This document shows positions 1 to 64,000 of a stretch of DNA of 64,000 nucleotides, piece after piece. The DNA lies in contig SYFY01000156.1 in the NCBI GenBank assembly GCA_005799745.1, forward strand, positions 1-64,000, given 5' to 3'. This stretch comes from Gammaproteobacteria bacterium. GTDB taxonomy: Bacteria; Pseudomonadota; Gammaproteobacteria; Pseudomonadales; Azotimanducaceae. The notes below the pieces were generated by a model. That model saw only the letters and a list, made by a program, of their open reading frames with translations. It was not told the origin of the DNA and ran no database searches. The position numbers were made by a program, and so were the translations under genes. Numbering within the stretch: position 1 is the first letter of the stretch; every line of letters starts with the position of its first letter.

Positions 1-1
1 C

Positions 2-1177
2 CCGCCGAACGGCGGTCCGGCTGATACCGAAATCACACGCTGGATTCAGGATCGAGCCAACGTGCTTCTTGAGCATGGCAATCGGGAGGTGATGCGTCTG
101 CCGTATGAAGTCGCGCTGTTGACAGAAACGACCCATGCGCGCGACTTGATTTCACCCTATGTGGATGATCTAGGTGCGGTGATCAACTTTGCGGCGATTC
201 GTGCATCAGGGCTAAAACTCGGCGTTGATCCCCTGGGTGGTTCAGGCGTGCACTATTGGGCACCGATCAGCGAAAAGTACGGTATTAACATCGAGCTCGT
301 GAATCCGGTGGTGGATCCTCGTTTCGGGTTTATGACCCTCGATCACGACGGGCGCATTCGTATGGATTGCTCAAGCCCGGATGCCATGGCGGGTCTCGTG
401 CGACTCAAAGACCGTTTCGATGTCGCTTTTGCCAACGACCCCGATGCGGACCGGCACGGCATCGTTACCCCGTCCGTGGGCTTGTTAAACCCCAATCACT
501 ATCTTGCAGTCGCCATTGAGTATTTGATCAGCTCCCGCACCGCGTGGTCATCGACGGCAGCCATCGGCAAGACACTCGTGTCGAGCGCGTTGATTGACCG
601 TGTGGTCGCGAGTCTCGGTCGTAAACTTCTCGAAGTTCCTGTGGGCTTCAAATGGTTCACGCCGGGCCCCTACGATGGCTCGGTTTGTTTTGGGGGTGAA
701 GAGAGTGCAGGCGCGAGTTTCCTGCGGCTCGATGGCAAAGTTTGGTCCACCGACAAAGATGGTCTCATCCTAAACTTGCTCGCCGCAGAAATGTCGGCGG
801 TAACCGGTCGCGATCCAGGGGAACGTTATCGAGCGCTGACCGACAAATTTGGTGCGCCGGTTTACGCCCGCATCGATACACCTGCGACGCCGGAAGAGAA
901 GTCCAGACTGGGTAAGCTCTCACCTGAGTCCGTCAAGGCAACGACGTTGGCGGGTGATGCCATCACCGCACGTTTGACTCAGGCACCCGGCAACGATGCC
1001 TCGATCGGTGGGCTCAAGGTCAACACGTCTAATGGTTGGTTCGCGGCGAGACCCTCTGGGACCGAAAACATCTACAAAATTTACGCCGAGAGCTTCAAGG
1101 ATCAGCAACATCTGGATGTCATCGTGGCTGAGGCACGCGCGATGGTTACGGAGACTTTGGAAGATCACCCTTCGTAA
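2..1177 (+). CDS. pgm: Phosphoglucomutase, alpha-D-glucose phosphate-specific (5' end outside window)
   Basis: Interconverts glucose 1-phosphate and glucose 6-phosphate in the cytoplasm, linking glycolysis with glycogen and nucleotide-sugar synthesis. The frame is open from base 2 and starts with the family stretch [13 protein letters not shown], so the GTG at 62 is an internal codon and the N-terminal part, including the catalytic phosphoserine loop, lies before the window. Visible motifs are the metal-binding DPDADRHG (about 437-460), the sugar-binding loop FGGEESAG (about 689-712) and the C-terminal phosphate-binding [12 protein letters not shown] (about 1050-1085). Known family: bacterial PGM of roughly 545 residues, so about 70 percent is visible. 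The stop at 1175-1177 is 53 bp before the next gene, which has its own ribosome site. Confidence 0.93.
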
Positions 1178-1230
1178 TTTCGGCGTCTGCTAGTACAATC
1201 TTCGCTGTAAGTTACTCGAGGTAAATATTC

Positions 1231-2643
1231 ATGACCCTACCCATGCCCAATGACCCCTTTCTTCAAGGCCCCTATGCACCTCTCGGCATGGAGTGCGACG
1301 CGCCTGATTTGATTGTGCACGGCGAGTTACCGAAAGACCTCGCCGGTACGTACTACCGCAATGGCCCGGATCCGCTGCATGGACCGCGGGAAGGCGACAG
1401 TTATCACTGGTTCGACGGCGACGGGATGATCCACTGCTTCAATATCGAAGGCGGGCGGATTTCCTGGCGCAATCGTTGGGTGCGCACGCGCAAATTTGAG
1501 TTGGAACGCGCTGCGGGTCGGCGTCTCTACGGGGTGTTTGGTAACCCGATGTTCTCCGACCCCTCCGTGATCAGCGAGGAGTATAACACCGCCAATACCA
1601 ACATCGTTGACCACAACGGCCGGCTTCTGGCGCTCATGGAAGGTGCGCTCGCTGTGGAGCTTGAACACAAGTCCTTGGCTACGCGTAAGACGGTGGACTT
1701 CGATGGTCAGATCAAAGGGCCGATCACTGCGCATCCGAAGATTGACGCCAAGACCGGCGAGATGATTTTCTTCGGCTATTCTGCCGGTGGTCCCGGTAGT
1801 AAGACGCTGCGGTACAACGTCGCCGACAAAGACGGCAAGCTGATCCGCAACGAATTTTTCGACGCACCTTATTCGGCGATGGTGCACGACTTCTTCGTCA
1901 CCGAAACCCATGCGATTTTCCCAATCTTCCCCGTGACCACGAGCCTTGAACGGGTGATGACCGGTGGTCCTATGATGGCGTGGGAACCCGAGAAGGGAAC
2001 ACACTTTGGCGTCATTCCCCGCAATGGAACAGCGCAAGACGTTCGCTGGTTCAGCACCGACGCCAAGTTCATGTTCCACATGATGAATGCCTGGACCGAT
2101 GGTTCTAAGCTACATGCCGATGTGACCGGCTCCAACGCCACCCAGTTCGCACCCAAGCTCGACGGTAAGATGGCCGATAACAGTGAAGGGACAGCCCCCA
2201 CGTTCCGTCGGTGGACGGTGGACCTCTCTGACAATAAGAGCTCCATCAAGGAAGAGCAGTTCGACGACTTCGCCTGCGAATTCCCACGCACGGATGATCG
2301 CCTCTCGACCCATGCCTACCGGCATGGTTATGCGGTGGGCTCACCGTCGAATCGTCTGGGCGGCTTTACGCATGTGGTGCACTACGATACCCACAACGGT
2401 AACAAGCGACGAACGTGGACGCCGGGTGAGGGTTATCTGCTCGGTGAAGCGGTGTTCGCACCTTCCACAAATTCAAAGGCGGAAAACGACGGCTACCTGA
2501 TGGTGCTCGGCTTCAACGGCAATACCCAGAAGAGCGAGTTCTTTGTACTGCGCGCCGATGATGTGGAGGCAGGTCCGGTCGCCACAGCGATGGTTCCCGC
2601 GCGTGTGCCGATGGGGTTCCACGGCAATTGGGTGGCTGCATAA
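1231..2643 (+). CDS. Carotenoid oxygenase (RPE65/lignostilbene dioxygenase family)
   Basis: Predicted non-haem iron dioxygenase that cleaves a double bond in carotenoids, apocarotenoids or stilbene-like aromatics; the substrate cannot be told from sequence. The 470 residues have the usual length and the four spaced histidines expected for the 4-His iron site of the seven-bladed propeller: H168 (ITAHPK), H219 (MVHDFF), H283 (FHMMNAW) and H464 near the C-terminus (GFHGNW). There is no signal peptide, so it is cytoplasmic. The ATG at 1231 follows a GAGGT-type ribosome site. It stands alone between pgm and a convergent broken gene. Family call is firm; specificity is open. Confidence 0.88.
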   Translation: MTLPMPNDPFLQGPYAPLGMECDAPDLIVHGELPKDLAGTYYRNGPDPLHGPREGDSYHWFDGDGMIHCFNIEGGRISWRNRWVRTRKFELERAAGRRLYGVFGNPMFSDPSVISEEYNTANTNIVDHNGRLLALMEGALAVELEHKSLATRKTVDFDGQIKGPITAHPKIDAKTGEMIFFGYSAGGPGSKTLRYNVADKDGKLIRNEFFDAPYSAMVHDFFVTETHAIFPIFPVTTSLERVMTGGPMMAWEPEKGTHFGVIPRNGTAQDVRWFSTDAKFMFHMMNAWTDGSKLHADVTGSNATQFAPKLDGKMADNSEGTAPTFRRWTVDLSDNKSSIKEEQFDDFACEFPRTDDRLSTHAYRHGYAVGSPSNRLGGFTHVVHYDTHNGNKRRTWTPGEGYLLGEAVFAPSTNSKAENDGYLMVLGFNGNTQKSEFFVLRADDVEAGPVATAMVPARVPMGFHGNWVAA

Positions 2644-2662
2644 CCCCAATTCTTCAGATGCA

Positions 2663-3682
2663 TCAGAGGGACGGATCGCTCCGCTTCGCGAGATCGATCA
2701 CGTCCCCCGCATCAAAGAGCGCCTGAAATCGTCTGAGGCCATCGACGGCGGTTTCAGATCTCGGATCTTCTGCTTCGATGATCTGACGACCGAATTCTGT
2801 GAGCTCCTGGATGACCCAGGTGTAACGATACCAGGCGATCAACCACGGGTTCTGTTGTACTGCTCCGTATCCACGCTGAAACGCTATTTCATCGAGTTGG
2901 GATTCATAGGACGGAAAGACACCACCTCGCAGCAGAAACATCAGGTCCCGCTAGATGGGCGCCCGACAGACTTCATCCCAATCAATGACTTGCAATTCAC
3001 CTGCGGTGTCGACCAGCACGTTATCGAGGTGAATGTCAGCATGACAGAGGGTTTGAGGGGCATTCTGCGCTTGCGCGATCCAACCGATTTCTTCGCAGCG
3101 AACCAGCAGGTCGACGATCTGTGTGGCTTTACGATTCCAGAACTTGACCAGCTCCTTGTGTGCCGCGGTGCCACCACAGCCTTGCGCCGCGATTGAACGG
3201 CTTAGGGTTCTCAGAGGTTCCGCATGGGGTGATCGAAATGTCTCTCCGGTCGTGAGGTGAATGATCTCCTCAGGTAGATGCGTGGCGTGCATCCGGTGAA
3301 GCCATTCTCCGAGCTGACTCGATTGCCCTTCATCAAGCCCCTCTTCGAAGGCAGTTTGACCTTCGATCCAGGGATACAGCGCTGCAAAGCGCTGAGACCC
3401 TATGGACAACGAGAGTTCTTTTTCGTGTGTTTGCGATGGAGCGACCACGTTGTGCAGTCCTTGTGCATGCAACAAGAAGGGCACTTTCAGGCTCGCCGGC
3501 GTAAACGACCGGGTCTTCAGCTTGAGCAGCACTGCGCGATCATCGGCGAGTTCAACCCTGAAAACGGAGGCGGCAGGGTCGAGTCCTATTGGCAGAAAGT
3601 GAAGCTCACGGATGTTGATCGGGTAGGCAATTTCCAATGCCCGAATGATCGTGTCATCACCAACGTCAGGGCGTTCAAGCAT
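2663..3682 (-). pseudogene. APH-like phosphotransferase, interrupted by an in-frame TAG
   Basis: Aminoglycoside phosphotransferase/choline kinase-like fold. The catalytic loop CHADIHLDNV and the metal-binding IDWDE are intact in the first 243 codons. The frame then hits TAG at 2951-2953 and continues without shift as RDLMFLLRGG for about 95 more codons to 2663. In this family the text after IDWDE is typically AP-x-E-RDLMF, so the stop appears to replace one residue (inference: Glu or Gln). Only a single substitution is needed to restore a normal-length protein of about 339 residues. Substrate unknown; members phosphorylate aminoglycosides, macrolides or small metabolites. It lies 52 bp downstream of creD on the same strand. 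Alternatives are a sequencing error or amber readthrough. Confidence 0.75.
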
Positions 3683-3733
3683 GGTATCGGGACCTTCTGT
3701 TACGACTTCGCGCAGGGCTGAGATAACCGCGTC

Positions 3734-5092
3734 TCACGAGGCCACCTCCGGCAGCTTTGTGGGGGCGAACCAGTCGACTTTCCGCGTGAGCACCATCGCC
3801 AGTGCGAGCACGCCGAAGAGCAGCGCAGAGCCCATGAGCAGGGCGTAGTCCTCTGTATTCAGCACCGTGTACAAGGTTGCATACAAGGCGATCAATCCTG
3901 CAACCAGCGTCAGCGCCCGTCCAAGGCTTCCGAGCACACTGCGCACGTAGGCGCCGATCAGGCTGATACAGGCGATGCTCGACACCAGATACGCCGATTC
4001 GAAGCCAATGTGTTCGGAGAGCGACAACAGCAGAAGATAAAACACCACCAATCCCGCGCCTACGAAGGCGTATTGCACCGGATGCACGCGCACGGCCTTC
4101 AAAACTTCAAACAAAAAGAAGCCTGTGAACGTGAGGACAATGAAGAGTAGCCCATATTTCGTCGAGCGTTCATTGAGCGCGTAGTGATTTACCGGGTCGA
4201 TCAAACTGATACCGAAGTTCCGTGTCGTTATCGTTTCGCAGTCGGTTGCTGAACGTGTGCAGCTGTCCAAGAGGGCGTTGAGATTGGTTGCCATGAAGGT
4301 AGTTTTCCAGGTGGCGTTGAATCCTTGATCCGAAACGTTGCGTTCCAGAGGCAGGAACTCACCCGTGAAGCTCGGGTGCGGCCAGTCCGCATTCATCGTG
4401 ACTTCGGTGGTTTTGCCGACAGGTGTGAAACGCAGTGCTTCGCTGCCGAGCAATTCGAGCATGAGGCGGAACGGCAGTACGCGGTCTTCGGCGGAGTTGG
4501 CAATGTCCAGGGGTGCGTGAATGCCGGTACCGAGTACCGATGATCCGGTTCCCGGTTCGAGTATCTTCTTCTTCCCGTCAATCGTGAGAGACAGGCTGCC
4601 AACGATACCGCGGATATCGGCGATGCCGATGGCCAGTGAGGCGTCGCCAAAATCGTACTCGTCTACGCTTCCTGCCACATTGAAGTGAGCGGGTAGCCTC
4701 AAGCTGCCTTCGATCTCGAGTTTCGTGCGAAAAGTGTTGGCGGCGAAGATCCCGCGCCTTCGCACCTCGGTTTTGAGGGTGCTGCTGATGTTTAAGGTGT
4801 CGGGAAGGAAGTGCAACACGCCCTTGTGGACGTTGATCGAAGACTTCTTCTCTTGCGTGGCTGCATCCGTCCACTGCAGTTGTTCTGTGCGTTGATACGG
4901 GATGAAGAGCACAGGGCCTGTTACCGCTTGGGCGCCAGCGGCACTCCGTGCGATGTCTTGTTGTACCTCGAAGCTACGTGCTTGGGGCTCATAAACGATG
5001 CCTTGAACGGATGACAACCCAATGAGCAGGATGATGATCAGCGCGCCAACGGCGAGGCCACGGAAGAGGAGCTGTTTTTGCATGGGAGTCAC
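3734..5092 (-). CDS. creD: Cell envelope integrity inner-membrane protein CreD
   Basis: Inner-membrane protein controlled by CreBC in enterobacteria, where it is linked to colicin E2 tolerance and envelope integrity; biochemical role unknown. The 452 residues show one N-terminal membrane segment (about 10-30, LAVGALIIILLIGL), a large periplasmic domain with the family pattern VYEPQARSFEVQQDIARSAAGAQAVTGPVLFIPY, split here into its recognisable halves VYEPQARSFEV and TGPVLFIPY, and a cluster of hydrophobic segments from about 310 to 440. It starts 30 bp after the creC stop, consistent with a creB-creC-creD operon. Length and topology are normal, so it is likely functional even though creC is broken. 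Confidence 0.9.
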   Translation of the reverse strand: MTPMQKQLLFRGLAVGALIIILLIGLSSVQGIVYEPQARSFEVQQDIARSAAGAQAVTGPVLFIPYQRTEQLQWTDAATQEKKSSINVHKGVLHFLPDTLNISSTLKTEVRRRGIFAANTFRTKLEIEGSLRLPAHFNVAGSVDEYDFGDASLAIGIADIRGIVGSLSLTIDGKKKILEPGTGSSVLGTGIHAPLDIANSAEDRVLPFRLMLELLGSEALRFTPVGKTTEVTMNADWPHPSFTGEFLPLERNVSDQGFNATWKTTFMATNLNALLDSCTRSATDCETITTRNFGISLIDPVNHYALNERSTKYGLLFIVLTFTGFFLFEVLKAVRVHPVQYAFVGAGLVVFYLLLLSLSEHIGFESAYLVSSIACISLIGAYVRSVLGSLGRALTLVAGLIALYATLYTVLNTEDYALLMGSALLFGVLALAMVLTRKVDWFAPTKLPEVAS

Positions 5093-5122
5093 CGAATGAA
5101 GTTATCCCGTGCACGGTGCGCT

Positions 5123-6595
5123 TCAGCGGTGTGGGTCTGGTGCAGCTTCTGTGGCCTTTGTGTGGGAATCGAGTGGCAGCCGCAGTGCCGCGATCACACC
5201 ATCACCCGAGTTCTCGATGGTGAAATGACCATGATGCAGGCCAGCCACTTCAAGCACGAAGTTGAGTCCAAGTCCCGTGCTCTTTCGGCCAGTCACCGGA
5301 TCAGGCAGGGCATAGAAGCGTTCGGTGAGACGTGGCAGGGCATAGTCCGGAATCTGCGGGCCGGTATTGCTGATGCGAATCAAGCACTCGCCGCTTCGGT
5401 TTTCGGCCGTTGCGTTGATGGTCCCGCTGTGCGATGTCCAACGAATCGCATTGTCGGGCAGGTTCTGAATCGCCTGGCGGAGCAGAAATCGTTCGCCACG
5501 AACGGAAATCCCTGAGGGCACGTTGAGGTCACAGGTGATTCCGGCCGCAATCAGTCGCGGTTGCACGGCGCTAACGAGTTCACTCACCAGCCCGTCCAGG
5601 TTGATGTTCTCCACTGCAACCGGGGACTGCTGTTGTTCAACTATGGCCAGACCGAGCAATCGTTCAGACAGGTCCTGCAACCTTTCCGTCTGGGTTTCGA
5701 TGTTACGCAGAAAACGGGATCGATCATCGGCTGACATTTCACCGTGCAAGAGTTCCGCGGCACCACGAATCGCGGCGAGGGGGGACTTGAGCTCATGCGT
5801 GAGGGTTTCAACATAACGCTCAACGTAGGCTTTGCCTTCCAGCTGCACCCGCATGTTTTCGAGCGCATCCGCGAGATGTCGCAAATCCGGTGCTGCAGGT
5901 TGGGGAATGGTCGCTCGTTCGCCACGACTGACGGCTTGCGCGTAGTGCGTCATGAGCCCAAGTGATCGCCCAAAACGTCACGATAACACCGCGGCAAACA
6001 CCACACCGAGAATCAGCAAAGCGCCACCGTAGAGCGCAAGCTCGCGCTGAGAGCGTTCGATGTAGGGTTGTAATGTGCGATTGGGTTTGGCGACGGTCAG
6101 GACGCCGATGATGGTGTTGCCATCACGAATCGGCGCGGCCACATACATCACCGAGGAGTCCGGGTCCTTCGGATCTTCCGGTGACGAACGTGCTCCATAA
6201 CGGCCTTGAAGCGTGAGATAGACATCGTTCCACTTCGAGTAGTCCTCACCGACGGCGTGACCCGCCGAATCGAACAGGACGACGCCGCGGTGATCGGTGA
6301 TGTAGATCCGGTGGCTTACTACATCCTTGGTCATGCCCCAGATCTGCGCATCCGGATGGCGCTGGTTGTAGCGCGCGAGAATGGACGCCAGTTCAGCCGC
6401 CGGTAAGGCGCCACTGCGAGCTTCGGTGCCCACCAGTACGGCGAGCAGGTTTGCCGTGCCTACCAGCGTTTCTTCCGTGGACTGGCGCACGGCAGGCTTG
6501 ATCTGGTCGTTAACAAGCCGAAGCACGAACCACGCCGTCAGCGCCACAAAGACACCGTAGACAATGAAGATGCGCAGGGTCAGTGAGAGCGGCAT
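5123..6595 (-). pseudogene. creC: Sensor histidine kinase CreC, interrupted by an in-frame TGA
   Basis: Membrane sensor kinase expected to phosphorylate CreB in response to carbon/growth state. The ATG at 6595 is 4 nt after the creB stop. The first 205 codons hold a membrane segment (LTLRIFIVYGVFVALTAWFV), a periplasmic sensor and a second membrane segment ending GVVFAAVLS. Then comes TGA at 5978-5980, after which the same frame continues with RFGRSLGLMTHYAQAVSRGE (HAMP-like), the H-box ETLTHELKSPLAA, the N-box NLPDNAIRW and the G-box TGLGLNF to 5123. In-frame continuation means one substitution; Trp (TGG to TGA) fits the end of a membrane helix (inference). As read, the kinase domain would be separated from the sensor, unless it is re-initiated at the ATG at 5953. 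Confidence 0.85.
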
Positions 6596-6599
6596 GAAT

Positions 6600-7280
6600 T
6601 TAAGCGCCAGGCTGGTAGCTGTAGCCGAAACCCCGGTGTGTGCGGATCGGATCCGCTTCTGCATGGGTGGTGCCCAGTTTTGCCCGTAGGTCCTTCACGT
6701 GGGTGTCGATGTTACGCGCATATCCGGCACCGGTGCTGATGCCCGCAGCGTCGAGCAATTGATCACGCGAGAACACTTGGCTTGGGCGCCGCACGAGGCA
6801 GGCCAGGATGTGGTACTCATGAGGTGTCAGGTTGAGCGGCGTGCCTTGGTATTGAATGAGCGCGCGGTCGGCATCGATCACAAACTCGGATTCTGCAGGT
6901 GGAATCTGGGGGCGGAGACTACCCGAGCGTTTCAGAATGTTCCGCACCCGTGCGGCCACTTCACGTGGACTGAACGGTTTCACGACATAGTCATCCGCAC
7001 CGATTTCGAGGCCGACGATGCGATCGATTTCTGCGGCTCGCGCAGTCAGGAAGAGCACGGGTATCTCGGAGGTTCGTCGCAATGTCTTGCAGACTTCAAA
7101 GCCGTTTTGATCGGGAAGTCCGACGTCGAGCACGATCAGGTCGACGGTGTTTTTGCTGACGTAGTCGAGCGCATCACGACCGAGCAGGGTCCAGTGGGTG
7201 GTATGGCCGTCGGCGTTAAGGGCAAACACCAGCGTGTCGGCGATGGTGGCTTCATCTTCGACGATGAGGATGTGTGGCAT
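6600..7280 (-). CDS. creB: Two-component response regulator CreB
   Basis: OmpR/PhoB-type regulator, 226 residues. The receiver domain has acidic E8-D9, the phospho-acceptor D52 (VLDVGLPD) and the conserved Lys in VVKPFSP near 102. The C-terminal winged helix has the typical TPHEYHILACLVRRPSQVFSRDQLL and a final HRGFGYSY. The start is the ATG at 7280 (MPHILIVEDE), which gives the family N-terminus; an upstream extension is open but has no domain support. It is the first gene of creB-creC-creD. With creC interrupted, its cognate phosphorylation may be lost, leaving acetyl-phosphate or cross-talk as phosphate sources (inference). Confidence 0.9.
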   Translation of the reverse strand: MPHILIVEDEATIADTLVFALNADGHTTHWTLLGRDALDYVSKNTVDLIVLDVGLPDQNGFEVCKTLRRTSEIPVLFLTARAAEIDRIVGLEIGADDYVVKPFSPREVAARVRNILKRSGSLRPQIPPAESEFVIDADRALIQYQGTPLNLTPHEYHILACLVRRPSQVFSRDQLLDAAGISTGAGYARNIDTHVKDLRAKLGTTHAEADPIRTHRGFGYSYQPGA

Positions 7281-7425
7281 GGCGCTGAGGGGAAGATGCT
7301 TCGGTGGGCGGCACTGTACGCTGGGTCCGGGCCCAGTGGCACACCGGCTTACAATCGATTGCGAAGTCTGACGGCGCGCCGCACCATTCGAACGCACGGT
7401 GGCAAGGCCCCGATGAGAAACCGAG

Positions 7426-9615
7426 ATGAACACAACAAGCACGACCACTGCCTATCGTATCTGTCCCATCTGCGAAGCTGGATGTGGGCTCAAAGTCACC
7501 CTCGACGGCACGCAGGTGGTGCATATCCGCGGCAATCATGACGACCGGTTCAGCGAAGGGCACCTCTGTCCAAAAGGTGTTGCGCTGGCCGGACTACATG
7601 AGGACCCACGGCGGGTTCGCGAGCCATTGGTTCGGGATGCAAGCGGACGTCGGGTGGTGTCCTGGGATGAAGCTTTTACCAAAGCGGGTCGGCGTTTGGC
7701 GGACATCCGCTCGCGTTATGGTGCGGATGCTGTAGCCACTTATATCGGGAATCCCACGGCGCACAACGTTGGCCTGTCCATGGGGCTCGGCATCGTCGCC
7801 GGCACATTGGCTTCACGCAATCTCTATAGCGCGGTCAGTGTGGACCAGCTGCCTAAAAATCTCGCTGCGGAATTGATGTTCGGCAATGACATGGCGATTC
7901 CCGTTCCGGACATCCTGCACACCGACTGCCTTCTGATGCTCGGCGCCAATCCGGCAGTTTCCAACGGCAGCCTGTGGATGGTGCCGAAATTTCGCGAGAA
8001 GGTGCGGGATCTGCATGCGCGTGGCGGTTCGCTGATCGTGGTTGATCCGCGCAGAACCGAGACGGCGCGACTCGCCGATGCCCATCTTGCGATTCGTCCA
8101 GGCACCGATGCGTGGTTGCTCATGGCCCTGATCAATCGGCTTTCGGAAAGAGGGCTAAGGGTCCCTTCCCGGTATCGTGTACGTGGCACCGATGAACTGT
8201 TCCGCGCGATCAGCGCAGCCGATATGCACGAAGCCGCAGTGCACTGTGGTGTGCGTGCACAAGTGATCGAAGACCTGGCCACACGTCTGGCGGAAGCGAA
8301 ACACCCGGTAATCTACGGGCGCATCGGCACCACCTTGCAGGCGTTCGGAACACTCACCAGTTTTCTCGTCGAAGTTCTCAACCTTCAGCTCGGCGCACTG
8401 GATACGACGGGTGGCGCGATGTTTGGTGAACAACCGTTTACGCAGCCACGTTCACCGCTCCGTCATGAGCTTGAATACGGTCGCTGGCGCAGTCGTGTCT
8501 CGGGTCGCCCTGAAGTCGGTGGTCAGTTGCCGGTGGCCTGTCTCGTGGAAAAGATCGAGACGCCCGGTGAAGGCCAGATCCGTGCGCTGGTTTATTTCGC
8601 CGGCAATCCGGTTCTTTCCAACCCAGACAGTGAACGCCTGCGCAAGGCGCTTTCGAGCCTGGAGTGCATTGTCGCGGTCGACATCTTCGAAACCGAAACC
8701 GCTGAGCTTGCTCACGTTCTTCTGCCCGGAACGTCACCCTTTGAAGAAGGGCATTACGAACACTATCTCGGTACTTACGGGTGGAAAAACGTCGCGAGGT
8801 ACACCCCCCCGGTATTGCCCTCCAATGATCGGCCGGACGAATGGTCGCTCTGCCTGCAGCTGGCACATGGGGTGAAAACTGCTGGACAAGTGGCGTCTGC
8901 TGCGGAGCTCGCCGCTTTTGAAGACGAACTGGTGGCAGGTCTCGTGCGTCGGCATGTGGATGACCCCGAAAGCGCCATACATGGGCGTGATGTGCAGGAG
9001 ATTCTTGGCAAGGTTGGACCGGCTCGGGGTGTTGAGAGACTTTTGGATGTGGGTATTCGCTCAGGACGCGAGGGTGATGCCTTCGGTGCACGTGATGGCC
9101 TGACCCTCGAACGGATGGCTGCCACGCCTGATGGCATTGAGACCGGCTCGCTCCGATCTCGGCTTGCCGAAGTGGTTCGGCATACAGACGGTCAGCTCGA
9201 TCTTGCGCCGCCGCTGATCCTCACTGAGATCCATCGGCTCCGTGCCACCAGGCCCGCCGAGGGTTTGGTGTTGACTGGACGGCGTAACATCCGCACGAAT
9301 AACTCTTGGCTGCATGGGGTACCCGGTCTCGAGAAGGGCGTGGAATTGTGTGTGGTTGAGCTGCACGAGGACGACGCGCGAGAACGGGGCATCGAAGGCG
9401 GTGACTCGGTGTGTGTTTTCACATCAACAGGGGAGCTAGTTGCAAAGGTCAATACAGGAACCGATCTCGCACGAGGGGTGATTGCCTTTCCCCATGGCTT
9501 TGTCAGGGCCAACTACAACGTGTTAGCCCCAGTGGACTTTGTGGATGAGCCAAGTGGCACGTCGGTACTCAACGGCATTGCGGTGGAGGTCGAGCGGATT
9601 GCGCAACCAGCATGA
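7426..9615 (+). CDS. Molybdopterin-dependent oxidoreductase with N-terminal 4Fe-4S site
   Basis: MopB/DMSO-reductase superfamily member of 729 residues. The N-terminal cysteines C13, C16, C20 and C48 (CPICEAGC ... HLCPKG) form a 4Fe-4S site. The GNPTAHN motif near residue 108 falls where other family members place the metal-ligand Cys/Sec/Ser, and no Cys or Sec is seen there. The C-terminal molydop-binding domain (RRNIRTNNSWLHG ... HGFVRANYNVL) is present. No Tat leader, so it is cytoplasmic. Substrate unknown; related enzymes are annotated loosely as formate dehydrogenase-like or acetylene-hydratase-like. Its stop overlaps the DUF547 start (ATGA). MobA at 60.6 kb would provide the bis-MGD form of the cofactor. 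Confidence 0.88.
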   Translation: MNTTSTTTAYRICPICEAGCGLKVTLDGTQVVHIRGNHDDRFSEGHLCPKGVALAGLHEDPRRVREPLVRDASGRRVVSWDEAFTKAGRRLADIRSRYGADAVATYIGNPTAHNVGLSMGLGIVAGTLASRNLYSAVSVDQLPKNLAAELMFGNDMAIPVPDILHTDCLLMLGANPAVSNGSLWMVPKFREKVRDLHARGGSLIVVDPRRTETARLADAHLAIRPGTDAWLLMALINRLSERGLRVPSRYRVRGTDELFRAISAADMHEAAVHCGVRAQVIEDLATRLAEAKHPVIYGRIGTTLQAFGTLTSFLVEVLNLQLGALDTTGGAMFGEQPFTQPRSPLRHELEYGRWRSRVSGRPEVGGQLPVACLVEKIETPGEGQIRALVYFAGNPVLSNPDSERLRKALSSLECIVAVDIFETETAELAHVLLPGTSPFEEGHYEHYLGTYGWKNVARYTPPVLPSNDRPDEWSLCLQLAHGVKTAGQVASAAELAAFEDELVAGLVRRHVDDPESAIHGRDVQEILGKVGPARGVERLLDVGIRSGREGDAFGARDGLTLERMAATPDGIETGSLRSRLAEVVRHTDGQLDLAPPLILTEIHRLRATRPAEGLVLTGRRNIRTNNSWLHGVPGLEKGVELCVVELHEDDARERGIEGGDSVCVFTSTGELVAKVNTGTDLARGVIAFPHGFVRANYNVLAPVDFVDEPSGTSVLNGIAVEVERIAQPA

Positions 9616-10418
9616 GTACGATTCGTGTTTTCGCAGCCGCTGTACTCTTCTTCGTCGTCGGAGGGGCACACGCCGTGCCTGATTCGGTTGCATGGAATTT
9701 CTGGCGAGCCGAAGGCACTCAAGCGGATGTCGACCATAGCGCCTGGCAGACGCTGCTCGATGACTATGTGATCATCGATCCGCAAGGTGTCAACCGGGTG
9801 CGTTATGGGGTGCTTGGTAGCGAAGCGCGTCCGCGACTACGACGTTACCTCGATCAACTCGCGGCCGTCGATCCACGCTCGCTGACACGTGGAGCACAGC
9901 AGGCGTACTGGATCAACCTCTACAATGCGCTCACCATTGAAACGGTGCTCGACTATCCACGCAAGAAGAGCATTCTGCGCATGGGTCGCAAGCTCCTCGC
10001 CATCGGGCCTTGGGATGATCATCGCATCGAGATAGCCGGTCAGAAGATCACACTGAACGACATTGAACACCGCATCCTCCGACCACTCTTCGGTGATGAA
10101 CGGGTTCACTTTGCGGTGAACTGTGCAAGTGTGTCGTGTCCAAATATTGCCAAGACGGCTTACACGGCAGGAAACCTGGATGAGTTGTTGGACACACAGG
10201 TTGCAGCCTACCTCAAGCACCCGCGTGGACTACGCCAGACGGAGCGAGGCTTCGAGCTGTCCACGATCTTCGATTGGTATCGCATCGATTTTGCGGCTGA
10301 CGAAAAAGGTCTGCGTGAATGGCTGGCCGCGCGGCGTCCGGATATTGCTCCTGGCCTGCAGAACCTTAGCCGGAAGCTCAGCTACGAATACAACTGGGAT
10401 TTGAACGCAGCGGATTGA
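9612..10418 (+). CDS. DUF547 domain protein, exported
   Basis: 268 residues with an N-terminal signal peptide (MSTIRVFAAAVLFFVVGGAHA) ending before VPDS. The core matches DUF547: YWINLYNALTIETVL, a central segment starting WDDHRIEIAGQ, NDIEHRILRP, and HFAVNCASVSCPN with two Cys. Function is unknown in the family; the conserved Cys/His pattern hints at a peptidase- or transglutaminase-like fold (inference). The start overlaps the oxidoreductase stop by 4 bp (ATGA), so the two are translationally coupled although one is cytoplasmic and the other periplasmic. Confidence 0.85.
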   Translation: MSTIRVFAAAVLFFVVGGAHAVPDSVAWNFWRAEGTQADVDHSAWQTLLDDYVIIDPQGVNRVRYGVLGSEARPRLRRYLDQLAAVDPRSLTRGAQQAYWINLYNALTIETVLDYPRKKSILRMGRKLLAIGPWDDHRIEIAGQKITLNDIEHRILRPLFGDERVHFAVNCASVSCPNIAKTAYTAGNLDELLDTQVAAYLKHPRGLRQTERGFELSTIFDWYRIDFAADEKGLREWLAARRPDIAPGLQNLSRKLSYEYNWDLNAAD

Positions 10419-10451
10419 ATCTCACACCGAAGACTGTCGACAGAGGAAACT

Positions 10452-11351
10452 ATGGGAAACGTCATTGATATCAGCAGCGCAAAAACCAATGTGGACGTGG
10501 TGAAACATCCGACGCGATTCGGCGTGACCCTTAAGATGGGTCCCGGTTCGGCCTCGCGAATTTCTCCCACATGGACCATGGCAGGCTGGCGCCTGCAGTT
10601 CGTGCGGCTCATCTCCGGGGATTCTCTTCTACTCGACCAATCTGCCGGTGCGGTGTTTGTGAAAGTCATCGAAGGCGCGCTGGCTTCTCCGCATCGACGT
10701 ACCTATCCCGCGGTCGGTGATGTGGTCACGACGCGGCTTGCACAACCTGTGATTTCAGCCGGCAGCGAAGGGGCGTTACTGTCGGTGTACACCCGCACAC
10801 CCGCCGCGCCACCTGCAGTCCAGCAGATGAACCAGCTGGTGGTGAATGGGCCAATGGCCGAAGCTTTCGCATGGCAGTCCTTTGAACAGCGCTACAACGC
10901 CTACACGCCGTTTTTCAACGGTACAGATGCGCACCTGGTGCCGGGTTTTCATTTACTCGACAACGATGGTGCTGAGATCGCCTATGTCTTTTTTTGGACC
11001 GCAGGGAAGGGGGTCGATCTCTCAACCCACAACCACGGCAATACGCCCAACCCCGATGCACCGGCCTTCGCGGAAGTACATCAGGTACTTTACAACGGGA
11101 CCGGTACCGGCGGGATGTACAGTACACCTGAGCCCGGTGCCGCAGAACGCCATCGTCTGCCGATGTTTGTCGGCGAGGAACACGGACCATTTTTTGTCAT
11201 CACCGGCAACGGCACGGCGAAGCTGCGTGAAAACGGCGCAGTCGAATATCCGTGGCACGGCTGGCAGGCAGGTCAGGATGGTCTTCCAGGTCAGGCTTAC
11301 GATCTGGTCTGCGCGTACGAGATTACGGCGCCGTATGCGAAGGTCGTATAA
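10452..11351 (+). CDS. Cupin-like protein of unknown function
   Basis: 299 residues, no signal peptide. An N-terminal half (about 1-115) and a C-terminal half (about 150-295) both look beta-rich. The C-terminal half carries the histidine-containing stretch STHNHGNTP and FAEVHQVLYNGTGTGGMY, reminiscent of cupin metal ligands (inference). The ATG at 10452 follows GAGGAAAC. It sits 33 bp after DUF547 and could be the third gene of that operon. The stop TAA at 11349-11351 lies in the ATAA direct repeat that precedes a mobile element. The enzyme activity cannot be told. Confidence 0.6.
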   Translation: MGNVIDISSAKTNVDVVKHPTRFGVTLKMGPGSASRISPTWTMAGWRLQFVRLISGDSLLLDQSAGAVFVKVIEGALASPHRRTYPAVGDVVTTRLAQPVISAGSEGALLSVYTRTPAAPPAVQQMNQLVVNGPMAEAFAWQSFEQRYNAYTPFFNGTDAHLVPGFHLLDNDGAEIAYVFFWTAGKGVDLSTHNHGNTPNPDAPAFAEVHQVLYNGTGTGGMYSTPEPGAAERHRLPMFVGEEHGPFFVITGNGTAKLRENGAVEYPWHGWQAGQDGLPGQAYDLVCAYEITAPYAKVV

Positions 11352-11492
11352 GGAAACTCTGATTAATAGGATTTTTCCGTCAGAGCAAGGCGGGAGGAGC
11401 GGAAGGAAATCGCGGATATGCAGTAAATCCGTGATTTTCTGGAGCGACGACCAACGCAACTATGGCGGAAAAAGACACTAATCAGAGATTCC
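11352..11492 (+). mobile_element. MITE-like element A with terminal inverted repeats
   Basis: A 141-bp non-coding element. The left end GGAAACTCTGATTAAT and the right end ACTAATCAGAGATTCC are inverted copies (14 of 16 match). It is flanked on both sides by the direct repeat ATAA (11348-11351 and 11493-11496), which looks like a target-site duplication. The left copy of ATAA contains the stop codon of the cupin-like gene, so the insertion left that gene intact. No transposase is encoded, so it would be moved in trans; the ends and the TAA-containing target resemble IS5-type elements (inference). Confidence 0.7.
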
Positions 11493-11496
11493 ATAA

Positions 11497-11658
11497 GGTA
11501 ACGCTGATCCACTCGCTCCTGCGAATCGATCAGGTCGGCACACTGTGGGTGCCTCTCATTTTCCCTGCGGTTACACGGCTTTGCCCGTGAAAGCGCATGC
11601 GAAGCTCGCGCTACTCGCAAGAAGGCCTGAGCAAGAAGGACTGAATAGTCAGGCCTTC
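11497..11658 (+). repeat. Hairpin-array repeat B, copy 1 (shortened)
   Basis: A 162-bp copy of a family also found at 36991-37172 and 38971-39152, directly abutting element A after its ATAA. It starts GGTAACGCTGATCC and runs through the same ordered blocks as the other copies: CTCCTGCGAATCGATCAGG, a GGCACAC/GGGTGCC hairpin, CGGCTTTGCCCG, and a terminal AAGG-CTGA/TCAG-CCTT palindrome. It is more degenerate than the other two copies. Ends look like terminal inverted repeats of a non-autonomous mobile element. Confidence 0.75.
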
Positions 11659-11704
11659 AATAAGTCGATCGGCTACAACTGTGCATTGAAGGGGTGAATG
11701 TAGG

Positions 11705-12340
11705 ATGTATCTTCCGCCGGCTTTCGCTGGAACTGATCTCTTGACGTTGTGCACGGGTATTCGGTCATGGCCGCTGGCAACGATAATCGAGCAGGTTTCC
11801 GGAGGACTCGATGCCAACCACTTACCGATGTTGTTGGTAGAAACGACACCGGGTGCAATCACCCTTCAGGGTCATGCTCCGCTTCAGAACCCGATCGGTG
11901 ATGACACACCTGAAGGGAAACCAGTGCTGGTCATCTTTCATGGACCATCGGCGTACATCACTCCGGCGTGGTATCCCACCAAACGAGAGCATGGGCGGGT
12001 GGTTCCTACCTGGAACTACGAAGTGATACATATTCACGGTCGGATGCGCATCGTCCGTGACGCGCATTGGATAAGCGCCCAACTTGAAGGACTTACGCGC
12101 CAACAGGAATCGACCTGGGCGGAGCCGTGGTCGCTAGAGGATGCACCCACTGACTATATCCAAGGGCTCGTAACACGACTCAAAGGGATAGAAATCGTCA
12201 TTGATCGCATCATCGGAAAAACCAAGGCGAGCCAGGATCAACCCGCTGCGAATCATCAGGGGGTTCCTGATGGTCTGAAGTCCATGGGCAGTCCTGCCGT
12301 CCATTCAGTCGAGCAGGCCCTCTACAAACGCAACTCGTGA
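11705..12340 (+). CDS. FMN-binding negative transcriptional regulator, PaiB family
   Basis: 211-residue protein of the PaiB family, an FMN-binding split-barrel; PaiB represses sporulation and protease genes in Bacillus, but Gram-negative members are uncharacterised. Family landmarks: LDANHLPMLL, GEPVLVIFHGPSAYITP (here KPVLVIFHGPSAYITPAWY), VVPTWNYEVIHIHG and the C-terminal IEIVIDRIIGKTKASQDQP. The ATG at 11705 gives the typical MYLPPAFA start. It lies right after the two small mobile repeats. Monocistronic, convergent with a broken AsmA-like gene. Confidence 0.88.
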   Translation: MYLPPAFAGTDLLTLCTGIRSWPLATIIEQVSGGLDANHLPMLLVETTPGAITLQGHAPLQNPIGDDTPEGKPVLVIFHGPSAYITPAWYPTKREHGRVVPTWNYEVIHIHGRMRIVRDAHWISAQLEGLTRQQESTWAEPWSLEDAPTDYIQGLVTRLKGIEIVIDRIIGKTKASQDQPAANHQGVPDGLKSMGSPAVHSVEQALYKRNS

Positions 12341-12364
12341 TTGCGCGAGAGCAAATGCGTTCGC

Positions 12365-13805
12365 TCAGTCGTCCTTGCCTGTGATCTTGCGCCAGACGTT
12401 GCGCGTGGTGTCACTGATGCGAGTGCCCATCCGTCTGATCATACCCGGTTTAGTGGCCTCTTCGTTTTCCCCCTCCAGGATTATGCCAGTCAGTTCACCC
12501 GCGGCTGCCGCGCCGCCTGCTCCGAGTTCTTCGCGCAAGGAGTCGCTTACCGCAGCTTTGGCTACCTCACTGAGCAAGGCTTGCACTTCTGGGGGGCGAG
12601 TGGACTCGATGTCGTCGCGGGATCGTTCGGTCAACCCACCCTGAACGGTCTGTGTCTGCCGAACGGCTGCTACTCGCACCTGGTCTGGCTGATCGCGCAA
12701 ACTACTTTCCGCAAGTGTCGCAGCGGTAAGTGCAGCAGGTCGAAATCCCGGCTCGGCGAGGTTACCTTCAAAGCGAGCTGATGCTGTGGGAGCCGCCGCA
12801 TAGGTCGCCTGGTTACGGGTATCGAGTTACTCAACTCCTTCAAAGTGCAATTCTGGCGCGTCGAGTCGTAAAAATGTTCGTTCAAAAAGTTCGAAGTTCA
12901 CCGGCCCGCTGACTTCGCTGCGCATGTCTACCAGACTGGCTCCCGGTAGAAGTCTCGAAAGTGTCGTCGCCGAGAATCGTTGAAGTGTCAGTGTTCCTTG
13001 CAACCTCGGATTCGAAACCAGGTTGGTTTGCCCCCATTCGCCTTCGTCAGGGCGCGGGGGTCTAAAATTCAGCAGATTTCCGGCGGAACTGAGCCGGATC
13101 TGACCGGTGCCAATACGTCCCTGTATCTGCCAGGTTTGAATGTGCTCACTCTGCGACGCTGGCCAGATCACATCACGGGCGCGCAGATTCGTCTCGTCGA
13201 TGCGAATTTCGGCAAACCGCACTTCAGTGGTAGTGCCGTCGGACTGCCCGGCGATTTCTTCACGAATCTCGATGGTGCCTTTATCAATCACAATCCAGTC
13301 GAGGCGCATGACGTCTTCAGGTGCTACTGACGGATCGATCAAGAGGTCTGCTGAAAGGCGTGTATTGGGTGGTGAAGTTCCTGAGTTTCGAGAGACGAGC
13401 GCTGCGAAGCGTGTGTTGTCAAACAGACCCAAGAAGGTCCATTCACCACCCAAAGGTTTTTGGAGACGTAACGAGGGAGAGTCGAGGTGCAGCTGATAAA
13501 TCGCTCCACGCCATCCATGCAGCAATCGTAACAACGCAAAATCCAGAGAAACTCGCGGTATGTCGAGTATGGGGTCGCTGTCCCCCGGCACACCGAGCGT
13601 CACATTGGTCGCGCTCACTGATTGGTTTAACCAGTCGATCTGCCAATCTTCAGTCGTGAGTTCGATGCCGAGCGACTGCGCCCACTCGTGCGCGGCATAG
13701 TTGAGTGTACGGGGCAGGTAATATTGATGGAGCGCGATCCAGGCGAGGCCGATGGACGTTGCAATCCACCAGCCGCGGATGCGCCTCTTAACAGACCGGG
13801 TTCAT
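12365..13805 (-). pseudogene. AsmA/DUF748-like envelope protein, disrupted
   Basis: Reads as one envelope protein: an N-terminal membrane segment (WWIATSIGLAWIAL, about 13760), a long beta-rich periplasmic domain of AsmA type, and an Ala/Glu-rich tail ending WRKITGKDD. Two lesions are visible. TAA at 12827-12829 stops the frame, which then continues unshifted to 12365. At the 5' end the frame upstream of the membrane segment hits TGA (13802-13804) and has no usable start, while an ATG at 13805 lies one base out of phase; removing one base near 13796 would join them. AsmA-like proteins are linked to phospholipid transport and outer-membrane assembly. Family assignment is by layout and is moderate. 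Confidence 0.6.
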
Positions 13806-14207
13806 GTACCGAGCGTTGATGTGTTGTCTGGTTCGGTGGTTTCGTTCTTCACAGTTGCCCGCCTCCAACCTGAATCGCTATATTCAAGCCACGGCCAAGC
13901 TTAACAGGGTGATGAAAAAGCGGCTTCATAGGCGGCTGACCTCGCACGGCGGAAGCGGATGACTGCGGCGAACCACGGGGCCGCAGGAGAAAATGTCTGA
14001 GCACGTTGACCCGTCGGTGCCCGACGCCGGGCTGAGGTATCGCGACACAGTCGATCTGCGAACAGGTTCGCATTCGAACCCCATCCGAAAGTCGAAAAGA
14101 GCGTAAACGTGTGGCGTGGCCCGCTGTTGTTTGGTTGTCTGTTTAGGCTGGTCGCTGGTCCACCTCGAAGATGGAATCGGCACGGCCCCCCTGTTCGGCC
14201 TCGCTGC
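13806..14207. other. 402-bp intergenic region, divergent promoters presumed
   Basis: No gene was recognised between the broken AsmA-like gene and the diguanylate cyclase. The only clear structure is a hairpin GGTTCG-CATT-CGAACC at 14065-14080. No known riboswitch was recognised, although a leader of this length before a GGDEF gene could hold one. Confidence 0.4.
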
Positions 14208-15425
14208 ATGTTCAAAATTACCCCGTTCAATGCGGCGCTCGAGCGCGACTTTCAGGTGGAACTCACCGCCCGAAAAGTATCGCTCACGCGTTTGACGATG
14301 ACGTTGGCCTTTGTCCTGAACGCCGCGTTTGCGGGTCTCGACCATCTGGTGTTGCCGTCGGCCATTGAAGGCGCTTATTGGATTCGAACAGGCATTGGTC
14401 TTGTCGTCATCGTCGCTTTTGCACTCACTTACTTGCCGGACTTTCCCAGACACTATCCCACGGTTGCCTTGGTTGCCTTCGGTTTACTGGGCGCTGGAAT
14501 CCAGGCCCTTATCTTTCTCTCATCACCGGACGATCACGCCTACGACATGTACTTTATGGGCATGATCATGGTCGCGACGGCTCTGCATGCCCTCACGTTT
14601 CTGACTGTAGTGGTGACGGGCGTTTTGTCGTTAGCCTTTATTTGCTCTTACGTAGTGCTCGCGCTGGTTGAACAGAACTACCTCTACAGTCAGTCAGAGG
14701 CGGTGCTGCTGACGAACCTGTTCTTTTTCGTGTCCATGTTGTGCATCGCGATCATCGGACAACTCATCCGCGATCAGTATGCCCGCGAAAACTATCTCCT
14801 CCGACACTCTCTGGCGCGGGACGTCGCGATGAAGGAAGAAGCACGCCGTCGGGCAACCTGGATAGCGGAAAACGATGCACTGACAGGGATCGGTAATCGA
14901 TTTCATTTTGAACAACGGGCGACTGCTTCGGTGGTTCGTGCGGTGGCTGAAGGGCGTTATGCCTTTGTGTTGTTCGTCGACCTGGATGATTTCAAGGACA
15001 TCAACGACCGCTATGGGCATGAAGTGGGTGATCGCGCCCTGAAGTTTGTCGCTGAACAACTGAACGCGAGTTTGCAACCCGACGATGTGTTGGCCCGGAA
15101 TGGTGGCGATGAGTTTGTCGCTTGCCTGGTCCGAGACAACCACGAATCGACCAACATCACCCTGACACGGATCGTCAACTTGCTCAGTCAGGGATTACAG
15201 ATCCGGGATGATCAAGTTCAGGTTGGCGCCAGCATTGGCGTGGCGTGCGCGCCATTTGACGGCTTGTCACTTGCCGAGGTCTTATCGGCAGCTGACGCGG
15301 CGATGTACCGCGTTAAACAGCTTGGCAAGGGCGGCTATGAATTCAGCGATGGACTTAAGCTCCACGCCATACAGGCGGCGAATGAGCCGATGCTGCAGGT
15401 GCGTCGCCACAGCGCATTGGGTTGA
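14208..15425 (+). CDS. Membrane-bound diguanylate cyclase (GGDEF)
   Basis: Makes c-di-GMP from GTP. The ATG at 14208 (MFKITPFNAAL) gives 405 residues; the longer frame upstream has no domain support. Residues about 40-215 hold six hydrophobic segments of a MASE-like sensor, followed by a charged linker (LARDVAMKEEARRRATW) and a GGDEF domain starting NDALTGIGNR. The active motif GGDEF is intact at 299-303 (RNGGDEFVA). No RxxD inhibitory site is seen upstream of it, so product inhibition may be weak. There is no EAL domain. It is transcribed alone, 72 bp before an SDR gene. Confidence 0.9.
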   Translation: MFKITPFNAALERDFQVELTARKVSLTRLTMTLAFVLNAAFAGLDHLVLPSAIEGAYWIRTGIGLVVIVAFALTYLPDFPRHYPTVALVAFGLLGAGIQALIFLSSPDDHAYDMYFMGMIMVATALHALTFLTVVVTGVLSLAFICSYVVLALVEQNYLYSQSEAVLLTNLFFFVSMLCIAIIGQLIRDQYARENYLLRHSLARDVAMKEEARRRATWIAENDALTGIGNRFHFEQRATASVVRAVAEGRYAFVLFVDLDDFKDINDRYGHEVGDRALKFVAEQLNASLQPDDVLARNGGDEFVACLVRDNHESTNITLTRIVNLLSQGLQIRDDQVQVGASIGVACAPFDGLSLAEVLSAADAAMYRVKQLGKGGYEFSDGLKLHAIQAANEPMLQVRRHSALG

Positions 15426-15497
15426 TTTCTCCTCGATCACTTGCCGCTCGGTAGCCTTCTCCGCTAGCGTCGAAGCTCACCAGTTGGAGAGCGTTCG

Positions 15498-16232
15498 ATG
15501 ATCAATGGGCGGTTGGAAGGAAAAGTCTGTCTGATTACCGGTGGCGCACGGGGTCAGGGCGAGGCAGAAGCGCGGCTCTTTCGCAGCGAGGGGGGTTCGG
15601 TCTGGATCACCGATGTGCTTGACGAAACCGGTGAACATCTCGCCAAGGAAATTGGCGCGGAATATCGCCACCTCGACGTCAGCCAGGAAACGGAGTGGAC
15701 GCATCTCATGGACGCGATCATCGCCGTCCATGGCCGCATAGACGTCCTCATCAACAACGCCGGCATCTTTCGACGTAACAAGTTGGTGCACACACCTCTC
15801 GAGGAATACGAAACCGTCATGGCGATCAATGCGCGTGGTGTCTTCCTGGGCATGCGCGCGGTCGCACCGCACATGCTGGCAGCAGGTAGAGGTTCCATCG
15901 TTAACATCTCTTCCCTGGCTGGATTACGGGGCGCCATGGGCGCCTTTGCCTATGGGGCATCGAAGTGGGCCGTGCGTGGGATGACGAAAACCGCAGCGGT
16001 GGAGTTTGCACGCAGCGGTGTTCGGGCGAATTCCATTCATCCGGGTTTGATCGAAACGCCGATGGCGGATCAGCTCGGTGGCAATCTCGACAAGATGTCG
16101 AAACGCACGCCCTTAGGGCGCATGGCCGATGCGGCCGAGGTGGCACGGCTCGCGTTGTTCTTGGCGAGCGACGAGAGTTCTTATTCGACGGGCAGTGAAT
16201 TCATCATCGATGGCGGGTTGAACGCGCTGTAG
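15498..16232 (+). CDS. SDR family NAD(P)-dependent oxidoreductase
   Basis: Classical short-chain dehydrogenase of 244 residues. It has the cofactor motif TGGARGQG (14-21), NNAG (86-89), catalytic S139 and Y152-x3-K156 (AYGASK). An acidic residue at the end of beta-2 (ITDVLD) favours NAD(H). It resembles hydroxysteroid or cyclohexanol dehydrogenases, but the substrate cannot be assigned. It follows the diguanylate cyclase by 72 bp on the same strand and converges on the DUF6152 gene. Confidence 0.88.
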   Translation: MINGRLEGKVCLITGGARGQGEAEARLFRSEGGSVWITDVLDETGEHLAKEIGAEYRHLDVSQETEWTHLMDAIIAVHGRIDVLINNAGIFRRNKLVHTPLEEYETVMAINARGVFLGMRAVAPHMLAAGRGSIVNISSLAGLRGAMGAFAYGASKWAVRGMTKTAAVEFARSGVRANSIHPGLIETPMADQLGGNLDKMSKRTPLGRMADAAEVARLALFLASDESSYSTGSEFIIDGGLNAL

Positions 16233-16259
16233 TGCGCGGATTTCCCAGCGCCTACGGGA

Positions 16260-16730
16260 TCAGTTTTCGGTTGGATCACGTCCGTCTTGTGGCGCGCCTA
16301 TTCCGGACGAGCCCATGAAGATCTTGCGTCCATCGGTGAAGGTCACGTCACGGCCGTTCGCGCGTTGGGATCTGTCCTTCGACTGATATCCGTCCACCAC
16401 GATGACAGTGCCGATCTGCAGGGTCTTCTTGGTCAGGCCGCGGCGGAGCAGGGTGTTGGGTGTACCACCTTCGACCATCCACTGTTCTTTGGTGCCATCT
16501 TCTGTGGTGTGTTCAAGGTGAATCCACGCATGGGGGTTGACCCACTCAACCTTGGTGATGGGACCACGCAGAACCAGCGGTCGATTCGGATCAAATTCAG
16601 CGCCAAAGGCATGGTGAGCCTGCGAGTTTGGGGCGGTGAGTGCGAGGCCAGCGATGAAGGTGGCCAAAACAGGCAAGCGAAAGAGAGGAAAACGAATCAC
16701 GGGCAAACGGTTAGCGGAAAGAATGGACAT
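16260..16730 (-). CDS. DUF6152 family exported protein
   Basis: 156 residues with a signal peptide (hydrophobic LPVLATFIAGLALTAPNSQA) followed by HHAFGAEFD, the hallmark histidine start of DUF6152 proteins, and later VEWVNPHAWIHLE. Function unknown; these small periplasmic proteins often accompany oxidoreductase or DUF-rich clusters. The ATG at 16730 is chosen because GGAG lies 6 nt upstream; a TTG one codon earlier is the alternative. It converges with the SDR gene, with 27 bp between their stop codons. Confidence 0.82.
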   Translation of the reverse strand: MSILSANRLPVIRFPLFRLPVLATFIAGLALTAPNSQAHHAFGAEFDPNRPLVLRGPITKVEWVNPHAWIHLEHTTEDGTKEQWMVEGGTPNTLLRRGLTKKTLQIGTVIVVDGYQSKDRSQRANGRDVTFTDGRKIFMGSSGIGAPQDGRDPTEN

Positions 16731-16812
16731 CAAAAGCTCCGAAGACCAGAACGGTGAATGCAGGCAAGGATAGAAGTCAGCCCGGTGACCTACAAGCGTC
16801 GGTTAGGGCCGC

Positions 16813-17637
16813 CTAACCTTGCGAATGCAGGGTTCGCCGGAGATAGCCTCGTAGTCGCTCCCAGGCATCAACCGCCGGCATCGTTGCTTTTTCGGGATCT
16901 CGGTCGACGTACAGCCAGAAACCGTGAGATACCTCGTCGTAAATGTGCACGTCGTTGCGAATGCCAAGGGTATGTAGGGTCTGCACAAACTTGTCCACGG
17001 ATTTCATTGGGATGCCTGGATCGTTGGAGACAAAAGTTCCGTAAATTTCATGGTTGATGTGTTTCATGCGGGCCGGATCGTCGAGCAGGCGACCGTAAAA
17101 GATCGCAGTGCCGTCGTGATGTTCTCCACCCATCGCGTAGCTCAGGGCGACGCCGCCGCCGTAACACCAACCGATGGTCGCCACTTTTCCGGTGAAATCA
17201 GGGCGTGCTTTGAGCGCCTTAACCGCCGCGTTGACGTTGGCGATGATGCGCTCGGGTTTGGCCAGGGTTTCGCGAACCAAAGCCATGTTTTCTCGAGGGT
17301 TGTTGCCGGTGCGACCGCTGTACAGATCAGCAGCCAGGGCGATGTAACCTTCGGCCGCGAAAGCGTCGGCGGTTTCTTTGATCCGAGGCACGAGTCCATT
17401 CCACTCGTGAATCAAAAGTACTGCGGGGAAGGGGCCTTTGCCTTCGGGTACCGCGAGGTATCCCGAGGACTCGGGATCGTCTGGGTCGTATCCCAGGGCT
17501 TCGCCCTGGAGTGGGCCTGCTTTGCCAAAAATCGCCGCAGGCAAGGTGCCGTTAGGAATAGACGATTGCGGTACGGTAGCTTCGAGTGAAATGGCCAGAG
17601 CCAATAGGCTGAGCGCGATCAAGAGTCGCAGGTGCAT
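16813..17637 (-). CDS. Dienelactone hydrolase family protein, exported
   Basis: Alpha/beta hydrolase of 274 residues with a Cys-His-Asp triad: nucleophile in GWCYGGG, Asp in FVSNDPGIP and His in VSHGFWLY. The ATG at 17637 is preceded by GGGAGGG at ideal spacing and gives a signal peptide (MHLRLLIALSLLALAISLEA), so the protein is likely periplasmic. Dienelactone hydrolases open lactones in chlorocatechol breakdown; exported members act on unknown esters. Same strand as the DUF6152 gene, 82 bp upstream of it. Confidence 0.87.
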   Translation of the reverse strand: MHLRLLIALSLLALAISLEATVPQSSIPNGTLPAAIFGKAGPLQGEALGYDPDDPESSGYLAVPEGKGPFPAVLLIHEWNGLVPRIKETADAFAAEGYIALAADLYSGRTGNNPRENMALVRETLAKPERIIANVNAAVKALKARPDFTGKVATIGWCYGGGVALSYAMGGEHHDGTAIFYGRLLDDPARMKHINHEIYGTFVSNDPGIPMKSVDKFVQTLHTLGIRNDVHIYDEVSHGFWLYVDRDPEKATMPAVDAWERLRGYLRRTLHSQG

Positions 17638-17856
17638 GTGTCCCTCCCGTCGGTGCGTACCCGACGTCCTTATCCGACGCTGATCCCGCAGCGCTTGTTT
17701 AAAGTCTCCCCACCCCGTCTGTATCACTCATAGGTCATCCGCAAAGCCTTGCTGCTGCGCCGACGTTCGTGGCTGTGGTATGGCTTTAGCGAAGGGCCTG
17801 TGATGATGGTAGGCTCCTGTTCACTCATTCCTTCCCGCTAAGACGAAGGGGATTTC

Positions 17857-18957
17857 ATGTTGGCCACGGCTCCGACTGTCTCCAGGAGAGACTTCGAGCA
17901 GGGCACCGGCTGGACGTTTAAACCAGAAGGTGCCTGCAAAGGGGATGTCTGCATCCCGCTAAAAAAACAACCTGGTGAATCCATCGAGCTCTCTGCAATC
18001 GCCGCAGAAATGGGTTTGCCGCTGGTGAGCGAACCCAACCATCAGCTTTGGGCTGTCGGACCCGAGAGCATCGGCTCAAAGGCGCTGGTTTCTGCGGAAG
18101 CGCCGTCGTTGGTACTGCCTGATCTCGATGGCAACCTCTTCGACCTGAAGAAATTGCTCGGGAAAAAAGTGCTCATCTACGCGTGGGCACCGTACTGAGG
18201 CTGCTCCGGTGACCTGCCCGTGTGGCAGGTGCTTCGAGAGGAACTAGCACCGAAAGGTTTTGAGCTTGTTACGGTTGGACTCGATACGCTAGGTGCTGCG
18301 GGTTGCCGCCCCTTTATTGAAGCGGCAGCACCGAAACATCCATCGTTGATTGATTCGACCCATCAACTCGCCAACAAGTTTGGCGTGATCAACATTCCGC
18401 AGGCCGTCTGGATTGATGAAAACGGCTTGATCGTGCGCCCGGCGGAAGTGGCACCGGCGCCACCGCAGCCGAACTCACGGATTCGTTTGCCAGCAGACCC
18501 CGGTCAAATGCCCTCGCGTTTTGTCGAGATGATGGGCGAGGCGGTGAAGATCCGTCAGGAGGGAGAAACCTATCACGTGGCCCTTCGTGATTGGGTCGAG
18601 AAGGGCGCCAAGAGTGTTTATGCCATGACACCTGAACAGGTCATCGCACGCTCGCGTCCCAGGTCTGTGGATGTGGCGCTCGGTCATGCGCACTTTGAAT
18701 TGGCCTCCGTACTTGAGCACAAGGGTGTCCATGATCTCGCGGTCAAACACTTCAAAGAGGCCCATCGATTGGTTCCGGACAGTTGGACCTTTCGCCGTCA
18801 GGCATGGTCGCTGGAAAAGGTGATCGATGGTCCCATGCAACGATTCTGGCAAGGCCCGGATCCGGAGAAACTGGAAGCGTGGCCGTATGCAGGGGACTGG
18901 CTTGCTGATATCCGTAAAGTCGGCGCGGTGAACTACAACGAGCCGTGGCAACCCTGA
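17857..18957 (+). CDS. Selenoprotein: ResA-like redoxin with WAPY-Sec-GC motif
   Basis: One 366-residue protein read through TGA at 18196-18198 as selenocysteine 114. Upstream are an N-terminal segment with a C-x4-C pair (GACKGDVC) and the redoxin beta strand KVLIYAWAPY; the same frame continues GCSGDLPVWQVL with no shift. The motif W-A-P-Y-U-G-C matches the known WAxxUGC selenoprotein family, in which Cys homologues occur. Downstream are the thioredoxin-fold FGVINIPQAVWIDENGLIV and a TPR-like C-terminal tail (about 275-320). A bacterial SECIS candidate follows the TGA. No signal peptide, so it is cytoplasmic. Role: probably a thiol/selenol peroxidase or reductase. Needs selA, selB, selC and selD elsewhere. 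The alternative, a nonsense mutation, is unlikely given motif and hairpin. Confidence 0.9.
18212..18230 (+). promoter_or_regulatory. Candidate bacterial SECIS element of the redoxin selenoprotein
   Basis: Stem ACCTGCC (18212-18218) pairs perfectly with GGCAGGT (18224-18230) around the 5-nt loop CGTGT. The loop begins 21 nt after the last base of the TGA, inside the 16-37 nt range described for bacterial SECIS elements, and has a G within its first two bases. It would bind SelB during decoding of the TGA at 18196-18198. Confidence 0.85.
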
Positions 18958-18994
18958 TCCGGAAGTAACGAGGCGAGTGAGGAGAAGCTGAACA

Positions 18995-19966
18995 TTGGAA
19001 CCACTCGCACGCATCGTCCGCCTACATGAGGAGCTGAAGAGCCGCAAGCGCCCGGTGAGTGTTGCGGCAGTTCAGGAAATTCTGGGTTGTTCGCGCTCTA
19101 CCGTGCACCGGCTTGTCAAGAAGTTGCGTGATGAGCTGGGTGCGCCGGTCGAACAAGTTCCGGATGAGGGTTTTGTTTACGGGGAGGGTGGAGACACCTA
19201 TCAACTTCCAGGGCTTTGGCTAAGCCCCGAAGACCTCGCATCGCTCCGCATCGTCGATACCTTTCTCGAGCGCATGGAACACGGTGTCTTGCAGGTACAA
19301 GTTCGGCTGCTCCGCGCCCAGGTCGAAGTCCTGTTGCAACAAGCCATGGCGGATGAATCAGTCGGTGCGGATGTACTCCGCAGTCGTCTGGATGTGGTAC
19401 CACCTAAATTCGTGATCGAACGTCCTGAAATTTTCGGCGCAGTGTTTGAAGCGACGATGCGACGCAAACGGCTGCGTTTTGCAGACTACGCGAGGCGGCG
19501 CGGCGAACCGGCGATCCGCGAGATCTCGCCGCAGAAACTCCTGCACTATCGCGAGAACTGGTTTCTCGTCGGCTACTGTCATGACACCCACGCCCACGGA
19601 CTCTTTTCCCTTGGTCGGCTGCACCATGTCAGCGTGACTTCAACCGCAGCGGATCTCGTTGATGAATCGAAGCGTGCTCGCTCGGGTACCGAAGAATCCG
19701 CTCGTCGTCAGGTCGCGCGGCTCAGGTTCAATGCCAATGCGGCTCAGGCAGTCGCTGGGCAAATTTGGCATCCCGAACAAATCGGCCAGTTTGCAACCGA
19801 TGGGAGTTATGAGTTGCGCGTGCCATACGTACATGCCCAGGACCTCCTTCCCACCATTCTCGAACACGGCGCAGCCGTGCTCGTTCAAAGTCCAAAATCA
19901 CTGCGCTCCAAGGTGAGCAAGGCGCTCGCTGCAGCACTCAAGCGTTACGAACAGAGCCCGGACTGA
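18995..19966 (+). CDS. WYL-domain transcriptional regulator (HTH_11-WYL)
   Basis: 323 residues starting at a TTG (18995). The N-terminal winged helix-turn-helix contains AAVQEILGCSRSTVHRLVKKL. The C-terminal WYL domain has the core LLHYRENWFLVGYCHDTHA, where the WYL-type signature is NWFLVG, followed by a WCX-like ending (LRFNANAAQAVAGQIW). Such regulators sense ligands, often single-stranded DNA or nucleotides, through WYL. It lies 38 bp after the redoxin selenoprotein gene and one base before DUF3604, so it may regulate this cluster (inference). Confidence 0.85.
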   Translation: MEPLARIVRLHEELKSRKRPVSVAAVQEILGCSRSTVHRLVKKLRDELGAPVEQVPDEGFVYGEGGDTYQLPGLWLSPEDLASLRIVDTFLERMEHGVLQVQVRLLRAQVEVLLQQAMADESVGADVLRSRLDVVPPKFVIERPEIFGAVFEATMRRKRLRFADYARRRGEPAIREISPQKLLHYRENWFLVGYCHDTHAHGLFSLGRLHHVSVTSTAADLVDESKRARSGTEESARRQVARLRFNANAAQAVAGQIWHPEQIGQFATDGSYELRVPYVHAQDLLPTILEHGAAVLVQSPKSLRSKVSKALAAALKRYEQSPD

Positions 19967-19967
19967 G

Positions 19968-21890
19968 ATGTGGGTCAACGTGCGGCTTACAGCTGCAGTG
20001 CTGTTGTTCAAGGTCGCCTTAGTGTTCTCGTTAGCGGCATCCGCTGATGAACCTTGTGCCGATCATGATCCTAGGCGTAGGCCGTTTTTTGGTGACTTGC
20101 ATATCCACACCCGGCATTCACTCGATGCCAGTACCCAGGGGACGTTAACCACCCCCGATCAGGCTTATGCCTTTGCCAAAGGCGCTCCCCTCGGTGTTCA
20201 ACCCTGGCTCGAGGACGGCCGTGCTGCACGCTCGTTGCAACTGGATCGGCCCCTCGACTTCGCCATGGTTTCTGATCACGCAGAGCTCTTCGGCGAAACC
20301 AGTGTGTGCACCGACGTTTCCCATCCTGAATACGACGCCTGGCAGTGCCAGATGTATCGGCGTTGGCCGCGAATGGCGTATTACTGGTTCAACTATTGGT
20401 CCGCCATGGAAGCGGAACATGTCGGCTTTTGCGGTGAAGACAACGAGGTTTGTCTCAAAGCAGCAACGGGCGTCTGGCAAACGATGCAGCAGGCGGCAGC
20501 GTCCCATGACGACAGCTCAAGCACGTGCAAGTTCACGACGTTTGTTGGTTATGAGTGGACGGGTGGATTTCTCGGCGACAACTCCGGGAACCTGCATCGC
20601 AATGTGGTGTTCAAATCGGATCGTGTTCCGCTGCGTGCGATTTCGTTCATCGATCAACCTTCAGCAGAAGGTCTGTACGCCGCGCTGGATGCGGGATGTA
20701 AGGCGGAAGAGGGCTGCGAGGCTATTGTCATTCCGCACAATTCCAACCTCTCGGCCGGCATCATGTTTCCAATGACACGGTTGGATGGTTCCCCTCGCCA
20801 GCCTGAAGCATCACGCGTGCAGGCAAGTTACGAGCGTCTTGCCGAGATCATGCAACACAAAGGTGCGTCGGAGTGTTATTTCGGTCCGCTCGATATGACG
20901 GATGAGCGTTGTAACTTTGAACCGCTGCCGGAACGCTCTTTTACGGACAGTTCGCCTCCCGGTCCTGCCGATGGGTTTCTGCGGCGCGTTCTGGGGGAGG
21001 GCTTGCAACTGGAGCAGCTGAGCGGCGTCAATCCTTTCCAGTTCGGATTCATCGGCTCGACGGACACTCACCTCGGTGCTGCAGGCGCAGTGGATGAAAT
21101 TGAATTTCTGGGTCATGGTGGAGCGGGCATACCCGCAGGCAAGGAAATTCCGCAGGGTCTACCGGATCTACCCCATTACAACCCCGGTGGTGTCGCCGTC
21201 ATTTGGGCTGAAGAGAACAGTCGTGATGCGTTGTTCGCTGCCATGCAGCGTCGCGAGGCCTATGCGACCAGCGGTCCTCGCATGGTGGTGCGGTTCTTCG
21301 GCGGTTGGGATCTAACTCCGTCCATGTGCGGGGCGGACGATTTGGTGGAACGCGGGTACGCCGATGGTGTGGCCATGGGCGGTAAGTTATCGGCTCCCCC
21401 TGGGGATACGGGATCTCCGACGTTTGTGGTGAGTGCCCTGCGGGACAGTGTCGGACCGAGGAGTGGTAGCGGTATGCCGCTTGAGCGCGTGCAAATCATC
21501 AAAGGGGCACTCGGTCCTTCGGGTGAGGTGAAAACCTCTGTACTCAACGTGGTTGAAGATCGAGGCGATGCAACGGTTGATCCGAAAACCTGCGAAGTAA
21601 GCGGCACTGGAGCGGCGTCGTTGTGTGGGGTCTGGAAGGACCCTGACTTTGACCCAGAGGAGCGCGCTTTCTATTACGCCCGAGTGTTCGAACATCCGGT
21701 GTGCCGATGGAGTCAACGAATGTGTGTGGCAGCAGGCGTCGACTGTACGCGCCCGGAAACCATCACCGAGGGCTTCGAGGGCTGCTGTGCTGTAGAGCAT
21801 CAACCAACCATCCAGGAACGCGCGTGGACCAGTCCCATCTGGTATTCACCGCCAAAAACGAGTGTCGGGGCCTCCGGAGCCGAAGGATGA
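19968..21890 (+). CDS. DUF3604 exported protein with PHP-like metal motifs
   Basis: 640 residues with a signal peptide (hydrophobic LTAAVLLFKVALVFSLAASA). It carries the metal-binding start FFGDLHIHTRHSLDA and DFAMVSDHAELFGE, which resemble PHP-domain phosphoesterase motifs, and many cysteines in the second half (CADDL, CEVSG, CRWSQRMCVAAG) suggestive of disulfides in the periplasm. Function of DUF3604 is unknown; a metal-dependent hydrolase is plausible. Its stop overlaps the start of the hydrolase gene (ATGA). Confidence 0.88.
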   Translation: MWVNVRLTAAVLLFKVALVFSLAASADEPCADHDPRRRPFFGDLHIHTRHSLDASTQGTLTTPDQAYAFAKGAPLGVQPWLEDGRAARSLQLDRPLDFAMVSDHAELFGETSVCTDVSHPEYDAWQCQMYRRWPRMAYYWFNYWSAMEAEHVGFCGEDNEVCLKAATGVWQTMQQAAASHDDSSSTCKFTTFVGYEWTGGFLGDNSGNLHRNVVFKSDRVPLRAISFIDQPSAEGLYAALDAGCKAEEGCEAIVIPHNSNLSAGIMFPMTRLDGSPRQPEASRVQASYERLAEIMQHKGASECYFGPLDMTDERCNFEPLPERSFTDSSPPGPADGFLRRVLGEGLQLEQLSGVNPFQFGFIGSTDTHLGAAGAVDEIEFLGHGGAGIPAGKEIPQGLPDLPHYNPGGVAVIWAEENSRDALFAAMQRREAYATSGPRMVVRFFGGWDLTPSMCGADDLVERGYADGVAMGGKLSAPPGDTGSPTFVVSALRDSVGPRSGSGMPLERVQIIKGALGPSGEVKTSVLNVVEDRGDATVDPKTCEVSGTGAASLCGVWKDPDFDPEERAFYYARVFEHPVCRWSQRMCVAAGVDCTRPETITEGFEGCCAVEHQPTIQERAWTSPIWYSPPKTSVGASGAEG

Positions 21891-22735
21891 GTGACGTTGA
21901 ATTGATCGAAACGGATGTGGTCTGGGCTAGACATGCTGACAGGGATTTTCTGGCGCGAACCTACCGAAGGGCAGATGCAACGGATCCACTTCCGGTACTT
22001 ATCAGCGTGCATGGTGGCGCTTGGAATCACTTTGACCGCACTGCGGGTACGTTGTATCAACGCGCCATCGCGCGCGCCGGGTTCTTGGTGATCGCCATCG
22101 ACTTTCGTCAGGGACCTGATTACCAGCATCCTGCAGCGAGTGCCGATGTCGTTGCAGCGGTGCGCTGGGTTAGATCGCAGGCCAACGCGCTCGGTGCGGA
22201 TACCCGCCGCATCGGCATGCTCGGCAGTTCATCCGGTGGACATCTCGCGTTGCTCGCCGGTGTTCTCCCGGAGGTTGAATTTCACCGGGGCACACCGATT
22301 TCGACCCCTGACGGGTTTCGTGTGAGTGACCACGTCGATGGCCGCGTGGACTACCTGGTTGCGCTGTGGCCAGTGTCTGATCCTCACGCCCGCTATCGCT
22401 ACGCAAAACGCGCGGGTATAGAACGACTGACCCAAGCGCACGAACGATTTTATGCCGATGAAGCGGCGATGCGTCAGGCAAGTGTGCCGAGGATCGTTAC
22501 TGCAGGTGAAGCGCAACACCTGCCACCGCTTCTGGTCATCATGCCGGGTGAAGATGGCAATGTGCCCATGGACATTACGTTTGACTTGCTACGAGCCTGG
22601 CAATCCCGCAGTGGTTACGTGGAGTATGTGCACTTTCCGGATGAGCCCCATGGCTTTGGGTACAAGGCGTCGGAAGCCAGTACCCGCATGCAGGGCATCA
22701 TCATCGCCTACTGTCGGCGTATGACTGCTACCTAA
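21887..22735 (+). CDS. Alpha/beta hydrolase fold esterase
   Basis: 282-residue cytoplasmic esterase. It has the oxyanion-hole motif [10 protein letters not shown], the nucleophile elbow [10 protein letters not shown] and a C-terminal His in DEPHGFGY; the Asp is probably in PGEDGNVP. This matches the hormone-sensitive-lipase/BD-FAE-like group. The ATG at 21887 overlaps the DUF3604 stop, so the two are translationally coupled. Substrate unknown, probably short esters. Confidence 0.87.
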
Positions 22736-22752
22736 CTTCTGAGGAAACACTG

Positions 22753-23736
22753 ATGAAAATCGCTCGCCTTGGATCGCTGGAAGTAAGTGCCTTGGGCCTT
22801 GGCTGCATGGGCATGTCCCAGGCTTACGGAGATGCTGATCTTGCTGAATCGGAACGAACCCTGCACAGGGCTCTCGATCTCGGGATCACTTTCCTCGACA
22901 CTGCCAATGTTTATGGTGTCGGCCACAACGAAAGTCTGATTGGTCGAGTGCTCAGGGCGCGGCGGAAGGATTTTGTTTTGGCCACGAAGTTTGGCATTAC
23001 GGTTGGCGAGAAAGGTGCACGTGGTGTGAACGGTCGTCCGGACCAAGTGGCCGCGCGTTGCAATGAGAGTCTTGAACGATTGCAGACCGATGTTATCGAT
23101 CTGTACTACCTGCATCGCGTTGATCCTGAAGTTTCCATTGAAGATACCGTGGGTGCCATGGCCGAGCTTGTGAAAGCAGGCAAAGTGAAACACCTGGGGC
23201 TATCGGAGGTTTCCGCGATGACCTTACGCCGAGCCCACAAAATCCATCCCATCACTGCGGTGCAATCCGAGTATTCGCTGTGGACGCGTGATGTGGAGGC
23301 GAAGGTGCTGCCGGTCTGTCGCGAACTTGGCATTGGCTTTGTGCCGTTCAGTCCACTCGGTCGCGCGATCCTTACGGGTGCCATCACTGGAGAGCAGTCG
23401 CTTACGGGGCCACGCGACATGCGCACAACGATGCCGCGTTTTCAGGGCGAGAACCTTGCACAGAATCTGAGCCTGGTGAATCAGCTCGCAGAGTTTAGCG
23501 CTGCAAAAAAATGTACCCGAGGTCAACTGGCGCTGGCATGGTTGCTTGCACGAGGTGGCGACATCGCCCCGATTCCAGGCACCAAACGTGTGAAATACCT
23601 GGAAGAAAACGTTGCAGCCGCAAACGTTTCGCTGACAGCTGCAGAGATTCGAACGCTCGATTCGATGTTTGACCCGAAGAACATTGCCGGGGCTCGCTAC
23701 AACGACGCTGGTATGCGCACGCTCGATCGGGATTGA
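22753..23736 (+). CDS. Aldo/keto reductase
   Basis: 327-residue NADPH-dependent aldo/keto reductase of the AKR13/YajO-like type. Catalytic tetrad candidates are Asp in FLDTANVY, the following Tyr, Lys in LATKFG and His in [10 protein letters not shown]; the cofactor region is [13 protein letters not shown]. It reduces aldehydes or ketones; the physiological substrate is unknown. 18 bp after the hydrolase gene with GAGGAAAC upstream, so in the same operon. Confidence 0.9.
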
Positions 23737-23782
23737 GTCAAGACAGCAGCCCGCCCTTTTTTTGCCTGGAGTCCTTGTTACC

Positions 23783-24451
23783 GTGAACGTGAATGAAGCG
23801 ATCCGCAACCGTAAGTCCACTCGAGCATTTCTGCCGCGCGAAGTTTCTGAAGCCCAACTGCGCGAGCTGCTCGAAACGGCTCGATGGTCACCTTCAGGTG
23901 GCAATACCCAACCCTGGCAACTCTATGCGCTGACCGGTTCCGGCATGGCGCGATTCCGAGAAGCGTTCAAAGGCGAGATGGCAGCCAACCCACGTGGGGA
24001 TCGCACCGAGTTTCCTATCTACCCGGAAGGGTTGAAGGAGCCGTATCGCACGCGGCGTTATGTCTGTGGTGAAGCACTCTACGCGAGCATCAACATTCCG
24101 CGAGAAGACGGTGCCGGACGGTTGCGTCAGCTGATGCAGAACTACAACTTCTTTGGAGCCCCCGCAGCGCTGTTCTTCACCGTCGATCGACAGATGGGAT
24201 TAGGGCAGTGGGCGCACCTCGGCATGCTCATGCAGACCATCTGTCTCGCAGCAGAAGGTATGGGCCTTGCAACCTGCATGCAGGAAGCGTGGATGACACG
24301 ACACACCTTCTTGCGCCGTTTCTTTGAAGTTCCGGAGGAGATGCAAATCTACTCCGGCATGGCGATTGGCTATCCGGATAACACCGCGGCGATCAACGGC
24401 TGGCGCACCGAGCGAGCGCCTGTCGATGAGATTGTGAAGTTCGTGAAGTAA
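23783..24451 (+). CDS. Nitroreductase family protein
   Basis: 222-residue FMN-dependent oxidoreductase. The N-terminal FMN-binding pattern RKSTRAFL and SPSGGNTQPWQLY are typical, and the C-terminal half holds EGMGLATCMQEAW and YSGMAIGYPD. The GTG at 23783 (NVNEAIRNRKS) is chosen; the longer frame runs back into the aldo/keto reductase gene. It reduces nitroaromatics, quinones or enones with NAD(P)H. Last gene of the plus-strand run that starts with the redoxin selenoprotein, and convergent with the dioxygenase. Confidence 0.88.
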   Translation: MNVNEAIRNRKSTRAFLPREVSEAQLRELLETARWSPSGGNTQPWQLYALTGSGMARFREAFKGEMAANPRGDRTEFPIYPEGLKEPYRTRRYVCGEALYASINIPREDGAGRLRQLMQNYNFFGAPAALFFTVDRQMGLGQWAHLGMLMQTICLAAEGMGLATCMQEAWMTRHTFLRRFFEVPEEMQIYSGMAIGYPDNTAAINGWRTERAPVDEIVKFVK

Positions 24452-24463
24452 ACGCAGCAAACG

Positions 24464-25249
24464 TTACTGCGGGGTTTCACCTTCAACCTGTAAACGATGA
24501 ATCACCCGTGGTTCATCGCCGTGATCATGCACGGCGAAGTGCAGCAAGCACCGGTTATCCCACATCACGAGGTCACCTCTGCGCCATTGTTGCCGTGCCT
24601 GGAATTCCGGACGCGCCCTGTGTTGAAAGAGGTATTCGAGTAACGCAGCACTTTCGGCTTTCGACCAGCCGACAAATCGCTCGGTAAACTCGCGGCAAAC
24701 GAAGAGTGCTGGTTCGCCGGTTTCGGCGTGGGTGCGCATGACGGGATGTTTAGCGAATGGCGCTTTCTTCGGATCTTCGCCATAGATCCGTGCCAGACCT
24801 GCAGCGGAATGTACGGCGCGAAGTGAACGTAACGTGGTGCGCAGGCCTTCCGAGAGTTCCGCCCATGCAAGTGTTTGATTAGAAAACGCAGTATTCCCAC
24901 CGATGCTTGGAACCTCCAAACCGTAGAGCATGGTCAGCTTGGGTAGCACCGGGTTGTAGATCATGTCCGAATGCCAGTGCTGGTTGACGTCCTTCTTTTT
25001 GCCGTAATTGGTGAGCGTCATGATCGCCGGATGCGCTTTCGTGCTTGCATATGGATGGTGTACCAATGGCCCCCACAATGAAGCGAAGTTGGCTTGGTCC
25101 TCAGGGGTCAGCTTCTGATTACGAAAAACCAGCACCTTGTATTGGTTGAAGAGGCGGTTGAGGTCAGGCCAGGTTTGAGTCGTGACTTCGCGGACGTTGA
25201 GACCCTCGATTACTGCACCGAGTGGTGCCGCAAGGCGTTGAATGTGCAT
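24464..25249 (-). CDS. TauD/TfdA family Fe(II)/2-oxoglutarate dioxygenase
   Basis: 261 residues. The iron site is HxD...H: NQHWHSDM supplies His and Asp and LHFAVHDH the distal His; the 2-oxoglutarate Arg is in EPRVIHRL. The family includes taurine, 2,4-D and alkylsulfate dioxygenases, so oxidative cleavage of a sulfonate, ether or carboxylate is possible; the substrate is not determined. Upstream lies a small membrane protein gene on the same strand. Confidence 0.9.
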   Translation of the reverse strand: MHIQRLAAPLGAVIEGLNVREVTTQTWPDLNRLFNQYKVLVFRNQKLTPEDQANFASLWGPLVHHPYASTKAHPAIMTLTNYGKKKDVNQHWHSDMIYNPVLPKLTMLYGLEVPSIGGNTAFSNQTLAWAELSEGLRTTLRSLRAVHSAAGLARIYGEDPKKAPFAKHPVMRTHAETGEPALFVCREFTERFVGWSKAESAALLEYLFQHRARPEFQARQQWRRGDLVMWDNRCLLHFAVHDHGDEPRVIHRLQVEGETPQ

Positions 25250-25301
25250 GGCAGTAGTTCCGAGGTGGATTCGCTGGCGTTATCGAGACTGGACCACGTG
25301 G

Positions 25302-25685
25302 CTAGTTGAGCCCGCGTCGCAGCACGATCCAACACACACCACCGACGATCACCGCGATTAACGCTATCCAGTCCGTCATCACCACCCGAGCAAGTTCGTG
25401 GTTAAACTCCCTCGTGGATAGCGCGATAGCGAGAAACGAAACGACGCTGACGGCTCCGGCCAGCATCGCGATTCCCTGGTATTCCGGTTGCCACAACGAC
25501 GCTACTAAGCCTGCACCTAACAAACCAAAGAGTACGGCACGATGCCGCATGAGAATTTCGATTTCCGGGCCATCGATGCGGATTCCGTAAAGTGACTGCA
25601 GGCGCTCGACACCCAGCACCCCTACCAGTGGCAGAAGGTGGATGATCGCGACGATGACGATGCAGGTGTTGATAACCCATTTCAT
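25302..25685 (-). CDS. Small four-helix membrane protein
   Basis: 127 residues with about four membrane segments: VINTCIVIVAIIHLLPLVGVL, AVLFGLLGAGLVASLW, IAMLAGAVSVVSFLAIAL and WIALIAVIVGGVCWIVL (each given in part). Homologues are common in proteobacteria, sometimes mislabelled phosphopantetheine adenylyltransferase; there is no nucleotidyltransferase motif here. Function unknown. Confidence 0.75.
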   Translation of the reverse strand: MKWVINTCIVIVAIIHLLPLVGVLGVERLQSLYGIRIDGPEIEILMRHRAVLFGLLGAGLVASLWQPEYQGIAMLAGAVSVVSFLAIALSTREFNHELARVVMTDWIALIAVIVGGVCWIVLRRGLN

Positions 25686-25699
25686 CGGCTGATTTTCCT

Positions 25700-25819
25700 T
25701 CAGTGCGGATCCAGAGTTTTCGCGTTCTGGACTTCGCGTTCGGCGGCTTCAAGCAACGCGGCTTTGCGCTCAGGATCTGTTTCGCCGTCTGCCCACTGGC
25801 GACAGCGCAGCGCCGGCAT
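25700..25819 (-). CDS. Possible 39-residue small protein
   Basis: A short open frame between the thioesterase and the membrane protein, starting MPALRCRQWADGE and ending NAKTLDPH. It is charged (Glu/Arg/Lys rich) and fills a gap that is otherwise empty. No clear ribosome site is seen and no family is recognised, so it may be a remnant or chance frame. Confidence 0.25.
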   Translation of the reverse strand: MPALRCRQWADGETDPERKAALLEAAEREVQNAKTLDPH

Positions 25820-25844
25820 GTTCGAGTGTGGCCAGGAGTTGCTG

Positions 25845-26309
25845 TTAGGCCTCTACCGATTTGCCGCTGAAGAGTTTGGTCAGAGATTCTTGGGGCGTCT
25901 CGCGCTTGGAGAGTTTGTACACGACTTTGGTGCGGGCGACCGCCTCACCTGTGGCCTTGTTCCGCACGTCCACTTCAATGAAGCACACCGTGCCGCCGCG
26001 ACGTAAAACCCGCGCCTCGGCCAACAAGTCGGCTGAACGCGCAGCGGACATGAATGCATGAGAGAGATCGATGGTCAGTCCCTGGTAACGAGCGGGGTCT
26101 TCAATGATGCTCCACGCGGCACCGGTTGCAGCGATGTCGGCGAGACTTAAGATCGCGCCACCATGCACGACATCAGCCATGGTGACGTTGTCCGCTGAAA
26201 AGGACAGCGCATAGACCGCGTGGTCCTTCGTGGTCTGTACATGCTGAACGCCGAGTTTTTTCGCATACCCCGAGAGGGCGAGAGTTTCCGAGGGACGGAT
26301 TGAAGACAT
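25845..26309 (-). CDS. PaaI-type hotdog thioesterase
   Basis: 154 residues with the hotdog fold signature MADVVHGGAILSLADIAATGAAW, where the HGG and downstream Asp/Thr form the acyl-CoA thioesterase site, and the strand FIEVDVRNKATGEAVART. Predicted to release CoA from aromatic or hydroxylated acyl-CoA in the cytoplasm. Start at 26309 (MSSIRPSE). Monocistronic, divergent from the DUF2834 gene. Confidence 0.87.
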   Translation of the reverse strand: MSSIRPSETLALSGYAKKLGVQHVQTTKDHAVYALSFSADNVTMADVVHGGAILSLADIAATGAAWSIIEDPARYQGLTIDLSHAFMSAARSADLLAEARVLRRGGTVCFIEVDVRNKATGEAVARTKVVYKLSKRETPQESLTKLFSGKSVEA

Positions 26310-26430
26310 GGTGAGTTCTCCGGTTTTCGACCATTTTGGCTATTCCGGGACGATTGGCCATTACCTTCGGAGTAATTGTCGGGGTGCTGGGTTGATCACA
26401 CACTACGACCACCTCGATAGGAGTATTGCC

Positions 26431-26742
26431 ATGGCAAAGATCTACCTCGTTCTCACCATCGTCGGTGCGGTGGTGCCTTATGTATTCTTCCTCGATTGGT
26501 TTGCGGTGGAAGGTTTGAGTCTCATCGGTTTCGTGGCCGGTGGGTTCGTCAATGGTTCTGCAGGCGGATTTACCGCAGACGTCCTGATCTCATCCTTAGT
26601 GTTCTGGATCTGGCTCATCGCCCAAAAAACACCGCGGTTCTGGTTGTATGTTCTTGTCAATCTAACCATCGGCCTATCGTGTGCCTTGCCGCTGTATCTT
26701 TGGCTGCAAGCGAAGGAAGCTGAACGTCACCCCACCACTTAA
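26431..26742 (+). CDS. DUF2834 family membrane protein
   Basis: 103 residues with three membrane segments: YLVLTIVGAVVPYVFFLDWF, ADVLISSLVFWIWLIAQ and FWLYVLVNLTIGLSCALPLYL in part. The pattern WIWLIAQKT ... LYVLVNLTIG is typical of DUF2834. AGGAG lies 7 nt before the ATG at 26431. Function unknown. The gene ends 17 bp before the broken XRE regulator. Confidence 0.82.
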   Translation: MAKIYLVLTIVGAVVPYVFFLDWFAVEGLSLIGFVAGGFVNGSAGGFTADVLISSLVFWIWLIAQKTPRFWLYVLVNLTIGLSCALPLYLWLQAKEAERHPTT

Positions 26743-26759
26743 GAGGTCTGCAGAGACAC

Positions 26760-27610
26760 ATGTCGGAACAACACGCATCGGTGGAGATTTCTGGTGCAGC
26801 GCCTTTCGGCCACTTGTTCCGGAACTGGCGAACACGGCGAGGTCGAACGCAGTTTAATCTGGCTGCGCTCGCGGGCTATTCCCAACGACACCTGAGTTTT
26901 CTGGAATCAGGACGGTCAAAACCAAGTTGATCCGCGGTGGTGATTCTGGCGGATGCGCTTGAAGTTCCAGTGGCCGAGCTAAATGCACTGCTGCAGGCAG
27001 CTGGGTACGCACCGCTCTACACGGCAGACGCCCTCGACAGTTCACGTCTGCGCTTTGCGCTAGCGGCCTTGGAGTCGGTCGTGCACAGCCATCGACCGTT
27101 CCCAGCGTTGATCGTTGACCGCGCCTGGAACGTGCACAGCGCCAATGCCAACGCGTTGATGCTCTTTCAGCGGTTTATGCCGTCACTCGCGCGACACGTT
27201 CACCTGACAAGCGTCTCAACGCGATGCAGCTGTGTATCGAGCCCGGTGAACTTCGTGCTGCGATTCGCAACTGGTTACCCTTCGCTGCAACGCTTCTGGG
27301 TCAGATCAAAGCGGAATACGCCAAAGTGCCAAGCTCTGGGTTACGTGAGCTCATGGATCTGATCGAATCAGATCCGGAGTTTAAGGCGAAAGGGCGGAAA
27401 GCGGCCGAGTGGATCAGCTCACCGGTACCCACGTTGAAACTAGAGCGGGACGGTCTCGAGGTGGAACTCTTCACGCTGCTCAGCACCTTCGGCACCGTGA
27501 CCGATGCCAATCTCGCTGAGCTTCGTGTGGAGACGTTTTTTCCCGCGAATGAAGCTTCGCGGGCCTTACTGCTGTCGTTTGATGCGGCGCTGAGCCACAG
27601 CCCGGGTTGA
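26760..27610 (+). pseudogene. XRE/MmyB-like transcriptional regulator, nonsense plus frameshift
   Basis: The start MSEQHASVEISG leads into a helix-turn-helix (FNLAALAGYSQRHLSFLESG) that stops at TGA 26928-26930. The frame continues unshifted with ILADALEVPVAELNALLQAAGYAPLY and the MmyB ligand-binding domain (PALIVDRAWNVHSANANAL) until about 27180. Homology then resumes in another frame (PDKRLNAMQLCIEPGELR ...) to 27610, so one base seems lost between 27170 and 27205. The usual text at the first lesion is GRxKPSR, so TGA replaces Arg (CGA to TGA, inference). Two independent lesions make this a real pseudogene or a poor-quality region. Confidence 0.85.
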
Positions 27611-27617
27611 TCGCGCG

Positions 27618-28037
27618 TTAGGCGCTCTGCAGGAGTACCACGGTGGCGGTGCCAAACACTCGCGTTTCACCGGCGTCGTTGACCACCGTGAGGTCGATCT
27701 CCACCTGACCGGAATCCTCATCGATGTCGGTGACCACACCCTTGATGTGGTAGTGCTCATCGACGATGACCGGTGCACGGAAAACCGTATCGATGTGTTT
27801 GATGTTTCCCGTGGGTGCCCAACGATGAATCATCGCGGCGAGAAAGCCTTGACTCATGATGCCGGGAACGAGAGCACCTGGAAGGCCCTCTTTTTTCGCC
27901 GCTTCGTGATCGGTAAACCGGGGACCCATCCAGTTGGCGGCCTTGCAGAAGCGCCGCACATTCTCGATGCCGGTGTCCGGATCGAAGACCGGCAGCTCTT
28001 CACCGAAGTTCACATCACTTAAGACTTGAATGTTCAT
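27618..28037 (-). CDS. MaoC-like hydratase, C-terminal-type subunit
   Basis: 139-residue hotdog protein. The (R)-hydratase-like region has RFTDHEAAKKEGLPGALVPG and SQGFLAAMIHRW. It overlaps the start of gene 28034-28507 by 4 bp (ATGA), so the two are made as a pair and probably form a heterodimeric hydratase acting on enoyl-CoA or a mesaconyl-CoA-like substrate (inference). Confidence 0.8.
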   Translation of the reverse strand: MNIQVLSDVNFGEELPVFDPDTGIENVRRFCKAANWMGPRFTDHEAAKKEGLPGALVPGIMSQGFLAAMIHRWAPTGNIKHIDTVFRAPVIVDEHYHIKGVVTDIDEDSGQVEIDLTVVNDAGETRVFGTATVVLLQSA

Positions 28038-28507
28038 GCTGCGGGCCGCTCCCGAATGACGATGCTGGTATCGGCGCTGGAGAGCAGGTTCTCGCCGTCG
28101 TAGATGTCCATGCGGATGAGAGAAAACACCATGCGACCGGAACGGCCACTCTTGGTGTAGATGTCGTGAATGTGCGTGCGTCCGGTCAGCGTCACGCCAG
28201 GGCGAATCGGTTGATACACCGTGATCGCTTTGCCTGCGTCCATACCAAGACCGTTAAAACGCGGGTAGCCGTCAGGCATGCGTTGACTGGGATGCAAACT
28301 GCAGGGGAATCCCGGTGATGCCTGAAAATCCGGATGTTTGGGATCGGTGTAACACGACGCCGTTTCACCACACGCAATCGCGTAGTCGGCAAACTGTTCG
28401 GCCGTGAAGGTAAATGTTTTTTCGTCGAACACATGATTCAGGAATTTGGCACGCGCTTCCCGAATATCGGCTTCGTCGATGTTGTGTTCGTTGTCTTGTT
28501 TTCTCAT
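28034..28507 (-). CDS. MaoC-like hydratase, N-terminal-type subunit (FAS1-like dehydratase)
   Basis: 157-residue hotdog-fold protein with FTAEQFADYAIACGETASCYTD and GMDAGKAITVYQPIRPGVTLTGRTHI, the pattern of MaoC/FAS1-like dehydratases. It is the first of a pair with the gene at 27618. Its own start overlaps the stop of the PHP gene by 4 bp, so coaE, PHP, this gene and its partner form one operon. Confidence 0.82.
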   Translation of the reverse strand: MRKQDNEHNIDEADIREARAKFLNHVFDEKTFTFTAEQFADYAIACGETASCYTDPKHPDFQASPGFPCSLHPSQRMPDGYPRFNGLGMDAGKAITVYQPIRPGVTLTGRTHIHDIYTKSGRSGRMVFSLIRMDIYDGENLLSSADTSIVIRERPAA

Positions 28508-29142
28508 GCAGCTGCGTTCCGATAGGTGATGGCTTCAAACCGGCCAGACCGAAGGGAGATGACCAGTTCGGTTTCGTTGCGAATAGAATCTTCGAAGCGG
28601 GTGGCACAGCGGCCGATATGACTGACGATGTGGGCGTCACTGCCACCGATGCCACGATAACCCTGGGCACTCGCCATGACCTGCGCGATCTCGTCTTCGT
28701 TTTCGCGGCTACCACCGTTGAAAGTTTCTACGATGCCCACACCCGCAGGGATGCCGTAGGTTTCGATGTGCGCCGCCATGCCTACACGCGGGCGTCCCGG
28801 ATGGCAGGGGATGGCAATGGCGCCGTGATCGTCGGCGGCCTTGAGAACGTCCTTTAGCGCCAGGCGGATGTTGGTGAAATCCAGTGACTGGGTCAGTGAC
28901 TCCGTCACTCCGAAGACGAGTACGTGCCCGTATTCGGTTTCCACTTCGCTGCCTTTGAGGATGACGAGGCCTGATTCACGCGCCATATCCGAGTAGTCAG
29001 ACTCAAAGTCGAACTGCCGATGTTCGGTAAGTACAAAACCGTCGATCGGTAGCCCACGTGTTTTGATCCACTGCACGTAGTTGCTGACCTTGGCGCGGCC
29101 GTCATCGGATTTAATCGAGTGGGCATGCAGATCAAGGATCAT
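28504..29142 (-). CDS. PHP domain phosphoesterase
   Basis: 212 residues. PHP metal-site motifs are DLHAHSIKSDDG at the start, TEHRQFDF, GSEVETEYGHVL, CHPGRP and the final GGSDAH. Such proteins hydrolyse phosphoesters or 5'-3' oligonucleotides; the substrate is unknown. The ATG at 29142 (MILDLHAHS) overlaps the coaE stop (ATGA); a longer N-terminus is open but unneeded. Confidence 0.87.
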   Translation of the reverse strand: MILDLHAHSIKSDDGRAKVSNYVQWIKTRGLPIDGFVLTEHRQFDFESDYSDMARESGLVILKGSEVETEYGHVLVFGVTESLTQSLDFTNIRLALKDVLKAADDHGAIAIPCHPGRPRVGMAAHIETYGIPAGVGIVETFNGGSRENEDEIAQVMASAQGYRGIGGSDAHIVSHIGRCATRFEDSIRNETELVISLRSGRFEAITYRNAAA

Positions 29143-29744
29143 GACGGCAACCTTTTTTGCAGGGACTGCCACTCGGCATTGACGGCAGCCTTTAGTGCTT
29201 CGAGGTCGCCCTCGTTTCGAATAACGACCTTGGCGGCCTTGATACGGGCGTCGTTGGTGGTCTGTGCGGCGAGGCGTTTTCGAATGGCATCTTCGGCGAC
29301 ACCATCCCTCGCAACAGCGCGGGCAACGGCCATTTCCGGATCAACGATTACGACCCAAACCTCGTCCATGTCTCGTTGCCAACCGGCTTCGAGTAGAACA
29401 GCGGCTTCGAGCACCACGATCCGTTTGGGTTCTTGCTTGAGCGACGCCTGGATCTCGTCCCTGGCCATGCGGCTGATCTCGGGCCAGACGATGTCGGTGA
29501 GTTTTTTCAGTTCATCGGGCTTGCCGAAGACCTTTCCTCCGAGCACTTTGCGATCAACGCTGTCATCCGCGCCGACCACATCCTGGCCAAAGGTGCTGAC
29601 TACCTGCTGAAAGGCGAGGCGATGGGGTTCGTAGACCCGATGGCCCAGTTTGTCGGCGTCGAGCACTTGCGCGCCTAACTCAGCGAGCAGTTTCGCGACG
29701 GTAGATTTCCCAGACGCAATTCCACCAGTCAGCCCAATGATCAA
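29139..29744 (-). CDS. coaE: Dephospho-CoA kinase
   Basis: Last step of coenzyme A synthesis: phosphorylates the 3'-OH of dephospho-CoA. The P-loop GLTGGIASGKST is followed by DADKLGHRVY and the Asp/Arg-rich lid RAVARDGVAEDAIRKRLAAQ. The start is placed at the TTG at 29744 with GGAG 8 nt upstream, giving 201 residues, the normal length; a 27-residue longer form is possible. First gene of the operon coaE-PHP-MaoC pair, whose members overlap by 4 bp each. Confidence 0.9.
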   Translation of the reverse strand: MIIGLTGGIASGKSTVAKLLAELGAQVLDADKLGHRVYEPHRLAFQQVVSTFGQDVVGADDSVDRKVLGGKVFGKPDELKKLTDIVWPEISRMARDEIQASLKQEPKRIVVLEAAVLLEAGWQRDMDEVWVVIVDPEMAVARAVARDGVAEDAIRKRLAAQTTNDARIKAAKVVIRNEGDLEALKAAVNAEWQSLQKRLPS

Positions 29745-29848
29745 AACAGGAACTCCGGAAATGAAATGGCGGGTGATTTTAGCCGGGAAACGTGATGAGT
29801 GCCTGTCGCAGAGATGTAGCGGCATTACGGGGCGGGCTCAGTCATGGT

Positions 29849-31144
29849 TCAGGTGAGGCGAGAGCCGTCTCGATAGACCAGGTCGAAGACTCGCCAGCCG
29901 TCTTTGGTGAGGCTCAGATGATAGACCACCCGATACTGGCGCCACGCATCGGCCAATCGAACGGGCACCGTGGCGGTGTCACCGATAACGGTGGCCGCAT
30001 CGACGGAAAAACGCGCGGGATACTCCTGCGAGTCCGTGAACGGGTCACCATTGATGGGTGGGACTTCGCCTTCGAGGATCATGGTCGCGAAATAGTGGTC
30101 TATGGCGGTGGAGAGCGCTGGAGTCAGGTGAGCACGCTTGTTATCGACGGTGGCCTTGCGGAACTCCATCGGCCCAGCAAAGTGAGCCTCGAGCAACTGT
30201 TGCACGATGCCTTTCGGAGATCCGCTGTCACGGACTGCGGCGTGGGTTCCCACCGGCGAAGCGAGTGTCCAGATCTGATTGTCGAGAGCGAAGAGCAACG
30301 TATCGCCATTGACCCGATGCAGATCGAAGTTCGCATTTTTGCAGGCGATGCGCACAGTTTGCGCGGGAAACGCAGTAAACCCCAGGTTGTGCGCGTTGAC
30401 TTCAACGGGTGCTGGCAGGCTGCCTTCGAACAAGCCGTCCGGTGATGATTCGAACGACTCGATTTCCGCGTCCTCACAAACCAGCGGATGAGGTCCGGTC
30501 AGCGCGTCTTCCTCGAGTAACAGGGATTGACCCAGCAGACGACGATCCAACGCCATCTCGGCTTCTATCCAGAGCGCAGGTTGGGTTTTCACCAATCGCC
30601 AGGTCGCCAGCAAACGACCGGATGCGGATGGCGCTGCTGGCGGCACACACTCACGAGATTGACCGAGCCCCTTGAGAAAGGCGCGACGCGTAATGCCGGC
30701 TGCGACGTGTTTAGCGACTTCGCGTGAGTGCCGTTCCGCACCGATGAGCCGTCGCACCCAGCCGCGATAGGGAATCCAGCCTGTGGTCAGGTCTTTGAGT
30801 GCGTCGGCCGCAGCATCACTCGCTTCTTCTGCACCTTTTTGCATGATCGTGCCGCCATCACGATTGGCGATACGGCCATCGAGGTCGGTACCGAGGGCGA
30901 CGTTCAGGTTCTGGATTTCGAGACCGAGTGTGTCGCAGGTGGCGATGTCGGGCATGCGGTACGGCGCCGCTTTGGCATCCCGCGGTACGTCAGGGATTTT
31001 CTTGCGCAGCAGATTGAGATCGACGAGCGGCGCGGTGACAGCTTTTTCCATCGCTGAGTCCGGTGGCTCCGGTTTGACCTCCTTCGTGGTGGTACACGCG
31101 GTAAGGACGACACTCATTGCAGTCAGGATCAGGAGTCGGTGCAT
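29849..31144 (-). CDS. Lipoprotein of unknown function
   Basis: 431 residues with a lipoprotein signal: a short hydrophobic stretch and the lipobox LTAC near residues 14-17. The remainder is mixed alpha/beta with no recognised catalytic motif. The C-terminal third (about 345-430, ending in the stretch YRVVYHLSLTKDGWRVFDLV) resembles DUF3828-like domains of envelope proteins (weak). Likely anchored to the outer membrane. Stands alone between coaE and the ferredoxin. Confidence 0.7.
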   Translation of the reverse strand: MHRLLILTAMSVVLTACTTTKEVKPEPPDSAMEKAVTAPLVDLNLLRKKIPDVPRDAKAAPYRMPDIATCDTLGLEIQNLNVALGTDLDGRIANRDGGTIMQKGAEEASDAAADALKDLTTGWIPYRGWVRRLIGAERHSREVAKHVAAGITRRAFLKGLGQSRECVPPAAPSASGRLLATWRLVKTQPALWIEAEMALDRRLLGQSLLLEEDALTGPHPLVCEDAEIESFESSPDGLFEGSLPAPVEVNAHNLGFTAFPAQTVRIACKNANFDLHRVNGDTLLFALDNQIWTLASPVGTHAAVRDSGSPKGIVQQLLEAHFAGPMEFRKATVDNKRAHLTPALSTAIDHYFATMILEGEVPPINGDPFTDSQEYPARFSVDAATVIGDTATVPVRLADAWRQYRVVYHLSLTKDGWRVFDLVYRDGSRLT

Positions 31145-31236
31145 GGAGAATCCACTCGGTGCATCAGCGAGGCGTGTTAGGTTAACCGCGATCCATTACT
31201 TTCCGCGAACTAAAGGGGCTGGTTGTACAACAAACG

Positions 31237-31557
31237 ATGCCTTCTGTGATCTTTGTGCTCTCAAATGGCCAACGCCACCTGGTGAACGAAGCCGTTGGCC
31301 GTACTGTTATGGACGCGGCACTAGATCAAGGCATCCCTGGTATTCGAGCCCAATGTGGGGGCGGTTGTACTTGCTGCACCTGCCATTGTTATGTTGAGGG
31401 AGGTTGGCAAGGACAGTTTCCAACGCCCATCGATGATGAACAGGCACTGCTCGAATACGCGTGGCAACCCCGTGCGGAGAGTCGTCTTGCCTGTCAGCTC
31501 AAGTTGACCGCAGCGCACGAGGGGCTTGTAATCGAAGTCCCTGAAAAACAGGCCTGA
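31237..31557 (+). CDS. 2Fe-2S ferredoxin
   Basis: 106 residues with the adrenodoxin/plant-type cluster binding CGGGCTCCTC followed by HCYV and a distal Cys in SRLACQL. It carries one-electron equivalents to oxygenases or reductases. Note that the cluster loop has extra Cys residues. The start at 31237 gives a compact protein. Only 3 bp separate it from the UGSC selenoprotein, so it is the first gene of that three-gene operon and probably its redox partner (inference). Confidence 0.85.
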   Translation: MPSVIFVLSNGQRHLVNEAVGRTVMDAALDQGIPGIRAQCGGGCTCCTCHCYVEGGWQGQFPTPIDDEQALLEYAWQPRAESRLACQLKLTAAHEGLVIEVPEKQA

Positions 31558-31560
31558 ACC

Positions 31561-32091
31561 ATGATTGAGTTTCATGATCCCCGCGCCCCCACTGAGGTGG
31601 CGGTAACCCCTTATCTCCTTGGTATCGACCTCGAGTCTGGAAAAGACTTCACGGTCGGTTTTCTCGCCAATGGATTCCCCGATTCTGATGTGTTCCTCCA
31701 AGAAGTTGCGACCGCGCTGACCAAGCGCACCGGTGTCAAAGCGAAACACTGGAACAAGGGTAACGCCTCGATTCCAGCGAGCCCGAAGATTCTTGATGAA
31801 ATCAAGGCGAGTTGTCAGGCAGTCATCGCTGCCTACGGTCACTGAGGCTCTTGCACCACCGGCACCGTGCGTGACGGCATTTCGGTTGCGAACCTCGGTA
31901 TTCCAGCAGTGTCGCTGGTGACGGAAAAATTCTGGCCACAAGGCGACTTCGTCGCGAACTCCATTGGCATGCCCGGTTTGCCGCGGGTGCAATTACCGCA
32001 TCCCACGGGTGGGACCGGGCGGGACAACATGCGGCACATCGCAGAACGTGTAGTTCCAGAGATCGTCGCCGCACTCAGGAAGGCTTCATGA
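31561..32091 (+). CDS. UGSC-family selenoprotein
   Basis: 176-residue protein read through TGA 31843-31845 as selenocysteine 95, giving Y-G-H-U-G-S-C, the defining UGSC motif of a known (seleno)protein family in which U may be Cys. The first part has the typical order GFLANGFPDSDVFLQEVATAL, KHWNKGNASIP and EIKASCQAVIAAYG. After the TGA the same frame runs SCTTGTVRDGISVANLG, VTEKFWPQGDF and a C-terminal helix. A SECIS-like stem-loop follows. No signal peptide. Biochemical role unknown; the U-G-S-C site suggests thiol-type redox or lyase chemistry. Downstream gene overlaps by 4 bp (ATGA). Confidence 0.92.
31859..31877 (+). promoter_or_regulatory. Candidate bacterial SECIS element of the UGSC gene
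   Basis: Stem CCGGCAC (31859-31865) pairs with GTGACGG (31871-31877) with one G-A mismatch; the loop is CGTGC (31866-31870). The loop starts 21 nt after the last base of the TGA, exactly as in the redoxin selenoprotein, and has the same CGTG start, a shared signal for SelB. Confidence 0.8.
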
Positions 32092-33170
32092 CGGAGATGT
32101 TGTCCGCGGCGGATGAATCCGCCGGCCTCGAAAAACTGCATGCGATGCGTTGCACCGACGGCCTGCCCGTGGTGATCCCCACCCGTGCGCGCGTGGACCG
32201 ACTTGTTTTGGCGACGGGTCAGGATGCAGACATGGTGCTCGGGACCATGGGTCCAGCTGGCGGTACTGCAACGATTGAAAAGGTTGCAGTAGCGGCGGTG
32301 ATGGCCGGGTGTTTGCCTGACCATATGCCAGTGGTGATCGCTGCTGTGCAAGCCGTGGTTGATCCGGCATTCGATCTCACGGAAATGCAGTCGACGACCC
32401 ATTGCACCGCGCCATTGGTCATCGTGAACGGTCCGGCGCGCGCAGCCTGCGGCGGAATTTCCGGAGGTTTTGGTGCCTTGGGTCCGGGACATCGGGCCAA
32501 CGCGAGCATCGGTCGGGCACTGCGTCTGGCCATGATCAATATTGGTGGCGCGCGACCGGGTGAATCCGATATGGCGTTGCTCGGTCATCCCGGCAAATTC
32601 ACCTACTGTCTTGCAGAAGATGAAGAGAGCAGTCCGTTTGCACCGCTGCACACGTCGCTCGGTTTCACACCGGATGACAGTGCCGTAACTGTGATCGGTG
32701 CGGAAGCACCACATTCAGTGCTGTACAGCCCGACGGGGGATATCGCTGGTGATGCCAAACGCATGACCGAGGTCCTGGCCATTGGACTCGCCAACATGGC
32801 CACCAACAACGCTCAGCTGCGTAATGGTGCGGCAGTGGTCGTCCTCAACCCGGAACATGCCGAGGTCTATCGTAAGGCCAACATGAGCCGCGAAGCGGTC
32901 CAGAAGGCGCTGTATGACCTGTGTTATCAACGACCGGAAGAACTGAAGCGTCTTGCCGGCGGCTTCGCGCCGAAGGGTGAAGACCGTGGGCCGGTGCATT
33001 CGTTCAGGAGTCACGAAGACATTCTGGTGCTCGTCGCCGGTGGCACGGGTCTCTATTCGATGGTGATGCCGACCTGGTGTGCAGGTCCACACGCTAATCG
33101 ATATGTGACGAAAAAGGTAGAGCTCGACGTTTACTGCGAGGTGGTGATCGGCGGGACAGCTACGGCGTGA
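32088..33170 (+). CDS. UGSC-associated conserved protein of unknown function
   Basis: 360 residues with a recurring family pattern: CTDGLPVVIPT, MAGCLPDHMPVVIAAVQAVV, TTHCTAPLVIVNGPARA, LGPGHRANASIGRALRL and ARPGESDMALLGHPGKF. From recollection of database neighbourhoods, this family occurs next to UGSC proteins, so the two likely act together. Conserved Cys (AACGGISGG, TWCAGPH) and His are present but no known catalytic motif is recognised. It is translationally coupled to UGSC by a 4-bp overlap. Its 3' end overlaps the larE 3' end by 11 bp on the opposite strand. Confidence 0.75.
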   Translation: MTEMLSAADESAGLEKLHAMRCTDGLPVVIPTRARVDRLVLATGQDADMVLGTMGPAGGTATIEKVAVAAVMAGCLPDHMPVVIAAVQAVVDPAFDLTEMQSTTHCTAPLVIVNGPARAACGGISGGFGALGPGHRANASIGRALRLAMINIGGARPGESDMALLGHPGKFTYCLAEDEESSPFAPLHTSLGFTPDDSAVTVIGAEAPHSVLYSPTGDIAGDAKRMTEVLAIGLANMATNNAQLRNGAAVVVLNPEHAEVYRKANMSREAVQKALYDLCYQRPEELKRLAGGFAPKGEDRGPVHSFRSHEDILVLVAGGTGLYSMVMPTWCAGPHANRYVTKKVELDVYCEVVIGGTATA

Positions 33171-34032
33171 AAACCTGAACGAGCGGGATATCGCCCCGCA
33201 CTTTGAGCACGTCGTTCAGAGATCCTGATCTGAAGCCACCAAGGTCCAAAGCAACGTAGAGATAGCCGTAAGACTTCAGTGCCTTTTCAACCGACTCCCG
33301 ATGCGTGAGCAGCAGAGCCAGCTCGTCAGGCATGACTTCGAGCCGCGCAATATCGCCGTGGTGGCGAACGCGGTACTGCGTTAAGCCGATGGACGCCAGG
33401 AAGTCCTCTGACTGTTCTACCTGCATGAGCAGCGCTTCGGTGATGGCGGTTCCGTAGGGAAACCGGCTCGAGAGACAAGCAGCCTGGGGTTTCTCTGCGT
33501 TTTCGAGCCCCAGCCAGCGGGCGAGGGCACGTACATCGGTTTTGTGAAATCCAGCTTCAACGAGGGGCGAGCGCACCTCGTGATCTTCAGCTGCAACCAA
33601 ACCCGGGCGGTGGTCACCCAGGTCATCGAGGTTAGTGCCGTTCAAAAGCACCGCATAGCTATCTCGATCGGCAACGCCCTTGAGCAGTGAATAGAGCGAT
33701 GTCTTGCAGTGAAAACACCGATTGACCGGATTGGCGCGGTAGTCCGCCTTGGCGATCTCATCGGTCATCACCACGCGGTGTTCGAGACCCCACGATGCGG
33801 CGAGTTCATGGGCGAGTGCCAGATCCTTGCGTTTTAGACTCAGCGATCCGGATGTGATCGCCAGCGCTTTGCGACCCAGCACCTGGCCTGCGACGAAGGC
33901 GACGAGGGAACTGTCGATGCCGGCGGAAAAGGCGACGATGGCTGATTCATAGCCGGCAATGATCAGCTTCAGGCGATCATATTTTTCCGAGATCGCCGGA
34001 TCGAGTGATGTTTGCGCAGGCAAGTTCGTCAT
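33160..34032 (-). CDS. larE: ATP-dependent sacrificial sulfur transferase LarE
   Basis: 290 residues. It gives sulfur from its own Cys to convert the carboxylates of the nickel-pincer nucleotide precursor to thioacids. The PP-loop is FSAGIDSS (usual form SGGVDS), with VNRCFHCKTSLY and a sulfur-donor Cys in the AACLSSRFPYG segment. The ATG at 34032 (MTNLPAQTS) leaves 7 bp after the larB stop, so larB-larE are co-transcribed. No larC or larA is seen in the window. Confidence 0.9.
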   Translation of the reverse strand: MTNLPAQTSLDPAISEKYDRLKLIIAGYESAIVAFSAGIDSSLVAFVAGQVLGRKALAITSGSLSLKRKDLALAHELAASWGLEHRVVMTDEIAKADYRANPVNRCFHCKTSLYSLLKGVADRDSYAVLLNGTNLDDLGDHRPGLVAAEDHEVRSPLVEAGFHKTDVRALARWLGLENAEKPQAACLSSRFPYGTAITEALLMQVEQSEDFLASIGLTQYRVRHHGDIARLEVMPDELALLLTHRESVEKALKSYGYLYVALDLGGFRSGSLNDVLKVRGDIPLVQVFTP

Positions 34033-34039
34033 GAATCTC

Positions 34040-34780
34040 TCACAGCCGGTTGATTCGATTCGCAAGGTGGGCGGCACCAAAACCGTTGTCGATATTGACC
34101 ACGCCGAGCCCCGAAGCACAGCTGTTCAGCATACCGAGCAGTGCTGAGAGTCCATTGAAAGACGCACCATAACCGACGGAGGTTGGGACGGCGATCACGG
34201 GTTTATCCACCAAACCACCCACCACACTCGGCAAAGCCCCTTCCATGCCGGCGATAACGATCACGACACGCGCCGCCCGGATTTCAGGTAACCGCGCGAG
34301 TAAGCGATGCAGGCCAGCAACACCCACGTCGTAGATGCGGTTGACTGGATTACCAAAAAATTCCAGGGTTCCAGCAGCTTCTTCGCAAACCGCCATGTCC
34401 GATGTGCCGGCACTGACCACGGCAACCGTGTGTGCAGTTTGGAGCACGGGCTGTGTCAGGTGCGTAACAAGCCGCCCCACGGCGTGGTAACTCGCACCCT
34501 TTTTTAGGGCATTGAGCGCAGCGGCTTTTTCCGGATCAACTCTCGTGATGAGAACGTTGGATCCGCGCGCCACCATATGGTCGAAGATCTCATCGATCTG
34601 TGCGGCACTCTTGCCCGAACCGTAGATGACTTCACCCGATCCAGTGCGAGCGGCTCGATCATGATCGAGGGTGGTGTGACCGAGGTCCTCAAAAAAACAT
34701 GCCCGAATTTCTTTTTCGGCGGCATCCGCCGACAGCCGACCCGCTTCCATGTCGGCGAGAATGGACTTCATATCTCGCAT
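34040..34780 (-). CDS. larB: Nickel pincer cofactor biosynthesis protein LarB
   Basis: 246 residues. LarB is an AIR carboxylase-like enzyme that carboxylates nicotinic acid adenine dinucleotide and hydrolyses its phosphoanhydride to start nickel-pincer nucleotide synthesis. Motifs: TRVDPEKAAALNA, VVSAGTSDMAVCEEAA, RVVIVIAGMEGALPSVVGGL and VPTSVGYGASFNGLSALLGM (in part). The ATG at 34780 overlaps the stop of the upstream Fe-S aldo/keto reductase gene by one base (TGATG), so the three genes form an operon. Confidence 0.92.
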   Translation of the reverse strand: MRDMKSILADMEAGRLSADAAEKEIRACFFEDLGHTTLDHDRAARTGSGEVIYGSGKSAAQIDEIFDHMVARGSNVLITRVDPEKAAALNALKKGASYHAVGRLVTHLTQPVLQTAHTVAVVSAGTSDMAVCEEAAGTLEFFGNPVNRIYDVGVAGLHRLLARLPEIRAARVVIVIAGMEGALPSVVGGLVDKPVIAVPTSVGYGASFNGLSALLGMLNSCASGLGVVNIDNGFGAAHLANRINRL

Positions 34781-36030
34781 CAGCTGAGCATCCGATGGGT
34801 GGGTGCGCACAGTTCGTAGATGGCGATCCCGTGCGGGCAGGCGCCTTGGCAGGGCTGCCCGGAACACGACAGGCAAGCTGATGCATCAGTGGCGAGTACA
34901 GCGTATTCACGTCGCGCGAAATCGACGTCACGATAGTCAGTGGCGTACATACGTGTTCGCAAAACATCGGCGATGGGCACACCGTAAGGGCAAGCACCGT
35001 CGCAACGGTCACACGCTTGGCGGCAGTACGTGTGGCCGTTGAGCGCAACGTAGCGTCCGAGCAGGGGCAGGTCTTCCGCGGCGACTTGGGTCGCACCAGA
35101 AGCACCGAGAAATTCGTCAATCTCAATGGTATCGGTCATCGAGATGACGAGAGCGTCCACATCCTTGTTAGAGAGTACCCAGCGGAAGGCGGCTTGCGAA
35201 TACGTTGCACCACCGGATTCAAACGGGCGCATATCGTTGAGCCGCGCGCCCATCAGCGTCTTCATGGCGACAATGCCAACATCTTTGGTTTTCGCCTTGG
35301 CCAGGATGCGCGGCAGTTGGTCCTGTGTGGCGACCATGTCGAAGGAGCGGGTGATGCTCTCGTAGAACTTCGGATCCTGACCGAAGTTGAAGGCGACGAG
35401 CATGGCGTCCACGAGGTCGTGGTCGATCGCATAGTCGAGACACTCTGCAAGGTTTCCGGCGTGACCGGAAACACCGACGAAGCGAATCTTGCCCTGTGCC
35501 TTGGCTTTTTCATTAAACGCATGCCACCCCGGATTTTTCAGGCATTCGATGCTGTTGATGGCGTGCATCATGTAGAGGTCGATGTAGTCCGTCTGCAATC
35601 GCCGTAGCGATTCTTCAAGCGCCTGCATCATGCTGGCCGCACTTTCGGTGCTGCCCGTAACACGTTTGCCGACGAGGTAGTCATCCTTGCGTTTGCCTTT
35701 GAGGGCGTTGCCGATAACGGTTTCGCTGTCACCGTCGGTGTACATCTCGGCGGTGTCGAAGTAGTTGATGCCACGATCAAGGGCGTGGTGTACGAGGTGT
35801 TCTTGACCAAGGCGCAGGCGGCTTGCGCCAAAGCTGATGTCGGAGATTTCCATGTTGGTGCGGCCGAGACGAACGTAGCGTTTGACCTGCGGGGTGCCGG
35901 CGGTGTTGGTTCCCAGCCGCGACTGCGCCTGAATGGTTGAGGGAACTCCTGTCACCGCAGCCAATCCCGGAATTGCGGCGCCTTTAAGCAAGCTACGCCG
36001 CGAACGATCCGTTGCATCAGTGCTGCTCAT
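34780..36030 (-). CDS. Tat-exported aldo/keto reductase with C-terminal 4Fe-4S domain
   Basis: 416 residues. A twin-arginine leader (DRSRRSLLKGAAIPG) precedes an aldo/keto reductase barrel: INYFDTAEMY, LVGKRV, YMMHAI. The C-terminal part has two cysteine clusters of ferredoxin type (CRQACDRCDGACPYG and CLSCSGQPCQGACPHG), predicting two 4Fe-4S centres. The start at 36030 has GGAGG 5 nt before. Likely a periplasmic or membrane-associated reductase with an electron-transfer tail. It is first in an operon with larB and larE, which suggests a link to nickel-pincer chemistry, unproven. Confidence 0.88.
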   Translation of the reverse strand: MSSTDATDRSRRSLLKGAAIPGLAAVTGVPSTIQAQSRLGTNTAGTPQVKRYVRLGRTNMEISDISFGASRLRLGQEHLVHHALDRGINYFDTAEMYTDGDSETVIGNALKGKRKDDYLVGKRVTGSTESAASMMQALEESLRRLQTDYIDLYMMHAINSIECLKNPGWHAFNEKAKAQGKIRFVGVSGHAGNLAECLDYAIDHDLVDAMLVAFNFGQDPKFYESITRSFDMVATQDQLPRILAKAKTKDVGIVAMKTLMGARLNDMRPFESGGATYSQAAFRWVLSNKDVDALVISMTDTIEIDEFLGASGATQVAAEDLPLLGRYVALNGHTYCRQACDRCDGACPYGVPIADVLRTRMYATDYRDVDFARREYAVLATDASACLSCSGQPCQGACPHGIAIYELCAPTHRMLS

Positions 36031-36162
36031 CGCTCCTCCCGTCATACCTTCGGATAACTTCAACGATAGCCCCTCGTGTCATCAGGTGAAACCTGCGTTT
36101 CAGCCGGTTGGCGGCATCCATACCGGGCGGGCATACTCGCGACCTTTCAGTGGGAGAGCATG

Positions 36163-36945
36163 ATGGACGCGATCAAGACAGCCAGACACTTTGACCTGAC
36201 CGGCAAAGTTGCCGTCGTGACAGGCGGGAGCCGAGGTCTCGGCTTTGAGATGAGCAAAGCCTTCGCGGAAGCAGGGGCAGATGTGATTGTTGCCAGTCGC
36301 AAACTCGACGGTTGCCAGAAGGCCGCAGCTGAAATTGCTGCTGCAACGAGGCGAAAAATCCTGCCGTTTGCCTTCCATGCCGGCGATTGGGCCGCATGTG
36401 ATGCCCTCTGCGACTTTGCCTACAAGGAACTTGGTCGGGTAGATGTACTCGTCAACAACGCCGGCATGAGCCCGCTTTACGACAAACTGACCAATGTCAC
36501 GGAAGCCCTATACGACAAGGTCTTACAGGTGAATCTTCGAGGACCCTTCCGCTTGTCGTCGCTCATCGGAGAGCGCATGGCAGCCGGCGAAGGTGGTTCC
36601 ATCATCAACGTCAGCAGTATCGCAGCGGTACAACCGACACCGAATGAACTGCCTTATGCCATGGCGAAAGCCGGCATCAATGCCTTCACGATTGGCCTCG
36701 CGCGCGCGTTTGGCCCCAAAGTTCGGGTGAATTGCATCATGCCGGGACCGTTCCTTACGGACATCGCCAAGGCGTGGGACCTGGAAGCGTTTAAACGGCG
36801 CGCCGAGAACAACATTCCCTTGAAGCGTGGTGGCGAGGCCGATGAGGTGGTGGGTGCGGCGTTGTATTTCGCCAGTGGCGCGTCGAGTTATACAACAGGG
36901 TCGATCCTCAAGATCGATGGCGGGTCGGCATTCTCAGCCGCTTGA
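36163..36945 (+). CDS. SDR family oxidoreductase (gluconate/3-oxoacyl reductase-like)
   Basis: 260-residue classical SDR: TGGSRGLG cofactor loop, NNAGMSPLYDKL, catalytic Ser in INVSSIAAVQ and YAMAKAG (Y-x3-K). The end of beta-2 is VIVASRK, favouring NADP(H). The ATG at 36163 has GGAGA 6 nt upstream; the ATG one codon before is equally open. It is transcribed divergently from the larB operon with 132 bp between. Substrate not assignable. Confidence 0.88.
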   Translation: MDAIKTARHFDLTGKVAVVTGGSRGLGFEMSKAFAEAGADVIVASRKLDGCQKAAAEIAAATRRKILPFAFHAGDWAACDALCDFAYKELGRVDVLVNNAGMSPLYDKLTNVTEALYDKVLQVNLRGPFRLSSLIGERMAAGEGGSIINVSSIAAVQPTPNELPYAMAKAGINAFTIGLARAFGPKVRVNCIMPGPFLTDIAKAWDLEAFKRRAENNIPLKRGGEADEVVGAALYFASGASSYTTGSILKIDGGSAFSAA

Positions 36946-36990
36946 CCGCAGCGTGGGTCGGTTACCTTCGCACCCATGTTCCTGCGTTAC

Positions 36991-37172
36991 GGTAGCTCTG
37001 ATCAATTCGCTCCTGCGAATCGATCAGGACGGCACCCGGAGGGTGCCTCGCATTTTTCCTGCGTTTACACGGGCTTTGCCCGTGAATGCGCGTGCGAGGC
37101 ACGCGCCACACGCATGAAAAATGGCGGTGCATCCCTGCACCACACAGGAAGGTCTGAATAATCAGACCTTCC
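36991..37172 (+). repeat. Hairpin-array repeat B, copy 2 (182 bp)
   Basis: Begins GGTAGCTCTGATCAATTC and ends with the palindrome GGAAGGTCTGA-ATAA-TCAGACCTTCC (shown in parts). Consecutive hairpins: CTGATCAATTCGC/GCGAATCGATCAG, GGCACCC/GGGTGCC, CACGGGC/GCCCGTG, GCGCGTGC/GCACGCGC, GGTGCA/TGCACC and GGAAGGTCTGA/TCAGACCTTCC. The next base, 37173, is the last base of the TAA stop of the minus-strand DUF4345 gene. Same length as copy 3 and in the opposite orientation. Confidence 0.85.
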
Positions 37173-37550
37173 TTAGGTTGATCGAACGCGATGGAAGAAT
37201 GTACCGCACGCGATCCATACGACTGCCAACACAATCTCAACACCTATGAAGAGCCCTGCCAAAGGCGCATTGTGAAGAGCGGTGGCCAGCAGTCGGCCAA
37301 CCGCCGCAAGTCCGAGCAACAGCGCGGCGGCAAAACAAGCACCGCTGCTTTTGCGTAGTACGCCATACAGAGCGAGCAACGCTGCGGATAGAAAGAAACT
37401 CGTGAAGTCACCGATCTGCGTACTGCGCCCCATGCCGTCGAGCAGTGGCATGCCGAGACTTTCAGCCGTCTGTGCAGGGTTTTGAATCCATCCGAAACCA
37501 TTGGCGATCATCGGAAACTCGGCGATTGCTCCGAGAATCCGAACAGCCAT
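37173..37550 (-). CDS. DUF4345-like membrane protein
   Basis: 125 residues with about four hydrophobic segments (FTSFFLSAALLALYG, CFAAALLLGLAAVGRLLA, LFIGVEIVLAVVWIACG) and a starting motif resembling NGFGWI. Start at 37550 (MAVRILGAIAEF). Function unknown. A paralogue lies 230 bp upstream on the same strand. Its stop codon directly abuts repeat copy 2. Confidence 0.7.
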   Translation of the reverse strand: MAVRILGAIAEFPMIANGFGWIQNPAQTAESLGMPLLDGMGRSTQIGDFTSFFLSAALLALYGVLRKSSGACFAAALLLGLAAVGRLLATALHNAPLAGLFIGVEIVLAVVWIACGTFFHRVRST

Positions 37551-37780
37551 CTCCACAATGTTCTCCAGCGGCGCAGGGAGGCTGCATAGTGAAGGTATTG
37601 GTCCGCGGGGATCAACCTCAGCGGAGAAAAGACTGGCAAGGCAACAGGGTTGAAATGAGCCAGTAACCCCCATCAAGGTCGGCCATCCCTGGCCGTTCTG
37701 ACAGGCTGCTCTTACCGCAGCCCGAGAGAAACTCAGCCTTGTTTAGCCACAATCTGATTTAGTCACAATCTGGTTTAGCC

Positions 37781-38194
37781 TCAACTTTGTTTGGCCTCAG
37801 CCGGGGGAAGGATGAATCCACCCTGTCGCTGCAGGTAAACACCTACGGCGAGCCACAGAATCAGCACGATGAGTTCAACCAGAACAAAACCAGCCGATAT
37901 CGGTGCCGCTTAGGCCAAGCTCGCAAACAACCGGAAATCAAGCACACAACCGATCAACGCCGCAGCGCAATAGAAAAAGACCGGTGATCGAGTCCACGCA
38001 CCCGTCACCGCCATCGCGCTACCGATAAAGAGGAAGAAACCGAGATTCGCAATCTGATTGGCAAGGCCTGTCTCTTCGACGAGAGGTAAACCCATTAACC
38101 TGGCCATGGCATCACCGTCGGTGATGAGACCGATGCCGTTGCCGGCGACAGCGATGGCTGCGGCTGCTGCCAGCGCCCGTATTGCCTGGTCCAT
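37781..38194 (-). pseudogene. DUF4345-like membrane protein paralogue, in-frame TAA
   Basis: The start ATG 38194 has AGGAG 6 nt before it. The first 94 codons (GNGIGLITDGDAMARLMGLP ... DFRLFASLA) end at TAA 37910-37912, and the frame continues AAPISAGFVLVELIVLILWL to 37781. Alignment with the neighbour (ALHNAPLAGLFIGVEIVLAV) places the stop at one residue, so one substitution (for example CAA to TAA) broke it. Function unknown. Confidence 0.72.
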
Positions 38195-38286
38195 ATGCCG
38201 CTCCTTTTTTGTGCACCTCCAATGAGGCGCGACCAAGAATGCGCTGCAGCTATACTCGCGGCTGTAATCCAAAGGCGGGGGATCGT

Positions 38287-38970
38287 GTGAGCTTAATCGC
38301 ACAAATGGACGGTAAAAAAATCATCGTGACGGGCGCAGCCGGTGTACTCGGTGCTGCAGTTGCAGCCAGGGTCAAAGCCGGCGGCGCAACGGTTGAGCTG
38401 ATCGACGTGGTTCCGGGATTCACATCACCCCTTGGGCGAACGCATACCTTGGATCTGACCGATACAGCTGCGGTGCTGCGATGCATCGCGTCCATCGGCG
38501 ATTTTGATGGTGTGGCCAATATTGCTGGCGGGTTCGACATGGGCCCAGCAGTCCATGTCACCGAGGACAAGCTCTGGAACTTCCTGTTTGACATCAATGT
38601 CACGACCCTGCGTCGGGTATTAGGCGCGACGGTGCCGGTGCTGGTTGCACGTGGCCGCGGTGCCATCGTTAACGTCGGTGCCCTCGGCGCACTGAAAGGT
38701 ATAGGCCAGATGGGGGCCTACACGGCGGCAAAGAGCACGGTGATGCATCTCACCGAAGCACTGTCAGATGAAGTACGAGCCCAGGGGATCAACGTGAATG
38801 CGGTGCTCCCATCGCTGATCGACACCCCACGCAATCGGGCGGACATGCCGGATGCAGATCACAGTCGTTGGGTCAGCCCGGAGGCGCTGGCGGACGTGGT
38901 GTGTTTTCTACTCTCAGATGCCGCACGCGCCGTGCATGGTGCACTGATTCCCGTGCGTGGCCTTGTTTAG
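38287..38970 (+). CDS. SDR family protein lacking the usual catalytic serine
   Basis: 227 residues. Rossmann motif TGAAGVLG and NIAGGF (for NNAG) are present, and Y-x3-K is GAYTAAKS. The serine normally 12-13 residues before the Tyr is not seen (IVNVGALGAL reads Ala/Gly there). A GTG at 38287 with GGGGG just upstream is preferred; the ATG at 38305 is the alternative. The stop TAG directly abuts repeat copy 3. Divergent from the broken DUF4345 gene. It may be a non-reductase SDR or use a different residue. Confidence 0.78.
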   Translation: MSLIAQMDGKKIIVTGAAGVLGAAVAARVKAGGATVELIDVVPGFTSPLGRTHTLDLTDTAAVLRCIASIGDFDGVANIAGGFDMGPAVHVTEDKLWNFLFDINVTTLRRVLGATVPVLVARGRGAIVNVGALGALKGIGQMGAYTAAKSTVMHLTEALSDEVRAQGINVNAVLPSLIDTPRNRADMPDADHSRWVSPEALADVVCFLLSDAARAVHGALIPVRGLV

Positions 38971-39152
38971 GGAAGGTCTGATTAGTCAGACCTTCCTGTG
39001 TGGCGCATGGAAGCACCACCACTTTCCATGCGTGTAGCGCGTGCCTCGCACGCGCATTCACGGGCAAAGCCCGTGTAAACGCAGGGAAAATGCGAGGAAT
39101 CCGAAGGATTCCGACCTGATCAATTCGCAGGAGCGAATTGATCAGAGTTACC
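38971..39152 (-). repeat. Hairpin-array repeat B, copy 3 (182 bp)
   Basis: Reverse orientation to copy 2. On the plus strand it opens GGAAGGTCTGATTA-GTCAGACCTTCC (in parts) immediately after the SDR stop codon and ends with the perfect 13-bp hairpin CTGATCAATTCGC/GCGAATTGATCAG followed by GTTACC. Hairpin GGAATCC/GGATTCC replaces GGCACCC/GGGTGCC of copy 2 with both arms changed, so pairing is kept. Flanked by TTAG and TTAA. Confidence 0.85.
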
Positions 39153-39174
39153 TTAAGCAGTCAGGAGACCGAAG

Positions 39175-40410
39175 GTGCCTGAGATAAACGATAACGCCCG
39201 GCGCTGGCTGGTCGAAGTAGCGACCGACGTGCTTGATCACGGTACGTCGGGAACTTTTACCATCGCGCCTGAAGTCACCCGTCGATCCGCTGAAAATTAC
39301 ACCGATGCAGAGCGATTCAACGCCGAGTTGCGGCGACTGTTCCGACGCATTCCGCTCTTGCTCGCAGCCTCCTGCGAAATCCAGGGTCGAGGCGATTTTC
39401 GTACGTATCAAATCGCTGGCGTGCCGGTTCTGCTCACCCGCGATGCCGATGGCCAAGCACGCGCACTCGTGAACATCTGCACCCACCGCGGCGCGCCGGT
39501 CGCTCATGGTGCTGGCCATTGCAGTCGCTTTACCTGCAGCTACCACGGCTGGACCTTTGGCCTGGATGGACGACTTGCCGCGGTATCGTCAGCGGCTGAC
39601 TTTGGTGCGGTTGACCGTGGGACCTATGGACTCCGCCAACTCCCTGTATTGGAAAAAGGCGGCATGATCTGGGCGATTCTCGATCCGGAATCGACCCTCG
39701 ACATCGACGCCTTTCTCGGCATGTTCGGAGAAGCGTTGTCGGCGTTTGACCTTACCGGATGGATGCTGGTGAGTGAAAAGACGTTAACCGGTGCCAATTG
39801 GAAACTGGCGTTTGATGCGCACATGGAGTTCTACCATTTACCGGTGCTGCACAAGAACACCTTCGGTCCGCAGACCAGTCCACGTGCGTTGTACTACTTT
39901 GAAGGTCCTCACCAACGACTGATTCGCCCGGTTCGTTATGAAAAGAACGGCATGCCGGCTCGAGCCGATCTGTTTCAGTGGGCGGAACACCCGCAGGACA
40001 CCTGGCCCATCGAATCGATGATGATGGGTGAGTGGATTCTTTTTCCTAACGTTTCATTTAACTCGTTCTACGATGGCGGACGCGGTGTCCTGGTCTCGAG
40101 GATCTATCCTGGCGAGACCGTGGGTGAATCTATCACGGTCCAGTCGTACTACATGGCTGGGCAACCGAGTGACGCTGAACGCGCCGAGGCGCAGAAGACG
40201 GCCGACTTTCTTGAAGGCGTGGTCGCCGGTGAGGATCTCGTGAATTCCCGCAATCAGCAGCGGGCGCTGGATTCGGGCTTGCTGAGAGAAGTGAGTTACG
40301 GCTGCAATGAACGCGGCATCGTGCACTTTCACGAATGGGTTGATCGAATCCTGGCTGCGTCGGATGCCGAGCTGAACACTTTGTTTCGGGATGGTCGAGC
40401 AACGGCGTAA
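39175..40410 (+). CDS. Rieske non-haem iron oxygenase, alpha subunit
   Basis: 411 residues. The Rieske 2Fe-2S site is C-T-H-R-G (CTHRGAPV) with the distal CSYHGW. The catalytic domain has the iron site NWKLAFDAHMEFYHLPVLHK, with paired His and a bridging Asp-type residue. The ATG-less start is GTG at 39175 after CAGGAGACC. It oxidises aromatic or alicyclic substrates using a ferredoxin/reductase partner not in this operon; substrate unknown. A second Rieske gene follows 43 bp downstream. Confidence 0.9.
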   Translation: MPEINDNARRWLVEVATDVLDHGTSGTFTIAPEVTRRSAENYTDAERFNAELRRLFRRIPLLLAASCEIQGRGDFRTYQIAGVPVLLTRDADGQARALVNICTHRGAPVAHGAGHCSRFTCSYHGWTFGLDGRLAAVSSAADFGAVDRGTYGLRQLPVLEKGGMIWAILDPESTLDIDAFLGMFGEALSAFDLTGWMLVSEKTLTGANWKLAFDAHMEFYHLPVLHKNTFGPQTSPRALYYFEGPHQRLIRPVRYEKNGMPARADLFQWAEHPQDTWPIESMMMGEWILFPNVSFNSFYDGGRGVLVSRIYPGETVGESITVQSYYMAGQPSDAERAEAQKTADFLEGVVAGEDLVNSRNQQRALDSGLLREVSYGCNERGIVHFHEWVDRILAASDAELNTLFRDGRATA

Positions 40411-40453
40411 CCTTCTGCTTTAGCACCAGTTTCAAGTGAGTCAGGAGCGTCAC

Positions 40454-41740
40454 ATGGACGATCCGGTTTCGATTGCCAATCTCAAGCAGCGCATGCAGTG
40501 GGAACAGGAGCGGGGAGGCCCACCATCGGGTTTTCCGGCGTTGCCACCGTTGCCTCCAGGTCGATATACCGACCAGGCGTTCTTCGATCTTGAGAAAAAA
40601 CACCTCTGGTCCAAGGTCTGGCTTTACGCCGCGCATGTCAGCCAGTTACAGGATCCAGGAAGTTTCGTACTACTCGACATTCCTGGCGCGCCAGTTTTTC
40701 TGATTCGTGATCGCGATGGAGAAGTGCGGGCGTTCTATAACGTTTGTTCTCATCGCGGCGCGCCGCTCGTGCGTGACGCGTGTGGGCAGGCGGCGGTGCT
40801 GCGGTGCACGTACCACCAGTGGAGCTACAACACCAAGGGTGAGCTTCTCGGCGTGATGGAAGAACGGGATTTTCCGCAGCCCTTTGATAAATCAATGCTA
40901 GGACTTGTGACGGTTCGGTGTGAGCGCTGGGGCGGTTTCATCTTCGTCAATGAAGATCCGAATGCGAAGCCCTTGCTGGATTGGCTCGGCATGATCGTGC
41001 ATGAGTTTGAACAGTTTGAAATCGATACCTTGCGCCCCGCAGCGATCAAGTCATACACGCTCGAGTGCAACTGGAAGCTGACGATGGATGCCTTCCTCGA
41101 GGTGTATCACATCAAGGGGATTCATCCTCAAACGGTTGGGCCAGCGCTCGATCATCGTGGTGCGGTCATGGGTCTATTGCCGAATGGCCACACGCGGATG
41201 ACTTGCCCAACCAACATGCCACCTGCGCAACAACGTGAATTGCGGGGATACGGGGATAAAAACCGAAATGGCATGCCGACGGTCGCAGCGGGAGAAATTG
41301 CACGCAACTACCACGTCTCTCATAACATCTTTCCCAACGTGATTACACCTGTGGGCGAAACCGCCCGGCAATTCCTTATGTTTTGGCCGATCTCGCTGAC
41401 CCGTACGCGTGTTGAAGTCGTGCACTTTGGGCGGGACTGGGGTGATGGCGAACGACCGGAGGGTTGGAACGCTCTGCTCGCCTTCTGGGAAATCGTGATG
41501 GCTGAAGACCTGCAGTTCCTGGAGTGGCAGCAGAAGGCGGTGTTGTCACCGAGTTTTCGGGGCTATCGATTGAGTTATATGGAGCGGCGCATCTACTACG
41601 CGCACGAAGCGATTGATCAGGCCATTGGGATTGAGCACATCCCGGAACATTTGCGGGTTGAGCCTCGCCTTGCGGACTATGTTGAAAAACCGGAAGACCA
41701 TGCGGCAGAACCGTTGCGACGGAGCGGTGCGATCAGTTAA
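40454..41740 (+). CDS. Rieske non-haem iron oxygenase, alpha subunit (second)
   Basis: 428 residues, a paralogue of the gene before it. Rieske centre CSHRGAPL plus CTYHQWSYN, then the iron domain NWKLTMDAFLEVYHIKGIHP. The ATG at 40454 has AGGAG upstream. The C-terminus is longer than in its neighbour. The two may be separate homo-oligomeric oxygenases or form a mixed complex. No beta subunit, ferredoxin or reductase is adjacent; the ferredoxin at 31.2 kb is a distant possibility. Confidence 0.9.
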   Translation: MDDPVSIANLKQRMQWEQERGGPPSGFPALPPLPPGRYTDQAFFDLEKKHLWSKVWLYAAHVSQLQDPGSFVLLDIPGAPVFLIRDRDGEVRAFYNVCSHRGAPLVRDACGQAAVLRCTYHQWSYNTKGELLGVMEERDFPQPFDKSMLGLVTVRCERWGGFIFVNEDPNAKPLLDWLGMIVHEFEQFEIDTLRPAAIKSYTLECNWKLTMDAFLEVYHIKGIHPQTVGPALDHRGAVMGLLPNGHTRMTCPTNMPPAQQRELRGYGDKNRNGMPTVAAGEIARNYHVSHNIFPNVITPVGETARQFLMFWPISLTRTRVEVVHFGRDWGDGERPEGWNALLAFWEIVMAEDLQFLEWQQKAVLSPSFRGYRLSYMERRIYYAHEAIDQAIGIEHIPEHLRVEPRLADYVEKPEDHAAEPLRRSGAIS

Positions 41741-41827
41741 GTTTCCTGTGCAGGTTCGATGACTCGAACTTGATCAATCACCTTAGAAATTGCTCGGTCA
41801 TTCAAGACCGATGAAAAGGAGATCAAC

Positions 41828-41923
41828 ATGTCGAAAGGTCAAGATCGTAAGAAAGAAACCAAGAAGCCCGCAGCCAAGTCGCTGAAGGAAAAGCGCGCGG
41901 CGAAAGCGGCCAAAAAATCATAA
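41828..41923 (+). CDS. 31-residue lysine-rich small protein
   Basis: Starts MSKGQDRKKETKKP, continues AAKSLKEKRAAKAAKKS, and is very basic. It has one of the best ribosome sites in the window, AAGGAGATC 6-7 nt before the ATG at 41828, and coding-like third positions. Similar Lys/Ala-rich micro-proteins are annotated in related bacteria. Function unknown; a nucleic-acid- or ribosome-associated role is possible. Confidence 0.6.
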   Translation: MSKGQDRKKETKKPAAKSLKEKRAAKAAKKS

Positions 41924-42079
41924 TCAGCGAGCGGGCTTTCAATCGGTTTTTGATCGAAGGAAGGCTCCGCTGAATTTCTTCCCTGGATGCAACGTCCGGG
42001 AAATGAGGGCCGGATTTGATGCCGATCCACATCAACAAACGATGTTCATGCCTCTCTGACACTGCCTTCGAGTAACGCC

Positions 42080-42769
42080 ATGAATACCGACAAACACCAC
42101 GAAGGCTGGCTGCAGAAGTTCTTGCGCAAGCGAAATGAGAAGGCGCTCTTCAAATCGTCGAGCCCCGCGGACATCTTTGATTGGATCTATTGCACCAACA
42201 AATGGGGTGATGCGGAATCCGTTTCCGGGAGTGGATCGAATCTCGCGCAGACGACGATGATTCGTGCGGCACTGTCTGGGCTGCTTGCTCGGCATGGGGT
42301 GAAGTCGTTGCTTGATGCGCCATGTGGTGATTTTCACTGGATGCAACATGTTGCGCTCGATCTGGACGAATACATCGGGGCGGATATCGTTCAGGCGATT
42401 GTGGATCGTAACAATCAGACGCACGCATCGCTTGGGCAGCGGTTTGTCAGGCTTGATCTGCTAACGGATGAACTACCGGCGGCGGACTTGTTGCTGTGTC
42501 GGGATTGCCTGGTGCATCTCGACTATGCGCGGATTCGGCAGCTGGTGGAGAATCTCAAGCGCAGCAAGATTCCATTGCTGCTGACTACGAGTCATACGAA
42601 ACACATGGAGAACGTGGACAAGTTGACGGGGCAACACCGGTTTCTCAATTTGCAGAAGGCGCCGTTTTACTGGCCGGAGCCGTTAGAGGTGATCGAGGAG
42701 GATGTGGCTTCCGTGAAGAGAGATTCGGGGAAGGTGCTTGGGCTCTGGCAGGTCGACGATATTCGTTGA
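42080..42769 (+). CDS. Class I SAM-dependent methyltransferase
   Basis: 229 residues. Motif I is LLDAPCGDFHWM, motif II region IGADIV, motif IV DLLLCRDCLVHLD. N-terminal 50 residues are basic. The ending is DSGKVLGLWQVDDI. Substrate unknown. It starts at 42080, about 155 bp after the small basic gene, and ends a plus-strand run. Confidence 0.82.
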   Translation: MNTDKHHEGWLQKFLRKRNEKALFKSSSPADIFDWIYCTNKWGDAESVSGSGSNLAQTTMIRAALSGLLARHGVKSLLDAPCGDFHWMQHVALDLDEYIGADIVQAIVDRNNQTHASLGQRFVRLDLLTDELPAADLLLCRDCLVHLDYARIRQLVENLKRSKIPLLLTTSHTKHMENVDKLTGQHRFLNLQKAPFYWPEPLEVIEEDVASVKRDSGKVLGLWQVDDIR

Positions 42770-43122
42770 TGTTTGCCAGCAACGATGGGCTACCAACCGG
42801 ACACTGAGTGATATCAGGCTGATATCAGTATCTGTGAAAAATCGAAGAATTTCGTCTTGCGGCTTTATAAGTGAGTGAGCCCAGCTGTAGGTTCTCGTAA
42901 CTTAGTTCCAAACCAACGTCGACTTCGTCCCGAGCCATGGAGGTGCTGTGGGGCGGGTTCGATAGGGCGCCACGGTCGTTCGTATGGATGCTGACTCGAA
43001 CCGGAATCAATCATTCAGGTTGATCAGATTTACGGTGAGTCACGCGCGTAAAGTTATCTTCTGGCCGTGCCTTTTTTAGCATTGGTCGTACTGCTGGTCA
43101 AGTCAACGAGGACACACCCCCC
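42770..43122. other. 353-bp intergenic region
   Basis: No convincing gene. It contains two identical 8-bp palindromes TGATATCA at 42809-42816 and 42820-42827, spaced 11 bp apart, and a T-run (TTTTTT near 43070). It precedes the decayed NRPS remnant. Confidence 0.4.
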
Positions 43123-44700
43123 CTAAAACATGTCCCTGGTGGCAGCCTTGAGCAGGGCTTCCGTAAACCTCTCGCGCCACGCTTCAATGCGGGTTGTTTC
43201 ATCCATTCGGCGATCCGGCAGCGGTGAACTTCGCAATTCAGGTACCAGCGTGCGCCAGCGATGCAGGGTCTGTTCATCCGGTGCGCCAATGAAGACGGCA
43301 GGCCCGGAGAACGGGCGAGCTGCATGATGTTTTGCCAGCAGCAGTGTGTGGTACCAGTAAGCCGGCCAATGTTTCTTCGGAAAAAGATCGTCCGCCAGTT
43401 GATCACGGTTTCCGGATCGCAGATGGCTGAGCTGGTATTGAATCCAGGCCTTGTTACGCCACAGCAGCTGGTCCGCAGGATTTCTCTCGCTGCGGCCGCG
43501 CACTGGTGTTTCGTTCGTCTGGCGATGAGATGACAACCCGGAAAGGTCTGTAGCGCCCGGCAACATAGGCTCGATCAGCACCAGCTGTTCAACTGGTTCT
43601 CCGAACTGCTCCAATTGTCTTGCGATCTCCAGTGCCAGCAATCCGCCAAATTCAAAACCGGCCAGTCGGTAGGGGCCTGTTGCCTGGCGCCGGCGGATAC
43701 CCGCGAGTACAAATCGTGCTAGTGACTCGAGTGTTGGTGTCTCGAGAAAATCATGCAGCCGGGCCCAGCGGTTGATGGCGAATAACGTTGCCGGATGTTG
43801 CCAATGGCCATGAGTGACTAACTACAGGTCGAGGTCACAGAAAAAAACGGGTTGTGAACCCGGGACATGGGCGAGTTCAAAGACGAACTCCTGTTCGGTG
43901 TTGGTTTCCTGCCGAGTCAATGTGCGGTCGACCAGTGTGGCCAGTGCAGCCAGTTAAGGCGCTTCATACACTGATCGAAAAGTGAGCCGCAGTCCGAAGG
44001 TTGACTCGATGCTGGTAATGACCTTCACCGCCGCAAGTGAATCACCACCGATGCTGAAAAAATGATCGCTCCTGGAGACACTGCCGAGTTTGAGGATGCT
44101 GCACCACGTTGCGGCGATGGTTTTTTCGGTGGCCGTCGCGGGGGCTTCAAACGAATCCGCAGCCCTTTCAGCCTCCTGCTCGAACAACCTTCGAATGGCT
44201 GGACGGTCGACTTTTCCATTGGCGGTCAGGGGTAACTGGTCAATCCGCAGCAGTTTCGAGGGGACCATATGCGCCGGCAGTCTCTCAGCAATCCACGTAC
44301 TGATTGAGTCGTTCAAAGCAGGGTCGCCGGAGACCGCGACATAGACTGCTACGAGGAGGCGAGAGGTGTCTGCAGCAGGCAGCCAGGTGACGGTGGCGGA
44401 GCGAACGCCGGGATGTGCACAGACGACGGATTCGACTTCGCCCGGTTCGATGCGAAAGCCTCGGATCTTCAGCTGTTCGTCCGCTCGCCCGTAACAGGTG
44501 ATCGAGCTGTCCGGATGCATAGAAGCGATATCGCCGGTTCGGAAATAGCGGATGCCTTGCCGCTCGACGAACTTCTCGGCGGTGAGTGACGGTTGCTGGT
44601 AGCAGCCCCTGGCGACCAGTGCGCCGCCAATGAGCAATTCACCCGGGGTTCCCGGCTCAGGAGTCTCGCCCCGTTCATTCTCGACCCTCGCGATCCCGTG
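43123..44700 (-). pseudogene. NRPS remnant: adenylation C-terminus, carrier and thioesterase pieces
   Basis: One continuous frame, read from about 44700 down to 43123. Visible are adenylation core motifs A7 (YFRTGDIA), A8 (GRADEQLKIRGFRIEPGEVE) and A10 (LTANGKVDR), a carrier-protein site (FFSIGGDSLAAVKV) and a thioesterase-like end (GPYRLAGFEFGGLLALEIA). TAA at 43954-43956 and TAG at 43822-43824 interrupt it without shifting frame. The N-terminal two-thirds of the adenylation domain is missing, replaced by a haemoglobin fragment. Non-functional; no NRPS genes surround it. Confidence 0.82.
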
Positions 44701-44842
44701 TATGCATACCGATGATGGCGCGTTCTGCATCACAGGTTTCTAACGTGTCGTAGAACGAGTTCACTAACGCGCGTAGACCTGGTTCGCCTCCGGCGGCACG
44801 AAACGATGCATCGAGGGTCCCGTAGATTTGAGTGGATTCCAT
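44675..44842 (-). pseudogene. Group II truncated haemoglobin, 5' fragment
   Basis: An ATG at 44842 opens a 55-codon frame, MESTQIYGTLDASF then AAGGEPGLRALVNSFYDTLE, typical of the first helices of trHb group II (usually about 130 residues). After IIGMHTRD the similarity stops and the frame ends at TGA 44675-44677, while the NRPS frame starts in another register. So the gene is cut off within the first 50 residues and fused to NRPS sequence by a deletion or recombination. Confidence 0.75.
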
Positions 44843-44937
44843 TTATTTGTTGGATGAAACAACGCAGCAGAGTGCGCGTTTTGACGTTGCTCGTCATTGC
44901 GAGCATCTACGTATTCCGATTTGCGCGGTTATTCTCG

Positions 44938-45297
44938 TCAGGCACCCAAGCGCTGATTGAACTCCACCATGTTGCCGCTGGGATCGTGGGTAAACGCCTG
45001 TCGGCACACCGTCGGAATCTCTCGCGGCTCTGAACATCGAAACCCGGCATCGCGCACGGTGGTGATGACGTGATCGAGATTCGCTACTTCAAAGGCGAAG
45101 TGTTGTTCCTTGGGCGGTTCCGTGGACTTGATGCCCAGCAGATGCACTTCCTGATCACCGCTGCGCATCCAGGCTCCGGGAAACCCAAGGTCCGGTCTTG
45201 GCAACAATTCCATACCGAGTACGCCGGTATAAAACGCAACCGCGTCATCGACGTTTTTCACGTTGATCGAAACGTGGTGAATACCCTTGAGCAGCAT
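44938..45297 (-). CDS. VOC family protein (glyoxalase/bleomycin resistance fold)
   Basis: 119 residues: GIHHVSINVKNVDDAVAFYTGVLG, a beta-alpha-beta-beta unit, then QHFAFEVANLDHVI and FTHDPSGNMVEFNQR with the metal-ligand Glu. Metal-dependent lyase or dioxygenase or binding protein; exact function open. The start at 45297 is preceded by several purines. It is upstream of the decayed globin fragment on the same strand. Confidence 0.85.
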   Translation of the reverse strand: MLLKGIHHVSINVKNVDDAVAFYTGVLGMELLPRPDLGFPGAWMRSGDQEVHLLGIKSTEPPKEQHFAFEVANLDHVITTVRDAGFRCSEPREIPTVCRQAFTHDPSGNMVEFNQRLGA

Positions 45298-45330
45298 GGA
45301 AAGACTCCGCAGCGGTGTTTCAGGAGCCTA

Positions 45331-46695
45331 TCACGGTGTTGTGGAGGAGGGCACCGGAGCGTCACCCAGTGCAGAAAGTGTCTCCGGGTGGGTGAACCCA
45401 TCCGGGATCCAGCCCCGCGCATGTTGCCATGCAGCGATGGCGCGACGGGTGGCTGGACCCGCAAGGCCGTCGATGGGACCGACTTCGAAACCGAGCAATG
45501 CGAGATTTTCCTGGAGGGTCCGAATGGACTCGAGCGGCAGACGCTCCGGAATGTCCGGAATGGGGCGAACGAGTTTGCCACCGCCGGCGATTTGATCAGC
45601 GAGTCGTCCCACGCTGATTGCGTAGTACTCCGAACGGTTCCACTTCATGATGACGTCGAAGTTGGGGTAAGCGATGAATGCCGGTCCTTGATGGCCACTC
45701 GGTACGATGATTCGAGCGGGGGTATCGGTTTGTTTGAGCGGACGACCCGCAGTATCACGCACCCCCATATTGGCCCAGGCAGAGAGCGGCTCGATCTTGT
45801 CGGTTTGCAGGTAGTCGAAGTTGGAGGGTAAAAGAACTTCACGACCCCAGCGTTGCCCGGTTGTCCAGCCGAGCGCTGAAAGGAAGTAACCCGCTGAGAC
45901 GAGCGCGTCGGTGGTGCTATTCCACAAATCCCGCTTGCCGTCCTTGTCGCCGTCAGTCGCATGATCGAGATAGGCGGATGGCATGAACTGCATGTTGCCC
46001 ATGGCGCCGGCCCAGGAGCCGAGCATCCGATCGACGGTGATATCACCGCGATCGAGGATGCGCAGCGACTTGATGAACTCCTCCCGGAAGAAGTCGGCAC
46101 GACGGGAATCACACGCCAGATTGGCGAGAGCGACCGGCACGATGTGACTGCCGAGGACACGGCCAAAGTCTGTTTCGAGCCCCCAGAACGCGAGCAGATA
46201 CTGGGGCGGCACGCCAGTCTCGCGTTGGATTCGTTGCAACAAAGATTGATGTTCACGCAGTAATTCTCGGCCGCGGTCGATACGTTGATTGTTGACGCGC
46301 ACCGGGAAATATCCCGCGAAGGTCTGCATGAATTCGGGCTGAGAGCGGTCCAGTGAGACGATGCGGGTGTCTTCCCGCAGCAGCGGCTTAACCGAGTCGA
46401 TCACCAACGAGGACACACCTCGTGTGGTGGCCTCAGCAAGCAGGCGATCAGCGCACTCAGCGAAGGTCGCTGGCGAGGCCTCCGCGTGTGCGAACTTAAT
46501 AAAGAAAATCAGAGAGATAAGGAGCAAAGCGAAAGCTATGAGGGAAGACTTGGGTCGATGTCCTTTCCTCGCATTCGTTCGTTCAAGGAGCCCTTCGTAC
46601 CTCGGGCGGTGCTGCACTAAAAGAAGTCCTGAAACCGGTCTATTTCCGTCATCGCGGCGTTGGGCGTCACTCTGGAAAATCGGCCTAAACCACAT
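45331..46695 (-). CDS. Lytic murein transglycosylase (MltB family) with peptidoglycan-binding domain
   Basis: 454 residues as open frame, but the start is uncertain: the likely signal peptide (SSLIAFALLLISLIFFIKFAHAEA, split as SSLIAFALLLISL and IFFIKFAHAEA) sits at residues about 50-72 and no ATG is nearby, so a weak start codon or a start lesion is possible. Transglycosylase domain: the catalytic Glu lies in FWGLETDFGR, followed by GNMQFMPSAYLDHA. C-terminal PG_binding_1 motif IDGLAGPATRRAIAAWQ. It cleaves peptidoglycan in the periplasm. Upstream neighbour is an acyl-CoA dehydrogenase gene. Confidence 0.85.
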   Translation of the reverse strand: MWFRPIFQSDAQRRDDGNRPVSGLLLVQHRPRYEGLLERTNARKGHRPKSSLIAFALLLISLIFFIKFAHAEASPATFAECADRLLAEATTRGVSSLVIDSVKPLLREDTRIVSLDRSQPEFMQTFAGYFPVRVNNQRIDRGRELLREHQSLLQRIQRETGVPPQYLLAFWGLETDFGRVLGSHIVPVALANLACDSRRADFFREEFIKSLRILDRGDITVDRMLGSWAGAMGNMQFMPSAYLDHATDGDKDGKRDLWNSTTDALVSAGYFLSALGWTTGQRWGREVLLPSNFDYLQTDKIEPLSAWANMGVRDTAGRPLKQTDTPARIIVPSGHQGPAFIAYPNFDVIMKWNRSEYYAISVGRLADQIAGGGKLVRPIPDIPERLPLESIRTLQENLALLGFEVGPIDGLAGPATRRAIAAWQHARGWIPDGFTHPETLSALGDAPVPSSTTP

Positions 46696-46771
46696 TCACG
46701 ATTTTCCTCCGCGTCGCTCGCACTGAAGAGTTGTGGGCCCTGACGAGAACATCCTCTCTTTCAGGACTTCT

Positions 46772-47908
46772 TCAATCCACCAATGAACGGCCAATAACAA
46801 ACCGCATGATCTGGCTGGTGCCTTCGAGAATCTCGTGCACACGCAGATCGCGGAAAAACCGTTCTACCGGATAGTCCATGAGATAGCCATAGCCGCCATG
46901 GAGCTGCAACGCACTGTTAACCACAGCAGAGCCTGATTCTGTCGCCATCAACTTGGCCATGGCCGCGAAGCGGGTCTTGTCCGGAGCGCCTTCACTCAGC
47001 TTCAACGCCGCGATGTAGAGCAGCGCCCGCGATGCCTCGACCTTCGTCACCATATCGGCGAGCGTGAACTGCGTATTCTGGAAATCAGCGATGCGTTGCC
47101 CGAACTGGTTACGTTCTTTCACATAGATCGTCGCATCGTCGAGGCAACGTTGCGCGCCACCCAGTGAACACGCACCGATGTTGATTCGGCCGCCATCGAG
47201 TCCCGCCATGGCGATGCGAAATCCCTGACCTTCTTCGCCAACCAGATTGGCCACGGGAACTTTAACGTTGTCGAACATCACCATCGCCGTGGGCTGGGAA
47301 TGCCAACCGAGCTTTCGCTCCTGGGCGCCAAAGGACACACCCGGCATGTCCTTTTCGACGACGAGACAAGAGATGCCCCGCGCGCCAGGTCCGCCGGTGC
47401 GGGCCATGACGACATAAATTTCATTCTCACCACCACCCGAGATAAATGCCTTGGTGCCGCTCACCACGTAGTGATCACGCTCCCGACGGGCAGTGGTCTT
47501 GAGTGAGGCAGCATCGGATCCCGCACCGGGTTCAGTTAGGCAGTAGCTCGCCATGTGTTCCATGGTGACGAGTTTGGGGAGATAGGCGTCTTTCACCACC
47601 TGCGAACCGTAGGCGTCGATCATCCACTCGGCCATGTTGTGGATGGAGAAAAAGGCCGACGTCGAAGGACATCCATAGGCCAGGGCTTCGATGATGAGTG
47701 CAGCTTCAAGGCGTCCGAGCCCACAGCCACCCATCGCTTCTGACACATAAATCGAACCGAATCCCAGTTCCGCGCCCTGGCGAATAACGTCCCGCGGGAA
47801 CAGTTTGTGTTCATCCCACGCACCCGCATTCGGCGTCACGGCATCCGCAGTGAATTTGCGGGCCATGTCCTGAATAGCGCGCTGGTCATCGGTCAACTGG
47901 TAATTCAT
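46772..47908 (-). CDS. Acyl-CoA dehydrogenase (isobutyryl/short-chain type)
   Basis: 378 residues. FAD-binding motif YCLTEPGAGSDAASLKTTA and the C-terminal ILEGTSQIMRFVIGR with the catalytic Glu in EGTSQ. Flavoenzyme that introduces a 2,3-double bond into acyl-CoA, passing electrons to ETF. The pattern resembles isobutyryl-CoA/short-branched-chain dehydrogenases of valine or steroid side-chain breakdown. Length normal. Followed downstream by the transglycosylase gene and preceded by DUF1330. Confidence 0.9.
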   Translation of the reverse strand: MNYQLTDDQRAIQDMARKFTADAVTPNAGAWDEHKLFPRDVIRQGAELGFGSIYVSEAMGGCGLGRLEAALIIEALAYGCPSTSAFFSIHNMAEWMIDAYGSQVVKDAYLPKLVTMEHMASYCLTEPGAGSDAASLKTTARRERDHYVVSGTKAFISGGGENEIYVVMARTGGPGARGISCLVVEKDMPGVSFGAQERKLGWHSQPTAMVMFDNVKVPVANLVGEEGQGFRIAMAGLDGGRINIGACSLGGAQRCLDDATIYVKERNQFGQRIADFQNTQFTLADMVTKVEASRALLYIAALKLSEGAPDKTRFAAMAKLMATESGSAVVNSALQLHGGYGYLMDYPVERFFRDLRVHEILEGTSQIMRFVIGRSLVD

Positions 47909-48013
47909 GGGCGCGAAATCTCTCGTCCTTCCGCGAACTTGCGAGTTCTTCCTGAAACGGCAGCAGAGCTTCGGCGGACCTCTGCCGAAGCTCCTCGTAC
48001 GACCCGCCGGTGA

Positions 48014-48313
48014 TCAGCCGCCGACGTTCATGCTCTGGGCGATCACGGCAAAACCGGTGGTGGCAGCGAGTCGCTTGCCCACAACGGCCTGGTAGGCGCC
48101 ACTCTCATACCAGCCCTTGGCGGCAGCGGTGTCCTTGAACTTGATGATCACAGTCTGTGGTCCAGGTGGGGTGCCTTCCATCGTTTCGGCAGCCACGTCG
48201 AAGGACACGAGTTCACCGCCCGCAGCGGCGAGCGTTGGACCCGCTCCGGCCTGGTATTCGCGATACAGCGCGGGATCTTTGACGACATACTGGGCAATAA
48301 AAAGCGCGGCCAT
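48014..48313 (-). CDS. DUF1330 small protein
   Basis: 99 residues with the DUF1330 ferredoxin-like fold: FIAQYVVKDPALYREYQ, a variable stretch, TVIIKFKDTAAAKGWYES and a C-terminal AATTGFAVI. AGGGGG lies just before the ATG at 48313. Function unknown. It lies upstream of the acyl-CoA dehydrogenase gene on the same strand, 105 bp away. Confidence 0.85.
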   Translation of the reverse strand: MAALFIAQYVVKDPALYREYQAGAGPTLAAAGGELVSFDVAAETMEGTPPGPQTVIIKFKDTAAAKGWYESGAYQAVVGKRLAATTGFAVIAQSMNVGG

Positions 48314-48464
48314 GGGGTCCCCCTCTGGTTGGATTGCAGCCTTTGGTTTGAGAGAAGGCTGACTTTGAAAACGTGTCTCCCGACTAGGTCGAAACAGGTC
48401 GGCGCGCAATGTTACCTTCTGTGCTCAAGAAGCAATAGAAGCAAAAAACAAGGCTGACTGTTTT

Positions 48465-49436
48465 ATGTCGAGCATGCGTGTGCGATTGACCCGTCGATGG
48501 CCTGAAGTGGTAGAAGATCGGCTCCGTGGGCTGTGTGATTTGGCCATTAATGCAGATGATCGACCGCTGACCAGAGATCAGCTGATTGCGGCATTGCAGG
48601 AAAATGATGTCCTCGGCGCTACCGTAACGGATCGGCTTGATACAGCGGTGTTGTCTGCACCGAATCGCCGCTGTCGATTGATCGCGAGTTTCGGCGTGGG
48701 CTACAACCATATCGACACAGAAGCCGCTCGTGCAGCCGGAATTGCCGTGACGAACACGCCAGGTGTCCTCACGGACGCTACGGCCGATATAGCGATCACA
48801 TTAATGCTCATGGCTGCGCGGCGAGCTGGCGAAGGGGAACGTCTGTTGCGCGCAGGACAATGGCCGGGTTGGTCACCCAATTCACTCCTTGGAACCCAGG
48901 TGACCGGTAAAACCCTCGGCATCATCGGCATGGGACGTATTGGCCAGGCAACTGCTCGTCGCGCCGCTTTCGGGTTTGGTATGAAGATTTTCTATTTCTC
49001 CCGCACCCGACTGGACCTCCTAGAAGAGTCTGTCCTCGGAGCGACCCACGTTAAGGATCTCAAGGCCATGCTCGGCCATTGCGACTTCGTCTCGATGCAT
49101 TGCCCGGCGTCACCTGCTACACGGCATCTGTTGAATGCCGAGACCCTCGCAGCGTTGCCGCCTCATGCATTTGTCATCAATACCGCGCGCGGAGATGTGA
49201 TTGACGAGGCGGCGCTGGCTGAAGCGCTGGCTTCGGGTCGGATTGCCGGTGCAGGGTTGGACGTGTATGAACGCGAACCCATCGTGCATGAAGCGCTTCT
49301 TCCGATGGAAAACGTTGTGCTGCTGCCTCACCTTGGAAGTGGTTCGCAGGAAACTCGGGAAGCCATGGGCCACTGCGCGGTGGACAACATCGAAGCCTTC
49401 ATTAAGGGAACGGTTTTACCGAATCGTGTGGTTTGA
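48465..49436 (+). CDS. D-2-hydroxyacid dehydrogenase (glyoxylate/hydroxypyruvate reductase-like)
   Basis: 323 residues. NAD(P)-binding GIIGMGRIGQA, catalytic Arg in NTARGDVIDEAAL, Glu in DVYEREP and His in LLPHLGSG. The inner LIASFGVGYNHID is typical of the D-glycerate dehydrogenase group. It reduces glyoxylate or hydroxypyruvate to the D-hydroxyacid or works in reverse. Followed 33 bp later by a small membrane protein gene on the same strand. Confidence 0.92.
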   Translation: MSSMRVRLTRRWPEVVEDRLRGLCDLAINADDRPLTRDQLIAALQENDVLGATVTDRLDTAVLSAPNRRCRLIASFGVGYNHIDTEAARAAGIAVTNTPGVLTDATADIAITLMLMAARRAGEGERLLRAGQWPGWSPNSLLGTQVTGKTLGIIGMGRIGQATARRAAFGFGMKIFYFSRTRLDLLEESVLGATHVKDLKAMLGHCDFVSMHCPASPATRHLLNAETLAALPPHAFVINTARGDVIDEAALAEALASGRIAGAGLDVYEREPIVHEALLPMENVVLLPHLGSGSQETREAMGHCAVDNIEAFIKGTVLPNRVV

Positions 49437-49469
49437 ACGATCTAACAAGAATGTTCTGTGGGAGATCGC

Positions 49470-49901
49470 GTGACGATCATTGAAATCTTGCGCCACGAAT
49501 CAACACGTCGTCCGTGGTGGATGAACGTCATGTTCGCCTTCTGCGTCTACATGACCTTCATCTACATGCCGTTCGACCTCTTCATCAAACCCGTCGCTGA
49601 GGATCAGGAAGTCTGGTTCGGCTTCATGCTGACGGGTTTGTGGGCCAAGGCGACAGCACCGCTGCATTGGTTGATCTATGGTGCGCTGGCCTGGGGGTTC
49701 TGGAAGATGCGACCTCGGATGCACCCATGGGCGATGCTCTACGCGCTACAAGTGGCCATCGGCATGGGGGTGTGGAGCTTGTTGGACCCACGAGGCCCTG
49801 GCCTCGTGGGTGGGCTTGTCGCCACCGCGATCTTTCTCGTACCCGTTATCGCTTTGTGGCGAGCACGACATCAATTCAGCGGTGATAAGGTCATCAGCTA
49901 G
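49470..49901 (+). CDS. Hypothetical membrane protein
   Basis: 143 residues with about four hydrophobic segments (VMFAFCVYMTFIYM, WLIYGALAWGFW, MLYALQVAIGMGVWSLL, LVATAIFLVPVIALW). GTG at 49470 with GGAG 5 nt upstream is preferred over the earlier GTG. Inside it, 49787-49810 is a perfect 10-bp inverted repeat. Function unknown; overlaps the 3' end of the next gene on the other strand by 8 bp. Confidence 0.7.
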   Translation: MTIIEILRHESTRRPWWMNVMFAFCVYMTFIYMPFDLFIKPVAEDQEVWFGFMLTGLWAKATAPLHWLIYGALAWGFWKMRPRMHPWAMLYALQVAIGMGVWSLLDPRGPGLVGGLVATAIFLVPVIALWRARHQFSGDKVIS

Positions 49902-50898
49902 CGACGCGAATGATGCGCGTCCCGATGTTGCCACCGGCCAACAAGTCCACGAACGCTGCAGGTGCCTGGGCGAGGCCCTTGAATTCATCCTGCAACGCGT
50001 GGATCGCGCCTGTCTTGATCCAGCCGAGCATGGTCTCGCGGGCAGTGGCGTATTCACTCGCGTAGTCAAACACCAGAAAGCCTTGCATCCGAATGCGTTT
50101 GTTCACGAGTAGCCCGGGTACACCGCGAGGTCCACCTGCCGGGTTGGAGGTGTCGTACTGACTGACGACGCCGCAACAAGCTATACGGCCGAAGGTGTTC
50201 ATACGGAAGAGCACTGCACCAAGGACATCGCCGCCAGTGTTGTCGAAATATACGTCGATTCCATCCGGGCAGGCAGCTTTGAGCGCCGCACGAAAGTCGC
50301 CGTCCTTGTAGTTCACCGAGGCATCGAAGCCGAGTTCAGAAACGAGGCGCGCACCCTTTTCGTCGGAACCGCAGGTCCCCACCACGCGACAACCCTTGAG
50401 TTTGGCGATCTGTCCAACAAGGTGGCCCACGGATCCGGCCGCAGCAGAAACCACTACCGTTTCGCTGGCTTTCGGTTCTCCAACGCGCAACAGTCCAAAA
50501 TAGGCTGTTAGACCATTCGTACCGAGCGCGCCGACGTAGTGGGCGGGATCATCAATCGCAGGAACGCGGGTGACGGCTTTCGCGGGGTGGGCGGCAAATG
50601 CCTGCCAGCCTGAGCCACAGACCACGAGATCATCTTTGTTCAGTCCTGCTGCTCTGGACTCAACCACGCGGCTGATCGTCTGACCGTTCATGACGATGCC
50701 GGTTTGTGGCGCGCCGGCGTAACTTGCGCTGCCTTGAAGGCCAGCACGGGCGCCAGCACCGACGCCGATGGCGAGTGTCTGACACAGCACTTCGCCATCC
50801 GCGGGCGAAGGCATCGGTGACTCGACCAGTTCATAGTCGGTTACGGCAAGTTTTTCTTTGGGCAGGTTGCGGATCAGCACTCGGGTATTCGTGGACAC
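49894..50898 (-). CDS. NADP-dependent medium-chain dehydrogenase/reductase (prostaglandin-reductase-like)
   Basis: 334 residues. No structural zinc cysteine pattern. The Rossmann cofactor loop AAAGSVGHLVGQIAK and the LTD/PTGR-type GLTAYFGLL and YFDNTGGDVLGAVL are seen. The GTG at 50898 with GGAG upstream gives MSTNTRVLIRN. It likely reduces alpha,beta-unsaturated ketones with NADPH. Divergent from the SDR gene downstream (136 bp apart). Confidence 0.86.
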   Translation of the reverse strand: MSTNTRVLIRNLPKEKLAVTDYELVESPMPSPADGEVLCQTLAIGVGAGARAGLQGSASYAGAPQTGIVMNGQTISRVVESRAAGLNKDDLVVCGSGWQAFAAHPAKAVTRVPAIDDPAHYVGALGTNGLTAYFGLLRVGEPKASETVVVSAAAGSVGHLVGQIAKLKGCRVVGTCGSDEKGARLVSELGFDASVNYKDGDFRAALKAACPDGIDVYFDNTGGDVLGAVLFRMNTFGRIACCGVVSQYDTSNPAGGPRGVPGLLVNKRIRMQGFLVFDYASEYATARETMLGWIKTGAIHALQDEFKGLAQAPAAFVDLLAGGNIGTRIIRVAS

Positions 50899-51033
50899 GT
50901 CGAAGCTCCGTGGTGTGTTGGGCGATGAGGACCATGATACGGGAAGGGGCATCGGAAGATTCCATCTGCCCGCGTCGAGACGATGGTTGATGCAGCCCTC
51001 TATACTCGGGGTCCATCGCAGGAGAGGCTAGAG

Positions 51034-51858
51034 ATGGGGAAATTAGCGGGTCGGGTCGCGCTAGTCACAGGCGCCGGACGAGGCATTGGTGCGGCGACAG
51101 CCATCAAGCTCGCAGCCGATGGTGCTGCTGTGGTCGTTAATGATCGAGATGCCGATGCGGCGGCGGTGACGGCACGCAAGATCATCACGACCACAGGGCG
51201 TGCGGTCTGTGTCGCGTCTGATCTCACCGAAGCAGGGGCCGCTGAGCACCTGGTTGATGAAAGTCTACGTGCGTTCGGCAGTCTCGATATCGTCGTGAAC
51301 AACGCAGGTTATGTCTGGAACGGGGCGATCCAGAACCATTCCGATGAACAGTGGTCCGCTATGCTCGACATGCATGCGGGTGCGCCGTTTCGAATCTTGC
51401 GGGCCTGGTATCCCTGGCTCAAAAAAACTGCCACACGTGAGTTCGAAACCAACGGCAGCGCTTTATGTCGCAAGGTCGTGAACATCTCGTCGGTGAGCGG
51501 AACTACCGGCGCAGCGACGCAGATCGCCTATTCAGCGGGTAAGGCGGCGGTAGTCGGGATCACTAAAACACTCGCGAAAGAGTGGGGGCGTTTCAACGTT
51601 ACGGTGAACGCCGTGGCCTTTGGGCACATCGATACGCGGCTCACTCAAACTTACGATGGCGTGCCGCCTACCATTCAAGTGGGTGAACGCAACTTCAAAG
51701 TCGGTTTGTCATCCGATCAAGCCGACGCTATCAGGGCGGCCACGCCTCTGGGGCGCACCGGTAAGGCAGAAGATGCTGCCGGATCGATCCTGTTGTTTTG
51801 TTTTCCTGAATCTGACTTCGTCACGGGGCAGGTTTTGACGTGTTCAGGGGGTGTCTAA
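51034..51858 (+). CDS. SDR family oxidoreductase (3-oxoacyl-ACP reductase/hydroxyacyl-CoA dehydrogenase-like)
   Basis: 274 residues. TGAGRGIG cofactor loop, NNAGYVWNG, catalytic Ser (ISSVSG) and YSAGKAAV (Y-x3-K). Longer than the short SDRs, with an insert about 215-245. The ATG at 51034 has AGGAG 8 nt upstream. Its 3' end overlaps the 3' end of the broken WYL gene by 15 bp. It may act in fatty-acyl metabolism; substrate unassigned. Confidence 0.86.
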   Translation: MGKLAGRVALVTGAGRGIGAATAIKLAADGAAVVVNDRDADAAAVTARKIITTTGRAVCVASDLTEAGAAEHLVDESLRAFGSLDIVVNNAGYVWNGAIQNHSDEQWSAMLDMHAGAPFRILRAWYPWLKKTATREFETNGSALCRKVVNISSVSGTTGAATQIAYSAGKAAVVGITKTLAKEWGRFNVTVNAVAFGHIDTRLTQTYDGVPPTIQVGERNFKVGLSSDQADAIRAATPLGRTGKAEDAAGSILLFCFPESDFVTGQVLTCSGGV

Positions 51859-52567
51859 GGCATCGCCCTGTAGCGATGTCCACTCATCACTCGATTCTAG
51901 TTGACGTAAATACGTCGCGAGGTTTTTTCCGGCTTCGGAAGCGAATCCCTTGCTCGACACATCCAATTGTTGAATGCGATCGACACGGAAGGTACGGAAG
52001 TCCTTGCACAACTCACACCACGCACCGAGCGTGACTGAATACCCCCCAATACAGCAGCACCAGAGGACGAACGGTGCGCAGCGTGTCCTGGCCCTGCACG
52101 TCTGCATAGTTGAGCGTCAGCTTTCTACGGTTGTTAATGGCATGTCTCAAAGCGACCAGGGTGGGTGACTGGTCCTCAATGTTCTCTTGGGGTGGAACAC
52201 GCAGTGGGCTGTCTTCGAGTAAGCGGCGCATCCGTTCTGGAAGGACGGCATCGATCTTTGCCACCAGACGATCTGCAGCAGCAGCGAGTTCCCGATCACC
52301 GCGTGCCCGCACCATTTCCGCGCCAAACAAGAGCGCCTGGATTTCTTCGAAATCAAACATCAAGGGTGGCACGTGATAACTACGCGCTATGCGGTAGCCG
52401 ACACCAGCTTCACCTTCGATCGGTACGCCTGAGGCCACCAAGTCGGCGATGTCTCGATAGAGCGTTCAAGAAGAAATACTCAAGCTTTCAGCTAAATCGC
52501 GGGCAGTGCGAACTCGCCCCGGACGGAGCAGCAGAATGATCTGAAAGAGCCGGTCAGCGCGTCGCAT
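51844..52567 (-). pseudogene. WYL-domain (YafY-type) regulator, nonsense and frameshift
   Basis: Starts at ATG 52567: MRRADRLFQIILLLRPG, then LAESLSIS leading to TGA 52466-52468 where this HTH family usually has Arg (SERTIYRDI; here S-stop-TLYRDI). The frame continues VASGVPIEGEAGVGYRI and the WYL domain to RPLVLLYWG. There a run of six G (minus strand) near 52042-52047 adds one base; the next frame reads TLGAWCELCKDFRTFRVDRI to 51844. With five G the text YWG-YSV-TLGAWCEL matches the family spacing. Two lesions indicate a pseudogene, though the homopolymer may be a sequencing artefact. Confidence 0.82.
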
Positions 52568-52709
52568 CACGTGGTTGTAGTCCGAATCGTGTCATGCAGC
52601 AACGGCACTGTGTTGAATCGTTGTGGGGGATGTCGAACTCGACGCGTGCGTTGACGTGTTGCAGACTGATGACATGCTCTCACGCTGGCACGATCCCCGT
52701 TCGGACTGA

Positions 52710-53519
52710 TTGCTCATTTCGTGCTGGCCGCTCTATTTGCTCTCCGACCTTCCCTGGGACAAGGTCCTGAGTCGTTCTGTCTTGCTGTGCGCGGGCCTCT
52801 TGTTGTGGCCGTTACTCAAGTGGCTGACGCTGTCTTCAGATAGGGTCTTCGGATCGTCGTGGTCCACTTCATCGTTTGTTCGCTACTGGCTGCTAGGTTT
52901 TTTGTTGATCGTGCCACCTGCGGTCATTTTCCTGTGGTCGGGATATCGCGTTTTTGACTCCACCTGGCATCAAGAGCTGGATGATCTCGCCCGTGCGTTG
53001 GTAGGTGGTTTTATTGGTGGTGCGCTCGCGGCCTTTCTCGAAGAAACGGTGTTTCGTGGTGTCTTTCTTGCTGCGCTCAGTCGCTCCGTCGGAACTGTTG
53101 CAGCGATGGTGGTCACCAGTGGGTTGTATGCGTTGTGCCATTTTTTGCGTACGGACTTTGATGTGGCGGACCCGAGATTTGGCTCAGGCTTCGAGGCGTT
53201 GCTCTTGTCTCCCGGTCCGTTGTCTCATCCAGCGCAGTGGTGGGACTCGTTTGCTGGGCTCTTCGCCTTAGGTCTGCTGCTGAGCCTGGTGCGTTTACGC
53301 AGCGGTAGCCTGTTGCCCTGTATCGCACTACACGCGTCGTGGATTTTTTTCCTCAGGGTCTACAAGGAAATGACCGGGCGCGACATCACCAGTGAATGGA
53401 GCTGGTTGGTGGGCGGGCATGACAACTTTACCGGTGTGGTAGTGGCCGGATGGTTGATGGTGTTAATTGCGCTTTACCTGTGGTTCAGTCGGGCAAACCC
53501 AGGACCCGCTTGGCGATGA
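52710..53519 (+). CDS. CPBP family intramembrane metalloprotease
   Basis: About 269 residues, five to seven hydrophobic segments. The glutamate protease motif EExxxR is LEETVFRG, the second motif is LCHFL and the third ALHASWIFF, typical of CPBP/Abi (type II CAAX endopeptidase) proteins that cleave prenylated or membrane substrates. A weak TTG start at 52710 is used. An ATG at 52674 (MLSRWHDPRSD) lies in the same frame and is separated only by TGA 52707-52709, so the true gene may start there with a nonsense codon. Function in self-protection or signalling unknown. Confidence 0.75.
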   Translation: MLISCWPLYLLSDLPWDKVLSRSVLLCAGLLLWPLLKWLTLSSDRVFGSSWSTSSFVRYWLLGFLLIVPPAVIFLWSGYRVFDSTWHQELDDLARALVGGFIGGALAAFLEETVFRGVFLAALSRSVGTVAAMVVTSGLYALCHFLRTDFDVADPRFGSGFEALLLSPGPLSHPAQWWDSFAGLFALGLLLSLVRLRSGSLLPCIALHASWIFFLRVYKEMTGRDITSEWSWLVGGHDNFTGVVVAGWLMVLIALYLWFSRANPGPAWR

Positions 53520-54672
53520 TGTTGAGCTGTACTTCCTTCGTGCCGCCGGCAATCGTGAGTGACTTTCGGTAGAGCCAGCCTTTGGTTTGTTCTACGTTCT
53601 CTTGATGCGCAGGATGACTCGCCTCTATGGAGAGTCCCTGAGTGCCCATCGCTTCAAGCAGCAACTCATCACCCCGTTGGGTCAGTAGCGCGTTTGAAAG
53701 TTTGACGGCGGATGATGCAAAACCTGGTGCACGTGCCTTGGTTTCTTCAATCACGCGTGCTTGAGTCAGTCGCTGCGCATGTGCGTTCATTTGATAGTCC
53801 GTGAGACCACGCCGAATCGACTCCTCACGGATTTGTCCCGTTGGCTCGCCCACAAAGGCTCTGATACGTTCGGGCATGCGACTCGCTTCTGTACGCCCAC
53901 CTTGAGCACCGGAGATGTTGATGCCGGCATGGGTCGAGCGTTCGAACTGCAACAACCGCTTGCCGGCGGTCCAGCCGTTGCCGATACCGCCGATCACGTC
54001 ATCGACACGCGCTACGGCGTTGTCGAAGACGGTCTCGTTAAACGGAGACGCGCCTGACAACAATCGTATGGGGTGGACCTCGACGCCCGGCTGATGCATG
54101 TCCACCAGAATCAGACTGATGCCTTCATGTTTCCTGACGCTTTGACTGGTGCGAGCGAGCACGAAGATAAAGTCGCAATACACGGCATCCGAGGTCCAGG
54201 TTTTGCGACCGTTGATGCGTAGTTCATCACCCACCCGTTCAGCACGTGCAGTGAGCGAAGCGAGATCCGATCCTGCGCCGGGTTCGGAGTAGCCCATGGC
54301 CCAGGCACCTTCACCACGGGCGATACCAGGAAGCCAGCGTTTCTTCTGGTCCTCGGTTCCGAGTTCGAGGATGGTCGGTCCGATATAGTTCACACCACGA
54401 CCGGTGAGCGGTGTGCGCGCGCCGATGCGTGTTAGTTCCTCGATGAGAATGCGGTATTCAGGATTGCTGAGCTCAGCGCCACCGTAGGCGCGTGGCCAAG
54501 TCGGCACGGTCCAACCCCGATCCGCCATACGCTCAAGCCAAAGCCGTGTATCGGTATCGAGGGTGATCTTTGAGCTACCAAAGGGAATTTGTCCTGGACC
54601 ACGAGCGTCGTCGGGGCAATGGGCTTGAAGCCAGGCACGGGTTTGGGCGCGGAATTCATTCAGATCAGTCAC
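53485..54672 (-). CDS. Acyl-CoA dehydrogenase (FadE-like, catalytic Glu replaced)
   Basis: 395 residues. FAD site YSEPGAGSDLASLTARA; substrate region TWTSDAVYCDFIFVLART. The C-terminus is IAGGTKEVQLNIIAKRVLGLP, where the usual EGTxE carries Gly instead of Glu, as in other long-chain FadE subgroups whose catalytic base is elsewhere. It oxidises acyl-CoA, possibly long-chain or steroid side chains. It overlaps the 3' end of the CPBP gene by 35 bp on the opposite strand. Confidence 0.87.
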   Translation of the reverse strand: MTDLNEFRAQTRAWLQAHCPDDARGPGQIPFGSSKITLDTDTRLWLERMADRGWTVPTWPRAYGGAELSNPEYRILIEELTRIGARTPLTGRGVNYIGPTILELGTEDQKKRWLPGIARGEGAWAMGYSEPGAGSDLASLTARAERVGDELRINGRKTWTSDAVYCDFIFVLARTSQSVRKHEGISLILVDMHQPGVEVHPIRLLSGASPFNETVFDNAVARVDDVIGGIGNGWTAGKRLLQFERSTHAGINISGAQGGRTEASRMPERIRAFVGEPTGQIREESIRRGLTDYQMNAHAQRLTQARVIEETKARAPGFASSAVKLSNALLTQRGDELLLEAMGTQGLSIEASHPAHQENVEQTKGWLYRKSLTIAGGTKEVQLNIIAKRVLGLPD

Positions 54673-54753
54673 GATTTACGCTTAAGCCGGTGATTGAACA
54701 CCCTCGGAGTTTAAACCCAATGCGCCGTGGTTCGTGAAGGAGCGATCAAGCCG

Positions 54754-56703
54754 TCACTGCACATTGACCTGAATATCTTCCGGTCGAAACTCTTCCTGCC
54801 GCTCAGGCTCTGAGTAGGACGGTTCGGAATAGGAAGGTTCGGAATAGGAGGGCTCCGAACGCTCTTCGCGGGCGCGCTCCCAACCACCGGAATTGTCGTC
54901 GCCCCGATCCCGCCCCCAATCGTGTGAAGGCGCTTCAAAACGTTCTTCGCGACGGTAGTCTTGCACTTCTTCCTGGCGCTCCCGGGCCCAAGAAGGTTCC
55001 GACACCTGAGGCTCGTGGCGCGGAGACGCGTCACCGCCAAAACCTTGATCGCGAGCGCGGGAGATGGCTTCTTCAATCGCGGCATCGTTGCCCCAACCAC
55101 CACGGGATTCGTGGACAGTAGGTTGATGATCGATGACCTCGCGGCGTTCTTCGTACACCGGTGCGGAGCGTGTTTCTTCTACGCGGTTTTCGAACTCACG
55201 ATTTTCAAAAGAAGGCGAGCCAAATCCTCCTGCGCGCTCACGCTCGTACACCTCCGATTGTTCACGCGCCTGTTCACGGGCGCGTTCGATCGCCGCTTGT
55301 ACAGCTGCTTCATGCTCGGAGCCGTATCGAGCTCCTTCAGGCAGACTCGAAGCTGGTGCCTGGTAAATGGTGGGTTCGAGTGCCTGATGAACGACAGGTT
55401 CCGGTGCTGAGTTCACGATGACGGGGCTATCGACCGATTGGCGATCGAAGGTTGAACCCCGTTGAATAATGCGCACCTGCTCGCCGTTGATGTCACCCTC
55501 GTAGACCACCGGTGCGCCACTCACTACCGTGTCCTGGGTGGGCTCACTCGTTAACTGCGGATTGGACTGGGGTGCACCCACCGCCTGTGGGTCTGACGGC
55601 AGCGCTGAACCTGGAATGGTGATGCCTTGACCGGTTATCTCAGATGCGGGAATGGAGATCCCGGGGTTTCCTGCAGCTGTGGACGGTGCAGGAGCCGCCC
55701 CATCTTGAGGAACACCCGTACCGGAATCGTTGCCGCTGGCCTGTCCATAACCACCAATGGGTCCAACCGGATTTTCGGTGTGTTCACGGCGATCACCAAA
55801 GGGGCGGGAACCTGCTTGTTGACTGGGTTGCCAGATGCTGTCTTCAGGGAGAACGGGAACACCGTCCGCGACAACGGGTGCGACTGGCTGATGGACATAG
55901 GCCGGTGCCTCACGATGGCGGTAGCGACGATAACGGCCATGATCACGATACGACCGGCCATAGTAGGGATGGTGGCGATAACGATGATCAACCCAATGCA
56001 CGCGGTGATGATTCCAACCGATGCCGTACCACGAGCTCACGCCCCAGAAGTGACGCGAGGGGAAATCCCAGAAATCGTCATAGGGGTAGTAATAAACCGG
56101 GTAGGGTTCGGGGTAGTAGTGGTAGGCACGACGTGATCGGTAACTCGTCACCTCCCAGGGATCATAATAAGGCACATAGATCACCCGTTCACTGACTGGG
56201 CGGATGTAGACAATTTTTTCGCGGACTTCGACGACCTGTCGTTCATCACTCTTGAGATTGCCGGCAACGCGCGCACGCTCACGAAAACCAGAAACCGCTT
56301 TGACTACATCGGGCTGTTGGTTGATCACGGCTTCGCCGAGCCGCCATGTCCAGTCGAGGTCGTTGTTGAGTTTTTTCAATACTTCGGGGTAGTTGAGCAG
56401 TGCGACAACGCTACTGTCCCAACGATCACTCGGCGTGCCGTCAGGGTTTTGTTCCCGAAAACGTGCGGCTTGCACGACTTGCAGTGGGAAGGTGCTGGCT
56501 GGCAGAACAATGGCCACTAGATCATCGGGATACAGCGCAATGGGGCCCACCAGCTCTTCGAGGGCTTGCGGTGAAAGCGGCGAGTACGCCTTCTGAGGCG
56601 TTACCGCCTTCATCTCGACGGCACACGCCGAGGCCATGCTCAGCAAAAGGAGCAGTGCCGCGCTGAATGGACTACGGAAAATTCTGAATGATCGTCTGAA
56701 CAT
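54754..56703 (-). CDS. DUF3300 domain protein, exported, low-complexity C-terminus
   Basis: 649 residues from the ATG at 56703, which has GGAGG 7 nt upstream (an ATG 2 codons before is possible). A hydrophobic segment FSAALLLLLSMASACA forms the signal peptide. The DUF3300 core is SPLSPQALEELVGPIALYPD and VLPASTFPLQVVQAARF. Tyr/His/Arg-rich central part (YPEPYPVYYYPYDDFWDFP). The C-terminal region is Glu/Arg/Gln-rich and ends with three SEPSY units. Predicted periplasmic or surface-exposed; function unknown. It may bind polymers or metals (inference). Confidence 0.83.
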   Translation of the reverse strand: MFRRSFRIFRSPFSAALLLLLSMASACAVEMKAVTPQKAYSPLSPQALEELVGPIALYPDDLVAIVLPASTFPLQVVQAARFREQNPDGTPSDRWDSSVVALLNYPEVLKKLNNDLDWTWRLGEAVINQQPDVVKAVSGFRERARVAGNLKSDERQVVEVREKIVYIRPVSERVIYVPYYDPWEVTSYRSRRAYHYYPEPYPVYYYPYDDFWDFPSRHFWGVSSWYGIGWNHHRVHWVDHRYRHHPYYGRSYRDHGRYRRYRHREAPAYVHQPVAPVVADGVPVLPEDSIWQPSQQAGSRPFGDRREHTENPVGPIGGYGQASGNDSGTGVPQDGAAPAPSTAAGNPGISIPASEITGQGITIPGSALPSDPQAVGAPQSNPQLTSEPTQDTVVSGAPVVYEGDINGEQVRIIQRGSTFDRQSVDSPVIVNSAPEPVVHQALEPTIYQAPASSLPEGARYGSEHEAAVQAAIERAREQAREQSEVYERERAGGFGSPSFENREFENRVEETRSAPVYEERREVIDHQPTVHESRGGWGNDAAIEEAISRARDQGFGGDASPRHEPQVSEPSWARERQEEVQDYRREERFEAPSHDWGRDRGDDNSGGWERAREERSEPSYSEPSYSEPSYSEPERQEEFRPEDIQVNVQ

Positions 56704-56799
56704 CGACATGCCTCCGGGCATCCTGAACGCAGCATGCAGCGCTGCCCATGAATCCCGGCTTAACAGGCCAGACCTCCGCTTTTTCGCAAAGCGTCGGTC

Positions 56800-58014
56800 T
56801 TACGCCGGAATCCCTGTCGCCTTCGAACCTGGCACACTGTAACGCTGCATTTCATTCACGAACGTGCGCAGAGTGGCAAGACCACTGGCTTCTGCGTCAT
56901 GACACCAGGTGCGCAGGGCCGTGACGAGCTCTTCGACGTTGCCTGTGCGTTTGGCCCAGATCGCCTGCAACCGCATGCGCAGTTCATAAACCATGCGTAG
57001 CTCGGGAACATCGATGAGGTGTGCGAGCTTTTCTCGGCTCCGGGCGTCGAGCAACAAGTCATCCCGACAGAGAATTCGGTGACCACTGCGTAACAATTTG
57101 CGTGATTCACCCGTAGCGTGGGTTCGCTTTTCACGAACGAGCGGTTCAACGACGGTTCGGGCGTAAGTCGCCATCACGTTGAAGCGGTCGTTGACCAAGG
57201 CCATCGCGGTGTCTTTGTCCAGCCGACCGTCGTCACGTCTCGCAACGACAGGTCCAGTACTCAGCGCGCGCGCCAGTCCAAGCAACGTCAGCAAGCGGAT
57301 GTAAAACCAGCCGATATCGAATTCCCATGGGCGTACGGAGTATTTCGCCGAGTTCGGATAGGTGTGGTGATTGTTATGCAGTTCTTCGCCACCGATCAGG
57401 ACGCCGATGGGAGAGATATTGCGAGACGCGTCGGACGGTTCGAAGTTACGGTAACCCCACCAATGACCAATGCCGTTGATGACACCACCGACGAAGGGAA
57501 TCCATGCCATTTGAATGGCCCAGACGGTGATGCCGATCAGACCAAACAGGAGGATGTCTATGGTTGCCATAATGGCGATACCGAGGGAGTTGATGCTGTA
57601 GACGTTCTTTTCGAGCCAGTCGTTCGGAGTGCCTGCACCGTAACGATCCAGCACTTCCTGTTTCACAGCAGCGATGCGGTAGGCGCCCACCTGGTCCCAG
57701 AGAATCTTGTTGATGCCTTGCATGACCGGGCTATGGGGATCTTCTTCAGTTTCACACTCGGCGTGATGTTTGCGATGAACTGCCGTCCATTCACGCGTCA
57801 CCATGCCGGTGCCGAGCCACAACCATAGCCTGAAAAAGTGTTGTACGATCGGATGCAGCCAGAGGGCGCGGTGGGCGGAGAAACGATGCAGATACAGGGT
57901 CACCGCCAGCGTACTGATGTGGGTGAGTAATAACGTGGTGACGATGAGGGCAGGGATACCAAGTTGAAGAAATCCGCCGTCCAGAAATTCAAACAGGAAA
58001 TCAAAAAGGTTCAA
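56800..58014 (-). CDS. Acyl-CoA (Delta9-type) fatty acid desaturase
   Basis: 404 residues with three histidine boxes of membrane desaturases: HRFSAH (HxxxxH), HRKHH (HxxHH) and HNNHH. Four membrane segments include LGIPALIVTTLLLTHIS and AIMATIDILLFGLIGITVW. A C-terminal extension of about 120 residues (after VARRDDGRLDKD) is longer than simple DesA. Inserts a double bond to keep membranes fluid, using O2 and electrons from a ferredoxin. MAPEG and a small membrane protein lie directly upstream, but on the same strand with a gap of 42 bp. Confidence 0.9.
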   Translation of the reverse strand: MNLFDFLFEFLDGGFLQLGIPALIVTTLLLTHISTLAVTLYLHRFSAHRALWLHPIVQHFFRLWLWLGTGMVTREWTAVHRKHHAECETEEDPHSPVMQGINKILWDQVGAYRIAAVKQEVLDRYGAGTPNDWLEKNVYSINSLGIAIMATIDILLFGLIGITVWAIQMAWIPFVGGVINGIGHWWGYRNFEPSDASRNISPIGVLIGGEELHNNHHTYPNSAKYSVRPWEFDIGWFYIRLLTLLGLARALSTGPVVARRDDGRLDKDTAMALVNDRFNVMATYARTVVEPLVREKRTHATGESRKLLRSGHRILCRDDLLLDARSREKLAHLIDVPELRMVYELRMRLQAIWAKRTGNVEELVTALRTWCHDAEASGLATLRTFVNEMQRYSVPGSKATGIPA

Positions 58015-58056
58015 TGGATCCTCCGGAAAAGTTCGGCAAGCCGGGTCATTTGAAAA

Positions 58057-58449
58057 TCAGGCGACGCCGCTGTTGATCAGCCAGCCGTAGATCAACGCCA
58101 CACCCATGATCGACAGTAACAGGAAAGTCCCTTGGGCGCCGATGAGTCGTGGATAGTTCGCGCCTTCATTCATCGACAATCCCCACGCATGGAGCAGCCG
58201 GAGCACGACCAGGCTGATCCCGAATCCATGCAGGACTGACGACACGGTTCCGTTGAGCTCGAGCAGCAACAGCAGAATCAGCGCGATGGGCACGTTTTCG
58301 ACAAAGTTGGCTTGTACCCGCAGCACCGCATCAGGCCGCCATTTGGGTTGCGATGCAGTGCGTAAGCGAACGTAGAGCACGTGATTGGCAAGCAGCACGG
58401 CAAAGACGCCGCAAATCCCAGCGTAGAGTCCAGTAATCGCAAAACTCAT
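58057..58449 (-). CDS. MAPEG family membrane protein
   Basis: 130 residues, four membrane segments (ITGLYAGICGVFAVLLANH, NVPIALILLLLLELNG, FLLLSIMGVALIYGWL). The segment RVQANFVENVPIAL matches MAPEG glutathione S-transferase proteins (RAQANFAEYVP type). Might detoxify lipid peroxides or electrophiles. It overlaps the upstream small membrane gene by 4 bp (ATGA) and precedes the desaturase. Confidence 0.85.
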   Translation of the reverse strand: MSFAITGLYAGICGVFAVLLANHVLYVRLRTASQPKWRPDAVLRVQANFVENVPIALILLLLLELNGTVSSVLHGFGISLVVLRLLHAWGLSMNEGANYPRLIGAQGTFLLLSIMGVALIYGWLINSGVA

Positions 58450-58685
58450 GAGAGCACACCTACGACGATGGCAGCCAATCCCCCTACCGCAAAAGTCAGA
58501 CCGATATAGCCGTATTGGTCAATCCAGAAAAGACCAAATGCTTCGGGTGAACGCTTCTGCGCCGTTGGCGTTGGACCCTGACGAAGTTGGCGTGGTAGAC
58601 GGCCGTTAGCCACGATCTGTACGCCGAGCCAAATTCCCGCAAAACCAAAGATGATCAACCAGTCCGCGAGTTGCAGTGTGGCCAT
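58446..58685 (-). CDS. Small hypothetical membrane protein
   Basis: 79 residues with an N-terminal (WLIIFGFAGIWLGVQIV) and a C-terminal membrane segment (IGLTFAVGGLAAIVVGVL). Translationally coupled to the MAPEG gene. No family recognised. The putative start is at 58685. Confidence 0.7.
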   Translation of the reverse strand: MATLQLADWLIIFGFAGIWLGVQIVANGRLPRQLRQGPTPTAQKRSPEAFGLFWIDQYGYIGLTFAVGGLAAIVVGVLS

Positions 58686-58812
58686 CAGGACGGCATCCGT
58701 AGGTGAATGATCTGAATTCTAAAAAAAAGCAGCGTCATCCCGGTGTCCTTCACGGCGGGTTCCTCCGTTCCTTGTATGCTCTCTTGCCTGGAGCATACCA
58801 AAAGGGGTCGGC

Positions 58813-59595
58813 ATGTCGCTAACCGGCAGACGGATTCTGGTGACCGGGTGTGGTGGCGGTATTGGTCAAGCCGTGAGCAAGCTACTGTTGGAACGTGGTG
58901 CAAATCTGATCTTGAGTGATCTGGAATTGCATGGCGCAGCCGCTGCGAACGCGTGTAAAGCGCGTTACCTCTCGTTGGACGTCACGCAGGAACATGCATG
59001 GCGTTCCGCTGCGGCGACCATTCGCGATGACTACGGCGCTCTTGATGGGCTCGTAAACGTTGCCGGTGCGATCCTTCTGCAACCCCTGGTTGAAACTTCG
59101 CTGGCTGACTATCGCCGCATTCAATCGGTGAACCACGAGAGTGTTTTCTTAAGCCTCCGCTATTGCACCACGTTACTGGCGGCGTCAACGCTCGAACACG
59201 GTGCTGCGGTCGTGAACTTTTCATCGATCTATGGACTGGGCGGGCAACCTGGCTTCAGCGCGTATTGCGCCGCCAAGGGCGCGGTGCGGTTGTTGACGAA
59301 GGCAGCGGCGCTCGAGTTCGCCGCGAATGGTCAACGGATCCGCGTGAACTCGGTGCATCCTGGACCGATCGATACACCACTCGCACGGGCGCCGATTGAA
59401 CAGCTGGTCAAGCAGGGTAAGGTGGCTTCGATAGAGTCGGGAATGAACCGGATCGCGTCAGGTTATCCCGGTGGTCGGATCGGTCAGCCGGATGATGTCG
59501 CAGGCGTCGTTGCGTTCCTTCTGTCAGACGACTCGCGATTCTTGAATGGTGTGGAAATCCCGGTGGACAACGGCTTCACCGCGCGGGCGCAGTAG
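58813..59595 (+). CDS. SDR family oxidoreductase
   Basis: 260 residues. TGCGGGIG cofactor loop, LVNVAGAIL, catalytic Ser (NFSSIYGLGGQ) and YCAAKGAV. Beta-2 ends in SDLE, so NAD(H) is preferred. AAAGGGG lies before the ATG at 58813. C-terminal VEIPVDNGFTA is the usual SDR tail. Faces the bfd gene convergently. Confidence 0.87.
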   Translation: MSLTGRRILVTGCGGGIGQAVSKLLLERGANLILSDLELHGAAAANACKARYLSLDVTQEHAWRSAAATIRDDYGALDGLVNVAGAILLQPLVETSLADYRRIQSVNHESVFLSLRYCTTLLAASTLEHGAAVVNFSSIYGLGGQPGFSAYCAAKGAVRLLTKAAALEFAANGQRIRVNSVHPGPIDTPLARAPIEQLVKQGKVASIESGMNRIASGYPGGRIGQPDDVAGVVAFLLSDDSRFLNGVEIPVDNGFTARAQ

Positions 59596-59617
59596 TGTGG
59601 TCTGGAGGCGGGGGAGC

Positions 59618-59818
59618 TCAGGCAGCAGCGTAGGCGAGGGCTTCAACAGCCTCACGACGTTGTGAGTCTTCGAGCAAACGCGAAGTGAAATCTCGGCAAC
59701 CTCCACACCCTGTCCCCGCACCGAGCCGTTGCTCAATATCCGCGAGAGAGTTAGCGCCCTCATGGATCGCGTTGCGGATGTCGCGGTCTGTAATACCCCG
59801 GCAGAGACAGACGTACAT
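59618..59818 (-). CDS. bfd: Bacterioferritin-associated ferredoxin
   Basis: 66-residue 2Fe-2S protein with the Bfd cysteines C4, C6, C38 and C41 (MYVCLCRGIT ... GTGCGGC). Bfd docks on bacterioferritin and delivers electrons to release iron when cells are starved. The ATG at 59818 gives the family N-terminus. The next gene on the opposite strand is bfr, and a Fur-like site lies between the two genes, consistent with iron-starvation induction of bfd. Confidence 0.93.
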   Translation of the reverse strand: MYVCLCRGITDRDIRNAIHEGANSLADIEQRLGAGTGCGGCRDFTSRLLEDSQRREAVEALAYAAA

Positions 59819-59902
59819 GGTCGCGGATCGCTCCTCGGTAACGGACGTCCAGAGGACATCATCAGGAAGCCACAAGTAGATCGTGGCGTGATGTGAAGAG
59901 TG

Positions 59903-59926
59903 TAAATAAAAATGATTCTCGCTTGC
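59903..59926. promoter_or_regulatory. Putative Fur box upstream of bfd
   Basis: On the minus strand the sequence reads GCGAGAATCATTTTTATT, close to the Fur pattern ATGAGAATCATTATTATT with the core GAGAATCATT. It lies about 85-110 bp upstream of the bfd start, in the promoter zone. It would let Fe-Fur repress bfd when iron is plentiful. Confidence 0.6.
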
Positions 59927-59966
59927 AAGTGTCTTTAGATTTCATTTGTGATCCGTATACAAGTTC

Positions 59967-59980
59967 TTGAACTCGTTCAA
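59967..59980. promoter_or_regulatory. Operator-like palindrome upstream of bfr
   Basis: Perfect inverted repeat TTGAAC-TC-GTTCAA. TTGAAC also fits a -35 box, and TATAAA follows at 59988-59993 (15-nt spacer), about 85 bp before the bfr start. A regulator binding here could control bfr; identity unknown. Confidence 0.35.
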
Positions 59981-60076
59981 AAAACCTTATAAATCATAAA
60001 GTTATTGAGGGTTCTAGCAGGCGGCTGTTATGCTCGCGCCATCTTTCAATCCATCTTTCAAAAAAGGACACACCCC

Positions 60077-60547
60077 GTGAAAGCGTTGCACAAGGACACG
60101 ATCGTCCACCTCAACCGCATCCTCAAAAACGAGCTCACTGCCATCAACCAGTATTTTCTGCACGCCAAGATCCTGGAAAACCTGGGTTTGTCAGTCCTCG
60201 CTGCCCACGAACGCGGCGAGTCTATCGATGAGATGAAACACGCCGACACCCTCATCGAACGCATTCTGTTCCTCGAAGGCCTGCCGAACCTGCAAGACCT
60301 CGGCAAATTGATGATTGGCGAAAACGTACGCGAGATTCTCGAGTGTGACCTCAAGCTCGAGATGCTGGCGCTGCCGGACTTGCGCGCGGCAATCGATCAC
60401 TGCGAGAAGGCACAGGACTACGTTTCCCGACAGCTCTTTCAGTCCATCCTGGACAGTGAAGAGGAACACGTGGACTGGATCGAGACACAGCTCGGCCTCA
60501 TGCGCGGGGTAGGCGAGCAGAACTATATGCAGTCGCAGATGAAGTAG
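60077..60547 (+). CDS. bfr: Bacterioferritin
   Basis: 156-residue iron-storage subunit that forms a 24-mer shell. Ferroxidase residues E19 (NELTAINQY), E52 and H55 (ESIDEMKHAD), and the late E/H of SEEEHVDW are present. Met53 is the haem ligand of true Bfr. The sequence FLEGLPNLQDLGKL is strongly conserved. The GTG at 60077 is chosen because AAAGGA lies about 9 nt upstream. Divergent from bfd. Confidence 0.94.
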   Translation: MKALHKDTIVHLNRILKNELTAINQYFLHAKILENLGLSVLAAHERGESIDEMKHADTLIERILFLEGLPNLQDLGKLMIGENVREILECDLKLEMLALPDLRAAIDHCEKAQDYVSRQLFQSILDSEEEHVDWIETQLGLMRGVGEQNYMQSQMK

Positions 60548-60553
60548 AGAGCG

Positions 60554-61141
60554 TTAATCGTCCAGGTCTTCCGGCGTGTTCACATTTCGAAAACTGGCGG
60601 CGATGTCCCGGCAATCGACCATCGCCACCCGGTTTCGATCGAGTGTATTGAGCCAGCCTTCAACGCTTCGATGCCCACCGTCGATGTAGGCGGCCAGCAT
60701 CGGTTCGAGGGACCGGTGCAGCAGAAGGTGCAGCACCTGGGCGCGATCGCCGTCGTGAGCAAACGCTGCTCCTTCCGATGGCGCAGCGAGTCGAAGCCGG
60801 TTGACGAGACCTGTGTCGAGCAGTGGAGCATCACCCGGACAGACCACAACCCATGGTGCTGCAGTTGCCTGAAGAGCTCGCAGCACCCCCGTCAGCGGGC
60901 TGCGACTCTCCAGAGGGGAATCTGTGATGACGCGCCCCAGTCGGCTGTAGGTCGTCTCGTTTCGATTGGCACTGATCACTATCTGATCGACCTGCACACT
61001 CAGGCGGCGCACCACCTGCTCCACCATCGGCGCGCCACGAAAACGCACCAGCGGTTTGTCGGTGCCACCCATACGTGTACCACCACCACCACAAAGCACG
61101 ACACCGATAACGGTTTCATTCTGTGGCGAATCCGTTGCCAT
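60554..61141 (-). CDS. mobA: Molybdenum cofactor guanylyltransferase MobA
   Basis: 195 residues. Transfers GMP from GTP to molybdopterin to form MGD. The GTP-binding start VVLCGGGGTRMGGTDKPLVR and VVVCPGDAPLLD are typical. The bis-MGD product is the cofactor of the MopB oxidoreductase at 7.4 kb. The start at 61141 gives the usual length. It ends 6 bp after the bfr stop on the opposite strand. Confidence 0.92.
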   Translation of the reverse strand: MATDSPQNETVIGVVLCGGGGTRMGGTDKPLVRFRGAPMVEQVVRRLSVQVDQIVISANRNETTYSRLGRVITDSPLESRSPLTGVLRALQATAAPWVVVCPGDAPLLDTGLVNRLRLAAPSEGAAFAHDGDRAQVLHLLLHRSLEPMLAAYIDGGHRSVEGWLNTLDRNRVAMVDCRDIAASFRNVNTPEDLDD

Positions 61142-61150
61142 GGATCGAGG

Positions 61151-61987
61151 TCAACCGAGGCCGGTGAGTGGCGGCAGATCGTCGAACGTTGCGTCTTTGC
61201 CTTCAGCCTTGGCCTTGAAGTGTCGAGCCATTTCAGGACCTTGGCTCACCGCGCCCATCCAGACCGTTTGATACTGGAGCGTCTCGGCAATGGTGTGGCT
61301 GCGACCATAGTTCAACAGGTGTTTTGTGGAGTGAATTGCGAGGGGTGATTTAGTGGCGATGGTTCGTGCAATCTCGGTGACTGCTGCCAACATCGTGGGT
61401 TGATCATCAAATACCCGAGTCACAAGACCTGCGGCAAGCGCTTCCTCTGCGGGCATTCGTCGCCCGGTGTAAGCGAGCTCTCGCATCAGTCCATCCGGGA
61501 TCAGATAGGGCAGCCGCTGGAGCGTGCCGACGTCCGCCGCGAGTCCAATGTTGATTTCCTGAATGCAAAAAAACGCGTCCTTTGTGCAGTAACGCAGATC
61601 GCAGGCGGAGACGAGATCCACGCCACCACCCACAGCACCGCCCTGAACTGCGGCAATGACCGGCACCCGTGCCTGCTCGAGTACGCTGATCGTGGCTTGC
61701 ATAAGACCAAGCCGTCTCACTGCCGCTTCGCCAGCACGTCCTGAATCTAGTGGCCGTTCACGGTCACCACCTGCACCAAAGGACGAGATATCGAGCCCGG
61801 CACTGAAGTGTTTGCCGGTGGAGGACAAGACGATGGCGCGGACCTTGCCGGATGCATCCAGTTCACGGACCGCTTCGGGAAGCTCTCGCCAAAACGCGGG
61901 CGGCATGCGGTTGTATTCATCAGGGGCGTTAAGAACGATGTGGCCGATCCCGTCCTCGGCACGAACGCTCAGGCGTTGGTAGTTCAC
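61151..61987 (-). CDS. Delta(3,5)-Delta(2,4)-dienoyl-CoA isomerase (ECH1-like crotonase)
   Basis: 278 residues. The oxyanion loop is HFSAGLDISSFG and AVQGGAVGGGVDLVSACD. The segment ACDLRYCTKDAFF, EINIGLAADVGTLQRLP carries the Asp/Glu/Asp set of rat ECH1 (D176, E196, D204), so it is a dienoyl-CoA isomerase rather than a plain hydratase. It shifts double bonds during oxidation of unsaturated fatty acids. 9 bp upstream of mobA on the same strand, so possibly co-transcribed. Confidence 0.9.
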   Translation of the reverse strand: MNYQRLSVRAEDGIGHIVLNAPDEYNRMPPAFWRELPEAVRELDASGKVRAIVLSSTGKHFSAGLDISSFGAGGDRERPLDSGRAGEAAVRRLGLMQATISVLEQARVPVIAAVQGGAVGGGVDLVSACDLRYCTKDAFFCIQEINIGLAADVGTLQRLPYLIPDGLMRELAYTGRRMPAEEALAAGLVTRVFDDQPTMLAAVTEIARTIATKSPLAIHSTKHLLNYGRSHTIAETLQYQTVWMGAVSQGPEMARHFKAKAEGKDATFDDLPPLTGLG

Positions 61988-62065
61988 GTCAGAGTTCCTC
62001 GTATTGCTGTGTGTACTAGTAGGTAGTGAATTATTCCGCGTCGCTTTCGGTAATGCGGTGAGATG

Positions 62066-63535
62066 TTATCGTACACCTTCCCAGGTCTCGCGTGTCGACT
62101 GACCCGGATCATTGACCAGATGTGAGAGCTCATCAAACACCATGGTCGCACGTTGGCTCAGCTCATATGGCGCCCAACCGGGATCACCTTCACGCATGAA
62201 TCGGATCCATGCTGCGTGCATGACATCAGCTACGGATTGAGGCAGTTCACCAGGTCCAATGAATGCAGCCACACCTGGCTGCTTGAGGGTGTTGAAGGCG
62301 AAGGGAATCTCGAGTGCATGTGCAGCGCCGAGACGTCCTTCAAAAGCGCGGGACTTCCAGGCGAAGAGGTACATCCAGGTCGGTGCAGCTTGTTTCGCAC
62401 GGGCTTCGGCCACGCGGATGGTAGGAATGCGGAACATGTGATCCGTGGTCAACGCAACCATCAATTCCTCGTTCGTCGCGTTTGGCAGCGTTGATCGCCA
62501 CGCTGCAAGAGGGCGAGTCGCGTGGAATGCCTCGGCGGCGGCGTTGAGTTTTTTCTCATCCACATTGCCGTAGCCCCAGAGCGACGTTTCGTTCTCATTG
62601 GAACCCATCAAGAGTCGCGCTTTGGCGCCCATACCGTGACGAATGGCTTCGAGAGGCGATTCCGGGATAAAGGCATTGCCGTGCACCGGATAGAAGGGCG
62701 AGACCGGTACCCCGAGGTTGTTGACGAAGCGGCCGCCGCCTTCGATCTCTGCCGTTACTTCTGCCTGGGCTTTGAGAATGTCCTGGACCGAAGCGGCTTC
62801 CACGGACAGCGGGCTGTCAGCCTCCAGTGCTTTCAGGAACGCTTCCCCGACCGTCCGACCGGCTTTTGGGGTCAGCGTGTGTTGGCCGGCGCCGGATTGT
62901 GGTATCGCCGCATAAACGGACTGTTGGCAACGCGGGTTCGCCAGGAGTGTGGTGACGCTGAAGCCGCCGGCGGATTCTCCGGCGATGGTAATGCGATCAG
63001 GATCACCACCGAATCGGTCGATGTTGTCGCGCACCCAGTCGAGTGCAGCGATCTGATCAAGTGTCCCGTTTACCCCTGACGATTCGAATCTGCTGCCGAA
63101 GTGGGAGAGGTCAGTAAATCCGAGGGCACCGAGCCGGTAGTTGATGGAAACGACCGCCAGGTCACCTCGCTGGCAGAAGCTCTCGCCGTTGTACCAGGGT
63201 ATGGCGCCCTGCCCGGTTCGATAGGCGCCCCCATGAATCCAGAACAGAACCGGGCGTTTACCTTGATGAATCGCGGGCGTCTGGATGTTCAGCGTGAGGC
63301 AGTCTTCGCTCCACCTCACTGGCGCTGAGTCCGTCATCCCATTGCCCTGGAGTTGTGGCGCCGCGGGTCCAAAACGGCGGGTCTCCAGGGGATCTCGCCA
63401 TGGCGCGTGAGGCATCGGTGCACGAAAGCGCAATTTGCCGACGGGTGGTGCTGCGTAGGGCACACCGGCGAAGAGGTGTACACCATTACGTTCGCGTCCG
63501 GTGATAGGGCCGGCGACGGTTTCTACCGTGGACAT
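62066..63535 (-). CDS. Type B carboxylesterase
   Basis: 489 residues. Oxyanion HGGAYRTGQG (101-103 HGG), nucleophile S188 in AGESAGG, a Glu in SNENETSLWG and a His in AHALEIPFAF complete the Ser-Glu-His triad. There is no signal peptide. It hydrolyses carboxylic esters such as p-nitrobenzyl or steroid esters; the natural substrate is unknown. Divergent from the queF start, 232 bp apart. Confidence 0.88.
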   Translation of the reverse strand: MSTVETVAGPITGRERNGVHLFAGVPYAAPPVGKLRFRAPMPHAPWRDPLETRRFGPAAPQLQGNGMTDSAPVRWSEDCLTLNIQTPAIHQGKRPVLFWIHGGAYRTGQGAIPWYNGESFCQRGDLAVVSINYRLGALGFTDLSHFGSRFESSGVNGTLDQIAALDWVRDNIDRFGGDPDRITIAGESAGGFSVTTLLANPRCQQSVYAAIPQSGAGQHTLTPKAGRTVGEAFLKALEADSPLSVEAASVQDILKAQAEVTAEIEGGGRFVNNLGVPVSPFYPVHGNAFIPESPLEAIRHGMGAKARLLMGSNENETSLWGYGNVDEKKLNAAAEAFHATRPLAAWRSTLPNATNEELMVALTTDHMFRIPTIRVAEARAKQAAPTWMYLFAWKSRAFEGRLGAAHALEIPFAFNTLKQPGVAAFIGPGELPQSVADVMHAAWIRFMREGDPGWAPYELSQRATMVFDELSHLVNDPGQSTRETWEGVR

Positions 63536-63767
63536 GTGTGGATCTCCTGGCTGCTCTCCGCGCGACTTACCATACCACTCTCACAGGTGCTTCAGCGGCA
63601 CCGATATATCGACGTGATAGCCGTCTGTCGGTTCAATTCCTCCGCTCGATCCGCGACCCATTGTCGCTGAGCCTCCTTGAGTGGAAGATTGAAGGTGGGC
63701 GAGTGTAGGCGCTCGGATCAGGATGAAAGTTATGTCAAATACAGGGCGGGAGGCAGAACGTCAGCGA

Positions 63768-64000
63768 TGAGTGCAGGCAAGCTTTCGGAGGTACTTGAGG
63801 CGGGCGTGCTCGGTAAGAGCGTCAGTACCGTGGATACGTATACGCCATCCTTGTTGCACTCGATCACCCGAGAGACGACACGATCTGAAGCGCAGAAAGA
63901 CACCGTGTTCCACGGTGAAGACGTGTGGAATGGTTACGAATTCACGTGGCTTGAGCGCTCCGGAAAACCGGTAGTTGCGGGGCTTCGACTGAGAATTCCC
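63768..64000 (+). CDS. queF: NADPH-dependent 7-cyano-7-deazaguanine reductase QueF, N-terminus (3' end outside window)
   Basis: Reduces preQ0 to preQ1 in queuosine synthesis. The frame starting at 63768 shows GVLGKSVSTVDTYTPSLLH, KDTVFHGEDVWNGYEFTWL and a C-terminal GLRLRIP, the start of the long (type II, YqcD) QueF, in which GKST/S and FHGxDxW are hallmarks. The active-site Cys and Asp lie beyond the window. An intergenic gap of 232 bp precedes it; GGCGGGAGG is 20 nt before. Confidence 0.9.

Follow-up and report, generated by a model that had tools for sequence, protein, structure and literature searches.

UGSC selenoproteins are a known group (PMC2398784, PMC13188914, PMC9312934, PMC5330540, PMC5029168, PMC7539508). 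In the table of a 2008 ocean sampling study UGSC is the fifth most numerous selenoprotein family, with 255 sequences; the same source suggests a 'Trx-like fold' for it and already mentions a fusion of UGSC with a domain named Unknown_1 (PMC2398784). A 2026 review places UGSC in a group of selenoproteins with largely uncharacterised functions and describes glycine reductase as supplied by a thioredoxin system (PMC13188914). Another relevant system is the GrdB-related fluoroacetate unit of Cloacibacillus, which is proposed to cleave the C-F bond (PMC10838667), suggesting that such chemistry may reach beyond amino-acid fermentation. The available parts of PMC2398784, PMC13188914, PMC9312934 and PMC5029168 do not make a link between UGSC and GrdB. 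The window analyzed here, a stretch of 64,000 nucleotides from a gammaproteobacterial genome, carries a UGSC gene. An earlier note on this DNA had recognized the gene; the parts worth following go beyond that reading and concern a partner protein and a kinship with selenoprotein B of glycine and D-proline reductases. With the linkage to the partner, a predicted fold unlike the published guess and the likely GrdB/PrdB link, what had been an orphan family can now be tested as a two-component enzyme.

The UGSC gene lies on the forward strand at 31561–32091 (stop included) and encodes 176 residues through one TGA. It starts with ATG at 31561 and reads Y-G-H before the TGA at 31843–31845, the codon of the very probable selenocysteine Sec95. 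The same frame continues with G-S-C, holds 81 sense codons and stops with TGA at 32089–32091, and the U-G-S-C motif is present as TGA-G-S-C at 31843–31854. With C in place of U, the protein matches PF24696 with an E-value of 1.5e-43 and 149.3 bits (gathering cut-off 25), covering positions 15–171 of the 172 in the profile. Each half also matches on its own. The half before the TGA covers profile positions 15–92 (E=1.5e-11) and the half behind it covers 94–171 (E=2.3e-23), so that profile position 93 is left for the TGA. The score of 107.1 bits stays below the cut-off of 125 of the NCBIfam equivalog NF041046, and the window protein is therefore a member of PF24696 and not of the equivalog. By these profile scores it is a divergent member of the known UGSC family.

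The earlier note had seen the open frame 31561–31845 and its continuation behind Y-G-H into G-S-C, had named the UGSC family and had proposed a profile search; the frames are as it described and the search agrees with the family. It had also called the gene the second selenoprotein of the window. The other one is the frame at 17950–18957 (forward strand), in which the TGA at 18196 gives Y-U-G-C inside a match to Redoxin (E=1.6e-11) and AhpC-TSA (E=5.3e-11), and the count stands. The stop of the UGSC gene and the ATG of the next open frame at 32088 overlap as ATGA, which the note had expected only if the full length is translated. The overlap is there and favors full-length translation; its exclusive reading goes too far, as a stop at 31845 is not thereby excluded. 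A 2Fe-2S ferredoxin gene (Fer2) at 31237–31557, also on the forward strand, stops 3 bases short of the UGSC start. From the spacing, the ferredoxin, UGSC and partner genes look like one operon.

The source genome contains the machinery for selenocysteine, whose absence the earlier note had named as a reason to give up the reading. Genes selA (518.3 bits) and selB (409.3 bits) lie side by side on contig C185 and selD scores 261.5 bits, each above its own cut-off. A tRNA-Sec with UCA anticodon (70.6 bits) is found on a contig other than that of the window, and a second match above the Rfam cut-off (49.2 bits) is on contig C150. ARAGORN finds no tRNA within the window. Relatives were collected in two ways. 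A UGSC profile yields 16 loci, the window being one of them (in the class, 6 of 369 genomes match it, including that of the window); the downstream protein yields 80 loci, the best 80 of its 558 relatives. Across the 96 loci, a profile of 10 sequences (nine from the searched loci and the window) detects 99 UGSC-like stretches, the window's own among them. The codon at the site is TGA in 88 of the 98 other stretches and Cys in 7, which is the TGA/TGC conservation that the note had suggested looking for. Six of the Cys stretches read C-G-S-C and one (L017) reads C-G-L-C. Of the remaining three, two have neither Sec nor Cys (L071 and L102:3176) and one is truncated ahead of the site (L064:16680). 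A tree of 95 UGSC proteins requires Sec and Cys to have been exchanged three times or more. Forty of the 80 loci (best 80 of 558) come from 39 genomes; among these, selB is above its cut-off in 30 of 33 TGA-form genomes and in 2 of 6 Cys-form genomes (Fisher p=0.0055); both of the latter are mycobacteria (L069, L089). UGSC and partner occur in bacteria of many phyla, and a Cys form is found in a haloarchaeon (L053). Metagenome bins labelled Klebsiella pneumoniae (L045) and Bordetella parapertussis (L063) also carry UGSC/partner genes; these labels look doubtful.

A SECIS candidate follows the TGA. Codons +6 to +10 read GGC ACC GTG CGT GAC in all 20 closest TGA genes, which come from Pseudomonadota and Actinomycetota (mostly Acidimicrobiia by their record titles) and include the window. 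This presumed SECIS core, with invariant synonymous sites, is at 31861–31875 (forward strand), 16–30 nt behind the TGA. Conserved amino acids beside the block use several codons, and Ala at +15 uses all four. Synonymous codons frozen at the right distance support a SECIS, as such an element would require. A possible apical hairpin, CCGU-GCGUG-ACGG, overlaps the invariant block at 31865–31877 of the same strand. It has 4 pairs in the window, one of which is broken in five of the relatives. The fold energy of the 60-nt stretch examined is ordinary (z -0.73) and lacks significance by itself, and scanning the window with Rfam at its gathering thresholds gives no match, SECIS included. In the wider UGSC family the hairpin is longer. 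A simple count, in which at least 5 Watson-Crick pairs occur at 65 of 88 testable TGA sites (window included; one of 89 sites is too short) versus 256 of 890 control windows of the same genes, was rejected, since 4 of 6 Cys genes reach this number as well and the window has 4. Pairing between the third bases of codon +6 and codon +8 is seen in each of the 45 TGA genes that have His at +9, in 82 of the 88 TGA genes overall, and in 4 of 6 Cys genes. On the tree this covariation comes down to roughly four switches, and well-supported branches carry one independent pair, so that the Fisher p of 2.6e-13 overstates it. The frozen codons behind the TGA are a clear natural SECIS candidate for mutagenesis.

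The match of both halves, the conserved TGA or Cys, the machinery in the genome and the frozen codons together indicate that the gene very probably reads the TGA at 31843 as selenocysteine and makes a selenoprotein. Stop is the default meaning of TGA, and the assembly is a draft of 218 contigs that is 85.94% complete, so a true stop, a mutation or an assembly error leaving a broken gene or two genes has to be considered. We regard this as extremely improbable, given TGA at the same site in so many other stretches, the conserved part behind it with its frozen codons, and the Sec machinery in the genome. The same conservation argues against termination at 31845, which the earlier note had named as the other finding that would overturn its reading.

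The gene that overlaps the UGSC stop, at 32088–33170 on the forward strand, encodes a partner protein of 360 aa that has no match in Pfam or NCBIfam. The 73 members of its family (window included) give only scattered matches at chance level, with best E-values of 0.019 in Pfam and 0.016 in NCBIfam. It is frequently linked to UGSC. Outside the window, the 16 loci and the best 80 of 558 contain 104 partner regions, and in 93 of them the partner is adjacent or fused to UGSC: 38 follow and 31 precede UGSC within 700 bp, and 24 form a fusion with it in a single open frame. Five of the remaining regions are 0.9–1.8 kb from UGSC and six have no UGSC on the locus. UGSC is found in 74 of the 80 loci fetched by the partner alone (best 80 of 558), and the partner in all 16 loci fetched by UGSC alone, window included. 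Because the two ways of fetching agree, the linkage is not circular. The Unknown_1 domain of PMC2398784 is probably the partner domain described here.

Four partners that we examined have an N-terminal domain with a CPTC motif ahead of the partner domain. The profile of this CPTC domain matches thioredoxins (E=1e-5), and the domain has no Pfam match above a cut-off. One of the four belongs to a second UGSC gene of the source genome, on contig C209. In another genome (G332) all nine UGSC copies are UGSC–partner fusions and all have the TGA (L015, L020–L027, L127). One of these fusions is located between selB and selA, with a reductase of the pyridine-nucleotide-disulphide type beyond selB, and several appear by eye to begin with a secretion signal. 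The fusion at L071:6038–7690 has G-E-G-G in place of the motif, thus neither Sec nor Cys there, and adjoins a second partner gene.

The AlphaFold2 model of the window UGSC, built with 75 sequences, has a pLDDT of 95.8 and a pTM of 0.91 and shows five strand-helix units in a row. Sec95 is placed after the third strand, between strand 87–93 and helix 96–110. The best Foldseek match is a flavodoxin-like domain (E=6.4e-5, TM-score 0.48) and the best VIA-align match is a designed protein (Z 10.8, rmsd 3.3 over 130 residues). The best 50 matches listed per search are flavodoxins and further Rossmann-like proteins, along with response regulators, GTPases and similar proteins; thioredoxin and Grd/Prd proteins are absent from these best 50, which excludes neither. 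The predicted fold is Rossmann/flavodoxin-like and not a thioredoxin fold. In a thioredoxin core, the motif follows the first core strand and a strand hairpin is present. The model therefore disagrees with the 'Trx-like fold' of PMC2398784. A thiol oxidoreductase of thioredoxin fold, acting as a peroxidase or in disulfide exchange through the UxxC pair as suggested in print, would be consistent with the UxxC spacing, which 85 of the 88 TGA genes retain. The confident model with Sec behind the third strand, the replacement of the second Cys by Ser with Sec kept in 3 of the 88, and a real thioredoxin domain already present on some partners make such an enzyme unlikely, and we prefer the Rossmann/flavodoxin-like fold.

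A natural UGSC–partner fusion (L064) was also modeled, with a pLDDT of 87.6 and a pTM of 0.89; in the alignment behind this model (A3), 34–41 C-terminal residues are misplaced in 17 UGSC-only rows. The fused model has no Foldseek match at E≤0.001, and VIA-align barely covers its partner half. When solved structures are searched by sequence, using proteins or profiles of UGSC and of the partner, all matches have E≥0.1.

Profile comparison points to a relation between UGSC and selenoprotein B of glycine and D-proline reductases. At E≤1, the 75 UGSC proteins give NCBIfam matches to GrdB (31 proteins), GrdF (23), PrdB (15), GrdH (14) and the wider selenoprotein B model (12), the best at E=1.1e-5 and all far below the curated cut-offs. 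When ten members are scanned singly, six match, and the stretch of the GrdB/PrdB-type models that they match is the C-terminal part. In hhalign, UGSC against 11 PrdB/GrdB-like proteins gives E=5.2e-5 (67%) and the reverse comparison gives 1.7e-6 (90%). The alignment sets Sec on Sec, and an E-value of 1.1e-4 remains when the four motif columns are masked. The best E-value among 17 control families taken from the same loci, which include a short-chain dehydrogenase family, is 0.0092; the partner family gives 0.51. The window UGSC matches no Grd model at E≤1 and does not match PF07355 at E≤10, and PF07355 is absent from the 25 families listed for the 75 UGSC proteins. The kinship therefore rests on the family profile and not on the window sequence alone. 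By curated cut-offs the window UGSC is not a GrdB/PrdB (PF07355/NCBIfam) member. At the level of the family, the comparison suggests that UGSC shares ancestry with the Sec-bearing C-terminal part of GrdB/PrdB.

The likeness could also come from a common fold with UxxC at a helix start, UGSC then being a Rossmann-like selenoenzyme of different chemistry that does not descend from GrdB/PrdB. The hhalign probabilities reach no higher than the values above, the window UGSC and PF07355 contribute no match of their own, and there is neither an N-terminal part as in glycine reductase nor a known Grd/Prd subunit. Five related models match all at the same C-terminal stretch, the signal persists with the motif masked and the 17 control families come nowhere near it, so an independent origin has, to our judgment, a rather low probability and shared ancestry is preferred. 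The partner family has no detectable relation to known Grd/Prd subunits, and a pyruvoyl partner is therefore not in evidence. Elsewhere in the source genome two genes of the PF07355 type (PrdB/GrdB-like), L109 (1063–1977, reverse strand) and L114 (1189–1989, reverse strand), have an in-frame TGA that gives U-P-V-C and U-P-L-D, respectively. The genome thus probably has true selenoprotein B relatives beside its two UGSC genes.

We propose that UGSC and the partner form one enzyme, a GrdB/PrdB-related reductase with Sec as nucleophile. The recoding itself is near certain, and we give this mechanism about an even chance. UGSC would contribute a Rossmann/flavodoxin-like domain that has common ancestry with the GrdB/PrdB C-terminal part and carries Sec95 at a helix start. 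The selenolate of Sec95 would attack a small substrate held against the partner, leading to reductive cleavage of a C-N, C-O or C-X bond. The oxidized Sec would usually, not always, be resolved by Cys98; the presence of Ser at this position in a few TGA genes that keep Sec fits Sec as the essential nucleophile. A thioredoxin system may supply the electrons; in this operon the upstream ferredoxin is another possible donor. Alternatively, Sec may serve as a ligand for a metal or another soft ion, with UGSC and partner acting in binding or detoxification rather than catalysis. Such roles are suggested for other selenoprotein families (PMC13188914). With one Sec and usually one Cys only, kinship to reductases and thioredoxin domains on some partners, we find a ligand role very unlikely and retain the reductase.

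The surroundings of the gene were inspected for further components. At E≤1e-5, none of the other 95 loci shows a ferredoxin next to UGSC. With the window as the single case in 96 loci, 16 of which have only ~1.5 kb of flank, ferredoxin is not supported as a general UGSC partner; as a local electron donor the upstream ferredoxin is possible. LarE and LarB genes (nickel-pincer cofactor) at 33160–34876 on the reverse strand are convergent to the partner gene. As UGSC partners they were rejected, since they recur in a single other locus (L040), where their relatives are ~5 kb from UGSC. The 108 same-strand open frames within 1.5 kb in 58 loci include TctC (8), CoA-transferase III (4), MaoC (4) and SBP_bac_5 (4). 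This is a mixture of catabolic and transport genes and was rejected as a guide to the substrate.

With the known UGSC family (PF24696; NF041046; PMC2398784), the window gene has in common the whole-length match, the Sec of U-G-S-C and the existence of Cys forms in relatives. It differs by its score under the NF041046 cut-off, the separate overlapping partner gene and the ferredoxin gene upstream. Compared with GrdB, GrdF, GrdH and PrdB (PF07355), the C-terminal stretch corresponds, Sec on Sec in profile comparison. In contrast, the N-terminal part of glycine reductase is absent in UGSC, and the UGSC partner is not detectably a subunit of the Grd/Prd systems. The thioredoxin domains on some partners recall the thioredoxin system of glycine reductase as reported in PMC13188914. 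The Cloacibacillus unit, as described in PMC10838667, differs by its antiporter, its radical SAM protein and its rumen bacterium as host, and is likened here by description only; as suggested for UGSC and partner, it is a GrdB-related two-gene unit for which carbon-heteroatom cleavage of a small acid, apart from amino-acid fermentation, is proposed. Taken against these systems, we tentatively place UGSC and its partner, with somewhat less confidence than the mechanism itself, as a previously unrecognised, slimmed two-component branch of the glycine/D-proline reductase selenoenzymes, which would be fed by thioredoxin or ferredoxin and, outside amino-acid fermentation, would act on small acids with Sec as nucleophile, cleaving their C-N, C-O or C-halogen bonds.
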